Part shown: positions 1-64,000 of the stretch, piece by piece | Layout: each line of letters begins with the position of its first letter | Position numbering within the stretch: position 1 is the stretch's first letter | NCBI GenBank assembly: GCA_951812585.1 | Contig: OX638318.1 | Coordinates: forward strand, 834,819-898,818 | Source: Rhodothermales bacterium | GTDB taxonomy: Bacteria; Bacteroidota; Rhodothermia; Rhodothermales; Bin80 | Length of the DNA stretch: 64,000 nucleotides | Direction: 5' to 3' | Notes under the pieces: model-generated | Seen by the model: the letters and a program-made list of their open reading frames with translations, nothing else | The model's database searches: none | What the model was told of the DNA's origin: nothing | Program-made: the position numbers and the translations under genes

Positions 1-12
1 CCGCGATAGTCG

Positions 13-1353
13 ATGTCCGCCATCCTAGATATTATCACGGCAAAACGCGACGGCAAGAAACTTACGCAGCATCAAATCGCCGCATTCGTAGATGGCTGTA
101 CGCGCGGCACCATTCCTGACTACCAGGCGAGTGCATTCCTGATGGCTGCCTTCTGCCGCGGAATGGACGCAGATGAGACCGTGGCGCTGACACGCAGCAT
201 GCTGAAGTCAAGCGCAACCTTCGACTTGTCCGACATTGATGGGCCGAAGGTCGACAAGCACTCTACAGGCGGCGTTGGAGACAAGATTTCACTGATACTG
301 ACCCCGCTGGTCGCTTGTTGTGGACTTAAGATCCCGATGATCTCGGGCCGGGGCCTTGGCATAACCGGTGGGACCAAGGACAAGATGGATTCCATCCCGG
401 GCGTGCGCACAGACCTGTCCATTGCGGAGCTGCGCGCGCAGCTTTCCGATGTAGGTGTAGCGATCATCGGGCAAACAAGTGCCATAGCCCCGGCAGACAA
501 GCTGCTGTACGCACTGCGGGATGTGACAGCCACGGTCGACTTCATTCCGTTCATCAGCGCCTCCATCATGAGCAAGAAGCTCGCCGAAGGCCTGGATGGG
601 TTAGTGTTGGATGTCAAGTGCGGGCGCGGCGCATTCATGAATACGGAGCCGGAGGCACGGCGACTCGCAGAGTCTCTGGTCACGATCGGGTTGGACTATG
701 GGGTGCACACCTCCGCATTGCTCACCCGTATGGATCAGCCCCTAGGGCGCGCCATTGGAAACTGGATAGAAGTTGAGGCAGCCATCCGTTTCTTTGAAGG
801 TGATTACGAGCCGGATGTCGCCGAAGTGACGTTCGCGCTGGCGGGCGAAATGCTTCATTTAGGCGGCCTTGTGGATTCTGCAGAGGCAGGACGGGCCATG
901 GCAAGAGACACGATGAAGCACGCGCGGGTTGCAGACAGGTTTGCGGCAATGGTGGCCGCACAGGGCGGCAATCCCAAGGATGTGTTGCTGCCTGGAATCC
1001 GGCCGATCAGCGCTGCGCCGCACCTGGTGCGCGCCCCGGCGAACGCCGGCGGTTACGTCAATGATATGGATGCGGGCATGCTGGGCAGCATAGCGACGCA
1101 ATTAGGCGTGGGCCGCGCAGTCAAGGAGGACCCCATAGACCCGGACGCCGGTATCATGCTGCGCAAGAAGACGGGCGATGTGATAACACCCGGAGCGGTG
1201 CTTGCGCACTTCTATACCAAAAAGATCAGCCAGATCCAGGAGTTCCGCGATGACATCCTGGAGGCATACCAGTTCTCACCGAACCCGCCTGCCCAAAAGT
1301 CCGCAGTTATGGACAGGCTCACTGCCGACGGGTGGCAAGGATGGCCGTCTTGA
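13..1353 (+). CDS. deoA: Thymidine/pyrimidine-nucleoside phosphorylase
   Basis: Cleaves thymidine (or uridine) with phosphate to the free base and (deoxy)ribose-1-phosphate in cytosolic nucleoside salvage. The 446-residue protein has the family length. The hallmark KHSTGGVGDK lies at residues 82-91, followed by the GRGLGITGGTKDKM phosphate/substrate loop, an MSKK segment and a C-terminal glycine-rich domain ending in an FYTKK region. The ATG at 13 starts the recognisable MSAILDIITAKRDGK amino terminus, so the gene appears complete. The sequence does not separate thymidine phosphorylase from the broader pyrimidine-nucleoside enzyme. Nothing upstream is visible. The PspA gene follows after 97 bases with its own good ribosome site, so it is probably a separate unit. 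Confidence 0.93.
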   Translation: MSAILDIITAKRDGKKLTQHQIAAFVDGCTRGTIPDYQASAFLMAAFCRGMDADETVALTRSMLKSSATFDLSDIDGPKVDKHSTGGVGDKISLILTPLVACCGLKIPMISGRGLGITGGTKDKMDSIPGVRTDLSIAELRAQLSDVGVAIIGQTSAIAPADKLLYALRDVTATVDFIPFISASIMSKKLAEGLDGLVLDVKCGRGAFMNTEPEARRLAESLVTIGLDYGVHTSALLTRMDQPLGRAIGNWIEVEAAIRFFEGDYEPDVAEVTFALAGEMLHLGGLVDSAEAGRAMARDTMKHARVADRFAAMVAAQGGNPKDVLLPGIRPISAAPHLVRAPANAGGYVNDMDAGMLGSIATQLGVGRAVKEDPIDPDAGIMLRKKTGDVITPGAVLAHFYTKKISQIQEFRDDILEAYQFSPNPPAQKSAVMDRLTADGWQGWPS

Positions 1354-1450
1354 TTCCACACGCGCACGTGCATCTTTGCACGCTGAAATTCCGTCTTATC
1401 GTTCAAGTGCGTATATTTTGCGTTCATGCTAAACTGTTGAGGTAGGTCTT

Positions 1451-2233
1451 ATGTCCATCTGGGCACGATTCAAGCGACTGGTTCGCTCGGTTTTCGGCGG
1501 CGCAATCTCCGCGATGGAAAACCCGCGGTTGATCCTGGAGCAGAACATTCGGGAGCTCAACGATCAGGTCCCGAAGATGAACGAAACGATTGCGCAGGTC
1601 AAATCGGCTGTCATCCGCTACGAAAAGGCGCTGAGGCGGGTACAAAGCATGGAGGCAGGCTTGACGTCCAAGATCAAGGCCGCCATTCGTGGGGGTCGGC
1701 AGGACCTGGCACGGGAGTACGCCATGCGATTGGAGCGGGCACGCACCGAGGTAACGGAAACCTCGACGCAGCTAGGGCAGGCCAAAGCGGCCTATGAGAA
1801 AGCGTTGCAGGTCAAGGATGTGTTCATGCGTGACCGCAAGCGCAAAATCGAGGAGGCCAAGCACGCGTTGCGCGCGCATGAGCGTGCCAAGGTGCAAGCG
1901 GAGGTTGCCGGTGTGTTGGAGCAGTTTGAGGTGGCTGGTGTAGACCAGACCCACGGAGAGATGATCTCCCGGATTGACGAGGAGACTGCCCGTAATGAGG
2001 CCCGCATGGAAGTCGCCCTGGATTCCGTTGATGTGGAGGATTTGAAGCTGGAGCAGGAAGCGGAATCGTTTCACGCTGATGAGATTGTGCGCCAGATTGA
2101 ACTGGAAATGCAGCAGGAGGCTGGCGGCAGCAAGCAACCGGAACAGGAGCCGCCCGCGCGTGCTGCGGGGGACAAGACCATGGGACTTGGTGACGCGGGA
2201 GACAGTCGCCCGCCCTTGAAACGTGTTCGATAA
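1451..2233 (+). CDS. pspA: PspA/IM30 family membrane-stress protein
   Basis: Peripheral membrane coiled-coil protein of the PspA/Vipp1 (ESCRT-III-like) family, which polymerises on damaged inner membrane. It has 260 residues. The amino-terminal amphipathic helix (SIWARFKRLVRSVFGGAISA) is followed by the typical ENPRLILEQNIRELNDQVPK segment and long heptad-rich helices up to about residue 160. Beyond the usual PspA end there is a tail with THGEMISRIDEETARNEARM at 167-186. The ATG at 1451 sits 9 bases behind a GAGG ribosome site. The next gene encodes a protein repeating this tail, and a membrane coiled-coil gene follows, so the three probably form one envelope-stress operon. No PspF-type regulator or sigma-54 site was seen. 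Confidence 0.88.
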   Translation: MSIWARFKRLVRSVFGGAISAMENPRLILEQNIRELNDQVPKMNETIAQVKSAVIRYEKALRRVQSMEAGLTSKIKAAIRGGRQDLAREYAMRLERARTEVTETSTQLGQAKAAYEKALQVKDVFMRDRKRKIEEAKHALRAHERAKVQAEVAGVLEQFEVAGVDQTHGEMISRIDEETARNEARMEVALDSVDVEDLKLEQEAESFHADEIVRQIELEMQQEAGGSKQPEQEPPARAAGDKTMGLGDAGDSRPPLKRVR

Positions 2234-2281
2234 CTTCCTTTCACGCGTCCGATTGCTGCACGGAGTTCATACGAGCCCACG

Positions 2282-2698
2282 ATGATGACGCCTGAGGAAC
2301 GCCAACGGTTCAAGGAGGAAGAGAAGGCCCACCTGCGCAAGCTCAAGGCGCTCCGCGCTGCGGCGCGCCGCCGACGGAGCAGTGCCGTCGTGACGGAACG
2401 CCTGGCGGATATGGCGGAAGGCATGCGGCATACCCTCGATACGCACGGCGAATTCATGGACAAGCTGGACCGCGAAACCGCAAGCCATGAGGCGCGTGTT
2501 GAAATTGCGCTGGAAGGGCAGCCGACGGTCCCGGATAGTGTGTCAGAGCAGCAGCGTGCCGACGCGCTGGTGACGCAGCTGCGTACCGAGCTGGAGTCCA
2601 CAAGCGCGGTGTCGGATACTTCGAATGCGGCGACGGAAACCGAACATGCGCCCACGCCAAAGACCATTGGACGCATGCCCGGCGACTTGACAGACTGA
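2282..2698 (+). CDS. Small coiled-coil protein sharing the PspA tail
   Basis: Unassigned 138-residue, highly charged protein without signal peptide or membrane segment. Residues 54-79 (starting THGEFMDKLDRETASHEARV) align without gaps to residues 167-192 of the PspA encoded just upstream, with about 14 of 26 identical positions. The rest of PspA is not represented. This suggests a duplicated PspA C-terminal module, perhaps a co-polymer, adaptor or regulator of PspA assembly; that role is inference. The amino terminus (residues 5-35) is a run of Lys/Arg/Glu typical of a helix binding membrane or nucleic acid. It begins 48 bases after pspA and ends 33 bases before the next gene, consistent with cotranscription. 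ATG codons at 2282 and 2285 are both possible starts. Confidence 0.7.
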   Translation: MMTPEERQRFKEEEKAHLRKLKALRAAARRRRSSAVVTERLADMAEGMRHTLDTHGEFMDKLDRETASHEARVEIALEGQPTVPDSVSEQQRADALVTQLRTELESTSAVSDTSNAATETEHAPTPKTIGRMPGDLTD

Positions 2699-2731
2699 CC
2701 CGCACCTGCAGAAGACTGAGGCAGTAACTGA

Positions 2732-3613
2732 ATGAAACGAAAGGAAATCAATTACCGCAAAGCGGCATTCCAACACCCGTGGAACTTGTCGTTCCTTGCC
2801 GTGGCAATGGCATCAGCACTGGTGTTCAGCGTCGTGTTGCCCCCGAGTGCGAGCACTGCGGTATTCAACAGCATTCTTGTGCTCGCCGCGGGCACCGAAT
2901 TGCTGGTGCTGGGCATTCTGCCTAATAACAAGCGCTTCCAGAACATCATCAAAGCTCGCTGGGCCAAGGAGCGGGCGAAGCCACCCTCTTCGCGCGAGCT
3001 TTTCGAGGAGCTAGGGCGTGACAACCAGCGACGCTACATCAGGCTGCGTGAACTGCAGAAAAAGATTGAAGCCAACTATCGGAAGTTCAGCTACGCTTCG
3101 CAGGGCCTGCTTGACAGCCACATCAAGAAGATCGGCGGATTGCTGGAGTCTTGTCTTACCATGATGCATCAGCAGGAACGCCTGCGGCTGTACGCATCTG
3201 CAGTTCGGGAACAGGAAGTCTTAGACGACATGGTGCAGCTGCAGCAGGACATGGAAGAGATAACTGGGCCGGTGCAGCGCGTCAAGATGCGCCGTTTCAA
3301 GGTGCTGGAGCACCGGCTGGCGCGATTCAAGAAGAGCCAGAGTATCCTGGAGCTTTTGACGGAACAGATTGAAACGCTAGAGGATGTGGTAGACTATGTC
3401 CATGAACAGTCCATGACCTTGCAGAATCCTGAGCAGATCTCCTTTCAGCTTGATGTGCTCATGACGGACATCCAGGAGACGGAATCCAGCCTTGGGCCGA
3501 TTGAATCGGCGTTCGGCGACGCCGATTTCGCTGGCTTCGGCGAGCTTGACCTTCTGGGGCTGGACGCTGCCCCCACGCAAACGGATGCAGCACCGCGGCA
3601 GCGGACCCGATAG
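2732..3613 (+). CDS. Membrane-anchored coiled-coil protein of the PspA cluster
   Basis: No family recognised. The 293-residue protein has two hydrophobic segments near the amino terminus (about residues 19-38 and 44-63), separated by only a few residues, so it is probably a hairpin-anchored inner-membrane protein. It is followed by about 180 residues of charged helix/coiled coil (for example 95-125 and 150-235) and an acidic, low-complexity carboxyl tail. It follows pspA and its tail paralogue on the same strand with 33 bases spacing, so it may be the membrane partner through which PspA is recruited. This is inferred from position and architecture only; it lacks recognisable PspB or PspC signatures. 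Confidence 0.7.
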   Translation: MKRKEINYRKAAFQHPWNLSFLAVAMASALVFSVVLPPSASTAVFNSILVLAAGTELLVLGILPNNKRFQNIIKARWAKERAKPPSSRELFEELGRDNQRRYIRLRELQKKIEANYRKFSYASQGLLDSHIKKIGGLLESCLTMMHQQERLRLYASAVREQEVLDDMVQLQQDMEEITGPVQRVKMRRFKVLEHRLARFKKSQSILELLTEQIETLEDVVDYVHEQSMTLQNPEQISFQLDVLMTDIQETESSLGPIESAFGDADFAGFGELDLLGLDAAPTQTDAAPRQRTR

Positions 3614-3932
3614 TCCGGGATCTGCAGTAAGTTCGCTTGCACCGACACACGCGCTGATTACCACGCAAGGCCTTCCGCCCGCCGCCACATTGCCTGCGGA
3701 TCTGCTCAATGGAATGCCCGCGTTCTACTCGAGGACAACGCCAGTTATTTGACGATCGGGGCGGCACGGCGCTGCCTGCAGCACGATGGAGCACGCACAC
3801 TTCGCTATGCCCTGAAATGAGTCGCGAGGCCAGATTCTCACCGGGCCTTCACGCCCCGGTGAGATATGCCTGGGACCTGGCCGCGCAGCGCGCATGAGGC
3901 CACCCACCTATGGGCCGTAAGCCTGCAGTCGT
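3614..3932. other. Intergenic stretch without a supported gene
   Basis: The 319 bases between the coiled-coil gene and the CNNM gene contain only short ORFs without recognisable protein features. The one structured element is the hairpin at 3836-3864. The stretch probably holds the end of the PspA operon and the promoter of the next gene. Confidence 0.5.
3836..3864 (+). other. Perfect 10-bp hairpin upstream of the CNNM gene
   Basis: TCTCACCGGG (3836-3845) and CCCGGTGAGA (3855-3864) are exact reverse complements around a 9-base loop. There is no following T run, so it is not a classical intrinsic terminator. It lies 69 bases before the CNNM start and could act in the leader or as an operator. 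Confidence 0.5.
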
Positions 3933-5228
3933 ATGTCGACCCTAGCAATCGTCGTTGGCGCACTGGTGTTGAGCGCGTTCTTTTCCGGCTCGGAGATCGC
4001 TCTCGTATCTGCCAACCGGCTGCGCGTGGCCGCCAGGGCAAAGCGACGCGGCCTCGTAGGTTCGCTGGTGCAATCGCTCTTCAAGGAGCCTGCGCGTTTT
4101 CTTACCACTACGCTGGTAGGCAACAACATCGCGCTAGTCGTGTATTCCACGCTGATGGCGCTGCTCCTGGCGGAACCCGTGCATCGCTTCCTAGCCAACA
4201 CTCTGGGAATCACCGCAGCCGTGCTGGAGGTAGCCGCGCTTGCCACCCAGTCGGCCATAGCCGGCTTTTTGGTGCTGTTGCTCGGAGAAATCCTCCCCAA
4301 AGCCATTGCTAGGCCGGCCGCAACGCATGCAGTGTTTGCCGTGGCCGTGCCACTGAGGGTGGCCTATCATGTGTTGAAGCCACTGGTTATGCTGACTATG
4401 TGGACCGCGCGACTGATCCTCCGGATGGCTCCGGCGGGCCAGGCTTCCAGCACACTGTTTCCTCGGCGTCAGTTTGAGCTGCTCATAGAAGAGGGTCCTT
4501 TAGACCTGAACGAAGAAGAATCGGACCTCCTCAGCAATGTGCTGGAGCTGCGCAGCAAGCGCGTAAAGGAGTCCATGACGCCCCGAACCGATATCATAGC
4601 GGTGGATGAATCCACCTCCATTGAAGCGCTGCGCGCACGGTGCATCGAGTTTGGCTACTCCAAGATTCCGGTATATCGGGAAAACATCGACACCATCGTG
4701 GGCGTTGCTTTTGCGCATGACCTGTTTAGGGCGCCGGCATCTCTGAAGGAGATCATTCGGCCCGCAAAGTTTGTGCCTGAGGCCAAGCCCTCCAAGGAAT
4801 TGTTTGAGGAGTTCCGGGCCACCAATTCCTCCATTGGCATCGTTATCGACGAGTATGGCGGCACCGCGGGCCTGATTACGCGAGAAGACCTGCTTGAAGA
4901 GCTCTTTGGAGATATCCAGGATGAGTTTGATTCTGAAGACAAGGCCATGCGCAGAGTAGATGCGACCACGGTACTAGCCAGCGGCCGCGCGGAGATAGAC
5001 GAGCTCAACGAGGAGTTCGATCTCAATTTGCCGACGGGCACCTACGAAACCATCGCCGGATACTTATTGGAACGGCTTGGTACCATCCCGAAGCCCGATC
5101 CCCAGAAGGCAATCAAGCTGGGAGATTATCAGTTTTTTGTTCATCAGGCCTCCTCGCACCGGATTGACCTGATTCGCATCACATGGCCCAGCGACAGGCC
5201 AGGCGCCACGGACACACGCCCGCGATAG
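3933..5228 (+). CDS. CNNM/CBS-pair/CorC-HlyC membrane protein
   Basis: Inner-membrane protein of the CorC/HlyC (CNNM) family, associated with divalent cation (Mg2+ or Co2+) efflux or homeostasis. It has 431 residues in the standard order: an amino-terminal DUF21/CNNM membrane domain with about four hydrophobic segments (roughly 1-160), a CBS pair (about 200-325, starting near MTPRTDIIAVDE and containing IGIVIDEYGGTAGLIT), then the CorC_HlyC C-terminal domain (about 340-420). The ATG at 3933 gives a natural hydrophobic start, MSTLAIVVGALVLSAFFSGS. The GSEIALVSANR motif is typical. It stands alone and is convergent with floA. The exact transported ion cannot be read from sequence. Confidence 0.9.
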   Translation: MSTLAIVVGALVLSAFFSGSEIALVSANRLRVAARAKRRGLVGSLVQSLFKEPARFLTTTLVGNNIALVVYSTLMALLLAEPVHRFLANTLGITAAVLEVAALATQSAIAGFLVLLLGEILPKAIARPAATHAVFAVAVPLRVAYHVLKPLVMLTMWTARLILRMAPAGQASSTLFPRRQFELLIEEGPLDLNEEESDLLSNVLELRSKRVKESMTPRTDIIAVDESTSIEALRARCIEFGYSKIPVYRENIDTIVGVAFAHDLFRAPASLKEIIRPAKFVPEAKPSKELFEEFRATNSSIGIVIDEYGGTAGLITREDLLEELFGDIQDEFDSEDKAMRRVDATTVLASGRAEIDELNEEFDLNLPTGTYETIAGYLLERLGTIPKPDPQKAIKLGDYQFFVHQASSHRIDLIRITWPSDRPGATDTRPR

Positions 5229-5265
5229 TACCACGGGAAAGCACGCGGGGGCACACACGGGCGCC

Positions 5266-5374
5266 GCCACACAGGGGCCGCGCGCAGGGTGCCAGAGGGC
5301 ACGTCGCAGAATCGAGGTCCCCTACGGTCCGGCGCCACACAGGGATCGCACGCAGAGCACTCAGAGGGTGGCCG
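5266..5374. repeat. Two imperfect direct repeats, 68-bp period
   Basis: A unit of about 35 bases starting gccacacaggg occurs at 5266 and again at 5334, continuing with related cgc.cgcag and agaggg blocks. It sits in the GC-rich gap between the convergent CNNM and floA genes. Its function is unknown. Confidence 0.5.
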
Positions 5375-5392
5375 GCAAGAGCGCGCCGCGAC

Positions 5393-6382
5393 CTAGAGGT
5401 CGGACTTTTCCTCCCCGCTGTCGCCAATAGTATGGCGCATCTGGGTATCCGCTTCGATGTTGCGGATGTTGTAGTAGTCCATGACGCCCAGCTTACCATT
5501 ACGGAATGCATCGGCCATTGCCGCAGGGATCATGGCTTCTGCTTCAACGACACGCGCCCGCTGCTCCTGCACCATCGCGACCATCTCCTGCTCACGCGCT
5601 ACAGCCGCCGCACGGCGCTCTTCGGCCTTGGCCCGCGCCACCTGCAGATCAGCCTCTGCCTGATCGGTTTGAAGCTTGGCCCCGATGTTTTCTCCAACAT
5701 CAACATCGGCGATGTCGATGGAAAGAATCTCAAACGCGGTGCCAGAATCCAGCCCCTTGGCCAGCACGGTCTTGGAAATGATGTCCGGATTCTCCAGAAC
5801 GTCGGCATGCGTCTCGCTCGAGCCGATGGTGGACACAATACCCTCTCCGACGCGTGCGATGATGGTCTCCTCTCCTGCACCACCGACAAGCCGCTCAATG
5901 TTCGCGCGCACCGTCACGCGCGCTACGGCCCGCAGTTGAATGCCGTCCTTGGCGATGGCCGAAATCGGCGGTGTTTCAATAACCTTTGGATTGACCGATA
6001 CCTGCACCGCCTCAAATACGTCGCGACCTGCCAGATCAATGGCGGTGGCGCGCTCGAAAGGCAAGTCGATATCCGCTTTGTCCGCTGAAATTAGCGCATT
6101 CACCACCTGCTGCACATTGCCACCGGCCAGGTAGTGCGCTTCAAGCTTGGGAGTATCCGCTGGAATGCCCGCCTTGTGCGCCGTGATAAGCGGCTTGACG
6201 ATACGATCAGGCGGCACGCGCCGTAGACGCATGCCCACAAGATCACGCAAGAGCTTGAGTCGCACACCGGAGAATCGTGCGGTGATCCAGAGCCGTACCG
6301 GCACAAAGTACAAGAGCATCATCAGGCCGATTACGACCACGATGATGATGAACACGCTGCCGAGTCCTAGTAATTCTGTCAT
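5393..6382 (-). CDS. floA: Flotillin-like protein FloA
   Basis: SPFH-type scaffold of functional membrane microdomains (FloA/UPF0365 family). The 329-residue protein opens with a single hydrophobic anchor (about 4-29, [20 protein letters not shown]). It continues with the conserved [21 protein letters not shown] segment, a PHB/SPFH domain (about 60-220) and an Ala/Glu-rich coiled coil (about 230-290, containing [20 protein letters not shown]). The length matches FloA of other bacteria. It begins 13 bases after the moaC stop on the same strand, so the pair is likely cotranscribed, although moaC is functionally unrelated. Confidence 0.92.
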
Positions 6383-6395
6383 GCTTACAGAGGGT

Positions 6396-6893
6396 CTATA
6401 TTGTCATATGGATGGACTGCCTGTGATAGGCCTCGCTCTGGCCACCCCTTTTGGATACAAGGTGAATCCCTTCAATTCGAATCGCCTTCGACACCGCCTT
6501 GCACATGTCGTAGATGGTCAGAGCGGCTACCGTGACTGCAGTCAGGGCTTCCATCTCTACACCTGTAGGCCCCGTGGCAGAAGCCTCTCCCGAGATTACA
6601 ACCGCCCGCCCCGCTTCATCCAGCTCAAAATCTACCGCAACGGCAGACAGCGGCACGGAATGACACAGTGGAATGAGTGTGGACACATGCTTAGCCCCCA
6701 TGATGCCGGCCAGGCGCGCCGCAGCCAGCGCGTCCCCCTTCTTCAGCCCCTGCGCCCGCAATGCACCGAAGGCCTCCGCACCCAAAACGACACGGGCGGC
6801 AGCCTTCGCAACTCGAGGCGTGCTGCGCTTGGAAGAGACATCTACCATTTGTACATCACCATCCGCGGTAAAGTGGGAAAGCGCAGTTGCCAT
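6396..6893 (-). CDS. moaC: Cyclic pyranopterin monophosphate synthase MoaC
   Basis: Converts the MoaA product to cyclic pyranopterin monophosphate in molybdenum cofactor synthesis. The 165-residue length is standard. Visible signatures are MVDVSSK near the start, [17 protein letters not shown] (52-68), the LCHSVPL loop (76-82, catalytic His region) and [20 protein letters not shown] (111-130) with the conserved Asp and the Lys that follow. No other moa gene is in the window. The XdhC-family gene at 10.6 kb is the only other molybdoenzyme-related gene. Transcription runs from a divergent region containing two dyads shared with the acyl-CoA ligase, then into floA. Confidence 0.95.
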
Positions 6894-6930
6894 CTCGAAT
6901 GCCTCGCATCATTCAAGCCCTGTGAACGCC

Positions 6931-6954
6931 GCCTGGCAACTTAGGTTGCCAGGC
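6931..6954. promoter_or_regulatory. 10-bp inverted repeat between moaC and acyl-CoA ligase
   Basis: GCCTGGCAAC and GTTGCCAGGC are exact reverse complements around a TTAG loop. It lies 37 bases upstream of the moaC start in a divergent intergenic region. It could be an operator or a leader hairpin of the moaC transcript. Confidence 0.5.
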
Positions 6955-6971
6955 AAGTCAGCGCGCGTCGC

Positions 6972-6985
6972 AGTGGAACGCGTTC
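6972..6985. promoter_or_regulatory. 14-bp perfect palindrome TGGAACGCGTTCCA
   Basis: A perfectly self-complementary 14-mer, 87 bases before the acyl-CoA ligase ATG and 78 bases before the moaC ATG. It resembles an operator for a dimeric repressor, and a TetR-type fatty-acid regulator would fit the ligase. No regulator gene is adjacent, so this is inference. Confidence 0.5.
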
Positions 6986-7072
6986 CAGCGGTAATGTACC
7001 TTTAGTGCGTGGAGATGCCACCGCGCACTTTGGCGGCCACAGCTTTTGCTCACCATCCACGATGAAAGCGAT

Positions 7073-8803
7073 ATGCCTGACTATCCCACAATTCCTGCTA
7101 TTGTCGCGCATGGCTTGGACAAGAACCAGGACATTGCGTGTTCCACGAAGCGTGGCGGAGAATGGATCGCCACTTCGGCCGCGGCATTCCAGAAGCAGAC
7201 CAGCGACTTTGCCCGCGGCCTGTATGCACTAGGAATACGCAAGGGCGACCGCATAGCGCTGCATGCCGAAAACAGCACCGAATGGTTGATTGTGGATCAG
7301 GCCGCGCTGAGCCTCGGGGCGGTGACCGTGCCGATTTACACCACGCAGCCCGGGGACCAGATCCGTTACATTGTGGACAATGCGGGTGCACGCCTGTATA
7401 TCGTATCGACTCAAGCACTGTTTGATGCATGCCCGCCAGACTTGAAAACAGTGCCATCCCTGGAGTATGTCATCGGAATCTTCGGCCCGTTCGGAGACCT
7501 TTCATACGCCGATGTCCTTGCACGCGGCCAGGGTGCGCTTGACTTCGTGCCGCCCGAGGTAACAAGCGACGACCTCGCAACACTCGTGTACACCTCCGGC
7601 ACCACCGGTGTGCCTAAGGGCGTCATGCTGTCGCACGGCAACATTACCTCCAACATGCTCGCTGTCGCAGAGTGTTTGCCGTTTACGCCGCCAATCACGG
7701 CGCTTTCGTATCTGCCGCTGTCTCACTGCTTCGAGCGCATAGCCAGCATCGCGTACCTGTACCTTGGCTGCCCAATCTACTTTGTGGAAGACTTTCTGGA
7801 GATCAAAGATGATATCCAGACGGTGCGTCCGCACCACATGACGACCGTGCCACGCCTGCTTGAAAAGGTGCATGCGGGACTGAATCAGCTTGCAAAGTCC
7901 ACCAAGGGCCTGAAGGGCGCGCTCCTGCGCTGGGCTATGCGGCTGGCCGAAGCCTATGATGTGGAAGCAGGCAAAGGACCTGCCGGACACGGACTGGCCG
8001 AGAAGCTGGTCTACAAGAAGATCCGCGAGAATTTTGGCGGCAACCTGCGCTATTTCACGTCCGGCGGTGCTGCCCTTTCGCCGGCTATCCAGGCGTTCTT
8101 CAATGGACTGGGCATCATGTGCGGCCAAGGCTACGGACTTACCGAAACGTCACCGGTCATCACATGTTATACGCGAGACAACATCAGACCGCGCTCTGTA
8201 GGAACCTGTATCCGGGATGTGGAGGTCAAAATTGCCGACGACGGGGAAATTCTGGCACGAGGCCCCAACATCATGCAAGGCTACTACAAGATGCCAGAGA
8301 AGACCGCGGCGGTTATCACAAAAGATGGCTGGTTTCACACAGGCGACATCGGCCACCTGGACTCGGATGGCCACCTCTACATCACCGACCGCAAGAAGCA
8401 GCTGTTCAAGCTGTCTACCGGCAAGTACATCGCGCCGACACCCATTGAAATCAGCTTATGCAACAGCCCGCTAATTGAGCAGGCTGTCGTCTTGGGGCCT
8501 GGACGCAGGTACTGTTCGGCGCTGATCACTGTGGATGCTGCAGCGCTGGCCAAGGAAACGGGTCCGGCCGATTCGGATTCGATTCATCCCAAGGTCATAG
8601 CACGGATTCAAGCTATTGTGGACGGCGTCAATGAAAGCCTGCCGCCTTGGGAGCAGGTTAAGAAATTCTGCATCCTCGAAGCTCCGTTCAGCATTGAGGC
8701 GGGCGAGCTTACGCCTACCATGAAGGTGAAGCGCACCGTAGTGCAAGAGAAGTACCACGAGCAAATAGAGAGGCTGTACGCCGCGCCCCAGAAGGCATCT
8801 TAA
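7073..8803 (+). CDS. Long-chain acyl-CoA synthetase (AMP-forming)
   Basis: Activates fatty acids to acyl-CoA through an acyl-adenylate; a cytosolic or membrane-peripheral ANL-superfamily enzyme of the FAA1/long-chain group. The P-loop-like YTSGTTGVPKGVMLSHGN motif, the GYGLTETSPV motif and the WFHTGDIGHLD and TDRKKQLFKLSTGKYI hinge motifs are all present. The ATG at 7073 gives a 576-residue protein. A TTG nine codons upstream (7046) is also open but less convincing, whereas GAAAG lies a suitable distance before 7073. The gene is divergent from moaC and followed by pckA after 168 bases. Together with the thiolase at 54 kb it points to fatty-acid turnover. Substrate chain length cannot be read from the sequence. 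Confidence 0.9.
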   Translation: MPDYPTIPAIVAHGLDKNQDIACSTKRGGEWIATSAAAFQKQTSDFARGLYALGIRKGDRIALHAENSTEWLIVDQAALSLGAVTVPIYTTQPGDQIRYIVDNAGARLYIVSTQALFDACPPDLKTVPSLEYVIGIFGPFGDLSYADVLARGQGALDFVPPEVTSDDLATLVYTSGTTGVPKGVMLSHGNITSNMLAVAECLPFTPPITALSYLPLSHCFERIASIAYLYLGCPIYFVEDFLEIKDDIQTVRPHHMTTVPRLLEKVHAGLNQLAKSTKGLKGALLRWAMRLAEAYDVEAGKGPAGHGLAEKLVYKKIRENFGGNLRYFTSGGAALSPAIQAFFNGLGIMCGQGYGLTETSPVITCYTRDNIRPRSVGTCIRDVEVKIADDGEILARGPNIMQGYYKMPEKTAAVITKDGWFHTGDIGHLDSDGHLYITDRKKQLFKLSTGKYIAPTPIEISLCNSPLIEQAVVLGPGRRYCSALITVDAAALAKETGPADSDSIHPKVIARIQAIVDGVNESLPPWEQVKKFCILEAPFSIEAGELTPTMKVKRTVVQEKYHEQIERLYAAPQKAS

Positions 8804-8971
8804 TGCGCATGGCCTGCGTGATGCATTGCATCTTGCGGCACGCTGCACCCGCTGTACAGGTATGGCGGATTTTTTGTCAAGCCTGCACCCACTGGTCATC
8901 GGCGCGTTTATCCGACTTGCGTTTACCCAACTTAGGTCTTCTCCTCACCACTTCTTTAGACTTCGACGATC

Positions 8972-10570
8972 ATGGCAACGCCCATCAGTCTAGAGCAGTA
9001 CGGAATCCAGGTAACGGATGTGCGACGCAACGTGGTGCCCGCGGTACTGTACGAGCACGCCATGAGCCAGGACTCTTCGGCGGCCATCACGCGCCTCGGG
9101 GCACTTGCCATATCCTCTGGTCGCAAAACCGGTCGCAGCCCATTGGACAAGCGGATCACAGAACATCCGCAGAGCGCAGGAAATATCTGGTGGGGCCCTA
9201 TCAATATCCCCATCACCGAGCACACGTTTGAGATCAACCGCGAGCGTGCAGTTGACTACCTCAACACGCGCCGCTGTCTGTATGTGGTGGACGGATATGC
9301 TGGCTGGGATCCCCAATGGCGCATCAAGGTGCGCATCATCTGCGAGCGACCGTATCACGCACTGTTCATGCGCAACATGCTGATTCGGATTACGGACGAG
9401 GAGCTTGAGCACTTTGGAGAACCAGACTATGTGGTGCTTAATGCGGGCAAGTTTCCGGCGAACCGGCATACCACTTCCATGTCATCCAAGACCAGTGTGG
9501 ACATCTCCTTTGAGAGTCAGGAAATGGTGATCTTGGGCACTGAATACGCAGGTGAAATGAAGAAGGGCGTGTTCACCGTCATGAACTACATCATGCCGCG
9601 AGCAGGCGTGCTCTCCATGCACTGCAGCGCAAACGAGGGACTGGAGGACGGTGGCGTCTCGCTGTTCTTTGGACTGTCAGGCACCGGCAAGACGACGCTG
9701 TCCGCCGACAAGCGGCGCCGCCTGATCGGCGATGACGAGCACTGCTGGAGCAGCGATGGCATTTTCAACATTGAAGGCGGGTGCTATGCCAAAGCGATAA
9801 ACCTCTCTGAGGAGAAGGAGCCCGAGATCTACAGGGCGATACGCTTTGGCGCAGTCCTGGAAAACGTGGTTTACGATCCCGTAACCCACGATGTGGATTA
9901 TTCCGACACGACCAACACCGAAAACACGCGGGCGGCGTACCCCATCACCTTCATGGAAAACGCAAAGGTGCCCTGTATAGCGGGACACCCGACCAATATT
10001 GTGTTTCTGACCTTTGACGCCTTTGGCGTCTTGCCGCCTGCTGCACAGCTCACGCCAGCACAAGCGATGTACCACTTTATCAGCGGATACACCGCCAAGG
10101 TCGCGGGCACCGAGGTCGGAATCGAAGAGCCGCAGGTGACCTTCTCTGCCTGCTTCGGAGCGGCCTTCCTGGTTTGGCACCCGAGCAAATACGGCGCACT
10201 GCTTGCGGAAAAGATGAGCCGGCACAACGTACGCGCTTGGCTGGTCAACACGGGCATGAGTGGTGGTGCGCATGGCGATGCGGACCGTATAAGCTTGAAG
10301 CACACCCGGGCAATCATCGACGCCATCAACAACGGCTCGCTTGCTCTCGCGCCAACCGTTACGGATCCGCTGTTTGGTTTTGCCGTACCTACCTCGTGTC
10401 CAAATGTCCCGCCTGAGATTCTGGTTCCGCGTGCGGCCTGGGCCGATCCGCTCGCATACGACCAGGCGGCGGTTAAGCTGGCCGCGCTCTTTGTTGAAAA
10501 CTTCAAGCAGTTTGAAGACCGCTGCGACCCTGAGGTAGCACAAGCCGGACCACAGCTGCCGATCGCATAG
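8972..10570 (+). CDS. pckA: Phosphoenolpyruvate carboxykinase (ATP)
   Basis: Interconverts oxaloacetate plus ATP and phosphoenolpyruvate plus CO2 plus ADP, the entry to gluconeogenesis. The 532-residue length matches the ATP-dependent family. Diagnostic segments are SSGRKTGRSPLDKR (48-61), MHCSANEG, the kinase-1a P-loop GLSGTGKTTLSAD (234-246) and the GDDEH...GIFNIEGGCYAK metal/nucleotide region. The upstream 168 bases contain a T6 run but no convincing hairpin. The XdhC-family gene starts 24 bases downstream, probably in the same transcript. Confidence 0.96.
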   Translation: MATPISLEQYGIQVTDVRRNVVPAVLYEHAMSQDSSAAITRLGALAISSGRKTGRSPLDKRITEHPQSAGNIWWGPINIPITEHTFEINRERAVDYLNTRRCLYVVDGYAGWDPQWRIKVRIICERPYHALFMRNMLIRITDEELEHFGEPDYVVLNAGKFPANRHTTSMSSKTSVDISFESQEMVILGTEYAGEMKKGVFTVMNYIMPRAGVLSMHCSANEGLEDGGVSLFFGLSGTGKTTLSADKRRRLIGDDEHCWSSDGIFNIEGGCYAKAINLSEEKEPEIYRAIRFGAVLENVVYDPVTHDVDYSDTTNTENTRAAYPITFMENAKVPCIAGHPTNIVFLTFDAFGVLPPAAQLTPAQAMYHFISGYTAKVAGTEVGIEEPQVTFSACFGAAFLVWHPSKYGALLAEKMSRHNVRAWLVNTGMSGGAHGDADRISLKHTRAIIDAINNGSLALAPTVTDPLFGFAVPTSCPNVPPEILVPRAAWADPLAYDQAAVKLAALFVENFKQFEDRCDPEVAQAGPQLPIA

Positions 10571-10594
10571 CACAGCTTCCAAGGCTTCCTCGCC

Positions 10595-11701
10595 ATGCAT
10601 ATGCTCTCCGACCTGATAAGACTTGCTGCGCGGCTGCGGCGTGACAAGACGCCGGTCGGGGTCGCGACGCTGGTCAAAAAGGAGGGCTCGACCTACCGAC
10701 AGCCTGGTGCCCGCATGGTGGTGGAGGCAGACGGCACGGCGCACGGCATGGTGAGTGGTGGGTGTCTGGAAAGCGAAGTTGCCCAACAGGCCCTGGAGGT
10801 GCTTCGCACCGGAACCGCAGTGCTGCGGCGCTATGACCTGACATATGAGAACACCGTCCTTGGATACGACGCAGGATGCGCAGGAGCAGCGCACTTGCTT
10901 ATCGAACCCACCGAGGGCGGACTAGACCTCCTGCTGCCGTTTTTGGAACAGCGCACCACCGCCGTGCTGGCGCATATCATCGGGTGCCCTTCCAACACGC
11001 GGCTGTTGGGAGCCAGGAAGGTGGTACTGCCCTGCGATGCCGCGGTCGCGTCCCCCGACTGGCCCGCTTCGCTGGATCCGGCGCACCGGGGTGCCGCCCT
11101 GCAGGCGGGAAACTGCACCGAAGTCATCACGGTCGCGTCTCAGCACGGTCCCCTGGAATTATTTCTGGAGGTGGTGCACCCTCCCATACGCCTTGTGGCC
11201 TTCGGATCAGGTCCCGATGTAGGCCCCCTCGTTCGTATGGCAAAGCACGTAGGCTGGACGGCCGAAGTGGTCGGTGCCAAGCCGGCCGCGGCACTCGAAT
11301 GGCGCATCCCGGATGCTGATAAGCATACGTTCCTGATGCACCCGCAAGCAGTCCTTGACTACGTCGCGGTCGATAGCCGCACGGTGGCTGTATTGATGAA
11401 CCACAACAAGGTGCGAGACACGGCCCTGCTCGAAGCACTTCGCCGAACCGATATCCCGTACATCGGCCTTTTGGGGCCGCCCGCGCGATGCGAAGCGATA
11501 TCAGGGCAGCGCGGTCGGACCGAACACGCCATCCACGGCCCTGTGGGACTGGATATCGGCGCGGAAACACCGGAAGAGATTGCGCTCAGTATCGTGGCCG
11601 AGATTCAGTGCGTGATGGCTGGCTTTGCTGGCGGCTCGCTGCGTGACAAACGCGGCATGGTGCACCGGCGCATACCACACGTCAGGGACGCGCACGCATG
11701 A
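10595..11701 (+). CDS. XdhC/CoxI family molybdoenzyme maturation factor
   Basis: Members of this family bind molybdenum cofactor and help sulfurate and insert it into xanthine or CO dehydrogenases. The 368-residue protein has the amino-terminal XdhC_CoxI domain, with [13 protein letters not shown] and [15 protein letters not shown], and a C-terminal Rossmann-like XdhC_C domain (about 200-350, containing [11 protein letters not shown] and [10 protein letters not shown]). No dehydrogenase subunit genes are in the window, so the client enzyme is unknown. The gene overlaps the convergent pyrB by 20 bases at their 3' ends. Confidence 0.88.
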
Positions 11702-12650
11702 CGCGATCTGCGGAGGCTGTCAACAAATACAGCACCGCCATCCGCACGGCAATTCCGTTGGTGACCTGGTGCAGTATGATGCTGCGCTCATGATCCACAA
11801 CCTCGCTTTCCAGTTCGACGCCCCGGTTTATCGGACCGGGATGCATAACCAGAAACGAGGGAAAACGCCGCAGGTGCTCCGCCTTGATGCCGTAGCGCGT
11901 ATGGTACTCGCGCACGCTTGGAATGAGACTCGCCTGCTGCCGCTCTAGTTGGAGTCGAAGCGCCATGGCCACATCACAGTCTTGCAATGCTTCGTCCAGA
12001 TGATGCGTCACGCGCACGCCCAAGGACGCAGCATTGTACGGCATCAGCGTTCTGGGTGCACAGATGGTCACTTCGGCACCCAACTTGCGGAGGCCCAAGA
12101 TGTTGGAGCGAGCCACACGGCTGTGGGCTATGTCGCCGATGATGGAAACCTTCAGTCCGCGCACCGACGGGAAGCACTCGCGCAGCGTGTAAAGATCGAG
12201 CAGCGCTTGGGTTGGATGCGCATGCCCGCCATCCCCCGCATTGATGATCTGTGCCTTCGTGCAACGGGTCAGAAAATGCGGCACACCGGGTGAGGAGTGG
12301 CGCACGACGACCATGTCCACCTTCATGGCCTCAATGTTGAGCGCCGTGTCCTTGAGGGTCTCCCCTTTGCTGACCGACGAGCCTTTCTCGGAAAAGTTTA
12401 CGATATCGGCGGACAGGCGCTTTTCGGCCAACTCAAAGGACAGCCGCGTACGCGTGGATGGTTCAAAGAACAGGTTGCAGACCGTGATGCCGCGTAGCGT
12501 AGGAACGCGTTTGATGGGCCGCTCCAAGACATCCCTGAACTCCTTGGCCGTGTCAAGAATCAGTCTGATCTCGTCCGCGCTGTACGAAGCCAGACCTAGG
12601 AGGTGACGGTGCTGCAATTGTGACAAATCTCCGCTGTTCAACTCGTCCAT
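11682..12650 (-). CDS. pyrB: Aspartate carbamoyltransferase catalytic chain
   Basis: Condenses carbamoyl phosphate and aspartate to N-carbamoyl-aspartate in de novo pyrimidine synthesis. The 322-residue protein carries the carbamoyl-phosphate loop [13 protein letters not shown], the [12 protein letters not shown] segment, [11 protein letters not shown] and the C-terminal [13 protein letters not shown] signature. It starts 5 bases after the pyrR stop, giving the common pyrR-pyrB order in which PyrR regulates the downstream enzyme. No pyrI regulatory chain is present. The 3' end overlaps the convergent XdhC-family gene. Confidence 0.95.
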
Positions 12651-12655
12651 ACCGC

Positions 12656-13237
12656 CTAATTCCGCGTGCTGTTTGTACGCCGTTCCACCAGGTAAACGCC
12701 TTCGTGGCTGTCCGTCTCGTGCAGCCGTACACGAATTTCTTCCCCTGATATCGTGGGCACGGTACGGCCCACGATATCCGCTCGAATAGGCAGCTCTCGC
12801 AGTCCGCGATCCACCACGGCCAGGAAACGTATGGACGCCGGACGCCCCATGTCCATCAGCGCATCCAGTGCGGCGCGCACGGTCCGTCCGGTGTACAGCA
12901 CATCGTCGACCAGCACCAGATTGCGCTCGGTCACATCAAACATGATGCGCGTCGCGCGTACGACCGGCTGCTTGAGCCGCTGCCGAAAGTCGTCCCGATA
13001 CATCGTAGCATCCAAAACGCCGAGCGGAAGGTCGATGTCGTCCACTGCGCGAATCATGCGTTTAAGCCGCCGTGCGATGTGAACACCGCGGGTTTGCATG
13101 CCGATTAGCGCAAAATGCTCCCCGGCGGGATCGTCCGGGTCCATCAGTTCGACAATCTGGCGCGCCATGCGCTGGAGCGTACGCTCCAGGTCTTGCGCAT
13201 CCATTAGACGAGCCTTGACGACATCAGACGCTTGCAT
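12656..13237 (-). CDS. pyrR: PyrR pyrimidine operon attenuation regulator / uracil phosphoribosyltransferase
   Basis: PyrR binds pyr mRNA in response to UMP and often has weak uracil phosphoribosyltransferase activity. The 193-residue protein contains the PRPP-binding [20 protein letters not shown] loop, [13 protein letters not shown] near the middle and YRDDFR, all typical of PyrR. It is the first gene of a two-gene unit with pyrB. The leader upstream (13238-13344) shows no convincing terminator/antiterminator pair, so attenuation at this locus is not demonstrated by sequence. Confidence 0.93.
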
Positions 13238-13344
13238 GCGCGTAAGTTACGCGATTCTGCCACTTCTTTATGATCCTCCTGCGCGCCGTTCGTCTGCACG
13301 CGGATTGCAGTCGCCGCTGGAACCATTGAGAATGATTCCGTTCC

Positions 13345-14301
13345 ATGCGATCATCAGTTAAGCGGCACCGCATGAGCAAGGGCACCACATTGCGATATCT
13401 GGATCCTGTGATGGTGTCCAGACTCAAGAACATGGAGCTGCGCGCCCGCCTGGTAGTGGAGGGTTTCATCACGGGCCTTCACAAAAGCCCCTACCACGGG
13501 TTTTCGGTAGAGTTCGCAGAGCATCGTCCGTACAACCCTGGAGACGAGCTGCGGCGCGTAGACTGGAAGGTGTTCGGCCGGACTGATCGCCACTATGTCA
13601 AGCAGTACGAAGAAGAAACAAACCTGCGCCACTATGTGGTCCTGGACAGCTCGCCTTCGATGCGATATCATCACGCGGGTGCCTTGTCCAAATTCGAGTA
13701 TGGTGCTTACCTGGCTGCGGCCCTGCACTTCCTGATGGTCAAACAGCGCGACGCTACCAGCCTGGTGGCATACGACGAGCGCATTCATACGATGATGCGC
13801 CCCAAGGCCACGTTGCAGTACCTGCGGCAGATTCTTGCGCAGCTGGAGCACCTTTTCACGATGGAGCCGGAGGGCCGGCGCACCAACACGGCATCGGCAC
13901 TCCACGAGGTCGCCGAGCGCATAGCGCGCCGCTCCCTTGTCGTGGTTATCTCGGATCTCTTTGACAATGTGGCGACGCAGCACACCGTGATACGCGCGCT
14001 GCGCCACCTGCGCCATCGCGGCCATGAGGTGCTGGTGTTCCGTATCCTGGAGAGCGCCACCGAGCGCGCCTTCGACTTCCCTGATGTGCCGATGGTGTTT
14101 CGGGACATGGAGACTCAGGAAGAAATTACAGTGCACCCGGCACAGCTGCGCCGCCACTTCACCAAGGCGGTGAAGGCTGACAGCGAGGAGTTCCGTCGGC
14201 GCTGCCTGGAGCACAATATCGACTTCGTTGAGCTTGACACCGGCGAGCCCTACGGGACCGCACTCCTCGCCTATCTCAGCAAGCGCCGGCGTCTACACTA
14301 G
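13345..14301 (+). CDS. DUF58 domain protein (vWA-like)
   Basis: A 318-residue protein of the DUF58 family, usually paired with MoxR AAA+ ATPases in envelope or respiratory-complex maturation. The family core FAEHRPYNPGDELRRVDWKV lies around residues 57-76, followed by YVKQYEEETNLRHYVVLDSS, where DSSPSM resembles a MIDAS metal site. No MoxR partner is adjacent. Starts at 13345 and 13372 are both possible; the second (MSKGTTLRYLDP) matches relatives better. The stop overlaps the GTG that may start the next gene, suggesting coupled translation. Confidence 0.85.
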   Translation: MRSSVKRHRMSKGTTLRYLDPVMVSRLKNMELRARLVVEGFITGLHKSPYHGFSVEFAEHRPYNPGDELRRVDWKVFGRTDRHYVKQYEEETNLRHYVVLDSSPSMRYHHAGALSKFEYGAYLAAALHFLMVKQRDATSLVAYDERIHTMMRPKATLQYLRQILAQLEHLFTMEPEGRRTNTASALHEVAERIARRSLVVVISDLFDNVATQHTVIRALRHLRHRGHEVLVFRILESATERAFDFPDVPMVFRDMETQEEITVHPAQLRRHFTKAVKADSEEFRRRCLEHNIDFVELDTGEPYGTALLAYLSKRRRLH

Positions 14302-15524
14302 TGTGCGTACCGTTTTCCAGTATGGTCCGTGAGATCAAAGCGGCGGCGGCGGAGCTGTACCCGGCCGTTGTCGCATTGCGGCAAAAGATCCATCAGTACC
14401 CTGAATTGGCTTTTGAGGAGCATGAAACGGCCCGCCTTGTGCAATCTACGCTGTCCCCGCTCGGGCTCGGCCTGGAAACGGGCATCGCCAAGACCGGGGT
14501 CGTAGCAACGCTTAAGGGGGGCAGGCCCGGACCTACAGTGCTCTTGCGGGCGGACATGGATGCCCTGCCCATCCAGGAGGAGACCGGCGTCCGATACGCT
14601 TCAAGCCGTGATGGCGTGATGCATGCTTGCGGGCACGATGTGCATACGGCTTCGCTTCTGGGAGCGGCGATGATCCTGCATCGGTTGCGGGCGCACATCG
14701 CAGGCACGGTGCGGATGGTGTTTCAGCCCAGCGAAGAGCTTCTGCCGGGCGGTGCCAAACCGATGATCGAAGCGGGCATTCTGCGTGCACGCACGGGGCT
14801 TGCGGCACCTGCCGCTGCCTTCGCGCAGCACGTCTGGCACGCCTTGCCCGTGGGGACGATCGGCATTCGCAGCGGCATGTTCATGGCGTCTTCCGACGAA
14901 GTCTACATCACTGTACACGGCCAGGGCGGCCACGCGGCCGAGCCGCATCGACTTGCCAGCGACCCCGTGCTTGCAGCCGCACATGTCATCGTGGCCTTGC
15001 AAAGCGTCATCAGCCGTCACTGCAATCCCGAAATGCCCAGCGTGCTTTCCATAGGCAGCGTTTCCGCCGCGGGCGCGACAAACGTTATTCCGGACACGGT
15101 GCATTTGGCAGGCACCTTGCGCGCTATGGGCGAAGCCTGGCGCAGCCAGGCCCACGCATTTATCCAGCGTGTGGCGACCGGCACCGCGACGGCATACGGG
15201 ACACAGGCCACCGTTGAAATCAGAAAGGGCTACCCTGCGTTGCACAACGACCCGGGGGCCGCGGCCTTGACACGCAGCGCGGCTGTTGAATTCGCGGGAA
15301 GCGATCACGTCGTAGACATAGACCGGTGGTATGCGAGTGAAGATTTTGCTTACTTCCTGCGCACCGTACCGGGGGCATTTTACTTGATTGGAGCGGGATG
15401 TCCGCACATGATTCACACGTCTCGATTCCTGGCAGCTGACGCAACGCTGCGCACCAGTGCAGGCTTCATGGCGTACTTGGCGTGGCGCTTTCTGGCAAAA
15501 CGTGAGGACCGCATACCTTTGTAA
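14301..15524 (+). CDS. M20 family N-acyl-amino-acid amidohydrolase
   Basis: Metal-dependent amidohydrolase of the M20D group (hippurate, N-acyl-L-amino acid or IAA-amino acid hydrolases). The 407-residue reading has RQKIHQYPELAFEEHETA, LLRADMDALPIQEETG, the metal-binding MHACGHDVHTASLLGAA motif, the catalytic FQPSEE region, and a dimerisation insert around HGQGGHAAEPH. The GTG at 14301 overlaps the previous stop codon. An ATG at 14322 (MVREIKAAAAEL) is an equally good start. The substrate cannot be assigned. Confidence 0.9.
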   Translation: MCVPFSSMVREIKAAAAELYPAVVALRQKIHQYPELAFEEHETARLVQSTLSPLGLGLETGIAKTGVVATLKGGRPGPTVLLRADMDALPIQEETGVRYASSRDGVMHACGHDVHTASLLGAAMILHRLRAHIAGTVRMVFQPSEELLPGGAKPMIEAGILRARTGLAAPAAAFAQHVWHALPVGTIGIRSGMFMASSDEVYITVHGQGGHAAEPHRLASDPVLAAAHVIVALQSVISRHCNPEMPSVLSIGSVSAAGATNVIPDTVHLAGTLRAMGEAWRSQAHAFIQRVATGTATAYGTQATVEIRKGYPALHNDPGAAALTRSAAVEFAGSDHVVDIDRWYASEDFAYFLRTVPGAFYLIGAGCPHMIHTSRFLAADATLRTSAGFMAYLAWRFLAKREDRIPL

Positions 15525-15641
15525 TCCACCTGCACGCGGCGCATTTTGGGCCGTAAAGGTGTTTCTGGTTGCAGAGTGCCGCGTATAGCGCAGTAATCAC
15601 ATCGCTGCACCTGTGCGCATGGTGCAGTTCGCAAAATATGA

Positions 15642-15649
15642 TATCTTTG
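15642..15649 (+). promoter_or_regulatory. Possible TAnnTTTG -7 element upstream of the first SpoIIE gene
   Basis: TATCTTTG fits the Bacteroidota -7 consensus TAnnTTTG and lies 36 bases before the chosen ATG at 15685. A matching TTTG -33 box at the usual spacing is not present, so confidence is low. Confidence 0.35.
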
Positions 15650-15684
15650 GTGTGTTTTGCACCGCTCATGAGGAAGTTTCTGCC

Positions 15685-18315
15685 ATGCAGAATGAGTCCG
15701 CAGTGGTTCCCAAAGAGCCGGCCGCAGCCGGCGAGATCAGCGCCAATGGTGATGCCGACAGGGCATCCGCGTTGGCGCCAGGCAGATTTTCGTTCAAGAA
15801 TCTGCGATTGGCGCCGCGCATCTTCATAGCCAATTTGGCGCTGGTCATCATCACGGTGCTGGCTATCTCGGTCACGCTTCTCATCAATTCGGCTACGGCC
15901 CTGCGAAACGAGACTAGTGATAGCGCAGAGCAGTTAGCCCGTCTGATCGCCGGCAAGTACGGCGACATTGGCGAGATCTCTATCGCCAATGTGGCGCGTA
16001 CGGTAGATGTGATCCTTGATGATCCGATGACTGCGCAGGCAGCAATCGCAGCGCACTTTGTGGAGGCCGCAGCAGAAGCCGGGTACGATACGTCCGCGGT
16101 CGTGGACATCCTGACCTCCATCGCCAACGAAACGGTGCTGGACGAGTTTTGGATCACCGATACGACGGCTTTGTCGTACTTGACCAATGTCCGCGATTCC
16201 GTTGGGGCTTTGGTGCCGTTTCGCTTCAGTCCGGACGCTTCCGTGCAGCCTCAGGCGTCCAAGTTCTACCCGCTGCTGCATGCGCCGACGGATACGTTCG
16301 CCATTGTCACGCAACCTGCGCAGGTGCGGGAGATTGACCGTGCGGTCTACAAGTACGTCGGTGTGAATGGCGTAGACCATCGCAGGATTGTTCAGATAGG
16401 AAATGAGCTTGTGTTCGGCGACCAGGAGCTTTTGCGCCAGACCCATGCCCGGGACCGCGCTGATGTTTCCGGTGTGATTGAAGGAAATCTTGGGCAGCAT
16501 ATGCGGGCCAAGGGCACGATCCTGGACCATTTCGTAGCGACTGCCGAAGCTGCTGATTGGGGTCGGGATTCCTTAAATGCTGCGCTCACCTTGCTGACCG
16601 GTCGGACGAACATGAACGAAATCCGGATTGCGGACATGGATGGCAGCATCATATACTCCAGCGATCCCGGGGAGGTGGGTGGCTTGTTGCCGGCATCGGA
16701 TACCTTGGCGACTTTGGACCTCTTGTCCGTGCAATGGGTGGATCACCCTACAGGGCCACATGCGGGGCACGAATCCGCCTACAAGCGTGTGACGGTGGCA
16801 CGGTCACACGGCGAGCGCCTCGTGCAGGTTGAACTGGAGATTGAGGGAGCCGCGGGCAACGTTTTGTACACGGTGTATCAGGATGAGGCCAACCTATTGG
16901 TCAAGGATGGTTATCCCCAGGCGCTCTGGATCGTCAACCGCGACCATGAGCTGGTCGCGGCTGCGCAAAATACACCGCTGCAACAGGTCGGCGGGGGCAG
17001 CCTGTCGGCGTTTGTAGCATTTGATTCACTGATGGCTGCGTCGACGACCGCAGCAAGCGTGCTGGACAGCGCCATGGCTCCGGGCAATACGGACGTGATT
17101 CGCTTGGCCAGGCTCGGGATCACTTCCGCCGCCCAGCGCGGCACCTGGGCTGCCGCTCCTGTCAACATTGGCGAGGAACGCATTGGCGGCGTGCTGCTGT
17201 ACGTGAACATGGATGCCATCGCCGCTAACGTCCGGGGAGAAGCCCGCAAGACCGCGTTCATCGCCCTCTTGCTGCTGGCCTTTACTGCAGCTGCGACATT
17301 CCTGGGTGCTCGGCTGCTCACCCGGCCTATTGAGGCGATTGCCGATGCAGCGCACATGGTAGAAACAGGTGAGCAACTGGATTATCAGCTTATTCGTCCG
17401 GTAACCAAGCGCTCGGACGAGATCGGGTCGCTTGCACGGGTCTTTGAAGACATGGCAATACAGGTCTTCAACCGCGAGGAAGTGCTGGAGGCTCTGGTGT
17501 CCGAACGAACCCAGGCGCTTCAGACGACCAATGCGGAACTGCGCCAGGCGCAGCGCGCCATCACGCGGGACCTGGAGATGGCCAAGATCGTTCAGGCCGC
17601 CTTGGTCCGGGAAGGCACGGTGGGGTTCCAGGCCTTTTCTGTTTGTGCCAGGATGGAGCCTGCGCTTCGGGTAGGCGGTGATTTTGTGGACTTTGTAGAA
17701 TTCAAGCCCGGGCAGCTGTTCGTAGTCGTGGGCGACGTATCAGGCAAGGGCGTGGCGTCCGCACTGTTTATGGCTGCCTCGCAGGCAGCGTTGAAATACG
17801 CCGTCGCAGAGGGTGTCGGTACCATTTCGGACATTGCGGAAGAAGCCAACCGGCGTCTTTGCAGCCAGAATCCGATGGACCTATTCGTGACGGTGATCCT
17901 GGCAATTGTGAATCTCGCCACCGGAAAGGTGGAGTATGTGAGTGCGGGCCATGAGCCGCCTTATATTCTGGCCGCGGATGGCTCGCGATCAAACCTGCCG
18001 ATGACCGGCGGTCTGGCCATGGGCGTTATGGACGACTTTCCGTATCGCAGCAAGACGATGTACCTTGGGCCGGGAGAAACGCTTGTAATGTACTCGGACG
18101 GCCTTACGGACATGGTCGATGTCAGTGGTGAGCTGTTCGGCAAAATGCGTCTGGAGTCGTCCATAGACGCTGCACAGAGTCAATTGCCGCAAGACATCGT
18201 TGACAGGGTATGGAAAGATATCCTTACCTTTTCCGCAGGTATGCCGCCTGCAGACGATATGACCTGCTTAGTCCTTCACAACAAGAACTCCACAAAAAGT
18301 GTCGCACAAGTTTAA
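15685..18315 (+). CDS. Membrane sensor SpoIIE-type PP2C phosphatase with HAMP domain
   Basis: Transmembrane serine phosphatase that should dephosphorylate a STAS anti-sigma antagonist in a partner-switching pathway. The ATG at 15685 is preceded by GAGGAAG at good spacing and gives 876 residues; an in-frame GTG at 15613 lacks a site. Order: a first membrane helix near 35-60, a large extracytoplasmic sensor domain (about 60-520, probably Cache-like), a second helix near 523-545, HAMP, a short coiled coil, then the phosphatase (about 630-870) with RVGGDFVDFVEF, VVVGDVSGKGVASALF, YSDGLTDMVDVSG and PPADDMTCLVL. The stop overlaps the RsbW-type gene by 17 bases. Confidence 0.9.
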   Translation: MQNESAVVPKEPAAAGEISANGDADRASALAPGRFSFKNLRLAPRIFIANLALVIITVLAISVTLLINSATALRNETSDSAEQLARLIAGKYGDIGEISIANVARTVDVILDDPMTAQAAIAAHFVEAAAEAGYDTSAVVDILTSIANETVLDEFWITDTTALSYLTNVRDSVGALVPFRFSPDASVQPQASKFYPLLHAPTDTFAIVTQPAQVREIDRAVYKYVGVNGVDHRRIVQIGNELVFGDQELLRQTHARDRADVSGVIEGNLGQHMRAKGTILDHFVATAEAADWGRDSLNAALTLLTGRTNMNEIRIADMDGSIIYSSDPGEVGGLLPASDTLATLDLLSVQWVDHPTGPHAGHESAYKRVTVARSHGERLVQVELEIEGAAGNVLYTVYQDEANLLVKDGYPQALWIVNRDHELVAAAQNTPLQQVGGGSLSAFVAFDSLMAASTTAASVLDSAMAPGNTDVIRLARLGITSAAQRGTWAAAPVNIGEERIGGVLLYVNMDAIAANVRGEARKTAFIALLLLAFTAAATFLGARLLTRPIEAIADAAHMVETGEQLDYQLIRPVTKRSDEIGSLARVFEDMAIQVFNREEVLEALVSERTQALQTTNAELRQAQRAITRDLEMAKIVQAALVREGTVGFQAFSVCARMEPALRVGGDFVDFVEFKPGQLFVVVGDVSGKGVASALFMAASQAALKYAVAEGVGTISDIAEEANRRLCSQNPMDLFVTVILAIVNLATGKVEYVSAGHEPPYILAADGSRSNLPMTGGLAMGVMDDFPYRSKTMYLGPGETLVMYSDGLTDMVDVSGELFGKMRLESSIDAAQSQLPQDIVDRVWKDILTFSAGMPPADDMTCLVLHNKNSTKSVAQV

Positions 18316-18718
18316 CGTTACGCTCCAGGCGCAGCTCAAGGAGCTGCGCACCTTGGCCGAGATGGTTGAGGCATTCGGCGCTGTGCATGAGCTACCGAGC
18401 CGCACCACATTCATCATCAATCTTGCACTGGACGAGTTGATCACCAACATTTTGGTCCACGGGGCATTCGATGAGGGCGTCGAACCCACCATCGAGGTAG
18501 AGCTAGGTCTGCACAACGGCACGGCCGTACTGACCGTTGAGTCAAACGACGTGGAATTTGACCCAACCGAGGACACGAATCCGGATACGGAATCTGATCT
18601 CCTCGCCCGCGGGATTGGGGGCCTAGGCCTGCACCTGGTCAAGTCCCAGGCATCCCGTTCATCATACGTGTACGTAAACGGGAAAAATCGGCTTACACTG
18701 GAGTATGACACTCCGTAG
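18299..18718 (+). CDS. RsbW-like anti-sigma factor / serine kinase
   Basis: GHKL-fold ATPase of the HATPase_c_2 group. Such proteins bind a sigma factor or other target and phosphorylate their STAS partner. The 139-residue protein has the N-box NLALDELITNILVHG (with the catalytic Glu and Mg-binding Asn) and the GIGGLGLHLVKS G2 box. It starts at a GTG inside the end of the phosphatase gene, implying coupled translation, and is followed after 50 bases by a STAS gene. The controlled sigma factor or output is not in the window. Confidence 0.87.
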   Translation: MSHKFNVTLQAQLKELRTLAEMVEAFGAVHELPSRTTFIINLALDELITNILVHGAFDEGVEPTIEVELGLHNGTAVLTVESNDVEFDPTEDTNPDTESDLLARGIGGLGLHLVKSQASRSSYVYVNGKNRLTLEYDTP

Positions 18719-18768
18719 CCGTACACTGAAGCTGTGTACCGAACCTAACCCAAAAGAGATAGCCTACA

Positions 18769-19110
18769 ATGCAACTTGAAATCGTGGAAGATCGCGTTGG
18801 CGATACCCTGATCTTGGCACCCGTAGACCGTGTGGACAGTTCGGTTGCGCGAGACTTTGAAGAGTTCGTTTCTAATCGCCTTGCGGAGGGCAACACCAGC
18901 CTCGTCGTGGACTTTGCTCGTCTCGGCTTCATAAGCAGTGCGGGGATGCGGGTGTTGCTGCTGGCTGCCAAGAAACTCAGGGCAGGAGGTGGCTCCCTCC
19001 TGCTGTGCGGGATGCGCGACAGCATACGGGAGATTTTCAGCATTAGCGGCTTCGATAGGATCATAACCATCTGCAACTCGCGCGAAGAAGCACTGGCATA
19101 TGAGGCTTAA
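18769..19110 (+). CDS. STAS domain anti-sigma factor antagonist
   Basis: Small cytosolic STAS protein expected to bind the adjacent RsbW-like kinase when unphosphorylated. The 113-residue protein ends its third strand with VVDFARLGFISSAGMRVLLL, where Ser56/Ser57 is the expected phosphorylation site, and later has GGSLLLCGMRDSIREIFSISG. It is the third gene of the phosphatase-kinase-antagonist unit. Two short hairpins lie just after the stop (19116-19152), and then insertion-sequence debris begins. Confidence 0.9.
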   Translation: MQLEIVEDRVGDTLILAPVDRVDSSVARDFEEFVSNRLAEGNTSLVVDFARLGFISSAGMRVLLLAAKKLRAGGGSLLLCGMRDSIREIFSISGFDRIITICNSREEALAYEA

Positions 19111-19115
19111 CGCTA

Positions 19116-19152
19116 CTTCCTCAGGAAGCATCTGCGGCTGCTGAGGCCGCAG
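19116..19152 (+). other. Tandem hairpins after the STAS gene
   Basis: CTTCC-TCA-GGAAG (19116-19128) and CTGCGGC-TGCTGAG-GCCGCAG (19132-19152) are two perfect short stem-loops directly after the STAS stop. There is no T run. They could be the 3' end of the transcript, though the second may belong to the insertion-sequence remnant. Confidence 0.45.
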
Positions 19153-19165
19153 GCTGTCGCCGCTT

Positions 19166-20151
19166 TCTGACCTTGAATGTGAGACTTGGTGCTTGGCGCA
19201 GCGTGCCTCTTGTAGTCCCCGTAGAACACTCGCTACCCTCCGGCAAGTCAATCGGTGGCGCGCAATGCGTGCTCCCTGGTACAAATCGGTGGTGATTGCT
19301 GCCCGGCTGTATTCATCAAAACAGCTGCACATTGTCGCACGATTTTGCGGATGCCGCCCGTGCGCAAGGATCCATTCCAAGCCGGCGGGCTTCAGACCCT
19401 CGCGGATACGCCCGGTCAAGAGACCGCGGTCGCCGATCCGTACCAGCCGCTTCAAGCCGAACTGCTTTTGTAGCTTCTGGACTTGCGCATCCGGGGCCGG
19501 GATCCGCCGTGTTTCCGGCAAATCCCTCCACGCCGATGGGGCGTTCCGGTGGCAAAAGTCCCACGATGATCTGCTGATCCGCTTCTTGCCCTTTTTTGCG
19601 ATCTCGGGAATAGCCGTGGAAGGCCAGGTCCATGGCCTAGCCAAGCGCATAACGACTGGTCACATCACACAGCACCCAAGGCATTCAGGCTTTTGCGCGC
19701 CAGGCGGGATGGCGGCCTGGGGCGTAAGCAGCCAGTCCATGGTTTCGTAGAGATCATCGGTGGTCGCACCGCTCCACATTGCGCTCCTTTCCCGAGGGCG
19801 CTCTTGGCATGATGCAGGGCGTTAGCCCGCTTGCTTTGGGAATTGAGAATGCTGGACGCAATAAGCGCCAGCACCGGACGGTTCGGATCAATCATCTTGG
19901 GCAGGTCCAAAGCGCGCATGGTGCCCCGCACGGCAGCCACATGGCCATGCCTCACGCTGTTACGGAAGCGGTAGGCCCCCTTGAGTCCTTATGCTGGGGC
20001 TATGCCGCCGCGCAGCAGGATGTGGAAGCCTTAGATGGCTCAGAGCGACAGCGCGGTGATATTGAGGAGAATCTTCTTGACGATCACGGACGCGTCAGTC
20101 GTGTCGGATGAGCGGGTGGACCGGCATTTTGGGGATGCGGGCCACGTACAT
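19166..20151 (-). pseudogene. Decayed IS1634-like transposase
   Basis: Fragments of an IS1634-type DDE transposase in successive frames on the minus strand. From 5' to 3': MYVARIPKMPV from the ATG at 20151; VKKILLNITALS; GHVAAVRGTMRALDLPKMI followed by LALIAS and ILNSQSKRAN; a short stretch matching DDLYETMDWL; FHGYSRDRKKGQEADQQIIV with VEGFAGNTADPG; DAQVQKLQKQFGLKRLV with IGDRGLLTGRIREGLKPAGL; FDEYSRAAITTDLYQG; and RGTLRQAPSLTFKVRKRRQ near 19170. The fragments appear in the order expected for the family but need several frameshifts. The carboxyl end is missing, so the element is inactive and truncated next to the STAS operon. Exact ends are approximate. Confidence 0.75.
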
Positions 20152-20155
20152 AAGG

Positions 20156-20186
20156 ACTATCATCGATAGTTCCTATCACCGATAGG
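20156..20186. repeat. Two tandem dyads, CTATCAnCGATAG
   Basis: ACTATC-ATC-GATAGT (20156-20170) and CCTATC-ACC-GATAGG (20172-20186) are two near-identical inverted repeats one base apart. They lie just upstream of the transposase remnant start on the minus strand and may be its operator or part of the insertion-sequence end. Confidence 0.5.
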
Positions 20187-20871
20187 TTCGCGGGCGTGTG
20201 TTGGATTTGCGCTGTCAGGGCAGAGCTATCCTGAAAACAGGCAAAAAAAATCACCAAGCACGGTGGAGAAACAGAGCAATCTATTACAGCCACAGCATGG
20301 GGATACTTTACGTATCTCGTGTACCCTGTTTGCCGCATTGATGCCTGCAAAAGAAGGCAAAACCCTTCAGAAACACGCCAGATCGGCCGATTCTGCCTGT
20401 TTGGCAGGAAAACAGTCCGCACAACGCCTTGACCAAGGTGCCCTGAAACAAGGCATTTGGGGTAACATCAGTCTGGGGACCTACCTCCATCCTCTACATG
20501 GCACAGCCATTTGAAGCCATTGTAAGGGTGTTTCATGTAAGACCTCCGTATTCCTTCTTGGCACATTCCAGATACTTTCCCAAGCGTGCGGGAAGGCGGA
20601 ACAGCCTCCTTCCTCCGCCCCAGCCGTACGGGCGGTAATCGAAGTAAAAATGCGGGAGGTGACCTCCTCAGAACAGATGTTGCAGGGCCGCAACCGTTCG
20701 GAGCCACGGCAAGCCATCGCGCCTTGGCACAGGGCACCTTGAACTGCATAGTGCTTGCCGCGCTAGGCGGCAAGCACCTGCGGAGCATGCGCCCTCAATG
20801 CTTGGGGTTCAGTGCTAAGGTATACGCCGGAATTCTCCCGCAGACTAGGCAGACATGTGCAATGAGACCGA
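20187..20871. other. Gene-poor stretch with no recognisable coding sequence
   Basis: About 690 bases between the insertion-sequence remnant and amt. Short ORFs exist on both strands but none shows a family signature or a convincing start. The only clear structures are an A8 run near 20243 and the hairpin at 20751-20777. It probably includes old mobile-element debris and the 3' flank of amt. Confidence 0.5.
20751..20777. other. Strong 11-bp hairpin downstream of amt
   Basis: GTGCTTGCCGC and GCGGCAAGCAC pair perfectly around a five-base loop (GCTAG). It is 95 bases beyond the amt stop in the direction of amt transcription. No U tract follows on either strand, so an intrinsic terminator is not certain. 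Confidence 0.45.
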
Positions 20872-22152
20872 CTATTCGTCCTCATCCTCGTACGGCTCCG
20901 GCATGAGCACAAATTCCGGATAGGCTTCTATGCCAAGCTCCGCAGCGTCCTGGCCCAGCTGCTCCACCCCTTTGGACACGCGCGCCCCAATGGTCATATC
21001 CAGAACTTTCCACAAGACATAGGAGATGGAAAACACAAATACACCAACCGTCAAGATTCCCAAAAGCTGCACACCGAGATTCGTGTCGTTATGCGTTATG
21101 CACACGGCCAACGTGCCCCAAATGCCGGCAAACAGGTGGGCTGGCACTGCCCCAACAACATCGTCCACGCGGAAGGACCACAATAGTCTGTAGCCTGCGG
21201 TACACACGATCGCCCCGACCGCGCCTACCAGGATCGCCCAATAGTGATTCACCATGTCAGGGGCCGCCGTAATGGCGACCAGGCCCCCAATCGCGCCGTT
21301 GAGGACCGCAACAAGGTCGAACCGTCCCAAGATGGGCCGAACAAAAATGATCGCTGCGATCACGCCGCCGGCTGCGGCCAGGTTGGTGTTGACCAGCACT
21401 ACGCTCATGCTTGTGGCCGCTGAAGCAGAGCCCAGCGCCAACACTGATCCGCCGTTGAATCCAAGCCAGCCAAACCAAAGGGTGAACACGCCGAGAGTCA
21501 CGACGGGAACGCTTGAAGGCGGCGTAGGCCTCGCCGTCCCGTCCTTGCTGAACTTGCCCAGCCGTGCGCCCAGCACAATGGCACCTGCTAATGCAGCCCA
21601 ACCGCCCGTGCTGTGGACAATGGTGGAACCAGCAAAGTCGTGAAAGCCCACCTCACTCAGCCAACCCAAGCCCCAGGTCCAAGCACCCACGACAGGATAA
21701 ATGAATCCTGTGAGCACGAGGGTGAAGATGAAGAACGCCCACAGATTGATGCGCTCGGCCAAGGTCCCGGACACAATGGAAGCGGCGGTCGCAACAAACA
21801 CCATCTGGAAAAACCAGTCACTCATCACGGAGTAACCGTTTTCCAGTACAGCTTCCGTTGCCGATTCGTCTCCCCCGAGCAAAGCAATCTCTGCTTCGGA
21901 AGGGCCGTAGAACAACTTGAATGAGCCGATCCAACCCGACACATCTACATACATCAGGTTGTATCCAATCAGGTAGAAAGCCATCCCTGCAATAGAGTAC
22001 AGGCCCACATTCTTCAGGCAAATGACCGAGGCGTTCTTTGTTCTGACCGATCCAGATTCCAGCATGGTGAACCCGGCCGCCATCCACATGACCAAGCCAC
22101 CCCAGATCAAAAAAGAGAGAGTGTTGAATACGAACTGTGCTTCTTGGCTCAT
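20872..22152 (-). CDS. amt: Ammonium transporter (Amt family)
   Basis: Inner-membrane trimeric ammonium channel. The 426-residue protein has about eleven hydrophobic segments starting at the amino terminus. The first conserved pore His lies in AGSTIVHSTGGWAALAGA and the second in VGAVPAHLFAGIWGTLAV. FWGxxFN-type packing is visible as FTLWFGWLGFNGGS. The carboxyl tail is cytosolic and strongly acidic (ending EPYEDEDE), unlike the short basic tail of AmtB. No GlnK/PII gene is adjacent, so the usual PII control is not evident from context. Confidence 0.93.
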   Translation of the reverse strand: MSQEAQFVFNTLSFLIWGGLVMWMAAGFTMLESGSVRTKNASVICLKNVGLYSIAGMAFYLIGYNLMYVDVSGWIGSFKLFYGPSEAEIALLGGDESATEAVLENGYSVMSDWFFQMVFVATAASIVSGTLAERINLWAFFIFTLVLTGFIYPVVGAWTWGLGWLSEVGFHDFAGSTIVHSTGGWAALAGAIVLGARLGKFSKDGTARPTPPSSVPVVTLGVFTLWFGWLGFNGGSVLALGSASAATSMSVVLVNTNLAAAGGVIAAIIFVRPILGRFDLVAVLNGAIGGLVAITAAPDMVNHYWAILVGAVGAIVCTAGYRLLWSFRVDDVVGAVPAHLFAGIWGTLAVCITHNDTNLGVQLLGILTVGVFVFSISYVLWKVLDMTIGARVSKGVEQLGQDAAELGIEAYPEFVLMPEPYEDEDE

Positions 22153-22273
22153 GATTGTTAAGGTATGCTAATGATGGACTGCACCGTTCTGGGCGCTAGG
22201 CCGACAGGATGCCAAGAAGACTGAGCACGTCAGGCAAGCCTTGCGAAACCGTCCCGACCAATGGGTGGTGCCG

Positions 22274-23071
22274 CTACATGCGCAAGACTACGAGCAGTTG
22301 CGGTGTAAATTCGTCATGGGTACTGCCCAGCTTGTTGCTCCAGTACTGAAGCTCTACGCCAGCATGCAGCCACCCACCTCCTGTAACGTCAACCGTGAAC
22401 TGGGGCTGTGCTAGAATCCACGATCTCACCTTAGCACCGAGCTCGTTGGTTACGCCGCTAATATACTCTGCATGCCCCGTCCACGCAAACGACGCTGCGC
22501 CCAGCTTGAACGTCAGCAGCCAGCTTACGTCAAACATGAAGCCCGTATCATCCGTCTTGGGAGCACCGCCCTTGCCTACGCCACTGCTGGCATCTAGCAT
22601 GGCCGCAAAATCGGTATTCAGAAAGATGAATCCTGGCACAGACCACGAAAGCTGGATCCCCGGCAGGATTTTCAAGACGTTGGCATCGCCATCAAAGTTG
22701 ATCCCGCCGACGAGCGATATATCCCGGATGGCTCCAATCTTGATTTCCCTCCCGCTCGCCTTGCCTAGGCTGAGGGCCGGGTACCACTCACCGTAGAACT
22801 CCTTGTCGTTGAATCCATCGGCTTTGTTGTCGTCGATGAAGTCGATGAAGAAGAAGCTGCCTCCGAACCTCCAGCTGCTTGCATTCTGGAACGTGAGGAT
22901 TGATGTCGTAGAACTGGCTCCGTCTTCCGTAAACGGGTTCACCAGCTTGCCATACTGCCATGCAAAGTCCGTCTGGGCCGCGCTAGGCAGCACAACCGCC
23001 ATCAATAATCCGACGCACATTGCCCAGCGTGTGCAGGTCCCTGCCAACTGCAATGCAAAAGGGGAACGCAT
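22274..23071 (-). CDS. Tsx/OmpK-like outer-membrane channel
   Basis: A 265-residue exported protein. A hydrophobic signal segment (about 14-32) ends at a likely SAAQ cleavage site. The mature part starts FAWQYGKLVNPF and has alternating beta-barrel strands including LTFQNASSWRFGGSFFFIDF, as in the Tsx/OmpK nucleoside-channel family, and ends QLLVVLRM. It would form a 12-stranded outer-membrane channel. Nucleoside uptake would fit the thymidine phosphorylase at the window start, but this is inference. It follows nifU by 100 bases on the same strand and may be its own unit. Confidence 0.75.
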   Translation of the reverse strand: MRSPFALQLAGTCTRWAMCVGLLMAVVLPSAAQTDFAWQYGKLVNPFTEDGASSTTSILTFQNASSWRFGGSFFFIDFIDDNKADGFNDKEFYGEWYPALSLGKASGREIKIGAIRDISLVGGINFDGDANVLKILPGIQLSWSVPGFIFLNTDFAAMLDASSGVGKGGAPKTDDTGFMFDVSWLLTFKLGAASFAWTGHAEYISGVTNELGAKVRSWILAQPQFTVDVTGGGWLHAGVELQYWSNKLGSTHDEFTPQLLVVLRM

Positions 23072-23171
23072 TAGCTCGTAAATGTTGATGAACGATTAGT
23101 GGCACGCCAATGCTACAGCAAGCAGTGCCCATTTGCAAGATCCGGTGCCAGACAGGACTGCGTGCCAAGGC

Positions 23172-23447
23172 TCAATACATGGAATAATCGTTGATTGCTT
23201 CGACTTTCCGGATGTGCGGGACCGCGTGCATGAGCGCCTGTTCGATGCCTGCGCGAAGTGTCATGGTGCTCATCGGGCAGGAACCGCAGGCACCCAGCAG
23301 CTCCAACTCCACCACCATGTCCCGCGTAATCTTGCGCAAACGGACCGAGCCGCCATCTGCTTGGAGGTACGGACGGATGGAGTCGAGCCCGTCCTCTATC
23401 TGCTTGCGCAACGCTTCGTCCACGTTTGGATCGTACGCGTCTTCCAT
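23172..23447 (-). CDS. NifU C-terminal domain Fe-S scaffold protein
   Basis: A 91-residue NifU-like (NFU) protein that carries or transfers iron-sulfur clusters. The cluster-binding CxxC lies in LLGACGSCPMSTMTLRAGIE, preceded by IRPYLQADGGSVRL, both typical of the family. It starts 6 bases after the stop of the Mrp ATPase gene, an arrangement that supports a shared role in Fe-S cluster delivery. Confidence 0.92.
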   Translation of the reverse strand: MEDAYDPNVDEALRKQIEDGLDSIRPYLQADGGSVRLRKITRDMVVELELLGACGSCPMSTMTLRAGIEQALMHAVPHIRKVEAINDYSMY

Positions 23448-23453
23448 AGCATG

Positions 23454-24521
23454 CTAACGGTATTCTATCTCCGGCAACACAGTTGCGGCTTGGCCAGCGA
23501 CCGCGAAGACTATATGCTCAGCTGCAGCAGCGAATGCGCGTGCAGAAGCACATTCGGGCGCAGCGACCACGATGGGCACGCCCTCATCACCCGCACGCCT
23601 GAGGCGCTGCTCCAGCGGCACCTCGCCCAAAAACGGCACGCCGCTGGATTTCGCCAGCTTGCGCGCCCCACCTTGGCCGAAAAGATAATACTTTCTGTCG
23701 GGTAAGTCAGGCGGTGAGAAGAATGCCATATTCTCAATGACGCCGAGCACCGGCACGTTCACCTGTTCAAACATGGCGATGCCCTTGCGCGCGTCGGCTA
23801 GCGCTACGCGCTGCGGCGTAGAAACGATGACGGCACCGGTAAGCGACACCGTCTGGACGATGGTCAGCTGAATGTCGCCGGTACCCGGCGGCAGATCCAG
23901 CACCAGGAAGTCCAACGTTCCCCACTCTGCATCGCCCAGAAATTGACGCACCGCACTTGAAACCATAGGCCCGCGCCAGATAACCGCATTGGAGGGATCC
24001 ACCAAAAGACCCATGGACAGCAGTCGTACCCCGTGCTTCTCCAGAGGAATGATCTTGCGTGCCTTGTTGACGCGCGGCCGTTCGTTCTCCACGCCGAACA
24101 TCGTAGGCACGCTCGGGCCGTAGATGTCGGTATCGACCAAGCCGGTCCTGAATCCACGCAGTGCAAGCGCCGCCGCAAGGTTTACTGCAACCGTGCTCTT
24201 GCCAACCCCGCCCTTGCCCGATGCCACCGCGATCAGGTGGTTTGCGCCTGGTCTGATGGGTACCTTGCCGCGCCTGATTCCGACTATGTTGACCTGTACT
24301 TGCGTATCATCCCCATGCTTTGCTTGGATCACGGCACGACATCGGTCTGCAACGCGCTGCGCAAACGGGCTGCCAGGGTTGTCTACGCTTACTGTAAATG
24401 CGGCCCGATTCCCCTTGACGTCCAGATCTTGCACCCGGCCTAAGCGCACTATATCAGTCTTCCGGTCCGGGTCGACAATAGCGGTGAGTGCGCTCAGTAC
24501 CGATTTGCGTGTCATAGGCAC
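23454..24521 (-). CDS. mrp: Mrp/ApbC/NBP35-type Fe-S carrier ATPase
   Basis: P-loop ATPase that binds and transfers Fe-S clusters to apoproteins. The 355-residue protein has an amino-terminal MIP18/DUF59 domain (about 1-85), then the deviant Walker A in VASGKGGVGKSTVAVNLAAA, the GLVDTDIYGPSVPTMFG switch and the LDFLVLDLPPGTGDIQLT Walker B region. The usual CxxC near the end is not obvious, as in some homologues. It begins 15 bases after the Ppx/GppA-like gene and is followed by nifU. Confidence 0.92.
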   Translation of the reverse strand: MPMTRKSVLSALTAIVDPDRKTDIVRLGRVQDLDVKGNRAAFTVSVDNPGSPFAQRVADRCRAVIQAKHGDDTQVQVNIVGIRRGKVPIRPGANHLIAVASGKGGVGKSTVAVNLAAALALRGFRTGLVDTDIYGPSVPTMFGVENERPRVNKARKIIPLEKHGVRLLSMGLLVDPSNAVIWRGPMVSSAVRQFLGDAEWGTLDFLVLDLPPGTGDIQLTIVQTVSLTGAVIVSTPQRVALADARKGIAMFEQVNVPVLGVIENMAFFSPPDLPDRKYYLFGQGGARKLAKSSGVPFLGEVPLEQRLRRAGDEGVPIVVAAPECASARAFAAAAEHIVFAVAGQAATVLPEIEYR

Positions 24522-24536
24522 ATCAGTGTGTAGCCT

Positions 24537-25538
24537 TTACAGACCTTGTGCAACTACGCTTGTTCCCCTCTTCTCTGCATAGCGCAGTGCGATCCCGTGT
24601 CTGAGGTCCCAGGGGCTTACCGTCGTCTCTTCGGATCCGAACCGCTGCATCACCTCGTCCAGAATCAGCACCGCACCAGGAAACACATCGCTGCGACCCG
24701 CCATGTGGCGCGTGTTCAAGGCCAGTACTTCGGACTGCGTCATCCCCATGAGTCGCGTGCGCCATCTGCGAACAGTCTGCGCAGAGAGCGTCGGAAGGGC
24801 AGCCATACCGGCGTCGCCATATTCCAGAAGCGCCAGGAGCCGCTGTGTCAAAGAAGCACCAATCAGCAGGGTCGGTGGCTGTACTCGAACACTTCCAAGC
24901 TCGCTCCGGACCCATGCCGCAGCGCGTGCCGCTTCGAACGGGGCGGGGGGCTGCTCCGAAAAATATCGCTCCGTTATCCTGACCGAGCCAATGTTCAGGC
25001 TTTGCCGCAAAAGGCTACCGCGTACGCTTTCCACAATTTCGGTGGAGCCGCCCCCAATGTCCAGCGTTACGGTGTTCCGGGCTGCGCCATCCTGCGTTGC
25101 GGCTGCCAATGCCGGCAAGCAGGCCGTGGCACCTCGGAAGCTCCACTCCGCTTCTTTCGCTCCAGAAATGATCGTGTAGTCCAGCCCTGTTTCCGACTTG
25201 ACCCACGCAATCATATCGGACGGGTTCCGGATATCTCTCGAAGCGCTGGTACCAATGGCGATGCAGTCTCGCGCACCTAGCCGCTCGTATTCGTCACGAA
25301 ACGCGATGAGCGCATCGCGCAGCCGATGCAGTGCTCCTTCCGCAAACTCCCGGTGGGCATCCACCCCTTCCCCCAGCCGGACCATGCGCACCTCATCCTT
25401 CACGACTCGGAGTCTGCCCGCGCCTTCCACATCCGCCACCAGCATCTTGGCCGCGTTCGTTCCTACATCAATAACAGCAATGCGAATAGCGCCGTGGGAT
25501 TGGTCCCAATGGGTAGCCTGCCCGAAGCACGGCCGCAT
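24537..25538 (-). CDS. Ppx/GppA family exopolyphosphatase-like protein
   Basis: Member of the Ppx/GppA phosphatase family (polyphosphate or pppGpp hydrolysis) in the actin/ASKHA fold. The phosphate-1 loop IAVIDVGTNAAKML sits near residues 18-31, and the phosphate-2 loop VTLDIGGGSTEIVE in the middle. The domain fits about 315-333 residues, the length of the short Ppx/GppA forms. The open frame extends upstream into the previous gene. The ATG at 25538 is the nearest good start, adding some 17 residues before the conserved core, and lies 23 bases after the upstream stop. It is the second gene of a four-gene operon with mrp and nifU. Confidence 0.87.
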   Translation of the reverse strand: MRPCFGQATHWDQSHGAIRIAVIDVGTNAAKMLVADVEGAGRLRVVKDEVRMVRLGEGVDAHREFAEGALHRLRDALIAFRDEYERLGARDCIAIGTSASRDIRNPSDMIAWVKSETGLDYTIISGAKEAEWSFRGATACLPALAAATQDGAARNTVTLDIGGGSTEIVESVRGSLLRQSLNIGSVRITERYFSEQPPAPFEAARAAAWVRSELGSVRVQPPTLLIGASLTQRLLALLEYGDAGMAALPTLSAQTVRRWRTRLMGMTQSEVLALNTRHMAGRSDVFPGAVLILDEVMQRFGSEETTVSPWDLRHGIALRYAEKRGTSVVAQGL

Positions 25539-25561
25539 GCAGTCGGGTTGCGTGGAACGGT

Positions 25562-27343
25562 CTACTGATCCATCCACACGGCGATGCCCCACTGGCCCGG
25601 GTGGTCCGGGACCTCTGCCCCAAAGTCGCCGTAGTGATGCGTTCCATCCGTCACGAACCTGAGCACGTACTCGCCCGCATCGAGGCTGACAAAGCCGCTG
25701 AACAACCGGTTTTCGTCTCCTCCTCCCGCCGCCACTGTGTTGTACCGGGTCATCTCCCATACGGGCTGATCGTCGCCTGTACGCTTCAGCATGCCATAGT
25801 CGAAGCGGGTACTCGTGGAAATTTCTCCTACAGCCCTGATGCGAATCCGCGTAGGCTGGCTAACAGCAAACCGTACTTCTCGTTCCTCGTGCGCTTCCAG
25901 GCGCGTCCAGTTGATGGTGGCGGCCGCTTCGCTCAGTGCGTTGCTGAACAAATCCTGGCCTCGGCCTTCGCGCGCCTGACCAAGGGGCAGTCCTTGCGCC
26001 GCATCGCCCATGCCGTCGCTGATAGCGAACGCACCCGTCGGCAGCGTGCGCGACACAGGAAACATCGCGATGCCCCAGCGCTCTGGATTATCCGGTGCCT
26101 CCGCATTCCACGAATCCCAGGCATGCGAGTCGTCCGTGATATACTCCAAGGCGTACGTCCCTGGCTCCAAGTACAGGAACTCTGATTTGTAGAGGTTCTT
26201 ATACGACCCGCCGGCGTGCAACAAGTCGCCCGGAGCCAGCTTCCAGACCAACTCTTCCCGGCCCTGGTGGATTCTTGTCAACTGCCCGTAATCGTAAGCC
26301 GTTCCATAATTCCCGGTGACTTCCCCTACAGAATAGAGCACGACACCCAATGGCTGGCCTACCCGGAAATGCTGCTTGAGATGCTCATCGTTGCCTACGC
26401 GCGCAAAGCTGAGTAGCGGCTGGCGCGTCTGCCACGGATCAAAGGGTAGAATGGCATCTGAGTCTTCGACTGCAATGGAGATGCCCCATGCGCTCGGATC
26501 ATACGGTGGATTGCCGACCCATAGGCCATAAGCATGCGACCGGTTCGTTTCTGCGAACGCGCGATAGATACCGGGCACTAGGTTGATTCTGCCTGTGAAC
26601 CGCCGGTTGGACGCAGCGCCCCCCGCCGGTTCTGAGTTTTGTAACGCAAAAAACCAGACGCGCGTCCTCTCCTGCACGTGCTCAATCCAGTAATGATCCC
26701 GCGGTTCATGCCCGGATGCCGTACTGATTTCTCCGGTTGCCGACACCGCGATGTCAGTCGGTCGCAAGACCTCAAAGGCGAATTCGCGGTGTTCATTATC
26801 CCCCAGCATGGTCGCCTCCCACAAAAGCGGCGTGTTTGAAGCCTTTGGGGGCAAAAAGTCCAGCCGGCGTGCGTTGTCATTCTTGTCTGCTGTGCGCAAC
26901 ACGAACCGCAGCGACGACAGTGATCGATTGTCCAGCCGAGCCCGAGGAATGCGCTGGTCTGCGCGAAGACCATAGGTAGCGTAAAAGACCTCGTACAGGC
27001 CAGCCCCTAGTATAAACGTGTCGGCCTTGATGTGGCGCAGTGACCCGGCACCGGCGCTGAGGCGCTGCGCTTGCATGTCCCAGACGATTTTCCCGTTGTC
27101 GAAATCGCGAATCCACGCGGTCGCCGCAAGTCCCGAAGCCCCTTCACGCGTGTCCACCAGGCCTGTAGCGTCTACGACCAGACGCGTCGTAGCATCAAGC
27201 TCAAACGCGGACGATTCCAGTGCAGCCCGTTCCAGGTCTGCAAAGACGACCAGTCCTCTAGGCTGGGGCGGGCCTACAACAATGCGGAGAGCAACGAGTC
27301 CGGCAAAAACAATTACTACCGTATGCAGCGATTTACGTGCCAT
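25562..27343 (-). CDS. Exported protein with four repeats of an unrecognised domain
   Basis: No family recognised. From the ATG at 27343 (593 residues) the protein opens with a signal-anchor or signal peptide (MARKSLHTVVIVFAGLVAL). A GTG at 27388 would add 15 residues. It then contains four related blocks of about 100-130 residues. Each has an ..RxxAxGEISTxx or related strand, a VWxM/VWKL strand, a [S/A]AGxG/HAGG turn, and LxxGxYxxxxxTD. Three of them end in an acidic/aromatic loop plus WGI (DPSAWGISI, NPERWGIAM, HPGQWGIAV). This suggests tandem beta-sandwich domains facing the periplasm or cell surface. It is the first gene of the operon with ppx/gppA, mrp and nifU, but a shared function is not evident. 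Confidence 0.72.
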   Translation of the reverse strand: MARKSLHTVVIVFAGLVALRIVVGPPQPRGLVVFADLERAALESSAFELDATTRLVVDATGLVDTREGASGLAATAWIRDFDNGKIVWDMQAQRLSAGAGSLRHIKADTFILGAGLYEVFYATYGLRADQRIPRARLDNRSLSSLRFVLRTADKNDNARRLDFLPPKASNTPLLWEATMLGDNEHREFAFEVLRPTDIAVSATGEISTASGHEPRDHYWIEHVQERTRVWFFALQNSEPAGGAASNRRFTGRINLVPGIYRAFAETNRSHAYGLWVGNPPYDPSAWGISIAVEDSDAILPFDPWQTRQPLLSFARVGNDEHLKQHFRVGQPLGVVLYSVGEVTGNYGTAYDYGQLTRIHQGREELVWKLAPGDLLHAGGSYKNLYKSEFLYLEPGTYALEYITDDSHAWDSWNAEAPDNPERWGIAMFPVSRTLPTGAFAISDGMGDAAQGLPLGQAREGRGQDLFSNALSEAAATINWTRLEAHEEREVRFAVSQPTRIRIRAVGEISTSTRFDYGMLKRTGDDQPVWEMTRYNTVAAGGGDENRLFSGFVSLDAGEYVLRFVTDGTHHYGDFGAEVPDHPGQWGIAVWMDQ

Positions 27344-27388
27344 CTCCAGCGAGCCTTGTGATCGTTGTGATGTACGCAAAAGGTACAC

Positions 27389-27549
27389 AAGATGTTACGC
27401 AAAGCGCCTTCCTCGCGAGCAAACCGCTCCGTGCGAACACGCGGCCTCGCACGAGGCCGCAGCTCCGTGCGAGCGCGTAACTGCGTAACCGCGTAACATT
27501 GTAGCCTATTTTAGAGTAATATCCCTCATCAAATGATCGTCTGGGAGCA
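27389..27549. promoter_or_regulatory. Repeat-rich divergent regulatory region
   Basis: Between the repeat protein (-) and the second SpoIIE gene (+). It holds GCGTAAC three times with 8-base period (27475-27481, 27483-27489, 27491-27497), an inverted copy GTTACGC at 27394-27400, two copies of GCTCCGTGCGA, and a stem-loop GCGGCCTC-GCAC-GAGGCCGC at 27441-27460. Repeats of this type commonly bind a regulator; which one is unknown. Confidence 0.5.
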
Positions 27550-29709
27550 TTGCAGCACGTCAGTCTACGCGGCCTGTTAGCGCTGATTCGCAGCCGGTTG
27601 CAGCGTGGCGTACTGACTGCAGTGTTCGTCGTTGCCTGCCTGGCCTGCAGCGCGTACGTCGTCTTTGCCAAGGGGCTGGGGGATCATCCTACACTGGTTC
27701 TGGCGATTCTGTACCAGGTTCTGGTGTTCGGATGCTATGGGGCACTGTGGCTGCTCATGGAACAGGTGTTTTGCAAAGACCAGCCATCTCCATCCCAGGC
27801 CTTTTGGCACCTTGTTGTGGCCGCAGCGGTTGCTTCCGCCATCTTTGTTGCGGTCGTAACAATCATCCCCGGTGGCTTCAACGATGACGGAGAGCCGCTC
27901 GCTATCTCTACGGTAGCCCAGTCTGCGCTTATTGCTCCAGCATTCTTTGGCTTTGCTGTGCTGCTCTTACTCCGATTCCGTGAGTTGCTGCTGCACCGGC
28001 GTACCCGTGCTGCCATTCGGTCGTGGCGTCTTATGCTCATAGCGCTGATTGTCAATGCCGGCGCTTCGGGCCTTTTTGGCGTATTTCCGGAGAGCGTGCT
28101 GAATGAGCCGGTGCGGATTATCACCGGTCTGGTTCTGCTTGTTTTCATCGCAATCAATGTGTTTCGCGTATCGTGGGTCGTCCGGCTGTCTGCCGGCAGA
28201 AAGGGGTTGACCATTCTCATGGCTTTGCTGGTGATGCTGTTCAGTGCACTGCTTATTGTCTCACCTTCCAACGACCTACAGGCGGTAGATGCATTCGGAT
28301 TCGGCTTCGGAGTACCCGCTGCGTTCCTTTCCACCTACAACGCGGGATTGCATGCGTTTGCGGTCGGTGCAGGCAGATTCGGCATCATCTATTGCCTGAC
28401 CTCCATTCTGTCGCTGCTGTTCCACTTGCCTACGACCAGTGATTACCGCCGGAGAGAAGGTGAGATGGCAGCGATCTACTCGCTGACCGACCTGGTCAAG
28501 GAGGTCTTTGACTTGGACAAACTCGTACGGACGATCGTGAGCTCTTCCGTAAATGCACACTCCGCGACTTCGGCGTGGCTGACCGTGCCGGATCCTGAAT
28601 CGGGACTTTTGCGCCCGCAGATGGTGGCGGCGCATAATATTCAGCGTAGCGTTGTGGAGAGCAAAGTCAACTCGGAAGCACTCTATGATGATGCCGCCAG
28701 CGCCCAGGAAACGCTCTACTTGAAGTACGCGCGGTCCGATCACCGTGTGCGGGCGCGTCCTGGAGACAGCATCGAGAGTTTGCTCATTGTGCCGCTGGCC
28801 GCACACCAATCCGTACTCGGCGTGCTGTTTGTGGCCAAGGACATAGCCCGCGGCTTCAACGGCGAGGATATTCAGTCCATCAATGCCTTTGCCGCGCAGG
28901 CCGCCCTCGCGCTGGACAACGCCCGTCTGTTCGAGCGGCAGATTGAACGCGAGCGACTAGCACGTGAGCTTGCTATCGCCCGGGATGTGCAACAACGCCT
29001 TTTGCCCCAGCGATTGCCGACCTGCCCGCACCTGGACATAGCCGTGCTCAGCGCGCCGGCGCAGGAGGTTGGCGGGGACTACTACGACTTCGTCCAACTA
29101 GACGATGAACGCCTAGCCTTTATCGTGGGCGATGTTTCCGGCAAAGGTACTTCTGCAGCATTCTACATGGCAGGCATGCAGGGGGTTTTTCGCTCGCTGA
29201 CCCGCATTACGCCGAACCCGCTTGAGTTCCTCGTGCGCGCAAACCGCGTACTCAGTGAGTCTATGGAGCGCAACGTGTTCATCTCTGTCATCTACGGCAT
29301 CGTGGATCGTCAGAAACAGCAAATCGCACTTGCACGCGCAGGGCACTGTCCTGCCATTTTGGCCCGAAGGAACGAACCCGCAGCTTTCCTACGCTCCCAA
29401 GGGCCGGGTATTGGGCTGTTCCGGGGCGCGGATTTTCCCGAACTTGTTGAAGTGAAGAGTGTCTCCATGGTGCCAGGCGATATAATGGTGTTCTACACCG
29501 ATGGCCTGGTGGAAAGCCGTAACGCCAGCGGCGACGAGTACGGCTACAAACGGCTTCTGGCCTCTGTGGAACGGCTGCGCCACGAGGACGCTGCCACCAT
29601 TCACAAGGCGCTCTTGGACGATCTGCAGCAGTTCATGGGGAGTAGCAGTCGCTACGACGACGACATGACACTGCTGGTCTTCCGGTGGCGCAAGGCGACA
29701 CAGGCTTGA
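27550..29709 (+). CDS. Multi-pass membrane protein with GAF and SpoIIE-type PP2C phosphatase domains
   Basis: Second partner-switching phosphatase. The 719-residue protein has seven or eight hydrophobic segments in its first 290 residues (a 7TM-like sensor), a GAF-like domain (about 315-470, with SLLIVPLAAHQSVLGVLFVA), a linker helix and the phosphatase (about 490-715) containing LPTCPHLDIAVLSAPAQEVG, VGGDYYDF, FIVGDVSGKGTSAAFYMAG, VFYTDGLVESRNASGDEYG and RYDDDMTLLVF. The start is a TTG at 27550 just behind GGGAG; no nearby in-frame ATG exists, so it is uncertain. A STAS gene and an RsbW-like gene follow. Confidence 0.87.
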   Translation: MQHVSLRGLLALIRSRLQRGVLTAVFVVACLACSAYVVFAKGLGDHPTLVLAILYQVLVFGCYGALWLLMEQVFCKDQPSPSQAFWHLVVAAAVASAIFVAVVTIIPGGFNDDGEPLAISTVAQSALIAPAFFGFAVLLLLRFRELLLHRRTRAAIRSWRLMLIALIVNAGASGLFGVFPESVLNEPVRIITGLVLLVFIAINVFRVSWVVRLSAGRKGLTILMALLVMLFSALLIVSPSNDLQAVDAFGFGFGVPAAFLSTYNAGLHAFAVGAGRFGIIYCLTSILSLLFHLPTTSDYRRREGEMAAIYSLTDLVKEVFDLDKLVRTIVSSSVNAHSATSAWLTVPDPESGLLRPQMVAAHNIQRSVVESKVNSEALYDDAASAQETLYLKYARSDHRVRARPGDSIESLLIVPLAAHQSVLGVLFVAKDIARGFNGEDIQSINAFAAQAALALDNARLFERQIERERLARELAIARDVQQRLLPQRLPTCPHLDIAVLSAPAQEVGGDYYDFVQLDDERLAFIVGDVSGKGTSAAFYMAGMQGVFRSLTRITPNPLEFLVRANRVLSESMERNVFISVIYGIVDRQKQQIALARAGHCPAILARRNEPAAFLRSQGPGIGLFRGADFPELVEVKSVSMVPGDIMVFYTDGLVESRNASGDEYGYKRLLASVERLRHEDAATIHKALLDDLQQFMGSSSRYDDDMTLLVFRWRKATQA

Positions 29710-29777
29710 CAACCATACTTTAGCTATGAGACCACCTACCGGAGCACGCTTAAACGCAAGGCATTCGCGCAAAGACG

Positions 29778-30152
29778 ATGAGTAATTTTTCTGTAGCCTT
29801 TCACGGTCGTGACAACGTGATGGTGCTGGCACTGAAGGGTGAATTAGACGCGCACACCGCCACGGAGCTTGAAGAGGCCATTGAGAAATGTAAGACAGAT
29901 CAGGCATTTCGAATTGTCATTGACGGCACGCTGCTGGCCTACATCTCCAGCGCGGGACTTGGCGTATTCATGGCCTTTATTGAGGAGATCCGGGCGGAAG
30001 AGGGCGACATCAAAATCGCCTCCCTGCAGCCCCGGGTTTACAACGTGTTTGATCTACTCGGCTTTCCGCTGCTTTTTGACATCGTTGACACAGTTGACGA
30101 GGCCGTGCAGCGCTTTGCCGCGGGGTCAGCAACGAGCGAACAAGGGGTCTAA
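29778..30152 (+). CDS. STAS domain anti-sigma factor antagonist (second copy)
   Basis: A 124-residue STAS protein with GELDAHTATELEEAIEKC and IDGTLLAYISSAGLGVFMAF, where Ser57/Ser58 is the expected phosphoacceptor. It follows the membrane phosphatase by 68 bases and precedes the RsbW-like kinase by 4 bases. It resembles the STAS protein at 18.8 kb in fold and motif only; the two sequences are clearly different, so cross-talk cannot be assumed. Confidence 0.9.
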   Translation: MSNFSVAFHGRDNVMVLALKGELDAHTATELEEAIEKCKTDQAFRIVIDGTLLAYISSAGLGVFMAFIEEIRAEEGDIKIASLQPRVYNVFDLLGFPLLFDIVDTVDEAVQRFAAGSATSEQGV

Positions 30153-30156
30153 CTCG

Positions 30157-30591
30157 GTGTCCCACCTCGTGAAGTCTGCCACCTATACCCTTGCGGTGCC
30201 CAGCTCCATGCGCTATCTGCAAATGGTGCGCCGTTTTGTGGTGCAGCACGCCACTATGGCGCAGTTTCCGGAAGATGCGGTGGAAGCTTTTGAGTTGGCG
30301 GTGGACGAGGCCTGCACCAACGTAATCGAGCATGCCTACGAGGGCCGGCCCGGCCACTGGGTCGATATCACGATCACGGTCGACCCTACTCGCTTTACCG
30401 TGCGCATTTGCGACGATGGCAAGCCGTTTGACCTTGCTTCCTATACCGAGCCGGATGTCCCGGCATTAACGCAGCAGCGGCAAGGCGGCGGACTAGGCGT
30501 CCACATCATTCGCCGCCTCATGGATCAGGTTGAATACCGGAAGCGGGATGGCCGAAACGAGATTTGCTTGGTCATGTACCGCGCACAGTAA
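30157..30591 (+). CDS. RsbW-like anti-sigma factor / serine kinase (second copy)
   Basis: HATPase_c_2 kinase of the partner-switching type, 144 residues from the GTG at 30157. The open frame runs further upstream inside the STAS gene, but the GTG lies 9 bases behind a GGGG site and right after the STAS stop, which fits coupled translation. The N-box is FELAVDEACTNVIEHAYEG and the G2 box GGGLGVHIIRRLMDQ. Gene order here is phosphatase-antagonist-kinase, whereas the module at 15.7-19.1 kb is phosphatase-kinase-antagonist. Confidence 0.88.
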   Translation: MSHLVKSATYTLAVPSSMRYLQMVRRFVVQHATMAQFPEDAVEAFELAVDEACTNVIEHAYEGRPGHWVDITITVDPTRFTVRICDDGKPFDLASYTEPDVPALTQQRQGGGLGVHIIRRLMDQVEYRKRDGRNEICLVMYRAQ

Positions 30592-30657
30592 GCACCGGGC
30601 GGCAAGCCAACCCCTTTCACTGCTTTGCTCCGTTCGGCAGGACGGGCTGCACGCTCA

Positions 30658-31395
30658 CTACTCCCGCCCCATTGGGGCGCGTCCACTATAGATCGACGCT
30701 ACGCCAAAGGTGATCGGCTTGGCGTGGAGGTCCTCGAAGCCCGCCGCGCGCATCTGCGCCAGAAAGGCCGCGCCGTGCGGAAAAGCACGGATGGAATCGG
30801 GCAGGTAGCTGTACGCACCGTGCACCTGCGACAGCATGCGCCCTACGTACGGCAGCACCAAGCGACTGTAGAGTCCATAGATCATGCCGAACAGCCTGCT
30901 CTGCGGCTGACTGAACTCAAGCACAACCACGCGTGCGCCGGGCCGAAGCACGCGCCGAATTTCGCCAAGGCCGCGCCTGAGTTCCTGGAAGTTGCGCACA
31001 CCGAAGGCCACCAGTGCTGCATCGAACACACCATCTTCGAACGGCATGTCCTCGGCATCCGCCCGCACAAACGAAACGTGCTCGGATGCGCCCTTGCGGA
31101 CTGCTTTGGCGCGGGCGACCGACAGCATCTCTTCAGAAATGTCCACGCCGACGACCATGGCGGGGCACCGTCGGAGCACCTCGAACGCCAGATCGCCCGT
31201 ACCGGTGGCCACATCCAAGATGCGCTCCGAGGGCCTTACCCCCAGCGCACGAACCGCCGCGACGCGCCACCGGCGATCAGTGCCTAGGCTCAAGACCCGA
31301 TTCAGCAAGTCGTAGCGTGGGGCGATGGCGTCAAACATCTCCGCCACCTGCTCCCGCTTGCCAGGCGCTTCGCCCACAGGCGGATAATATTGCAT
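30658..31395 (-). CDS. menG: Demethylmenaquinone/ubiquinone methyltransferase (MenG/UbiE)
   Basis: SAM-dependent C-methyltransferase of quinone biosynthesis. The 245-residue protein has the family start VAEMFDAIAPRYDLLNRVLSLG, SAM motif I ILDVATGTGDLAFEVL, the FGVRNFQELRRGLGEIRRVL segment and VVLEFSQP. In the Bacteroidota/Rhodothermota group the product is menaquinone. The ATG at 31395 is 3 bases after the stop of the DUF1460 gene, so the two are cotranscribed. Confidence 0.94.
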   Translation of the reverse strand: MQYYPPVGEAPGKREQVAEMFDAIAPRYDLLNRVLSLGTDRRWRVAAVRALGVRPSERILDVATGTGDLAFEVLRRCPAMVVGVDISEEMLSVARAKAVRKGASEHVSFVRADAEDMPFEDGVFDAALVAFGVRNFQELRRGLGEIRRVLRPGARVVVLEFSQPQSRLFGMIYGLYSRLVLPYVGRMLSQVHGAYSYLPDSIRAFPHGAAFLAQMRAAGFEDLHAKPITFGVASIYSGRAPMGRE

Positions 31396-31398
31396 GGG

Positions 31399-32271
31399 CT
31401 ACCGACCCGGCCGCGGATCCGTTGGCCGGGCCACGATGATCCCTATCTGCGCCTTGTTGTCCAATACGTAGGTCGCCAGGTCTGGGGACACCATCACGCC
31501 GCCCGAAGAGGAAGCATGGAGCAGGCCGAAGGTGCCGTCTGGCTGGGCAAATGCCAGTCCGGTGTGCGCAACATCAAGGCCTTTGATGTGCGTGCTCATC
31601 GCCAGTATGTCGCCATCCCGAAGCAGGGGGTAGGCCCTTCGTATCTGGGCCTGCGGAATATGATAAAGCGCTACATCCGCCAGATCACGCTCCATCGCAA
31701 GGATTCCCCGATACAAGCTGTCGTTTTCTGCCATGCGGGGATAGCTTTCGCGATGCGTGGACATGTAATTCAGCGTCTTTTCAAGTGGTATACCGCCGAC
31801 AGCCTGCGTGATGTTCTGCAGGAATCCATGGGCTTCGTTGTTGATAATCCACTCGCTGAAGTAGTGCAAGAGACTGCAGTACCCATCCATTTGGCCATCG
31901 CGGTAGCGCAGCGCCTTAAGGCGCGCACGAAAAGTGCCGAAGTCATAGTCCTCCGTCGCAATGCCCAAGGCCATGGCAAGTACAACTTCGAGGTAGAGCA
32001 CGCAGTCAAACTGGGTCAGATCCACCATCAGTTCGCCCTCAGGGCCGGTGTTCAGCAGCCCTGCAGCATACGGCTTGCCCTCAAACTGCAGCCCAACGGT
32101 GCGCATGATAGTGCCCAAGGACGCCGCGTGCAGTGACGACTGGCGCGCATCTGCCATGACCCGCGCAAAGAGTGCCTCTGATGAAGCGGGGGTTCCGGGC
32201 TGTGCCTGGCTGATCCACGCGGACCCAATGAGAAGCACGGCAAGGACGCCAACCCGCTTTGAACCTCTCAT
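31399..32271 (-). CDS. DUF1460 N-acetylmuramoyl-L-alanine amidase-like lipo/exported protein
   Basis: Exported NlpC/P60-like hydrolase of the DUF1460 family, thought to act on peptidoglycan. The open frame extends 200 codons upstream, but the ATG at 32271 gives a proper signal peptide (RVGVLAVLLIGSAWISQAQ) and a 290-residue protein. The candidate catalytic Cys is in TQFDCVLYLEVVLAMALG and the His in DVAHTGLAFA, followed by GLLHASSSGGVM. It is divergent from the biotinyl-carrier gene with a 90-base gap and is followed by menG. Confidence 0.83.
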   Translation of the reverse strand: MRGSKRVGVLAVLLIGSAWISQAQPGTPASSEALFARVMADARQSSLHAASLGTIMRTVGLQFEGKPYAAGLLNTGPEGELMVDLTQFDCVLYLEVVLAMALGIATEDYDFGTFRARLKALRYRDGQMDGYCSLLHYFSEWIINNEAHGFLQNITQAVGGIPLEKTLNYMSTHRESYPRMAENDSLYRGILAMERDLADVALYHIPQAQIRRAYPLLRDGDILAMSTHIKGLDVAHTGLAFAQPDGTFGLLHASSSGGVMVSPDLATYVLDNKAQIGIIVARPTDPRPGR

Positions 32272-32361
32272 GGTTTGTTCTATCTGTTGTAGTTTCCTGC
32301 GCGTCGCCCTTCGGTGTTCTGGTCCCGATGTGTACTCACCTTGTCCATTAAGGTTTAAGCC

Positions 32362-32901
32362 ATGCAAGCAGCGCCGCAGGAATTCGAGGTCACCGCTGAT
32401 GGCCATGTCTTCAGCATACGCTTGGAGAACCGGCGCATCCTTGTAGACGGAGAAGCGGTTGCGGCTTCCATGGAAGAGATCGGCGAAAACCATTACAGCC
32501 TGCTCGTGAACCAGTGCAGCTATGATGTCGTGCTGAGCGGCGACCGTGCCGCGCTCATGGTCGGCATTGATGGTGCACAGATCGCCGTAGAGGTCAAGGA
32601 CGCCAAGACCCTGCTCTTGGAAAAGTATGGCGGAAGACAAAGCAGTGGCAGCGGCGCACGCAGCCTGTGCGCTCCGATGCCCGGCCTGGTGCTCCGTGTC
32701 AGCGTCCAGCCTGGAGATGTGGTCACAGCAGGTCAGGGCCTTCTGGTGCTTGAGGCCATGAAGATGGAGAATGAGCTTAGGGCGCACGCCGACGGCGTGA
32801 TCCGGCATGTGCATGTGGCCGCTGGAGAAGCCGTGGCCAAGAATGCCCTCCTTGTTGAACTCGATCATCATCTGCCAGAGCTTTCCAAAGCAGTCCGCTA
32901 A
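32362..32901 (+). CDS. Biotin carboxyl-carrier domain protein
   Basis: A 179-residue protein whose last about 75 residues form a biotinyl/lipoyl attachment domain, with the biotin Lys in LEAMKMENELRA preceded by APMPGLVLRVSVQPGDVV. The amino-terminal half has the short beta-strand region seen in acetyl/propionyl-CoA carboxylase or decarboxylase gamma-like carriers. No carboxylase or decarboxylase catalytic subunit is adjacent, so its enzyme is unknown. A candidate is a propionyl/acyl-CoA carboxylase encoded elsewhere. Confidence 0.88.
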   Translation: MQAAPQEFEVTADGHVFSIRLENRRILVDGEAVAASMEEIGENHYSLLVNQCSYDVVLSGDRAALMVGIDGAQIAVEVKDAKTLLLEKYGGRQSSGSGARSLCAPMPGLVLRVSVQPGDVVTAGQGLLVLEAMKMENELRAHADGVIRHVHVAAGEAVAKNALLVELDHHLPELSKAVR

Positions 32902-33048
32902 TTGCCTGGTAAAGTTCTGTATCAGAATCGGTTATCCGTTGCGGTGGAGACCTCCCCCGTCCCTTGCGTTCACCATAATCCAGTGCATCCTTCTCTGTGG
33001 TGTACTGCAACGGGTGATACTGGTGATACATCAGCGAAGAAGGAACGC

Positions 33049-33250
33049 ATGACAAAACGACCGGGAGCGCTTACCGCCGCGTTCGTGCGCACGATCAGCA
33101 GGCCCAGCATGTACGGTGCCAGGCGTGGGGGCGTGACCTGAGTCTCCGGGTCTGCCGCAAAAAGAGCGGCCGGATCACGAAGGCATGGCATCAACCGGTA
33201 AGAATCGAGCGACGCGTGAGACCCTGGCCGAGATCGAGAAGACGACCTGG
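33049..33250 (+). pseudogene. Remnant of a tyrosine integrase N-terminus
   Basis: An ATG behind AAGGA at 33049 reads MTKRPGALTAAFVRTISRPS then MYGARRGG. One base of shift at the G5 run (33127-33131) continues GRDLSLRVCRKKSGRITKAW and HQPVRIERR. Joined, this matches the arm-binding amino terminus of P4-like phage integrases (LTAAFVRTV.RPGRYGDGRGG..LSLRV). The remainder, including the catalytic domain, is missing. It marks the left edge of the type I restriction-modification island and implies that the island arrived on an integrative element. Confidence 0.65.
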
Positions 33251-33803
33251 GATGTGACACTGCGGGCAATCGATGGGGAGCAATACGTGGCGCTACCGCA
33301 GGCACATGGGGTCGCGCGTCCTTCACCGTGGACGCGCGCGCTTACTTGAAGCTGTCGAGAGAGCGAGTGAACTGTATGACCGGGTTGGAACGGCAGTTGG
33401 CGGCGCCTTGAAGAGGTTGTCCGTACAGTACGGAATGGAACAGCGGCGGCACTTCAAGCAGGTCGAAGCCTACGGTGGCAGTTCGAGCGGCAGACCGCAC
33501 GGGGCGCGAAAAGCGGATGAACGGACAAGTGAAACGCCTGGTTGCGGACAGCGGGACACTCCCCGCGCCGTTGCAGGGCCGCCGGATCTGATGCGCCAAC
33601 TTGAGCAAGATCCCGAATCATGGTCCAAGCCGGCGATAATTTCTGGGATCGGCTGAGGTCATTCTCGACATTCAATCTCCCATGATGCAACAGCGCTCTC
33701 TGCCGGTTCCCTTGCACCGGCGAGATCCACGCTGGCAGGGCAGAGGCGATGTCGTATCTTTGCTTACGGTCCGTCTTCTCCAATCCCTCGTAAGCGACGA
33801 AGA
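33251..33803. other. Gene-poor stretch between integrase remnant and hsdM
   Basis: About 550 bases with only weak ORFs. A 33273-33656 plus-strand frame (127 codons) is open but has no recognisable domain and an atypical composition. The region probably contains eroded integrase or island sequence and, at its end, the hsdM promoter. Confidence 0.5.
33755..33762 (+). promoter_or_regulatory. Possible TAnnTTTG -7 element upstream of hsdM
   Basis: TATCTTTG, identical to the element before the first SpoIIE gene, lies 42 bases before the hsdM ATG. No TTTG box occurs at the usual -33 spacing, so this is a weak call. Confidence 0.35.
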
Positions 33804-35360
<1,557 letters not shown>

Positions 35361-35373
35361 AGACGATACCGCC

Positions 35374-35787
35374 ATGTACGACGATAAGCCCGACATCAAT
35401 CCGCTCGAACGGGCGATCCAACGCTTGGAGGAAGGACTGAAGCGTTATCAGAGTGATACTAGCGATCTTCAGATTCGTGATGGCCTGATTCAGCGCTTCG
35501 AGTTCACGTACGAACTCAGCCACAAGACGCTGAGACGCTATTTGGAGTATGCGGCGCCCAACCCGGCCCTGTTCGATGAGATGACATTCCAAGACCTAAT
35601 TCGTACGGCGAACGAGCAGGGGCTCTTGCTTGGAGCATGGCCTGAGTGGCGCGACTATCGTAAGATGCGCAGCATGACAAGTCACACGTATAGCGAGGCC
35701 ACCGCGATTGGTGTGGTCGCCCATATTCCTCAGTTCCTCGAAGAGGCGATGTATCTGCGGGACCGCTTGCGGGGCCGACTGGCATGA
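35374..35787 (+). CDS. HepT-like HEPN protein (HI0074 family) within the RM operon
   Basis: A 137-residue helical protein of the nucleotidyltransferase substrate-binding (HI0074/HEPN) family. Residues 99-106 read R-S-M-T-S-H-T-Y, an exact RX4HXY motif. In the HepT toxin of MntA/HepT pairs this motif holds the ribonuclease Arg/His and the Tyr that the antitoxin AMPylates. Other family marks are RFEFTYELSHKTLRRYLE (41-58) and WPEWRDYRKM. The stop overlaps the start of the next gene by four bases (ATGA), coupling it to the MNT-HsdS fusion. It is probably a toxin (RNase) held inactive by its partner; activity is inference. Confidence 0.85.
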   Translation: MYDDKPDINPLERAIQRLEEGLKRYQSDTSDLQIRDGLIQRFEFTYELSHKTLRRYLEYAAPNPALFDEMTFQDLIRTANEQGLLLGAWPEWRDYRKMRSMTSHTYSEATAIGVVAHIPQFLEEAMYLRDRLRGRLA

Positions 35788-37408
35788 GGACGCCCACTCC
35801 CAACGTTGACCTTCGTCCCGATCATTGGTCTATAGTCCGTAGCGCTCTCCAACGGCATGTGCCGGATCGTGAGGTGCTCGCCTTCGGATCGCGCGCGACC
35901 TGGACTGCGAAGGACTACTCCGATCTCGACCTCGCCATCATGGGCGAGGAGCCTCTGCCGCTGCAAACGGCCTCGGCTTTGGCCGAAGTGCTTGGCGACT
36001 CCGACCTGCCGTTCAAGGTCGATGTCGTGGACTGGGCGAGGACCGACGATGGTTTTCGCAGAATTATCCGGCGACATGGAGTGGTGGTGCAGGCTCCATC
36101 CCAAGCATCCGGTGAAACGCGACCATCATTGCCTACCCTCAGGGGCACGGCTGAGCGGCGAGAGTCAAGAGATGGTGCACATACGCCCAAGCGGCCCGAG
36201 CATCGCTTGGGCGACATTGTGGACCTGAATTGGGGTGACACCAAGACGACCAAGAAATCCTACACCTCGGTCGGGTTTCCTGCGTACAGCGCTACAGGCC
36301 AAGATGGCCTTCTTCCCTACTACGATTTTGACCGGACGGGTGTCGTCCTTAGCACTATAGGAGCGAAGTGTGGACGAACTTGGCTGGCCAAAGGAAAATG
36401 GTCCTGTATCAAGAACACCATCCGGTTCTGGAGCACATCACCAGATGCTGATACTGAGTATCTGTACTGGTTGACCCGAGATCCAAACTTCTGGCCCAAG
36501 AGAAGTTCGGCTCAAGCCTTCATCTCGCAGGGTGATGCACGTGCGATCAGGATCGCATTGCCGGGGATCGACGAGCAGCGTGCCATCGCCCACATCCTCG
36601 GCACGTTGGACGACAAGATCGAGTTAAACCGCCGAATGAACGCGACGCTGGAGGCGATGGCGCGGGCGCTGTTCAAGTCCTGGTTCGTTGATTTCGATCC
36701 GGTGCGCGCCAAGATGGAGGGCCGGGACACGGGCTTGCCGAAGGACATCGCCGACCTGTTCCTTGACCGGATGGTGGATTCCGAGATGGGGGAGATACCG
36801 GAGGGGTGGGAGGTGACGGTCTTGACGGAGTGGATCGACGTCAACCCGAGACGTTCACTAATAAAGGGACAAGCCGCTCCGTACCTTCCGATGGCCAAAA
36901 TGCCAACCCATGGGCACATGCCAGATTCTGTCGCGATTCGATCCTTCGGGTCCGGCATGCGATTCGCAAACGGCGATACGCTTGTCGCCCAAATCACACC
37001 ATGCCTTGAGAACGGCAAAACAGCCTATGTGGATTTCTTGGCTGATGGCGAGATCGGATGGGGGTCTACCGAGTACATCGTCCTTAGGCCGCAGCCCCCG
37101 CTTCCGAATCACTTCGCGTACTGCCTCGCTCGGAGTGTCAGGTTTCGCGAATTCGCAATCCAGAACATGAGCGGCACGAGCGGGCGCCAGCGGGTTCCAC
37201 CAACCGCGCTGAGAGAGTTCTTGATGGTCATTCCTCCCAGGCGACTCGCTGCCCGGTTCGGTGAAGTCGCCGGATCGCTCTTTGAGAGAGTCAGCAACGC
37301 GGGCCACGAGTCCCGGACCCTCGCCGCCCTCCGCGATATGCTGCTTCCCAAGCTCATTTCGGGAGAGATCCGTGTCCCGGATGTCGAGCGGGCATTGGAG
37401 TCCGTCAC

Positions 37409-37412
<4 letters not shown>
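35784..37412 (+). CDS. hsdS: MntA-like nucleotidyltransferase fused to type I specificity subunit HsdS
   Basis: A 542-residue two-part protein. Residues 1-105 are a minimal nucleotidyltransferase with GSX10DXD (G35-S36, D47-L-D49) and a third acidic residue at D80 in FKVDVVDW, as in MntA-type antitoxins that AMPylate HEPN toxins. After a linker (106-138) comes a complete HsdS: the first target-recognition half from RLGDIVDLNWGDT, the central conserved helix EQRAIAHILGTLDDKIELNRR, the second half from EIPEGWEVT, and the closing helix around RDMLLPKLISGEIRV. No stop or start separates the parts. It overlaps the HEPN gene (ATGA) and the hsdR remnant (GTGA). Separate MNT and HsdS proteins would be usual. 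Confidence 0.85.
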
Positions 37413-39020
<1,608 letters not shown>

Positions 39021-39455
39021 GCCTGGGCCGAAGAAAACCGCTCTTGGGGGGGGGTGCGAAATTGCTCAGGGTTCGACTTGCCTCCCTTCCTCCCCCAGAG
39101 CTTCGTCCGCAGCCTTCCCATCCAGTTCAGCGAACGCCCGGTCACATTTGAATATCTGGAGTGGTAGACAAGCCACTGTGATAAACGACAACAATTTGTA
39201 TAACAATACGTTACGGTCGCTGCAGATAGCCATGTTCAATTGCATGCCTGAGGGCCCTCGTGACGAGTGCTGGAAGTAGTTTGCGCATAACGATATGCGA
39301 ATGCGGTGACTCATGTCAAGCCTCTCCAACTGATCTATCCCGAAGCTCCGCTGTGGCTATGCGCTGCTTGGCTGTTGCGTAGGGATTGAAGAGCGCCGAG
39401 GCTTTACCGCTGCAATGCGCTGGTGTTGCCACGCTTAACGCTTACTCAGAAGTAC
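39021..39455. other. Gene-poor right edge of the RM island
   Basis: 435 bases without a supported gene. It contains a G9 run (39046-39054), a short AT-rich patch (about 39150-39230) and a minus-strand frame at 39066-39160 whose peptide (IFKCDRAFAELDGKAADEAL) looks coding-like but is unassigned. No repeat matching the left edge was found. Confidence 0.5.
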
Positions 39456-40439
39456 ATGACAACGCTCATCACTGGTGCTACCGGATTTCTGGGTTCGGTC
39501 CTGGTTCGTCAGCTCTTGGATCAAGGCGCGAACATACGCATCCTGCGCCGAGAAAGCTCAAAGCTTGACCTCTTGGGTGCCTGCGCCGACCGCGTCGCAC
39601 ACACGATTGGGGATGTGACCGATCTGGAATCTGTGCGCGACGCCATGCGTGGCGTAAGCAGAGTGTACCATGTTGCAGGCTATGTGGAGATCATGGCGCA
39701 GAAGCGCAGCGTGGTCGCAGAAATGCGCAGGGTCAATGTGTTAGGCACGGCTAATGTCGTGGATGCTGCACTGGCGGAGCACGTCACGCGCCTGGTGCAT
39801 ACTTCGAGCATAGCAGCGCTTGGCCGAAAAGAACCTGTGAGGGGCCTGACAGACGAGACGGCCGTATGGCAGGCATCACGCATGAACACGCACTATGCGG
39901 TGTCGAAGCATGACGCCGAATTGCAGGTCTACCGTGGTCTTGCCGAGGGGCTCGATGCCGTGATTGTGAACCCGTCGGTGATATTCGGGCCGGGTCGCCC
40001 TGGGGAGAACACGATGGAAATCTTCGAGACGATCAAAAAGCGGCTGGCCTTCGCAGTACCCACGGGCGGCGTAAACGTGGTGGATGTGGAAGATGTGGCG
40101 CGCGGGATGATACTGTCCATGGAACGGGGCCGCAAAGGAGAACGCTACATTCTGGGAGGTGAAAGCTTGGGCTGGGCCGAAGTCTTTCGCTATCTCGCAC
40201 ACGCGGCAGGTGTGCCTGCGCCGCGCCTCCGCCTCCCGCGAGGCCTCGCTATGGGTATCGCTACCGTGATGGAATATGGCGCCCGACTCTTGAACAGAAA
40301 TCCGCGCCTAGATCGCAAGACCGCCCGCGGCTTGTTTCAGTATTGGCGTATCAGTTCTCAAAAAGCCATCGAGGAGCTCGGCTACGACTTTCGCCCTTTT
40401 GTCGAGACTGCAGCGCGCCTTGCCGCAGCCTTTCCGTAA
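39456..40439 (+). CDS. NAD-dependent epimerase/dehydratase (dihydroflavonol reductase-like)
   Basis: Extended short-chain dehydrogenase. The frame opens at 39423, but the ATG at 39456 puts the Rossmann motif at the start (MTTLITGATGFLGSVLVRQL), giving 327 residues. The catalytic pair is in THYAVSKHDAEL (YxxxK), with VNPSVIFGPG downstream. It belongs to the dihydroflavonol-4-reductase/HpnA-like group; substrate unknown. It stands alone, convergent with the TonB-receptor operon, and may be the original chromosomal neighbour of the island. Confidence 0.87.
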   Translation: MTTLITGATGFLGSVLVRQLLDQGANIRILRRESSKLDLLGACADRVAHTIGDVTDLESVRDAMRGVSRVYHVAGYVEIMAQKRSVVAEMRRVNVLGTANVVDAALAEHVTRLVHTSSIAALGRKEPVRGLTDETAVWQASRMNTHYAVSKHDAELQVYRGLAEGLDAVIVNPSVIFGPGRPGENTMEIFETIKKRLAFAVPTGGVNVVDVEDVARGMILSMERGRKGERYILGGESLGWAEVFRYLAHAAGVPAPRLRLPRGLAMGIATVMEYGARLLNRNPRLDRKTARGLFQYWRISSQKAIEELGYDFRPFVETAARLAAAFP

Positions 40440-40517
40440 GCCCCGGGACGGGCGGCAAGCCCCAAGCGGCAGACCGACTCCAACGCGGCACGTCGGCTAA
40501 TGGGTCGGCGACCCCGC

Positions 40518-42521
40518 CTATAGGCCCCGACTCAGCTGCAGAAACCACTGCCTCCCCGGCTCGTCCAGCGTTTGGTTGCCACGCACCAACCCGGTTGCGT
40601 GCCATGCAAAACGGGCAGCCGTAACGTTCCTTATGCCGACTACGAGAACATGCCGCTGTGGCAGCGGCACGCGCATGTGCGTGCTGGCCACCCCATAGCC
40701 TGGCAGCCGGTGACGGGTGCCCAGCACATCGAAGTGCGCGGGTGCAGCGCCACGAATGTCAAGCGCAACCGCCAGAAGATCGGCCGGTGCCGTAAGGCGA
40801 AGGCCCACCCCCGCGCCCAGTGGCGCTACCGCTGTAAGCGCCCGAGGCTGCCCGATCAGGTACGCGGCATCGGCGGCGAAGTGCACAAAGTCGCCGACCA
40901 CTGCCTGCGTCACGGCCGCTTCGACCCCCAGGACAGTCGCATGCGCGTTGACATACCAAGGCAGCGCGCCAACATCAATGCGGCGCAGCATGCGCCGGAC
41001 AAACACCGTCGCTGACCGCGTAGCGCGCGGAGAAGCGTAGTGAAGACCCACATCTCCCTGGATACTTCGCTCCGCCATCAGCGCGGCATTGCCTTGTGAC
41101 GCAAAGTTCAGCGGCATGCGGATATAGGGCATATCCACACCATAGCGCTCATAAACACTGGCAGGGCGTGCTGCTGTGCCCACCATTGCAGAGAGACGAA
41201 TGTCTGGGTTGAGCCGCACCACCGCGCCCAGTGCGGCACTCATATGCGACTGCTGCACGCCATCCGAGGATCGGGTACCGTGCCCGCGAATCGCGCCACT
41301 GTACTGCACGCGGCCCGCCTCCGCTGCCCCGTAAACGTAGACACCCGCATGGTGCAACATCCATTCACCTAGGCGATCCCCCGCCCAATCGGCTCCGGCC
41401 GCCAACGTCCAGCCTGCGATGGGCACAAAGTTTACGCGCCCATTGGCATACAGCCGCCTGTGGACATAATCCGGTGACGCTGCCAAAGGCCAACCTGCGA
41501 CATCTTGCTGCTGCCATGCGGCATTCAGTTCCACGCTGCGCATCCGCGATCCGTGCATTCGACGCATTAGACGCGCCCCGGAATCCGTCTGAGTGATCCG
41601 CGTGCCCGGTGCCGCTGCACGCGTGCGATACGAACTCCATCCCGCTAATTCTGCGTAGCGGTGCCGCAAGCGCGCCCGGCCGCGGATGCTGCCGGCAGTC
41701 AGGCCCGGTAGGAGCTGGTTCCCTAGGCGATCAGTGTAGCCGTGGGCCTTCCCCAAGTGCCCTGTCACTTCATAGGCCAGGCTGCGCTGCACGCGACCGA
41801 AGAGGGCGGCAACGTCGTACGCCCAGGGCCGCGTACGGAAACCAGATGCCGCGGCTGCGACTCTTTGGTAGGGCGTGCGAATGCGGACAGCACTGAGGGC
41901 TGCGCCGCCCCAAGTGAGTGCATAGGGACCGGTTACGATCTCCAGCTCATAAGGCAAGAGAGGTGCATGCAGCATGGGCCCGAAAGGGCTGCCGGCAATG
42001 CTGCGCATACCATCCACCTCCACTGCGACCTGCGCACCATGCATCCCCCGGATCACAGGCGCAACATCGTGCACGGTTCGCCTGGCCAGCTGCACCGCGG
42101 GCGCAACGCGCAACGCTTCGTCGAGCGGGATGGCCGCGGCGCGCCGCGGCAAGAATCCGACAGGCATCGGCAAGGACGTGTCGCCATAATCAGGCTCCAG
42201 CCGCACATTCAGCACCACTTGCTGGTCCCTATCCAGCGCCACACGCTGGCGAGTAGACACATAGCCATAGCGGGAGGCTTCCACCTCGTAGCTGCCGATC
42301 GGCAGTGGGCCGATCATGAAGGTGCCGCCTGGACCCGCGACCGCCGCGTGCAACGTCCCCACCAGGAATATGGTGGCACCAGGCAACGGCTTGCCAGAAT
42401 AGGCGTCGACTACGGTGCCGGTGAGGGACTGGGCATTGGCCGCGCAGGCCAGCGTAAGGAAAGCGCCAAGAAGGCCAGCACAGCGCACCCCGCACAGTCG
42501 CGCCGGACTGTGACCTACCAC
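40518..42521 (-). CDS. TonB-dependent outer-membrane receptor with CarboxypepD-reg-like domain
   Basis: A 667-residue exported protein. The signal peptide ends near CAANAQ; a carboxypeptidase-regulatory-like domain (about 32-110, SLTGTVVDAYSGKPLPGATI) follows, then a plug domain (VIRGMHGAQVAVEVDGMRS) and a beta-barrel that ends in aromatic residues plus a polar tail. It would import a large substrate across the outer membrane using TonB energy. It is somewhat short for the family and no SusD partner is adjacent. The GTG start at 42521 overlaps the stop of the M23 peptidase gene by 7 bases, so the two are translationally coupled. Confidence 0.85.
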   Translation of the reverse strand: MVGHSPARLCGVRCAGLLGAFLTLACAANAQSLTGTVVDAYSGKPLPGATIFLVGTLHAAVAGPGGTFMIGPLPIGSYEVEASRYGYVSTRQRVALDRDQQVVLNVRLEPDYGDTSLPMPVGFLPRRAAAIPLDEALRVAPAVQLARRTVHDVAPVIRGMHGAQVAVEVDGMRSIAGSPFGPMLHAPLLPYELEIVTGPYALTWGGAALSAVRIRTPYQRVAAAASGFRTRPWAYDVAALFGRVQRSLAYEVTGHLGKAHGYTDRLGNQLLPGLTAGSIRGRARLRHRYAELAGWSSYRTRAAAPGTRITQTDSGARLMRRMHGSRMRSVELNAAWQQQDVAGWPLAASPDYVHRRLYANGRVNFVPIAGWTLAAGADWAGDRLGEWMLHHAGVYVYGAAEAGRVQYSGAIRGHGTRSSDGVQQSHMSAALGAVVRLNPDIRLSAMVGTAARPASVYERYGVDMPYIRMPLNFASQGNAALMAERSIQGDVGLHYASPRATRSATVFVRRMLRRIDVGALPWYVNAHATVLGVEAAVTQAVVGDFVHFAADAAYLIGQPRALTAVAPLGAGVGLRLTAPADLLAVALDIRGAAPAHFDVLGTRHRLPGYGVASTHMRVPLPQRHVLVVGIRNVTAARFAWHATGLVRGNQTLDEPGRQWFLQLSRGL

Positions 42522-43630
42522 GGGAAATCAGAAGGATCGGGCGGCGGGCACAGCAAGAAGTCCACCAGCCGCTGGCCGGTGCGCGTCAACTCGGGTGCAC
42601 TCCCTGAGCCGGTCAGAAGCCCGTTGGTGAGATAGCGATACGGAATGGAAGTCTGCTGGAGGACTTCCAGCTCAAGGACCTCCACAACTTCCTCTGAAGC
42701 TTCAATACGCAAAGGAATACCAGACTGGGAAAATGTGATCTGCCAGGAGACAGCAAGATCTGGCGGTGCCCCGAACTCAGGCAGCCAGCCGCGCAGCGCT
42801 GGCGAGAGCCAGGGGTATCGCCATAGAATGTCCAGCATGCCCGCCGCAGGCACCGAAACGCGAAAGAACCCCTGCGTCTCCTCCAAAAGCTGCTGCACCG
42901 AATATGATGGATCTTCCGCCGACCTGAGGTAAAGCTTCGACACATCCACACCCGCCATGTTCAAGCCATTGAACAGACCATGGTGATTCTCTTCGTCGGG
43001 AAAGTAGGTGTCGTAACACGCCTGAAATCCCCGATTCAGGAGCAGGTTGACCTCCAGATGCACATGGGCCCGCCTCCGATTGATGCCTGTGCCAGTGTAG
43101 CCCAAAAGCCCCAGGGGCGTTCCCCGTACAATCGGCTGCTCCGGCTCAACATGAATTGCATTCAGGTGCGCATACAAAGAGTAGAATGGAGAGCCGTGCC
43201 ACCAGTGCTCGACTACGACATACTTGCCGTAACTGGAATACCGGCTCGTATGATTAGTATGCACCACGATGCCATCGGCAATGCTCCGCACCACATCCAA
43301 GGGTTCCCCCCTTGCCGAGCGCGCCATAGGCCTGATGTCAATGCCTTCGTGAAACCGCGGATACAGGATACCCCACGACGTTTGCACTCCATTGCGCACA
43401 AAGCCGTAGCGTCCGCCCATCCAAGGCATGTCAAATCCCGGCCGGATTGCCCGGTCCGTGTACTGATAAAACGCCGGCCCATCGCCCCGCAGTAGTGCAG
43501 TGTTCTCCGTGGGCAACGCGAGCACCAGCGGCTGCGCTGTATGAATCGGGGTCGAAGTCTGGCTTCTCGCGTGGTAAACAACCACGCAATTCGACACGAG
43601 CGTCAGACACACAAGCCAGCGGTGTTTCAC
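42515..43630 (-). CDS. M23 family zinc metallopeptidase
   Basis: Exported LytM-type peptidoglycan endopeptidase or inactive relative. The frame is open further upstream, but the GTG at 43630 (KHRWLVCLTLVSNCVVVYHA) gives a natural signal peptide and 371 residues and avoids overlapping peptide deformylase. The metal sites are visible as FHEGIDIRP (HxxxD) and RRAHVHLEVNLL (HxH), with the LLGYTGTG strand between. The C-terminal third is unassigned. It is the gene before the TonB receptor. Confidence 0.85.
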   Translation of the reverse strand: MKHRWLVCLTLVSNCVVVYHARSQTSTPIHTAQPLVLALPTENTALLRGDGPAFYQYTDRAIRPGFDMPWMGGRYGFVRNGVQTSWGILYPRFHEGIDIRPMARSARGEPLDVVRSIADGIVVHTNHTSRYSSYGKYVVVEHWWHGSPFYSLYAHLNAIHVEPEQPIVRGTPLGLLGYTGTGINRRRAHVHLEVNLLLNRGFQACYDTYFPDEENHHGLFNGLNMAGVDVSKLYLRSAEDPSYSVQQLLEETQGFFRVSVPAAGMLDILWRYPWLSPALRGWLPEFGAPPDLAVSWQITFSQSGIPLRIEASEEVVEVLELEVLQQTSIPYRYLTNGLLTGSGSAPELTRTGQRLVDFLLCPPPDPSDFPW

Positions 43631-43721
43631 GTAGCACTGCAAGTCTTCGCTGCTTCCTTCAACAGTCGGCGCACGCCATACACCGCATCGCGGCTGCGCA
43701 AGGGCACATGTACCGACGTCA

Positions 43722-44306
43722 TCATGCCACAGCGCGACTCCGTTGGACAGCGAGTGGGTAGTCGGCCTCCACGATCCCAGCGGCAATATCGCGTAGGCGG
43801 CGCTTCAACATTGATCGCCTAAATGAGCTGATAAGGTCTACAAACAGGACGCCATCCAAGTGGTCATACTCGTGTTGAATGACGCGCGCCAGTATGCCGC
43901 CAGCGTCCAACCTCTCTCTGACAAAGTCCTGATTATGGTATTCAATACCAATGGACTCTGGGCGCATGACATCTTCGCGCACATCCGGTATGGAGAGGCA
44001 TCCTTCTTCAAACTGCACGGTGCGCGCACTGTCCCAAAGTATTTTCGGGTTGATGAACACCATCGGCTGGGGCTGATAAGCGACGCGTTCTTCTTCGTCC
44101 ATCTCCGCCATGACAGACGTCAGATCCACCAGGAACACGCGTTCCGAACGGCCCACCTGCGGCGATGCCAAGCCGATACCTTGCGCATGGTGCATGGTTT
44201 CGGTCATATCCGTAATCAGCGTGCGCAACGCATCGCTCGGGCCGGACACGGGCCTAGCCCTGGCGCGCAGTATCGGATCCCCGAAGACGCGTATGGGCAA
44301 GATCAT
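43722..44306 (-). CDS. def: Peptide deformylase
   Basis: Removes the formyl group from nascent polypeptides at the ribosome. The 194-residue protein contains motif I GIGLASPQVG, motif II EGCLSIPDV with the metal Cys, and motif III QHEYDHLDGVLF (HExxH). Ser replaces the more usual Ala in motif I. It starts 10 bases after the DUF411 gene. Confidence 0.95.
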   Translation of the reverse strand: MILPIRVFGDPILRARARPVSGPSDALRTLITDMTETMHHAQGIGLASPQVGRSERVFLVDLTSVMAEMDEEERVAYQPQPMVFINPKILWDSARTVQFEEGCLSIPDVREDVMRPESIGIEYHNQDFVRERLDAGGILARVIQHEYDHLDGVLFVDLISSFRRSMLKRRLRDIAAGIVEADYPLAVQRSRAVA

Positions 44307-44316
44307 GACTCTCCTG

Positions 44317-44775
44317 TCAGGGCGTCACCCTCGCATATACAGTGACCTGCTGCTCGCCAATGGCAAGGACATCGTACGGCACCGGATTGGGGCCTTCCAT
44401 TCCTGGGGACCCCACAGGCATTCCCGGCACCGCCAAGCCCTTGATTGCTGGCTGCTCTACCAAAAGGCGCTGGACTTGTTCGATCGGCACATGCCCTTCC
44501 ACCACGTACCGATCCTCTACTATGGCCGTATGGCACGATGCGAGCGTACGGTCTATGCCGAATTCAGCCTTGATGGCGCGCAGATCAAGTACGTCCTTCG
44601 TCTTGACCACGAAGCCGGCTTCCGCCAGCATGTCTGCCCACTTCACACAGCAACCACAGGTGGGTGACTTGTACACCACCACCATTGGACCATCCTGCTT
44701 CAGCGTCTGCCAAGCGAGGCCTCCGGTCACCAGCAGACTGATGCCCAATACAACTACAGCGGTTTTCGTCTTCAT
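44317..44775 (-). CDS. DUF411 metal-binding protein
   Basis: A 152-residue exported or membrane-anchored protein of the DUF411 family, often linked to copper or other metal handling. One amino-terminal hydrophobic segment (about 5-20) precedes VVVYKSPTCGCCVKWADML, whose Cys cluster (CGCC) is the likely metal ligand, and LASCHTAIVEDRYVVEGHVP. ATG 44775 is preferred over the GTG two codons upstream. No copper ATPase or regulator is nearby. Confidence 0.88.
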   Translation of the reverse strand: MKTKTAVVVLGISLLVTGGLAWQTLKQDGPMVVVYKSPTCGCCVKWADMLAEAGFVVKTKDVLDLRAIKAEFGIDRTLASCHTAIVEDRYVVEGHVPIEQVQRLLVEQPAIKGLAVPGMPVGSPGMEGPNPVPYDVLAIGEQQVTVYARVTP

Positions 44776-44805
44776 CAGCACAGTTCGTTGATGCCACGCA
44801 CGACC

Positions 44806-45708
44806 CTACTGCACAAGGCGGTCGTATGTGGACAGGTGTGAAGGGTCAACCTCCGCGAGGAGGTTGTAGGCCTGAGCACTTGCATCGGACTGCTCAAAGG
44901 CAGACACCAGCTCTTGGTACTTGGTCGAAAAGAATATGTCAAAAGTATACTGACGCGACAGGTCATTGTAGAGGTCTTGCATCGTTGCGAGGACCTCCAA
45001 GATTGCATCGCGCGCCGCATCCGTGTTCCGCGTAAAGTGGTCCAGCCCGAAGAAATGGTACTTGAAATACGCCTCGCGCAGCGGCTTGAACCGGGGTCCT
45101 GTCATCTGATCCACCAGGCGCGGACGGCTGGTAAGGTCCAGGCTGCTCCACCCGGCCCCATTGGCGGTTGTTGCTGTCTGCATAATCCGCCGCGCCTTCT
45201 GGAAGTGCTCCTCCCCGCCTAGTTCGCTGAAGGTGTCGTAATCATACCCCAGCATGATGTAGGCGTAGTAGTCCAGCATGGAGGTAAGCGCATTGTACCG
45301 TTCTGTTTCGAAAACCAGGGGGGTGCCTTGAGCGAACGAAAACTCCCACTCGTTGTCGTTGATCTGGAGCACCGTGGTCTTGGCCGTGGTGCCGTAGATC
45401 GGACGCGTGCTCGTCAGGACGAGTTGTGCTCTGAAGGTTGTTTGCGTATAGGACTCCAGAAAAACGATTTGCATGGAGCACTCAATCAGCTCCATCAGCT
45501 CAAAGCGGTCGTCCGTCCAGTTGTTCTTGTTCATGTAGTCCTCCACCAGCCCCGCCAAATCGTTCAGGAACTCGAAGCCGGAACCCTCCAGCTGCCGGTA
45601 GTTGACGCGCACCGTGCATTGGAATTCCCGCGCCAGGGCCTCGGGGAAAGTACCGGGCCCAGCCAGGAGGAACAGCAGCACACCCGCCTTGCAATACAAA
45701 CGCATCAT
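44806..45708 (-). CDS. DUF4835 (PorD-like) exported protein
   Basis: A 300-residue protein with a signal peptide, matching the DUF4835 family, which is largely confined to Bacteroidota and relatives and includes the PorD protein associated with type IX secretion. The mature start REFQCTVRVNYRQLEGS and the FIVYLESYTQTTFRAQ-type strands, plus YYAYIMLGYDYDTF in the middle, are characteristic. ATG 45708 (or 45705) lies 8 bases after AAGG; the frame open to 45783 overlaps the upstream gene region. No other type IX genes are in the window. Confidence 0.85.
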   Translation of the reverse strand: MMRLYCKAGVLLFLLAGPGTFPEALAREFQCTVRVNYRQLEGSGFEFLNDLAGLVEDYMNKNNWTDDRFELMELIECSMQIVFLESYTQTTFRAQLVLTSTRPIYGTTAKTTVLQINDNEWEFSFAQGTPLVFETERYNALTSMLDYYAYIMLGYDYDTFSELGGEEHFQKARRIMQTATTANGAGWSSLDLTSRPRLVDQMTGPRFKPLREAYFKYHFFGLDHFTRNTDAARDAILEVLATMQDLYNDLSRQYTFDIFFSTKYQELVSAFEQSDASAQAYNLLAEVDPSHLSTYDRLVQ

Positions 45709-45767
45709 AAGAGTGACCTTCAGCCAGTTGTAAACTTCGAGCTTGCCGGGACGGTTTCCTCCATGCG

Positions 45768-48623
45768 CTACCGGGATGTCCATACCGCGCGCTTTTCATC
45801 AACAAGGTAGGCATACCCGTAACGCAGCTCCAGGTCGAGGTAGTGGATCAGGCGGAGTTGTATGCCCAGTCCCACCCCTACAACGCGGTAGCGCGCATCA
45901 GTGTCTGCAGCATAAAGTGCTTCCGCAAAACCATACGCGTACAGCACCTTGAGGTACACGGGGAGCAGCACGAAGCCATTGTCAATGAACAGCAACGGCT
46001 GCACTACCAAGCCGTCCAGTCCGACATATCCGCGTGCGTTCAAGTAATCGCCTTCGAATCCACGCGGCACAAAAGGCGCAAGGTCGTAGATCTGCGCCCT
46101 GTTCTGCGCAACCATCGTAGCACGGATCCTGAGACCCGTATGCGCGCGCGCCGATAGGGAGAAATGCTGCGCTGCCCGCGCAACGAGCGCACGACGCGGG
46201 CGCGCGCGCCGATCCCAAAGATCAAGGGCCGCCCAGGCGCGCAGCGATGTGCCGCTACTCGGCATCAGGTCGCGCACATTGCGCGTTGTTCGATACTGCA
46301 GGTACAAGGACGGACTCAGCGTGAATCGGCTCTTGAAGCGCCGCCATGATGGCGCCACCTGCGGCAGCGTCCCACCTTTGAGGGCGAAAAGCCTGTTCGC
46401 AGCGAGGCTTCCATCCAGGCGAAGGAGCACTGTGGTGCTACGCACGTTGGACTCCGCATACACCGGTACGCGCAGCCCCAGGCGCGCACCGCGCGTTTCT
46501 TGACCCACAATCGTGGTCTCCGCGCGATCCTGCCCCAAGACCAGGGCAGTACCGGGCTCTGCGAAGAGTGCGGCGTCCGCCTGCGCTCCGCCCAGACTGG
46601 TTGCGATGTGCGACTGTCCCCAGACCCGATCTGACTGCACGTAGATGCCTAGACTATATGCCCACCGGCGCAGCGGGTCGGCCCCTTGGAGCGTCAGCCC
46701 CGGCCCGATGCCCAGCGGCCCATTCCAGGGACTTCCGTCGCCGCTTGGGAGCAGGTCGGGAAGTAGCGTGCGAGGTCGCAGATAACGGCCGGCGCGGTAG
46801 GGCACAACTGTTCCTTCGCCTAATGACTCCATCGCTGGCGCTGGCGGCACCTCCTCCAACAGCTCAGAACGCACCACCGGTTTTGCCGCTGCTATATCAA
46901 ACGGGATCGTCTTCAGATCGAAGCGCTCATGCTGGTACTCCACATAGGCCAGCGTACGTCCGTCAGGAGACAGCGCCGGCTCCATCGCCCCGAAGACGAC
47001 GTTGGTTACCTGCACGACCCTTTCGCCCACGGCCGCAAACACGTTGGACACCCCGCCGGGATCGGCGCTAAAGAGCAGAATTTCCCCACGCCACGATGCA
47101 TCGTAGATGGAGGCATCCTTAAACATTATCCAAGGCTCCAGCACGGGCGACTCCCTGCCCTTCCATTGGGCACGGTAGATACCTTGCCGCCCATGCTGCC
47201 GAATGACGACAGCAACAGCCTTGTCCGATGGCGCAATCTGAACAACGGTGCCGCGTGCAGGACTGATGACACGCTCCAACTCGCCGCTGCTTGTAACGCG
47301 AACCCAGCCGGTGAATTGACCCTGATTCTGTATTGCCCATGTCTGGCCGCGCGCCTGCACTGGGAAGTACACGCGCTGATCCCGGGTGATTCGCTTTGTT
47401 TTGCCCGTAGCAAGTTCCAGCCGAAAGACATCCGCAATCCACTGCGCATTAACATGCCGATCTTGCACGAGGCGGGAATAGAGCAACGTGCCTCCGTCGC
47501 TGGACAGGCTGAAGTGTGCGTCCCGGGTCACAGCCTCGTAGGCGATGGGCGTTGCCAGGCCGCTGGCCACATCCACTGAGTAAAAGCCGGTGCGCACATC
47601 GTAGCCTGATATGTGCGCGACAAGGGTGCTGTCGTTGATCCACTGCGGCCGGCGGTGCCTGCGGCCCGGACCTGCAGCAAGCAGTTTCCCTTCGGTGATC
47701 GCCCCAAGCGCAGCCTGGCGTGCGACCTCCTGCGCCCGGGCGGCCTGCCGGAAGTCTTTGCCCAGTTTAGCAGGGGCCTTGCCGGTAGCGTACCAAAGCT
47801 CGATCCCTGTACCGAAGAACGGCCACCTGTAGTGCAACGCCTTGGCCTTGCGAAAGAATGCGCCCTGGTCGGCGGCTGTCAGATGTGCGAAGAAGTTGGC
47901 ACCTCCGCTGTAGTAGCGGCCCCGCGGGAAGGAGTATGCGGGCACCTCAAAGAGTTGGGCCAGCGACCATGGCCGCGCTGACACCATGGCTGCACGGAAC
48001 TGCATCTGAAACAGCGAAAAATTCAGCCGCCCTGCACCGTGCTGTACGGTGCTCTCGTGGTATACCGCAGCGCCTTCGTTGAGCCCCGGGGGCAGGCCTA
48101 GATTCAGTGATCGTGCGAGATCCGGAGACAACAGGCGCAAGAGGCTCCCGATGCCGAAGCCCGCGTTGGAATGGGCCTGCGTCGCGTGCACGAGCTCATG
48201 CGGCACCACGGCCTGCATCCAGGAGAGGTAGCGCGCCGAGAGACGATGCCCGGTGATTGGGGCCGTCTCTATCTCTTGCCTGAACGGCAATGTAGCGACC
48301 AGGCCGTTGCTTCGATCGTTGAATGCATTCAGCACTACGGGCATCTTCAGGGCGTAGCGATGCCCGGTCAGCGCTTCGGCCCGCGGCAGATCGCTTTCCA
48401 GGAGCGCGGCGGCCTCTCTTGCTTCTCGCTCGGCGCCTTCCTGGAAGATTATTTCAAAGTGCCTAGTTGATAAGACCTGATACTGAATGCCCGGCGGCCG
48501 CGGTGCAGGCACATAGAGCCGATTCAGCGCGGACACCTGCGCCGCGCAATCTGGGCTGAGCAGCAGGCAAAACAGCGCCACCAACTGCGCGGCGGCGAGG
48601 CAATGGTATGGGATGCTTTGCAC
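45768..48623 (-). CDS. Exported protein: MA-like metalloprotease, beta-propeller, outer-membrane barrel
   Basis: A 951-residue exported protein from the GTG at 48623, which follows a GAGG site and gives a signal peptide (LAAAQLVALFCLLLSPDCAAQ). Residues about 25-230 look like a gluzincin/peptidase MA domain: HELVH (142-146) and, some 40 residues on, NEGAAVY carrying the third ligand. From about 300 to 620 are TolB/WD40-like propeller repeats (PQWINDSTLVAHISGYD, FSLSSDGGTLLYSR, PALSPDGRTLAYVEY). The last 250 residues are beta-strand-rich with barrel-like alternation. Homologues are common in Rhodothermota-like genomes but have no established role. It is the first gene of the minus-strand envelope run. 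Confidence 0.8.
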   Translation of the reverse strand: MQSIPYHCLAAAQLVALFCLLLSPDCAAQVSALNRLYVPAPRPPGIQYQVLSTRHFEIIFQEGAEREAREAAALLESDLPRAEALTGHRYALKMPVVLNAFNDRSNGLVATLPFRQEIETAPITGHRLSARYLSWMQAVVPHELVHATQAHSNAGFGIGSLLRLLSPDLARSLNLGLPPGLNEGAAVYHESTVQHGAGRLNFSLFQMQFRAAMVSARPWSLAQLFEVPAYSFPRGRYYSGGANFFAHLTAADQGAFFRKAKALHYRWPFFGTGIELWYATGKAPAKLGKDFRQAARAQEVARQAALGAITEGKLLAAGPGRRHRRPQWINDSTLVAHISGYDVRTGFYSVDVASGLATPIAYEAVTRDAHFSLSSDGGTLLYSRLVQDRHVNAQWIADVFRLELATGKTKRITRDQRVYFPVQARGQTWAIQNQGQFTGWVRVTSSGELERVISPARGTVVQIAPSDKAVAVVIRQHGRQGIYRAQWKGRESPVLEPWIMFKDASIYDASWRGEILLFSADPGGVSNVFAAVGERVVQVTNVVFGAMEPALSPDGRTLAYVEYQHERFDLKTIPFDIAAAKPVVRSELLEEVPPAPAMESLGEGTVVPYRAGRYLRPRTLLPDLLPSGDGSPWNGPLGIGPGLTLQGADPLRRWAYSLGIYVQSDRVWGQSHIATSLGGAQADAALFAEPGTALVLGQDRAETTIVGQETRGARLGLRVPVYAESNVRSTTVLLRLDGSLAANRLFALKGGTLPQVAPSWRRFKSRFTLSPSLYLQYRTTRNVRDLMPSSGTSLRAWAALDLWDRRARPRRALVARAAQHFSLSARAHTGLRIRATMVAQNRAQIYDLAPFVPRGFEGDYLNARGYVGLDGLVVQPLLFIDNGFVLLPVYLKVLYAYGFAEALYAADTDARYRVVGVGLGIQLRLIHYLDLELRYGYAYLVDEKRAVWTSR

Positions 48624-48839
48624 CGCGTTCCGTCCTCGCTTACGCCACGCGTCCGCAGTGCTTATGCAGAGGGAGCCATGCCGATGCGCGCACACAGTAC
48701 CAAGTGGTTAAGCGTACGCAGGTGCGAAGAGCAGAGGGTGCATGACGCACTTAGCGGCATCCGTAGCGCCGTACGCCCCGCGTGCAACGAGCAGGTGAAT
48801 CATACAATGCTGTTTGGCCAGGCACCCACACCGCGCATG

Positions 48840-48925
48840 CGGAGGGGGAGGGATTCGAACCCCCGGTAGGCAAAGCCTACAATGGTTTTCGAGACCACCC
48901 CGTTCGACCACTCCGGCACCCCTCC
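48840..48925 (-). tRNA. tRNA-Ser (anticodon CGA)
   Basis: The minus strand folds as a class II tRNA. The acceptor stem is GGAGGGG/CCCCTCC with discriminator G; the D arm lies in TGGTCGAACGG; the anticodon stem-loop GTGGT-CTCGAAA-ACCAT has anticodon CGA; a long variable arm (TAGGCTTTGCCTA) and the T arm GGGGG-TTCGAAT-CCCTC follow. CCA is not encoded. It reads UCG codons. Confidence 0.95.
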
Positions 48926-49083
48926 GTATGCGCCTTCAACGGACCGCCGCTGCATTGGTTGCCTCGTGTACAGTGCCAGAAGCGCCACACGTCAAGCGCC
49001 CATGGCCGCCTGATGTGATGACTGCAGCACGCCCTGGTGCCGGAAAAATCGCTTGCCAAGCCCGCAGGTCCGCCGTCAGATGG

Positions 49084-51954
49084 CTACTGCGCGCCGTCCA
49101 GAGCGGCGCGCACAATCTCCGGGACGGCCGCCAGCGCTTCGTCCAGCTTTTCAGGCCTGCGGCCCCCCGCCGTAGCCAGTTGCGGTCGCCCGCCGCCACC
49201 ACCTCCCATACAGCGGGCAAGTTGCCCGACGATGGTGCCAGCCCGTATGCCGCTTGCAACAAGGTCATCTGCAACCGTGGCCACAAGGTATGCCTTGTCG
49301 CCTTTGGGATCCTGGGTTCCGAGCACGCCTATGCCACCTGCCCCCAGTCGCCTGCGCAGCTCCTCGCCCATCTTGCGCAGCGTAGCCATGTCCGTATCAG
49401 CAATGCGGCCCGCCGCCACGCGCCCGCCGCCGATACGTACGGCGGCCTTGGCGAAACCATCCAGGCTTGCTGCCAGACGCTCATTCCGCAGGCGAAGCAC
49501 CTCTTTATGCAGCACCCTGTTCTCTTCCTGAAGCATCGCAATGGACTCATTCGGTGCCCCCTGCTTTCCCTTGAACTGTCCGCGCACTCGGCGTAGCTCA
49601 TAAATCTCATCCTGCACCACCGTTACGGCATCCAGACCCGCAATTGCCTCCACGCGCCGGATGCCTGCAGCCACTGACCCTTCCGATTGGAGCAGCATAA
49701 AACCGATCTCGCCTGTGGCTCCGACATGGGTGCCGCCGCACAGCTCTACCGAGAAGCTCTCATCAAACACCACAACCCGGACAAGACTGCCATACTTTTC
49801 GCCAAACAGCGCGCGTGCGCCACGCGCTAGCGCCTCGGCGATGGGTACATCCGACTCTATCTCTGCGCGCACATTCCGCTGAATAACGCAGTTGACAATC
49901 TCCTGAACGCGCTGCAGCTCGTCTGCACGCACCTTCTGATAGTGATTGAAGTCGAATCGAAGGTGCCCTGGAGCAACAAGGGATCCCTTCTGCGCCACGC
50001 CTGGCCCCAGTACCTCCCTCAGGGCCGCATGCAGGAGGTGCGTGGCCGTATGGTGCTTGCTGATTCGGGAACGACGCGCTGCGTCCACGGTCGCGTGCAC
50101 GGCGCTATGCGCCTCCTCCGGCAGCCTGTCGACGATGTGGTGCACCTGCCCATTGCTATGCTGCGTATCCAGAACCCTGAGAACTTCGCCCCCAATTTGA
50201 AGGGTACCCGTGTCGCCCATCTGGCCGCCTTGCTCCGCGTAAAAGGGCGAGGCGTCGAGCACCACCACATAGGGTTCAACTATGTGAAGCGCGCGCACGG
50301 CAAGCCCGGTCACTTCCAGCGAATCATAACCGCAGAACTGGGAATCCAGACCGCCGCTGATGACCTGCCACGCCACTTTGTCCGCTTTCGTTGGTACGGA
50401 GACGCTCCTGGTATGCAGATCTTTGCGCGCGCGCTCGATTTGCGCTGTCATCAGCGCGTTGTAGCGTGCCTTGTCGATTCCGAGCCCTCTTTCTCGCGCC
50501 ATGAGCTGCGTCAGGTCCAGCGGGAATCCGTAGGTGTCATGCAGCAAGAAGACCACTTCGCCTGGAAGCTGTTTATGCGCAGCGACCTGTGCAAGCCGGG
50601 ACACACGAGCAGCCTTGTCCTTGATCGTTGGATACGCTTTCTGGAGCAGGTCTGCCGCGCGTGCATTAGCCGCCATGGCGCGGCTTGCGACCTGTCGGTC
50701 TTCGGGCCTGCTTGCGGCGATGTCCAGCACGTAGGGCACTATCAGCTCAAATAGAGCAATGCCGTTGCCCAACGTGCGCAGGAATGCGGCCTCCTCGCCG
50801 CGGATGGTCTTCTCTATGCGGTCCCGGTGCACAACGAGCTCATCGTAGTGCGCTCCCATCAGCGCCACCAGCGGCTCCATGAGTTTGTACAGAAACGGCT
50901 CGCGAAAACCAAGCGTCGTGTACCCATAGCGTGCTGCGCGGCGAAGAATACGTCGGATGACGTAAGCCCGCCCCACATTGCCCGGTGCCACGCCATCGGC
51001 AATCGCGAACGCGATGGCCCGAATATGATCCGCGACCACGCGCAGGGCCACGCGCACCTGTTGCCGGGTTAACACATCCGGCAGATCATCGTAGCCTCGG
51101 ATGGACGCGATCGGCGACAGTTCCGCGATCCGAGCCATCAGCGGCACAAAAAGATCGGTGTCATAGGTACTGGCAGCACCCTGCACGGCGGCCGTCAGTC
51201 GCTCCAGGCCCATGCCCGTGTCCACATGCTGGGCAGCAAGACGCTCCAATGCCCCACCCGCACCGGCATTAAACTGTATGAAGACAAGGTTCCAGAGCTC
51301 AATGACCTCCGGATGGTCCTTATTCACCAGGTCCTGGCCTGATATCTGCGCGCGCGCTTCATCGCTGCGCAGGTCTATGTGGATTTCTGAGCACGGACCG
51401 CAGGGGCCCGTCTCACCCATCATCCAGAAGTTGTCCTTCGTGGAGCAGTACAGCACATGACTGTCGGGGAGATGCCGCCGCCAGAACTCAGCAGCTTCTT
51501 CATCCGGGCCCAGCCCCATGGACTCGTCTCCTTCATGCACGGTGGCATAAAGGCGCGATTCGTCAAGCGACCAGCGCTCTGTCAGCAGTTCCCAAGCCCA
51601 GGCGATCGCCTCGTCCTTGAAGTAATCTCCGAAGCTCCAGTTGCCCAGCATCTCAAAGAACGTATGGTGGTAGGTGTCATGCCCTACCTCTTCGAGATCG
51701 TTGTGCTTGCCCGAAACCCGCAGACACTTTTGCGAATCAGCCGCGCGCAGGTACTCGCGCGTACTGGTCCCCAGAAAGACGCCCTTGAACTGGTTCATCC
51801 CCGCGTTGATAAAGAGCAGGGATGGATCGTCGCGCGGTACCAGGGAAGCGCTGCGGACTATCGTGTGCTCCTTTTCGCGAAAGAACGCCAAAAAGTCCGT
51901 ACGAATCTCTGCCGAAGTCATCTGGCGGCGCTTTGCAATGCGGGAGTCAGCCAT
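49084..51954 (-). CDS. alaS: Alanyl-tRNA synthetase
   Basis: Attaches alanine to tRNA-Ala and edits mischarged tRNA. The 956-residue protein has the class II core from TSAEIRTDFLAFFREKEHT, with SLLFINAGMNQFKGVF and TGMGLERL, the editing-domain HTATH motif followed by the LCGGTHVGATGEIG Cys/His site, and a C-terminal DHHA1-like region with a glycine run. It is longer than most bacterial AlaS (about 870-880). An internal ATG (MTSAEIRTD) 11 codons in is an alternative start. Confidence 0.95.
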   Translation of the reverse strand: MADSRIAKRRQMTSAEIRTDFLAFFREKEHTIVRSASLVPRDDPSLLFINAGMNQFKGVFLGTSTREYLRAADSQKCLRVSGKHNDLEEVGHDTYHHTFFEMLGNWSFGDYFKDEAIAWAWELLTERWSLDESRLYATVHEGDESMGLGPDEEAAEFWRRHLPDSHVLYCSTKDNFWMMGETGPCGPCSEIHIDLRSDEARAQISGQDLVNKDHPEVIELWNLVFIQFNAGAGGALERLAAQHVDTGMGLERLTAAVQGAASTYDTDLFVPLMARIAELSPIASIRGYDDLPDVLTRQQVRVALRVVADHIRAIAFAIADGVAPGNVGRAYVIRRILRRAARYGYTTLGFREPFLYKLMEPLVALMGAHYDELVVHRDRIEKTIRGEEAAFLRTLGNGIALFELIVPYVLDIAASRPEDRQVASRAMAANARAADLLQKAYPTIKDKAARVSRLAQVAAHKQLPGEVVFLLHDTYGFPLDLTQLMARERGLGIDKARYNALMTAQIERARKDLHTRSVSVPTKADKVAWQVISGGLDSQFCGYDSLEVTGLAVRALHIVEPYVVVLDASPFYAEQGGQMGDTGTLQIGGEVLRVLDTQHSNGQVHHIVDRLPEEAHSAVHATVDAARRSRISKHHTATHLLHAALREVLGPGVAQKGSLVAPGHLRFDFNHYQKVRADELQRVQEIVNCVIQRNVRAEIESDVPIAEALARGARALFGEKYGSLVRVVVFDESFSVELCGGTHVGATGEIGFMLLQSEGSVAAGIRRVEAIAGLDAVTVVQDEIYELRRVRGQFKGKQGAPNESIAMLQEENRVLHKEVLRLRNERLAASLDGFAKAAVRIGGGRVAAGRIADTDMATLRKMGEELRRRLGAGGIGVLGTQDPKGDKAYLVATVADDLVASGIRAGTIVGQLARCMGGGGGGRPQLATAGGRRPEKLDEALAAVPEIVRAALDGAQ

Positions 51955-52267
51955 GAATCACGAGGATGCAACAGCCTGTTTCAACGCATTGCGCTGCGGG
52001 TATGTGCCTTGGCACGCTGGAGCGTCGGATGCCCGAAGGCTGCGACAGCGGGTGCCGCGGATGTTCCAGCCAGCCAGCAAGCACGGCGAAGCCCTGTAAC
52101 GGCCTGATGTTCTCGTACGATACGTACGATACGCCAGGCATACCAAGGCAGGTTTCAACAGGCGAGGGCGCGCAAATGCCGTCAGACTTTTCCTTGCTGC
52201 CATCGCGCGTGCAACCTGCCCGCGCGCGGCTTCGTAACGCAGCCTATCACGGGCCTTCCTACACATT
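51955..52267. other. Divergent intergenic region of alaS and DUF4097 gene
   Basis: 313 bases without a supported gene. It contains an adjacent tandem 9-mer CGTACGATA (52114-52122 and 52123-52131). The ORFs crossing it on both strands show no family features. It should hold both divergent promoters. Confidence 0.5.
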
Positions 52268-53311
52268 ATGAAAACTTCAAGCATCGTGTCCGCAGCCATG
52301 CTGCACCTGACTTTCGCAGCTGGCACCTTCGGCCAAGCTCAGTCCGAGGTCATAATTGACACGTCTTTCGACGCAGCCGAGGCGCAGCGCCTGGAGATTA
52401 CGGTCTCAGATGCAGACATAGACATCCAGGCAGGGAGTTCGAAGGAGATCGCCGTTGAGGTGTCTATAACGGGGCGCGATTTGGCCAGGGGGCGCGAGTA
52501 CTTCAAACTGCACAACTTCGATGTGCGCATTGAGGACGGTGCCGTTCGGATCACGTCGGACTTTCGGGGCAAGTCCTGGTGGACTGCTCGGACCTATACG
52601 CCTTCCATCCTGGTTGCTGTGTGGATACCTGACTCCTTTACCGCCAGTGTCCGCACGGCCGATGGCGATGTGGCGATCAACCGACTTGCCGGCGACCTGC
52701 ATATTAAGACCTCCGATGGCGATATCGCAATCGGCCAGGTCGATGGCTACGAGTTGGAGCTTCGAACCGCGGACGGAGACATCGCGGTTGAGTCGGCCCG
52801 CGGCGAATCCATTCACGCACAGACAGCGGATGGCGACATAGCCTTTGGCGAGGTGCAGTCTGCCCGCACGGCTGTGCGCACGTCCGATGGCGACATCACT
52901 TTCCAATCGGTGGCGGGGGACTTGGTGGCAACCACCTCGGATGGCGATATCATTATCAGGAGGCTGGAAACAGACAACAGCACCGTGCGCACCACTGACG
53001 GCGACATAAGCATTGACCAGGTGAAGGGAAACATCGTGGCTACGGGCTCAGACTCGGATATTTCAGTGGAGCTGCTTGGCCCGGGCACTTTAGAGGCAAC
53101 AACCAGCGACGGAGACATCGCGATCTCGCTCCCCGAACGGCACACAGCAGACATTAAACTTTGGGGAGAAGATGTGTACATCGCGCCTAGGCTCAACTTC
53201 TCCGGCACGAAGAACGATGAGCGCGCCGATGGTCAGATCAATGGCGGCGGCGGACTCATAGTAGCGCGCACAAAAGATGGAAGCGTGCACCTGCGCGCAC
53301 AGAAGGACTAG
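52268..53311 (+). CDS. DUF4097 beta-repeat exported protein
   Basis: A 347-residue exported protein of the DUF4097 family. A signal peptide (about 1-24) is followed by a beta-rich head and then, from residue 130, nine copies of a [T/S]xDGDIxI-type strand spaced exactly 19 residues apart (about 130-290), for example TADGDVAI, TSDGDIAI, TADGDIAV and TTDGDISI. This predicts a right-handed beta-solenoid with one stacked Asp-Gly-Asp turn per coil. The family is often found next to anti-sigma or stress genes but its role is unknown. It stands alone, divergent from alaS. Confidence 0.85.
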   Translation: MKTSSIVSAAMLHLTFAAGTFGQAQSEVIIDTSFDAAEAQRLEITVSDADIDIQAGSSKEIAVEVSITGRDLARGREYFKLHNFDVRIEDGAVRITSDFRGKSWWTARTYTPSILVAVWIPDSFTASVRTADGDVAINRLAGDLHIKTSDGDIAIGQVDGYELELRTADGDIAVESARGESIHAQTADGDIAFGEVQSARTAVRTSDGDITFQSVAGDLVATTSDGDIIIRRLETDNSTVRTTDGDISIDQVKGNIVATGSDSDISVELLGPGTLEATTSDGDIAISLPERHTADIKLWGEDVYIAPRLNFSGTKNDERADGQINGGGGLIVARTKDGSVHLRAQKD

Positions 53312-53321
53312 CCCAGTCCTT
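53303..53321 (+). terminator. Hairpin at the end of the DUF4097 gene
   Basis: AAGGACT-AGCCC-AGTCCTT is a perfect 7-bp stem overlapping the TAG stop. There is no T run, so termination is only a possibility. Confidence 0.35.
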
Positions 53322-53534
53322 AAGCACCCAGACACCTGACAACGGGCCTGCCCGGAGCATACGACTGGAACAGGGAGGCTTCCAGCCAGGCATCCGTTCA
53401 TGAAGGGGTGCGCCAAGCAGCACTAAGCGGCTTCCTGCCGACAATGGGTGCCCACGATGCGTTGCGTCCCTGGTGAGCGGAGCGAACAGCAGCTTAACCG
53501 GCCCTGCGGATTGCAGCGCGCGCAAGTCTGTGAG

Positions 53535-54725
53535 CTATACACAGCGGAGAATGGCAGACGTACCGCCACCCATGCCGTGGCAGATAGCGGCGAGTCCTGT
53601 TTCCTGATTCCGCAGCCGCATTGCGTGCACCAGGGTCACCAGGATACGTGCACCCGAGCAGCCAATAGGGTGACCCAGCGCAATGGCACCCCCGTTGACA
53701 TTGAGCTGTTCATACAACGCACCTAGTCGCCAGCGAAAAAGGAAGCTGCTCAGCGCAAATGCTTCGTTGTTTTCGTACAGGTCGATGTCGTCGATGACCA
53801 GTCCCGCCAGCTTCATAGCGCGCTGCGAGGCCAGGATGGGAACCTCCAGGAATCGCCAGGGCTCTCCCGAGGCCCAAGCACTCGAAACGAGCTGAGCCAA
53901 GACGCGCAATCCGTGTGCCTGGACCGCGTCTTCGCTCGCAAGAAGCACCGCCGCCGCACCATCGCTGATCTGACTGCTGTTGCCCGCAGTCAGCATGCCC
54001 TCCTTGTCGAACACCGGGCGGAGCGCAGCCAGCCCCTCGACCGAGGTGTCCGGCCGAATACCCTCATCCTGCATCAGTGTGCGGGCACCCTTGCGGCTTT
54101 GCAGCGCGAGCGGGACAAGCTCCTCAGCAAATTGTCCCGTCTGCGTTGCGTGGGCGGCCCGCTCATGCGAGGCTGCAGCAATAGCATCCAGCTCATTGCG
54201 CGACGCCCCTGACTCCAACACCATCCGCTCCGCCTGCACGCCCATTGCCTCCCCTGACAGGGAGTCGGTCAAGCCGTCCCGGTGCAGCACATCCACGACA
54301 GACTCCGTAGGACCCGGCAAGTATTTGTACCCCCACCGGGCCTTGCCCGAAAGGAAAAAGCCTGCACTCGACATGGACTCGGTACCACCAGCAAGAATCA
54401 GCTGCGCATCACCAGCCTTTATGAGCGATGCCGCTGTCATCACGCTCATCATCCCTGACGAGCACACCATATCCACAGATACAGCATCCACGGAAGCAGG
54501 TATGCCCGCCTTGAGGGCCGCCTGCCGGGCGACGAGCTGTCCCTGTCCCGCGCGCAGCACGTTGCCGAGGAGCACCAAGTCCAGCGCATCCCCGCGGACA
54601 CGCGCCTGCTCCAGCACCGCGCGCAAGAGCGGCGCTGCAAGTTCGGCCGGACTCCAGTGCTTGAGCGCACCGCCAAAGCGGCCAATCGGCGTTCGCGCCG
54701 CCGCGACGATATACACGTGTTTCAT
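53535..54725 (-). CDS. Acetyl-CoA C-acyltransferase (thiolase)
   Basis: Thiolase II-like enzyme that condenses or cleaves acyl-CoA. The 396-residue protein has the nucleophile Cys in VDMVCSSGMMSVMTAA, the amide-rich ILAGGTESMSSAG loop, the NVNGGAIALGHPIGCSGAR catalytic His segment and a C-terminal AAICHGMGGG with the general-base Cys. It could act in acetoacetyl-CoA formation or beta-oxidation together with the acyl-CoA ligase at 7 kb. It is flanked by gene-poor gaps on both sides. Confidence 0.94.
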   Translation of the reverse strand: MKHVYIVAAARTPIGRFGGALKHWSPAELAAPLLRAVLEQARVRGDALDLVLLGNVLRAGQGQLVARQAALKAGIPASVDAVSVDMVCSSGMMSVMTAASLIKAGDAQLILAGGTESMSSAGFFLSGKARWGYKYLPGPTESVVDVLHRDGLTDSLSGEAMGVQAERMVLESGASRNELDAIAAASHERAAHATQTGQFAEELVPLALQSRKGARTLMQDEGIRPDTSVEGLAALRPVFDKEGMLTAGNSSQISDGAAAVLLASEDAVQAHGLRVLAQLVSSAWASGEPWRFLEVPILASQRAMKLAGLVIDDIDLYENNEAFALSSFLFRWRLGALYEQLNVNGGAIALGHPIGCSGARILVTLVHAMRLRNQETGLAAICHGMGGGTSAILRCV

Positions 54726-55129
54726 CCTACCTGATGATAATAGCAGCGCCCGCGCCGCCCTTCAGCGTCACCTCCGCTGCGCGTAAAGGACATCATTCAC
54801 GGGGCGAACGCCCGCGAATACCCCAGACCCAATGCGCTGCTCGCAGCTTCCACGACCAGTGTGGCCTGGCGCAGGCAGCCCCGATTGATCGTGGCTATAA
54901 GAGCGACCAGCCGTGTCAGCCTCGCGCCCATAGACACCGCGCAACGGAACATTGATTATGCGCCGCCTGGCAATCCTGGTGGTACATCCCAAGGTTGAAA
55001 TTGTTACGACGATGCCGACTCGCGCACGCCGCAGGGACATGCTCCAGCCGCCCTTGCCCCGCCAGCCCGGTGGCATCATTGCCATCAATCGCGCCATGGC
55101 GTGCACGTGCCTGGCACACAATGCAGCAC
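54726..55129. other. Gene-poor stretch between thiolase and YyaL-type gene
   Basis: 404 bases. A minus-strand frame (54768-55226) runs across it into the end of the next gene but shows no domain or convincing start. Nothing else is recognised here. Confidence 0.5.
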
Positions 55130-57196
55130 CTAGGAAGGCCCGTCCTGGTGCAACTGGACGCCTTTCACCGCCTGCAGCATTCCTGCAACGTCTGTTGCAG
55201 GAGACTGGCACGCAAAAGCCGTGCATACGTACGCCGTAGCCTTGCCGTCAATAGACGTGTGCGGAGCAAGTGCAGGGACTAGAGCAGCAATCTCTGATAC
55301 CGGGTCGTCCGTTGGTCGCAGCATCGTCACAACGCCGGGCAGATACCTGGTGCGCAGCGCGCGCAGCATCGCTTGGGTATCTGCCGCCTCCGGCACCCCC
55401 GCAATGACGACCTCCGCCGACGGGCCTAGTGCATACTCCAGCGCAGAAAGCATGGCGGCAAGACCCGTTGGCGCCACGCCCAGTGCCCCGGCATGCGCCC
55501 GCGCAATATTCCACGCTGCGCGCGCCAGCGCAGGATCACCCAACAGACGGGACAGGCGCAAGAGGTTCATCATCATGATGGCATTGCCCGACGGAACTGG
55601 TCCGTCATAGAACGGCCGCGTACGGACCAAGAGCGCCTCAGCGTTATCGGAAGTCAGGTAATACGCACCATCATCTGCACGAAAGTGCTTCCTGCAAAAG
55701 CCTGTAAGGTGCAGGGCCCTTCGCAAGTACTGGACATCAAAGGTCGTTTCGTACAGCTCAACGAGACCCCAAATCATATACGCGTAGTCGTCCAAAAACG
55801 CCGCAATACCTCCTGCCCCATTGCGCCAGCGGTGCAGCAGCTGGCACCCTTCCCGTGTCAGATGGGTTTGCACAAAGGCCGCTGCGCGCGCCGCTGCGTC
55901 CGCATAGAGCGGCTCGTCAAACACGCGTGCAGCGCGCGCCATCGCTGCGATCATCAGTCCGTTCCAATCGGTTAGGACCTTGTCGTCCTTAAGTGGACGT
56001 ACGCGCAAGGTGCGGCGGGCAAAGAGCTTCTGCCGAATCGCATCCAGGCGCGTATCCAGAGCTCCAGCCTGCGAGCGGTACAATATGTTTTCGCCTGTCC
56101 TCTGCCCGGTCGCTTCATCTCTGAAGTTGCCGCCGTGCTGCACGTTGTAGACATGCTCCAGAAGCTGCACCTCGTGGTCGCTGAGCACTTCGCCCAGCTC
56201 CGCATGCGTCCATACGTAGAATTTGCCCTCCTTGCCTTCGCTGTCCGCATCCTCGGCTGAGTAGAATCCACCTTCCGGACTCGTCATGTCACGCAGCACG
56301 TAGCGCAGGATTTCGTGGGCCGTCTCCGCAAAAAGCTCCTCGCCAATAGCCTGGAATGCTTCCGTGTACGTGAGCGCCAGCATCGCCTGGTCGTACAGCA
56401 TCTTTTCGAAGTGAGGCACGGTCCACGATGCATCGGTTGCGTACCGGTGAAAGCCCCAGCCAATGTGGTCGTAGATGCCGCCGTTCCGCATCGCCGCAAG
56501 CGTTTGTCCGACCATAAGCAGGGCCTCCGATTGCCCCGTACGCTTCCAGTAACGCAGCAGAAAGCGCAGCTGCGTGGGAGACGGAAACTTGGGCGCACCC
56601 CCAAATCCCCCATGGGTCGGATCAAAGCTGGACCGAAGTGCTGAAAAGGCCTGATGCAACACGCCTTCGTCGGGATCGCCGGGGGCCTCTGCCGCCGTAA
56701 TTCTCAGCAGTGCGCTCGTGGTGCGCTCCGCGTCTTTTGTTACGTCGCTGCGCTGATTCCTCCAGACCGCTGCTACGCGTGGGATCAGGTCCAGCATCCC
56801 CATCCGCCCATGGATGCTGTGCTTCGGAATGTACGTGGCAACAAAGAACGGACGTTTGTCCGGCGTCATGATGATGGTGAGCGGCCAGCCGCCCCGCTGC
56901 GTCACCATCTGGCACACAGTCATGTACACCGTGTCGATGTCAGGCCGCTCCTCCCGGTCCACCTTGACGTTAACAAACGCTTCATTCATCAGCGCAGCCA
57001 CCGCCGGATCCTCAAAGGACTCGTGCTCCATGACATGGCACCAGTGACAGGTGGCATACCCAACAGACAGGAATACCGGCTTGTCCTCGGCCGCTGCCGC
57101 CGCAAAGGCTGCGTCGGACCATGGCCACCAGTCCACCGGGTTGTCCTTGTGCTGGAGCAAGTACGGACTCTGCTCTCGTGCCAATCGGTTTGCCAT
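55130..57196 (-). CDS. YyaL/DUF255 thioredoxin-domain protein
   Basis: A 688-residue cytosolic protein of the YyaL/SSP411 family, related to spermatogenesis-associated protein 20. The amino-terminal thioredoxin-like domain (about 1-160) includes [20 protein letters not shown] with a CxxC, preceded by [12 protein letters not shown]. The rest is an (alpha/alpha)6 barrel resembling epimerases and glycosidases, with [20 protein letters not shown] and [11 protein letters not shown]. Function is unknown in bacteria. It begins 13 bases after the glycerate kinase stop, so the two are likely cotranscribed. Confidence 0.92.
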
Positions 57197-57209
57197 GTTG
57201 CCAGATGTG

Positions 57210-58526
57210 TTACGAAACGAGCGCCACCATCACGTCCATGACGTTGGTGTGCGTAGGTCCAGTGGTAAGCGACATGCCAACGACATCAAGGAGTGCAAAG
57301 GAGTCATTCTCTGCTAACGCCCGCGAAGGGTTCATGCCCAGTGCCTGGGCGCGCTCCGCCGTTCTGGGCGTCGCCCAGGCACCCGCCGCGCCGGTTGGGC
57401 CATCCATGCCATCGGTCCCTCCGCTGAAAACCACGGCGCCCCTTTCAGATTGCTCCAATGCTATGGCCGCCGCTAGGGCCACCTCATGATTGCGTCCGCC
57501 GACGCCACTCCCAGTGACCGTGACCGTGGTTTCGCCGCCCCAGAGCAGGCATGTGCGCGGAGGCTGTCGCAAGATCGATTCAGCAAGCGCCCGCCCCACC
57601 ATGCGCGCTTCGCCCGCCACTTCAAAGCGAACAGCAGGCTCGTAGCCCAGGTGCGCAGCGTGCAGCGCGGCGGCCCGCAGCGCGTCACTGTTTGATCCGA
57701 TGAGCTGGAAATGCGTGCCTTGTAGCACGGCGGCGCCCGGCTTGGGCGTTTCCTCGGCCGCACCTTGCAGACCTGCGCAGAGGTGTGCCTTGATGGACGC
57801 AGGGGCCGCGTGCCAAAGCCTGTATTCCTGCAGTACGCGCTGCGCATCGGCATACGTCGTTGGATCGCCCACCGTCGGCCCGCTCGCAATGACCGATTCG
57901 TCGTCGCCGGGCACATCGGAAATGGCCAGCGTCAGTACCGACGCGGGACAGGCGGCCGCCGCCAGATGGCCGCCTTTGATGCGCGAGCAGTGCTTGCGCA
58001 CCGTGTTCATGGCATGGATGTCCGCACCAGAGCGAAGCAACGCTCTGTTGATCTGCGCCAAATCCGCCAGGCTTATGCCCGCTGCGGGCGCGCACCACAG
58101 CGCAGAGCCGCCGCCAGAGAGCAGCACCAGCAGCAGGGTGTCCACACCGCAGCGTTGTGCAACCTTGAGCGCCGATTCGGCCTGACGAACGCTTGCTGCG
58201 TTGGGCATGGGATGCCCGCCCTGTGCTACGCTGATCACGGACGGCTTCTGCTGCGTCGCTGGAAGCGTGCCTGTATACCCGCCTGGCACCACCACATGCC
58301 CGCGCCAGGAAAGCCCGATGGACGGCACCTGCGTGAGCACTGCCTCGAGCGCTCCCGCGAGTGCCATCGCTGCCTTGCCGGCCCCAACGACCTGAATCTC
58401 CTTGAAAGCAGCCAGCGGCCTGCCAACGAGGGCCTCCAGGTTCAGGTATTGCACCAGCCGATCCGGCTGAACGCGCCGCACAGCGGCACGGAAAATCGAA
58501 TGGGCATGGTCAATAAGTCGCTGCAT
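57210..58526 (-). CDS. Glycerate 2-kinase, MOFRL type (GckA/TtuD family)
   Basis: Phosphorylates D-glycerate to 2-phosphoglycerate. The 438-residue product from ATG 58526 (a TTG three codons upstream is less likely) has [53 protein letters not shown] and the closing MOFRL-family [16 protein letters not shown] and [10 protein letters not shown]. It is divergent from the NIPSNAP gene. Confidence 0.92.
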
Positions 58527-58588
58527 CGCGCGCAAGAGAAGCCACTTTGTTATACTTCAGACTTCCAATTCAATTTACGTTGCAACTC

Positions 58589-59365
58589 ATGAATCGTCGC
58601 AACTTCCTTGCAACTTCTGGAGCAGCCGCCGCTGCGCCATTGGTCGCTGTCTGCGGGCGTGACGATGTGCGGCAATACTTCGAGCTTGCCATCTATCACC
58701 TGCATGTGGGTGCGCGCCGAAGTCGCGTGGCCGACTTTTATCGCGATGTGGCTTTGCCGGCATACCAGCGCCTCGGCGTAGGCCCGGTGGGCATCTTCAC
58801 CGTCATGTACGGATCCACTGCGCCCTCATTGTACGTGCTGGTTGCGCACAACTCCATTGAATCCGTCCTGACTACCGAGGCGCAGCTGCGCCAGGATGCG
58901 CAATATGTGCAGGACGGGTCGGACTTTTTGGCTGCGCCCCTGCCCGATCCCGCCTACGTACGCTATGAGCGCCAGCTCATGGTGGCATTCGAGGACATGC
59001 CATCGCTGGAGGTGCCGGCTGCGACAATGGGCCCGGACAGGATCTTCGAGTGGCGCGTGTACGAAAGCCACAGCTACAGGGCGGGCCAGAAGAAGATCGA
59101 CATGTTCAACGAGGGCGGCGAGATCGCCATCTTCAGAAAGACCGGACTGACACCTGTCTTCTTTGGCGAAACGCTTTTCGGCCCAGCCATGCCCAATCTG
59201 ACGTATATGCTGGCCTTTGACAGCATGGCTTCGCGCGATGCTGCTTGGCAGCGGTTTGTGGACGATCCTGACTGGCTCGCGCTCCGAAGCGATCCGCAAT
59301 ACGCAGACACCGTGTCCAACATATCGGATATCATTTTGCGACCTGCGCCCTTTTCACAGATTTGA
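58589..59365 (+). CDS. NIPSNAP family protein with Tat-type signal
   Basis: A 258-residue protein with two ferredoxin-like NIPSNAP domains (FELAIYHLHVGARRSRVADF and FEWRVYESHSYRAGQKKIDMF). The amino terminus NRRNFLATSGAAAAAPLVAV is a twin-arginine-like signal, so it is probably exported folded. The frame is open to 58547, but the ATG at 58589 starts directly before the Arg pair. It is followed by a secreted amidohydrolase with 15 bases spacing, which suggests a joint role. The substrate is unknown. Confidence 0.85.
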   Translation: MNRRNFLATSGAAAAAPLVAVCGRDDVRQYFELAIYHLHVGARRSRVADFYRDVALPAYQRLGVGPVGIFTVMYGSTAPSLYVLVAHNSIESVLTTEAQLRQDAQYVQDGSDFLAAPLPDPAYVRYERQLMVAFEDMPSLEVPAATMGPDRIFEWRVYESHSYRAGQKKIDMFNEGGEIAIFRKTGLTPVFFGETLFGPAMPNLTYMLAFDSMASRDAAWQRFVDDPDWLALRSDPQYADTVSNISDIILRPAPFSQI

Positions 59366-59380
59366 CCAGTTGCCACCATT

Positions 59381-60991
59381 ATGAATCGTACCCTGCTTGT
59401 CATCGCTGCGTGCGGACTACTTCTGGCCGGAACTACGGCCCCGGCTGCGGCGCAGGAACAGCGCCAGGGCGTCTTGCCCGCACCGGATAGGACCGAGGGC
59501 GAAGGCCCCTTTGAGCGCCTCATCATACGCGGCGCCACGCTGATTGACGGGACCGGCGCGCCTCCACGCAGCCCCGTTGACATCGTCATTGAGGGCGACA
59601 AGATCGTGCGCGTCGCCAGCGTAGGTGCACCCATGCTGGACATCAATGAGGAACGCCGCCCAGGCGAGGCAACCAGGGAAATTGACGCGCACGGCCTGTA
59701 CGTCATGCCCGGCATCATTGACCTGCACGCCCATACGGGCGGCGTGCCGAAGGTGCCCGAAGCGGAATACGTCTACAAGCTCTGGCTTGCTCACGGCATC
59801 ACCACCGTTCGCGGCGTGCCCACCGGGCCACTAGACTGGTCCCTCGAGGAGAAAGCGCGCAGCGCACGCAATGAGATTACGGCACCGCATATCGTGTCCT
59901 ACCATCGCCCGGGCAGCGGATGGGACCGCAGCATCGCAACACCAGAAGATGCGCGGGAATGGGTCCGGTTCGCTTCTGAGCAGGGAATCGATGGACTGAA
60001 GCTGGGCTCTTACCGCCCGGAAATCATGGCGGCACTATTGGATGAGGCGGGCAAGCACAACATGGGCTCTACGGCGCATCTGGGGCAGATGGGGGTCGGC
60101 CAGATGAACGCGTTGGACGCAGCGCGCCTGGGGCTGACCAGCATGACGCACTTCTATGGTTTGTTTGAAGCGATGTACAACCACAGCGACATTCAAACAT
60201 GGCCGGTCGGCATGGATTACAATGATGAACAGTTTCGCTTTGGGCAGGTAGCTCGGCAGTGGCATATGGTCACGCCCGGAGGCGAGAAATGGAAGGCGCT
60301 CATGGACGAGTTTCTTGCGCTGGACTTCTATATCAATCCCACGATGGGAATCTATTCGGCTGGGCGCGATGTGATGCGGGCCCGCAATGCGGACTGGCAC
60401 GCCACCTACACGCTGCCGAGCCTGCAGAAGTTTTTTGATCCTAGCCGCCGCGACCATGGCTCGTATTTCTACGACTGGACAACCCACGACGAGGTGGCCT
60501 GGCGGAAGTTCTACGAGGTCTGGATGCAGTTCCTGAACGAATACAAGAACCGTGGCGGCAAGGTCACCGTAGGGTCAGACAGCGGATTCATCTACCAGTT
60601 GTACGGGTTTGGCACCATCCTGGAACTGGAGCTGCTGCAGGAGGCCGGCTTTCATCCCCTGGAAGTCATCCGTGCGGCCACCATGCACGGGGCGCAGGAG
60701 ATCTTCAAGCCGCTGGGACAGCCGATTGAGTACGGCGTAGTGCGCGCAGAACTCCGCGCTGACCTTGTGGTGCTGGAGGAAAACCCTCTCCACAACCTCA
60801 AGACGCTATACGGTACGGGTGCCATGAGGCTCAACGACGAGACCGGCGAAGTGGAGCGCGTGGGCGGCGTGAAGTATACAATCAAGGATGGCATCATCTA
60901 CGACGTGCGCGCCCTGCTGCGCGATGTCGCGGCGATGGTGGAGCAACAGCGACGTGAAGTAACCGTCCAGGATCCAACAGGCTCGGATTAA
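59381..60991 (+). CDS. Exported amidohydrolase-family metal-dependent hydrolase
   Basis: A 536-residue secreted member of the amidohydrolase (imidazolonepropionase-like) family. The signal peptide (LLVIAACGLLLAGTTAPAAAQ) is followed by LIIRGATLIDGTGAPPRSPV, the metal motif MPGIIDLHAHTGG (HxH), later metal His candidates in STAHLGQMG and MTHFYGLFEAMYNH, and the GSDSGF Asp motif. The last 120 residues form the composite beta-domain with VVLEENPLHNLKTL. Relatives include peptidase/cyclic-imide hydrolases with unknown substrates. It sits in one unit with the NIPSNAP gene. Confidence 0.88.
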   Translation: MNRTLLVIAACGLLLAGTTAPAAAQEQRQGVLPAPDRTEGEGPFERLIIRGATLIDGTGAPPRSPVDIVIEGDKIVRVASVGAPMLDINEERRPGEATREIDAHGLYVMPGIIDLHAHTGGVPKVPEAEYVYKLWLAHGITTVRGVPTGPLDWSLEEKARSARNEITAPHIVSYHRPGSGWDRSIATPEDAREWVRFASEQGIDGLKLGSYRPEIMAALLDEAGKHNMGSTAHLGQMGVGQMNALDAARLGLTSMTHFYGLFEAMYNHSDIQTWPVGMDYNDEQFRFGQVARQWHMVTPGGEKWKALMDEFLALDFYINPTMGIYSAGRDVMRARNADWHATYTLPSLQKFFDPSRRDHGSYFYDWTTHDEVAWRKFYEVWMQFLNEYKNRGGKVTVGSDSGFIYQLYGFGTILELELLQEAGFHPLEVIRAATMHGAQEIFKPLGQPIEYGVVRAELRADLVVLEENPLHNLKTLYGTGAMRLNDETGEVERVGGVKYTIKDGIIYDVRALLRDVAAMVEQQRREVTVQDPTGSD

Positions 60992-61107
60992 GCGCCCGCT
61001 CCCGCCGCGTCCTGCATACGGGCCAGGGTGCTACCGGTTGAACGAACGATGATGCGGGCGATCCACCGCTTCATGCAATGGGGGTCCGGCCCGATGCGGC
61101 GCCGACG

Positions 61108-61545
61108 TCAGGGTTGCGGCAACAGTATGCGTTCGTTCAAGTCGCGCGTAGCGAAGAAGAAGCTGATCTCGCGCTGGCCATTGGCCACAGAGTCAGATCC
61201 ATGCACAATGTTTTCGCCTTTGGAATCGGCGAAGTCCCGCCGCACAGTGCCTTCGGCGGCCTCTGCAGGATCCGTTGCACCTATCAGCGCGCGAAATCCT
61301 GCCACAGCGTTCTCCCGCTCCAGGGCCATCACCACAACCGGTCCGCTGGTCATGAAGCGCACCAGTTCGGCAAAGAACGGTCGCGACTGATGGACCTGGT
61401 AGAACGCCTCCGCGTCGCGCTGCGAAAGCAGCAGCATGCGCATGCCGCAGATGGCAAAGCCCGCTTCTTCAATTCGCGCCGCCACCGCGCCCACCAGGCG
61501 CTTGCGTACGCAGTCTGGCTTCAAGATGGCTAGTGTCTTTTCCAA
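61108..61545 (-). CDS. ndk: Nucleoside diphosphate kinase
   Basis: Transfers gamma phosphates between nucleotides. The 145-residue protein has [19 protein letters not shown] at the start, [18 protein letters not shown], the [18 protein letters not shown] region and the active-site His in ENIVHGSDS. The start is taken as the TTG at 61545, directly before EKTLAI; the frame remains open upstream (to 61632) but that part is unlike Ndk. It overlaps the upstream coiled-coil frame by 16 bases. Confidence 0.9.
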
Positions 61546-61874
61546 GGCCTTAGGTCGGATGGGTCGAGTCGTCGGTTGAGTCGGCTGTGCTGGCGCAATA
61601 TACGCAGGGGGTTGCAGCCGGCAGCCCGCCAATCCCGATCCTCCCGAAAGCGCTCAGTGGCGCCCTGGCGCGCCACTGTCTGCTGTTCTCTGGAGAGGAG
61701 CGCCAGGCGCTCCTCGTTGTGTTCGCACAGCGCCATCGCCTTCGCCTCTTCGGCTTCCAGCACCGCGTCATCCGCCGCTTCCAGAGCGGCCTTCAGCCGT
61801 TTCTCTTCTTCCTTCTGCTGGGCCTTCATCTGGGCTTCCGCTACCTGTTCAGGTATTCTCCGGAGCCGCTCCAC
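61530..61874 (-). CDS. Coiled-coil protein, probably 5'-truncated
   Basis: A 114-residue Glu/Ala/Lys-rich frame (for example [20 protein letters not shown]) on the same strand as ndk. It begins at a GTG just next to a G10 run (minus strand) and the end of the IS1595 element 22 bases further up. The amino-terminal part may have been removed by the insertion, or the frame may be a short coiled-coil protein. The last 30 residues overlap the ndk start region and could be spurious. Confidence 0.45.
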
Positions 61875-61896
61875 CAGCCCCCCCCCCTTTTTATTT

Positions 61897-61918
61897 GGAG
61901 CTTATATACTTAACTGTA
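61897..61918 (+). repeat. Left terminal inverted repeat of the IS1595-family element
   Basis: Reads GGAGCTTATATACTTAACTGTA and is complementary to 63106-63127 at 21 of 22 positions. Confidence 0.9.
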
Positions 61919-61967
61919 ACTTTTCTTCGATTGAGCCATATGAAGAATAAACCAGATCGGGGGAATC

Positions 61968-62903
61968 ATGACAGGGCCAGGCAGATCACACCGCAAGGGA
62001 CTCACACTCTTGGCGTTGGCACGGCGGTATCCGAGCGAGGAAGCCGCCCGGGAATGGTTTGAGGCCATCTATTGGCCGGAAGGCCGCTTTTGCCCGCAAT
62101 GCAGGGGCACCGATACCTATGCTTGCCCGAAACAGACCATGCCGTACCGTTGCCGCACATGCCGCAAGCGGTTCAGTGTTCGGACGGGCACGGTGCTGCA
62201 AGCCTCCCGGTTGCCATTGCTCCAGTGGACCTACGCCATTTATCTTGAAATGACCGCGCTCAAGGGCGTATCCAGCATGAAGCTTCACCGCGACCTGGGC
62301 ATCACGCAAAAGTCGGCGTGGTTCATGCTGCAACGGATTCGGGAGGCGTTCGCGCCGTTAGCCGCCGCCGCGTTTGAAGGCCCGGTTGAAGCCGACGAGA
62401 CGTATGGTTGGGGGCAAGGAGGCCAACAAGCACGCGCACAAGAAGCTGAAAGCGGGACGCGGAACGGTTGGCAAGACGGCGGTAGCGGGGCTGAAAGACC
62501 GCGGTACCGGCCAGATTCGGGCCACGGTCGTTGAGGACACAAGCGGCCCGACGTTGAAGCAGTTCGTGTATAACCCCACCGAAATCGGCGCAACGGTCTA
62601 CACGGACGACGCCACCGCTTACAAGGGCATGATCGGTATGGAGCATGAGACGGTCAAGCACAGCGTGGGCGAATGGGTCAACGGCATGGCCCACACAAGC
62701 GGGCTGGCGTCGTTCTGGGCCACGCTGAAGCGGGCGTACCATGGTGTGTACCACAAAATGAGCGCCAAGCACTTGCAACGGTACGTGCAGCAGTTGCGCA
62801 AAAGCACAACGTCCGGGACATGGACACGCTCGAACAAATGCAGCATGTGGTGTCCGCACGGGCAGGGCGGCGGCTTATGTACAAGGATCTGATTGCGCAA
62901 TGA
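61968..62903 (+). pseudogene. IS1595-family transposase with two frameshifts
   Basis: The ATG at 61968 follows GGGGGA. The first frame has the zinc ribbon (FCPQCRGTDTYACPKQ then YRCRTCRKRFSVRTGT) and reaches EADETY near 62400. One extra G then shifts the frame; the protein continues as VGGKEANKHAHKK with VYTDDATAY up to about 62770. A missing base near 62795 moves it to AQKHNVRDMDTLEQM and RLMYKDLIAQ, ending at 62903. The motif GLASFWATLKRAYHGVYH has Ala where the family normally has a catalytic Glu (N.IESFW...KR). The transposase is therefore inactive for at least two independent reasons. Confidence 0.85.
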
Positions 62904-62930
62904 GATAGGGTCAAGGATACGAAGGGCGCG

Positions 62931-63092
62931 TTGCACGCTGAGTTTGAGCGGATCGACACCACGCCCAGTCCGAATCCGCGCTATCGCGGATTGACGATCC
63001 AGCAGGCGGTAAGGCAACTGGTGAAGGCCAGTCCGAAACCGAAGCAAGCGGCAGAATCGAGGGCAAGAAACGACGAGTTTCGGCACGTCTAA
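62931..63092 (+). CDS. Possible short passenger ORF of the IS element
   Basis: After the transposase stop the same frame stays open to 63092. A TTG at 62931 would give a 53-residue basic peptide with FERIDTTPSPNPRYRGLTIQ and a Lys/Arg-rich end. Small ORFs of this kind sit behind some IS1595 transposases. It has no ATG and a weak ribosome site, so it may be inactive. Confidence 0.35.
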   Translation: MHAEFERIDTTPSPNPRYRGLTIQQAVRQLVKASPKPKQAAESRARNDEFRHV

Positions 63093-63105
63093 GCCCCAAG
63101 CAGTG

Positions 63106-63127
63106 TACAGTTAAGTATATAAGCCCC
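63106..63127 (-). repeat. Right terminal inverted repeat of the IS1595-family element
   Basis: Its reverse complement reads GGGGCTTATATACTTAACTGTA, matching the left end except at one base. Confidence 0.9.
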
Positions 63128-63305
63128 TTAACCAAGGGCGACGAATTGGCAGCCGTGGTCTGACTGATCGCGGTAGTGGCGAGAGGCCATTTAGCCAGTA
63201 AAATGGCACCAACCACGGATATTACACCATGACACACGCATCCGCCGACACTCAACCGCCGAATTCAGCCTCGGGCGTGTTAAAGGCGCAAAGGCCCTTC
63301 CCGCA

Positions 63306-63740
63306 CTACCTTGCTAAGAAGTTTGCAGAGGCAAATATGAGCATGAGAATAATCCCTACAACAAATAACAGTCCCCCGATGGCGTTTAGCCACGGAATGA
63401 TGTCACTCCAGCAGTTAGTGGATTGAGGCCGCTCCTTACAGCGATCTAATTCGTCGATAGCCTTTCGTGCTGCTTGCCTAGATGAGAAGAAGGACAAGAC
63501 CACACATAGGATCGTGAGTGTCAGCGCGACCCACGCCAAGACCAACGTGGTCTTAAGGAGTGGTGTGCCGTGAATAGCAGCTGGCGCTACGCTCAAAGAG
63601 ACCGCAAGGGTCCCACCTGACACCGCTATCAGAGCTTTGTCGTAGCTGTTCGTGCTTTGTATACGCATATACTCCAAGGCTTTCCGAAAGGAATCCTTGG
63701 AGCATGGACCGTCCACGGGTGGTTGTTGCGACTCCTCCAC
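63306..63740 (-). CDS. Multi-pass membrane protein of unknown function
   Basis: A 144-residue protein starting at the GTG at 63740, with GAGAGGA 8 bases upstream. A soluble amino-terminal segment of about 30 residues (KDSFRKALEYMRIQSTNSYD) is followed by three hydrophobic segments: about 36-56 (ALIAVSGGTLAVSLSV), 64-86 (TLVLAWVALTLTILCVVLSF) and 118-141 (LNAIGGLLFVVGIILMLIFA). The SYDKALIAVSGG beginning of the first helix recurs in small membrane proteins found in mobile or defence-rich regions, but no function is known. It directly abuts the stop of the upstream 51-codon ORF. Base composition is lower in GC than the genome around it. Confidence 0.75.
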   Translation of the reverse strand: MEESQQPPVDGPCSKDSFRKALEYMRIQSTNSYDKALIAVSGGTLAVSLSVAPAAIHGTPLLKTTLVLAWVALTLTILCVVLSFFSSRQAARKAIDELDRCKERPQSTNCWSDIIPWLNAIGGLLFVVGIILMLIFASANFLAR

Positions 63741-63896
63741 TTATTTTTTCCTCTCAGGAGGTGTGGATGGCTTTGAAGGCTTGGGGGAAGGTGGGCGTTG
63801 CGGTATTTCTAGGCCTCGCTCATGTTTTACGGGGTCCTCAGGTACCCGATACGCAATCTCAGGCGAGACTCTTGAAAAGTGTTGTGGCTTGTCCAT
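63741..63896 (-). CDS. Small proline-rich basic peptide, upstream of the membrane protein
   Basis: A 51-codon ORF from ATG 63896 (MDKPQHFSRVSPEIAYRVPE...) with a proline/lysine-rich end (PSPKPSKPSTPPERKK). Its TAA touches the GTG of the next gene (TAAGTG), and the ribosome site of the next gene lies inside its last codons, a layout typical of coupled genes. No family is recognised. A competing plus-strand ORF (63767-63940, 57 codons behind a good AGGAGG) overlaps it antisense; the AGGAGG there is the complement of two proline codons. The minus-strand reading is preferred because of the coupling. Confidence 0.5.
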   Translation of the reverse strand: MDKPQHFSRVSPEIAYRVPEDPVKHERGLEIPQRPPSPKPSKPSTPPERKK

Positions 63897-64000
63897 CTGT
63901 CATACAAGGAGCTAAGGAGCGGTATAGCGCAAACAGCTAGCTAACCGCATTGCGATGTATAGGGTTCCTTACCACTTGCTTGCTGTAGCGCAACATGAAC

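Follow-up and report, generated by a model that had tools for sequence, protein, structure and literature searches.

A four-copy repeat protein of probable CUB/PPC-like fold as a candidate periplasmic input to a SpoIIE partner switch in Rhodothermales

Introduction

CUB domains have conserved disulfides. As described in PMC4222235, Asp53 is indispensable for calcium in the first CUB domain of C1s, where a lysine of the ligand is contacted by Glu45, Asp98 and Ser100. In the partner switch described in PMC8256260, SpoIIE acts on the STAS antagonist SpoIIAA, which, once dephosphorylated, binds the anti-sigma factor SpoIIAB.

The present study concerns a repeat protein encoded in a 64,000-nucleotide stretch of DNA from a Rhodothermales bacterium (hereafter the window, meaning the whole stretch analysed), beside genes of such a switch. 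To our knowledge, the signals to which the membrane SpoIIE phosphatases of Rhodothermales respond are not known. In the open-licence literature searched, we found no paper on the domain repeated here, on a repeat protein beside SpoIIE, or on a periplasmic repeat sensor subunit.

Results and Discussion

A protein of four domain copies, the first degenerate

The reading frame confirmed the extent of the gene given in an earlier note on this DNA, with 593 codons, the ATG at 27343 and the stop codon at 25564-25562 on the minus strand. The features of the gene are as follows.

25562..27343, minus strand: repeat protein gene, 593 aa (reading frame; relatives found)
27275..27340, minus strand: N-terminal membrane helix, aa 2-23 (AlphaFold2 helix and hydropathy)
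26894..27262, minus strand: copy D1, aa 28-150, degenerate (fold core retained, polar site gone)
26453..26827, minus strand: copy D2, aa 173-297 (E205, D216, N246 and H270 present; N267 replaces D)
26042..26419, minus strand: copy D3, aa 309-434 (E341, D351, N383, D404, S406, H407)
25565..25927, minus strand: copy D4, aa 473-593 (E507, D515, N545, D566, T568, H569)

The architecture is a membrane helix followed by four copies of about 120 aa, of which copy 1 is degenerate. A repeat profile built from the copies of relatives only (79 rows, none from the window) recovered all four in the window protein, at aa 29-131 with 32.5 bits (D1), 171-294 with 118.6 bits (D2), 307-431 with 111.9 bits (D3) and 473-593 with 128.1 bits (D4). 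The top score of this profile on 1000 shuffled proteins was 5.4 bits, and chance repeats were rejected on this comparison. In pairwise comparison, D2, D3 and D4 shared from 31/110 to 40/114 identical residues, with z values of 17 to 36 (500 shuffles); for D1, z was 6.3 against D2, 3.6 against D3 and 4.0 against D4. Since the best of 500 shuffles exceeded the real score of D1 against D3 (43 versus 42) and equalled it against D4 (47 in both cases), D1 is supported as a copy by the profile and not by pairwise scores. The four tandem copies of the earlier note are therefore upheld by the profile, but the degeneration of the first had gone unmentioned there.

The motifs that the note had assigned to all four blocks proved less uniform: the GEIST strand is literal in D2 and D4, but reads GEVTG in D3 and ATGLVDT in D1, and the TD motif is found in D3 and D4 only, D2 having TN. 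The WGI ending occurs in three copies (D2, D3 and D4), as had been seen.

Concerning the location of the protein, the N-terminal helix has no evident cleavage site by reading, so that a membrane-anchored, periplasmic protein is likelier than a released one; a signal anchor at aa 2-23 with the copies in the periplasm is the more likely arrangement, and the helix supports the earlier description of an exported protein in the sense of exported or anchored. By simple hydropathy, 68 of the 72 distinct repeat proteins carry an N-terminal hydrophobic stretch. The window protein is free of cysteine over its 593 aa and, by Pfam, of a Reg_prop propeller, a Y_Y_Y domain or an output domain.

A predicted beta-sandwich outside the described families

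When the whole protein and 82 copies were searched against Pfam and NCBIfam, no family scored above its curated cut-off, so the domain remains unrecognised as first reported; the profile match that would have placed the repeats in a described family did not turn up. The best Pfam match of the whole protein was AMPK1_CBM at 16.6 bits, where the cut-off is 26.8. The AMPK glycogen-binding domain was rejected because this score lies under the cut-off.

With the CUB model (PF00431), the window protein had no match at E up to 10, and the 82 copies had none at E up to 0.1. When 118 sampled genomes of the phylum were searched with this model, five gave matches, all of them from outside this order. The alignment of the repeat profile with six bacterial CUBs by hhalign gave a probability of 1.6% over 21 columns, six sequences making this a weak test. 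At the level of sequence, CUB membership is not supported. Pfam PPC also gave no match in the window protein or the 82 copies, and sequence searches of the PDB returned only a beta-lactamase chain at E 0.36 for the single protein and no match for the profile.

The structure of one repeat, D4, was predicted alone by AlphaFold2 with the 82 aligned copies and gave a beta-sandwich with a pLDDT of 95.2; the model of the full protein had a pLDDT of 86.1, with weak stretches at 126-136 and 445-474. With this predicted domain as query, VIA-align placed the CUB domain 5fws at the top (Z 8.9, 2.4 A, 92 aligned), followed by C1s CUB1 (1nzi_B; Z 8.8, 2.5 A, 96 aligned), and a PPC domain, 5sv5, tied with them (Z 8.7, 3.0 A, 91 aligned); most rows at Z 8.0-8.9 were CUB domains. 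The best Z usually obtained without a clear match is 7 to 8, so 8.9 is barely higher. Foldseek gave nothing at E <= 0.001 for the domain against the PDB, and its search of viral models likewise gave nothing at E <= 0.001. The full protein yielded 14 matches at E <= 0.001, neuropilin-2 first (3.1e-6), with TM-scores near 0.15. The two-domain structural matches to cubilin, neuropilin and DeCLIC were set aside, as their rmsd exceeded 12 A. Since VIA-align ranks CUB first, PPC ties and Foldseek is weak, the predicted fold is likely a CUB/PPC-like beta-sandwich.

An array of carbohydrate-binding modules, CBM48-like or PPC-like, might be proposed from the sub-threshold AMPK1_CBM match and from the Foldseek domain search, whose top rows were headed by PPC and CBM6 (E about 1e-3) and also held GOLD domains and influenza hemagglutinin heads. 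We regard this as very improbable, because among the copies AMPK1_CBM (PF16561) matched only 1 of 82, at E 0.079, and the ten scanned neighbours in the window include no glycan-degrading gene, bar an AmiA-like amidase gene further off.

A conserved polar site in the intact copies

The candidate binding site comprises, in D4 numbering, E35, D43, N73, D94-x-S/T96 and H97. Its conservation was counted in 72 distinct repeat proteins and 23 receptors (described below) from chosen loci, the one-copy L056 and L065 being excluded from both sets; the sequences are related, so that the counts are not independent. Among the 206 intact copies, E35 is present in 186, D43 in 205, N73 in 200, D94 in 191 and H97 in 188, and each of the five is present in 23/23 receptor copies. 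The third copy carries all five (E, D, N, D, H) in 72/72 proteins, and the second has E35 in 52/72 and D94 in 59/72. In the window protein, the site is complete in D3 and D4, and position 94 of D2 is N. When E35 was compared with D94 by a Fisher test, p was 1.4e-8, again with related and hence non-independent sequences.

The first copy has E35 in 0/72, D43 in 9/72, N73 in 1/72 and D94 in 1/72, this last count partly reflecting gaps, because the alignment of copy 1 frequently stops before D94. Its tryptophans W46 (71/72) and W57 (72/72) are kept although the polar residues are lost, which indicates that the binding site is distinct from the fold core. This loss may have been a single old event.

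Compared by order along the chain, the site follows C1s CUB1, with E ... D ... D-x-S/T in the same sequence order, and the E45-D53 spacing of C1s (8 residues) equals that of E35-D43 in window D4. The spacing is 8 in 92/206 intact copies, D4 included, and mostly 7, 9, 10 or 11 in the others. Judged from these residues, the most likely function of the polar site in the intact copies is to bind a cation, which is probably Ca2+, and, by way of this cation, a ligand.

Distribution and copy number

Within the family and order, relatives of the repeat protein were found in 76 of 99 genomes (the window's own genome counted), and in the phylum in 67/395 sampled genomes; they were absent from all 19 genomes of family f14, possibly Salinibacteraceae, within the 99. 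Relatives are present in named records, including those of Rhodothermus sp., Roseithermus sacchariphilus and two Calditrichota. No relative was found by tblastn in plasmid and phage records, or by a first single-protein scan of genome contigs. With 67/395 genomes of the phylum, two Calditrichota and no Pfam or NCBIfam match above cut-off, the domain merits a family entry of its own.

Of the 72 distinct proteins, 59 have four copies and 12 have three, and a single one has six. The three-copy proteins lack the fourth copy, and 11 of the 12 come from the window's family (G001, G003 and genus g6), the twelfth being L123. One three-copy locus of the window's own genus (L067) has no adjoining ppx match and has mrp 299 nt downstream, as if D4 and ppx had been lost together. 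The biggest array found is the six-copy protein, 856 aa, of a Calditrichia relative (L131, 5983-8553).

This variable copy number would also fit an envelope-structural or adhesive protein with no part in signalling, whose copies bind glycan or protein at the surface, perhaps with the help of a cation, and next to which the switch lies only by synteny. The structural matches to CUB, PPC and collagen-binding domains agree with this, since they are binding modules. Against it, a third-copy site intact in every protein is more like one specific ligand, and the protein appears, from its helix and hydropathy, to be anchored in the inner membrane and not to lie at the surface. Together with the evidence from neighbouring genes and receptors given below, we judge the adhesive role to be unlikely, while leaving it an appreciable share of probability.

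The ppx-mrp-nifU side of the locus

Downstream of the repeat gene lie the three operon partners named in the earlier note, which domain matches confirmed.

24537..25538, minus strand: ppx/gppA, start ATG 25538 by reading (Ppx-GppA 6.7e-43)
23454..24521, minus strand: mrp, Fe-S carrier ATPase (domain match)
23172..23447, minus strand: nifU-like gene (domain match)

The gaps of 23 nt (repeat gene to ppx), 15 nt (ppx to mrp) and 6 nt (mrp to nifU) suggest a single transcript, and a partner of Ppx, Mrp and NifU in phosphate or Fe-S homeostasis could be imagined accordingly. Within the order, 26 neighbourhoods (L067-L092) were fetched, of which 21 have an mrp match downstream and 17 a ppx match, and in genome G022 (L086) the repeat gene stays beside ppx, mrp and nifU while the SpoIIE match lies elsewhere. 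However, Ppx, Mrp and NifU are cytoplasmic housekeeping proteins and the repeats are most likely outside; the ppx match is absent in 9/26, one of them clipped by a contig end; and no ppx, mrp or nifU match was found in the fetched flanks of 14 loci of other classes (L093-L106). Further, in the Rhodothermus-like L083, the repeat gene is separated from ppx by prmA (7795-8712; PrmA 3e-56), so housekeeping genes of unrelated kinds are mixed in this block. Genes at this place in other loci share the same weak UbiE match, and the window has no such gene. With cytoplasmic partners that have no match in the fetched loci of other classes, we rejected Fe-S/polyphosphate metabolism, to which the earlier note had tied the protein, as the main explanation, and we consider such a role improbable.

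The SpoIIE-STAS-RsbW side of the locus

On the other side, the window carries a divergent gene set of the partner-switching kind, which the earlier note had not included, as it had also not included the degenerate copy 1 or the occurrence of the domain inside signalling receptors.

27344..27549, no strand: intergenic region separating the divergent repeat and SpoIIE genes (coordinates)
27550..29709, plus strand: membrane SpoIIE phosphatase, GAF and SpoIIE PP2C (SpoIIE 8.5e-44, GAF_2 1.1e-10)
29778..30152, plus strand: STAS anti-sigma-factor antagonist (STAS 4.9e-18)
30208..30591, plus strand: RsbW-like kinase, start uncertain, perhaps further upstream (HATPase_c_2 6.2e-32)

The SpoIIE phosphatase has about 8 hydrophobic segments within its first 283 aa by hydropathy. 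Its gene is divergent and adjacent in 66 of the 76 genomes with the repeat gene, four of these (G007, G009, G034 and G088) resting on a contig-end piece of the repeat gene. The other 10 comprise two contig breaks (G020 and G082), four genomes with SpoIIE elsewhere, the two genes being apart (G022, G018, G032 and G042), and four with no strong match. Of the 26 neighbourhoods L067-L092, 23 have SpoIIE upstream.

The association is not obligate, since either gene has been lost alone in some genomes. At the same syntenic place, the repeat gene has been lost from L142, L144 and L148, where the SpoIIE set persists, and SpoIIE has been lost from L147, L125 and L126, where the repeat gene, STAS and RsbW persist. 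These independent losses are consistent with an adhesive protein and mean that the protein could serve another purpose in part of the order. As the whole block is syntenic across the order, adjacency is weak evidence of function.

The divergent intergenic region contains three direct repeats at an 8-nt step, CGCGTAAC-like, at 27474-27505, which are possibly a regulator site or drift; a promoter and terminator scan gave fewer sites than in shuffles. In four loci of the window's family (L073, L077, L084 and L127), a second set of STAS and RsbW matches lies beyond amt on the downstream side, and it includes SpoIIE in L073 and L084.

In the 14 loci of other classes, no common neighbour set was found and the repeat gene has no SpoIIE gene directly beside it; a SpoIIE gene lies 2.8 kb away in L093 and 3.4 kb away in L096. 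In one of the 14, L097 (5807-7471), the divergent adjacent gene encodes a cNMP-GAF-HisKA-HATPase_c kinase. Three of the loci, L097 (9387-10823), L105 (9411-10811) and L106 (9662-11080), have similar genes of about 470 aa after the repeat gene, and that of L105 matches Omp85 at 47.8 bits (cut-off 24). The Omp85-family gene of L105 and its counterparts in L097 and L106, amid otherwise unshared neighbours, would again suit an envelope-structural or adhesive protein.

The same domain inside propeller receptors

Single copies of the domain were identified in 23 receptor proteins of other families. Of these, 18 are complete, at 1248-1322 aa, and five are clipped by locus ends; the domain sits at about residue 515-680, except in the front-clipped L052. 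Pfam identified Reg_prop and Y_Y_Y together with SpoIIE or HisKA/HATPase_c in all six complete receptors that were scanned. By comparison with two Pfam-scanned outputs, the outputs of the 23 were typed as SpoIIE in 17 and histidine kinase in 4, with 2 cut short. The receptors were drawn from 20 selected regions, so their number is at least 23. Tandem paralogues of propeller-SpoIIE receptors, with one domain copy each, were observed four in a row in L054 (2-15001) and as a pair in L061 (2855-10459).

The presence of single copies of the same domain in proteins with signalling outputs argues against a purely adhesive role. Because the domain occurs in single-chain SpoIIE and kinase receptors, we think it most likely that input from the repeat protein would reach the neighbouring SpoIIE.

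Proposed role

Our preferred interpretation, held tentatively and with somewhat less than even confidence, is that the protein is an inner-membrane-anchored, periplasmic array of CUB-like domains, probably cation-dependent, that senses a ligand and feeds the divergent SpoIIE switch. The location of the copies, the cation, the ligand and any contact with SpoIIE are parts of this sensing model that we infer. In this mechanism, the intact copies would bind a cation, probably Ca2+, plus a ligand outside the inner membrane, and the occupancy signal would reach the divergently encoded membrane SpoIIE phosphatase. The phosphatase would then dephosphorylate the STAS antagonist, which may draw the RsbW-like kinase away from its target by partner switching. 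An anchored protein beside SpoIIE, built from a receptor domain, would thus represent a candidate input, with a putative site, for a Rhodothermales SpoIIE phosphatase.

A wider proposal would make the domain a new cation-gated sensing module that Bacteroidota-type and Calditrichota bacteria employ both inside propeller receptors with a SpoIIE or kinase output of their own and as a separate tandem array, the latter being the trans-acting periplasmic half of a split SpoIIE receptor in control of a partner switch. This is more speculative, and we hold it to be rather unlikely in this full form.

Comparison with known systems

Among the described systems, CUB domains (PF00431; C1s, neuropilin and cubilin) are beta-sandwiches comparable in size to the one predicted for the repeat domain. 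The repeat domain, however, has signatures of its own (AGGxxxNR, H97 and WGI), and the disulfides of CUB domains are absent from the cysteine-free window protein, although several of the bacterial CUBs compared are also without cysteine pairs. PPC domains are bacterial extracellular beta-sandwiches, but the window copies are unattached to a protease and have no Pfam match to PPC.

Concerning the output side, the SpoIIE/RsbU-STAS-RsbW partner switches are matched by the window neighbours, which supply PP2C SpoIIE, STAS and HATPase_c_2 genes together, whereas a periplasmic repeat protein as a possible sensor subunit is unreported in the open-licence papers found. The Reg_prop/Y_Y_Y receptors with a SpoIIE or HisKA-HATPase output hold one copy of the repeat domain, in contrast to the window protein, in which copies are arrayed in tandem behind a membrane anchor. 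The repeat protein is an uncatalogued and widely conserved protein that varies on known extracellular sensing or binding domains, and not a new kind of system.
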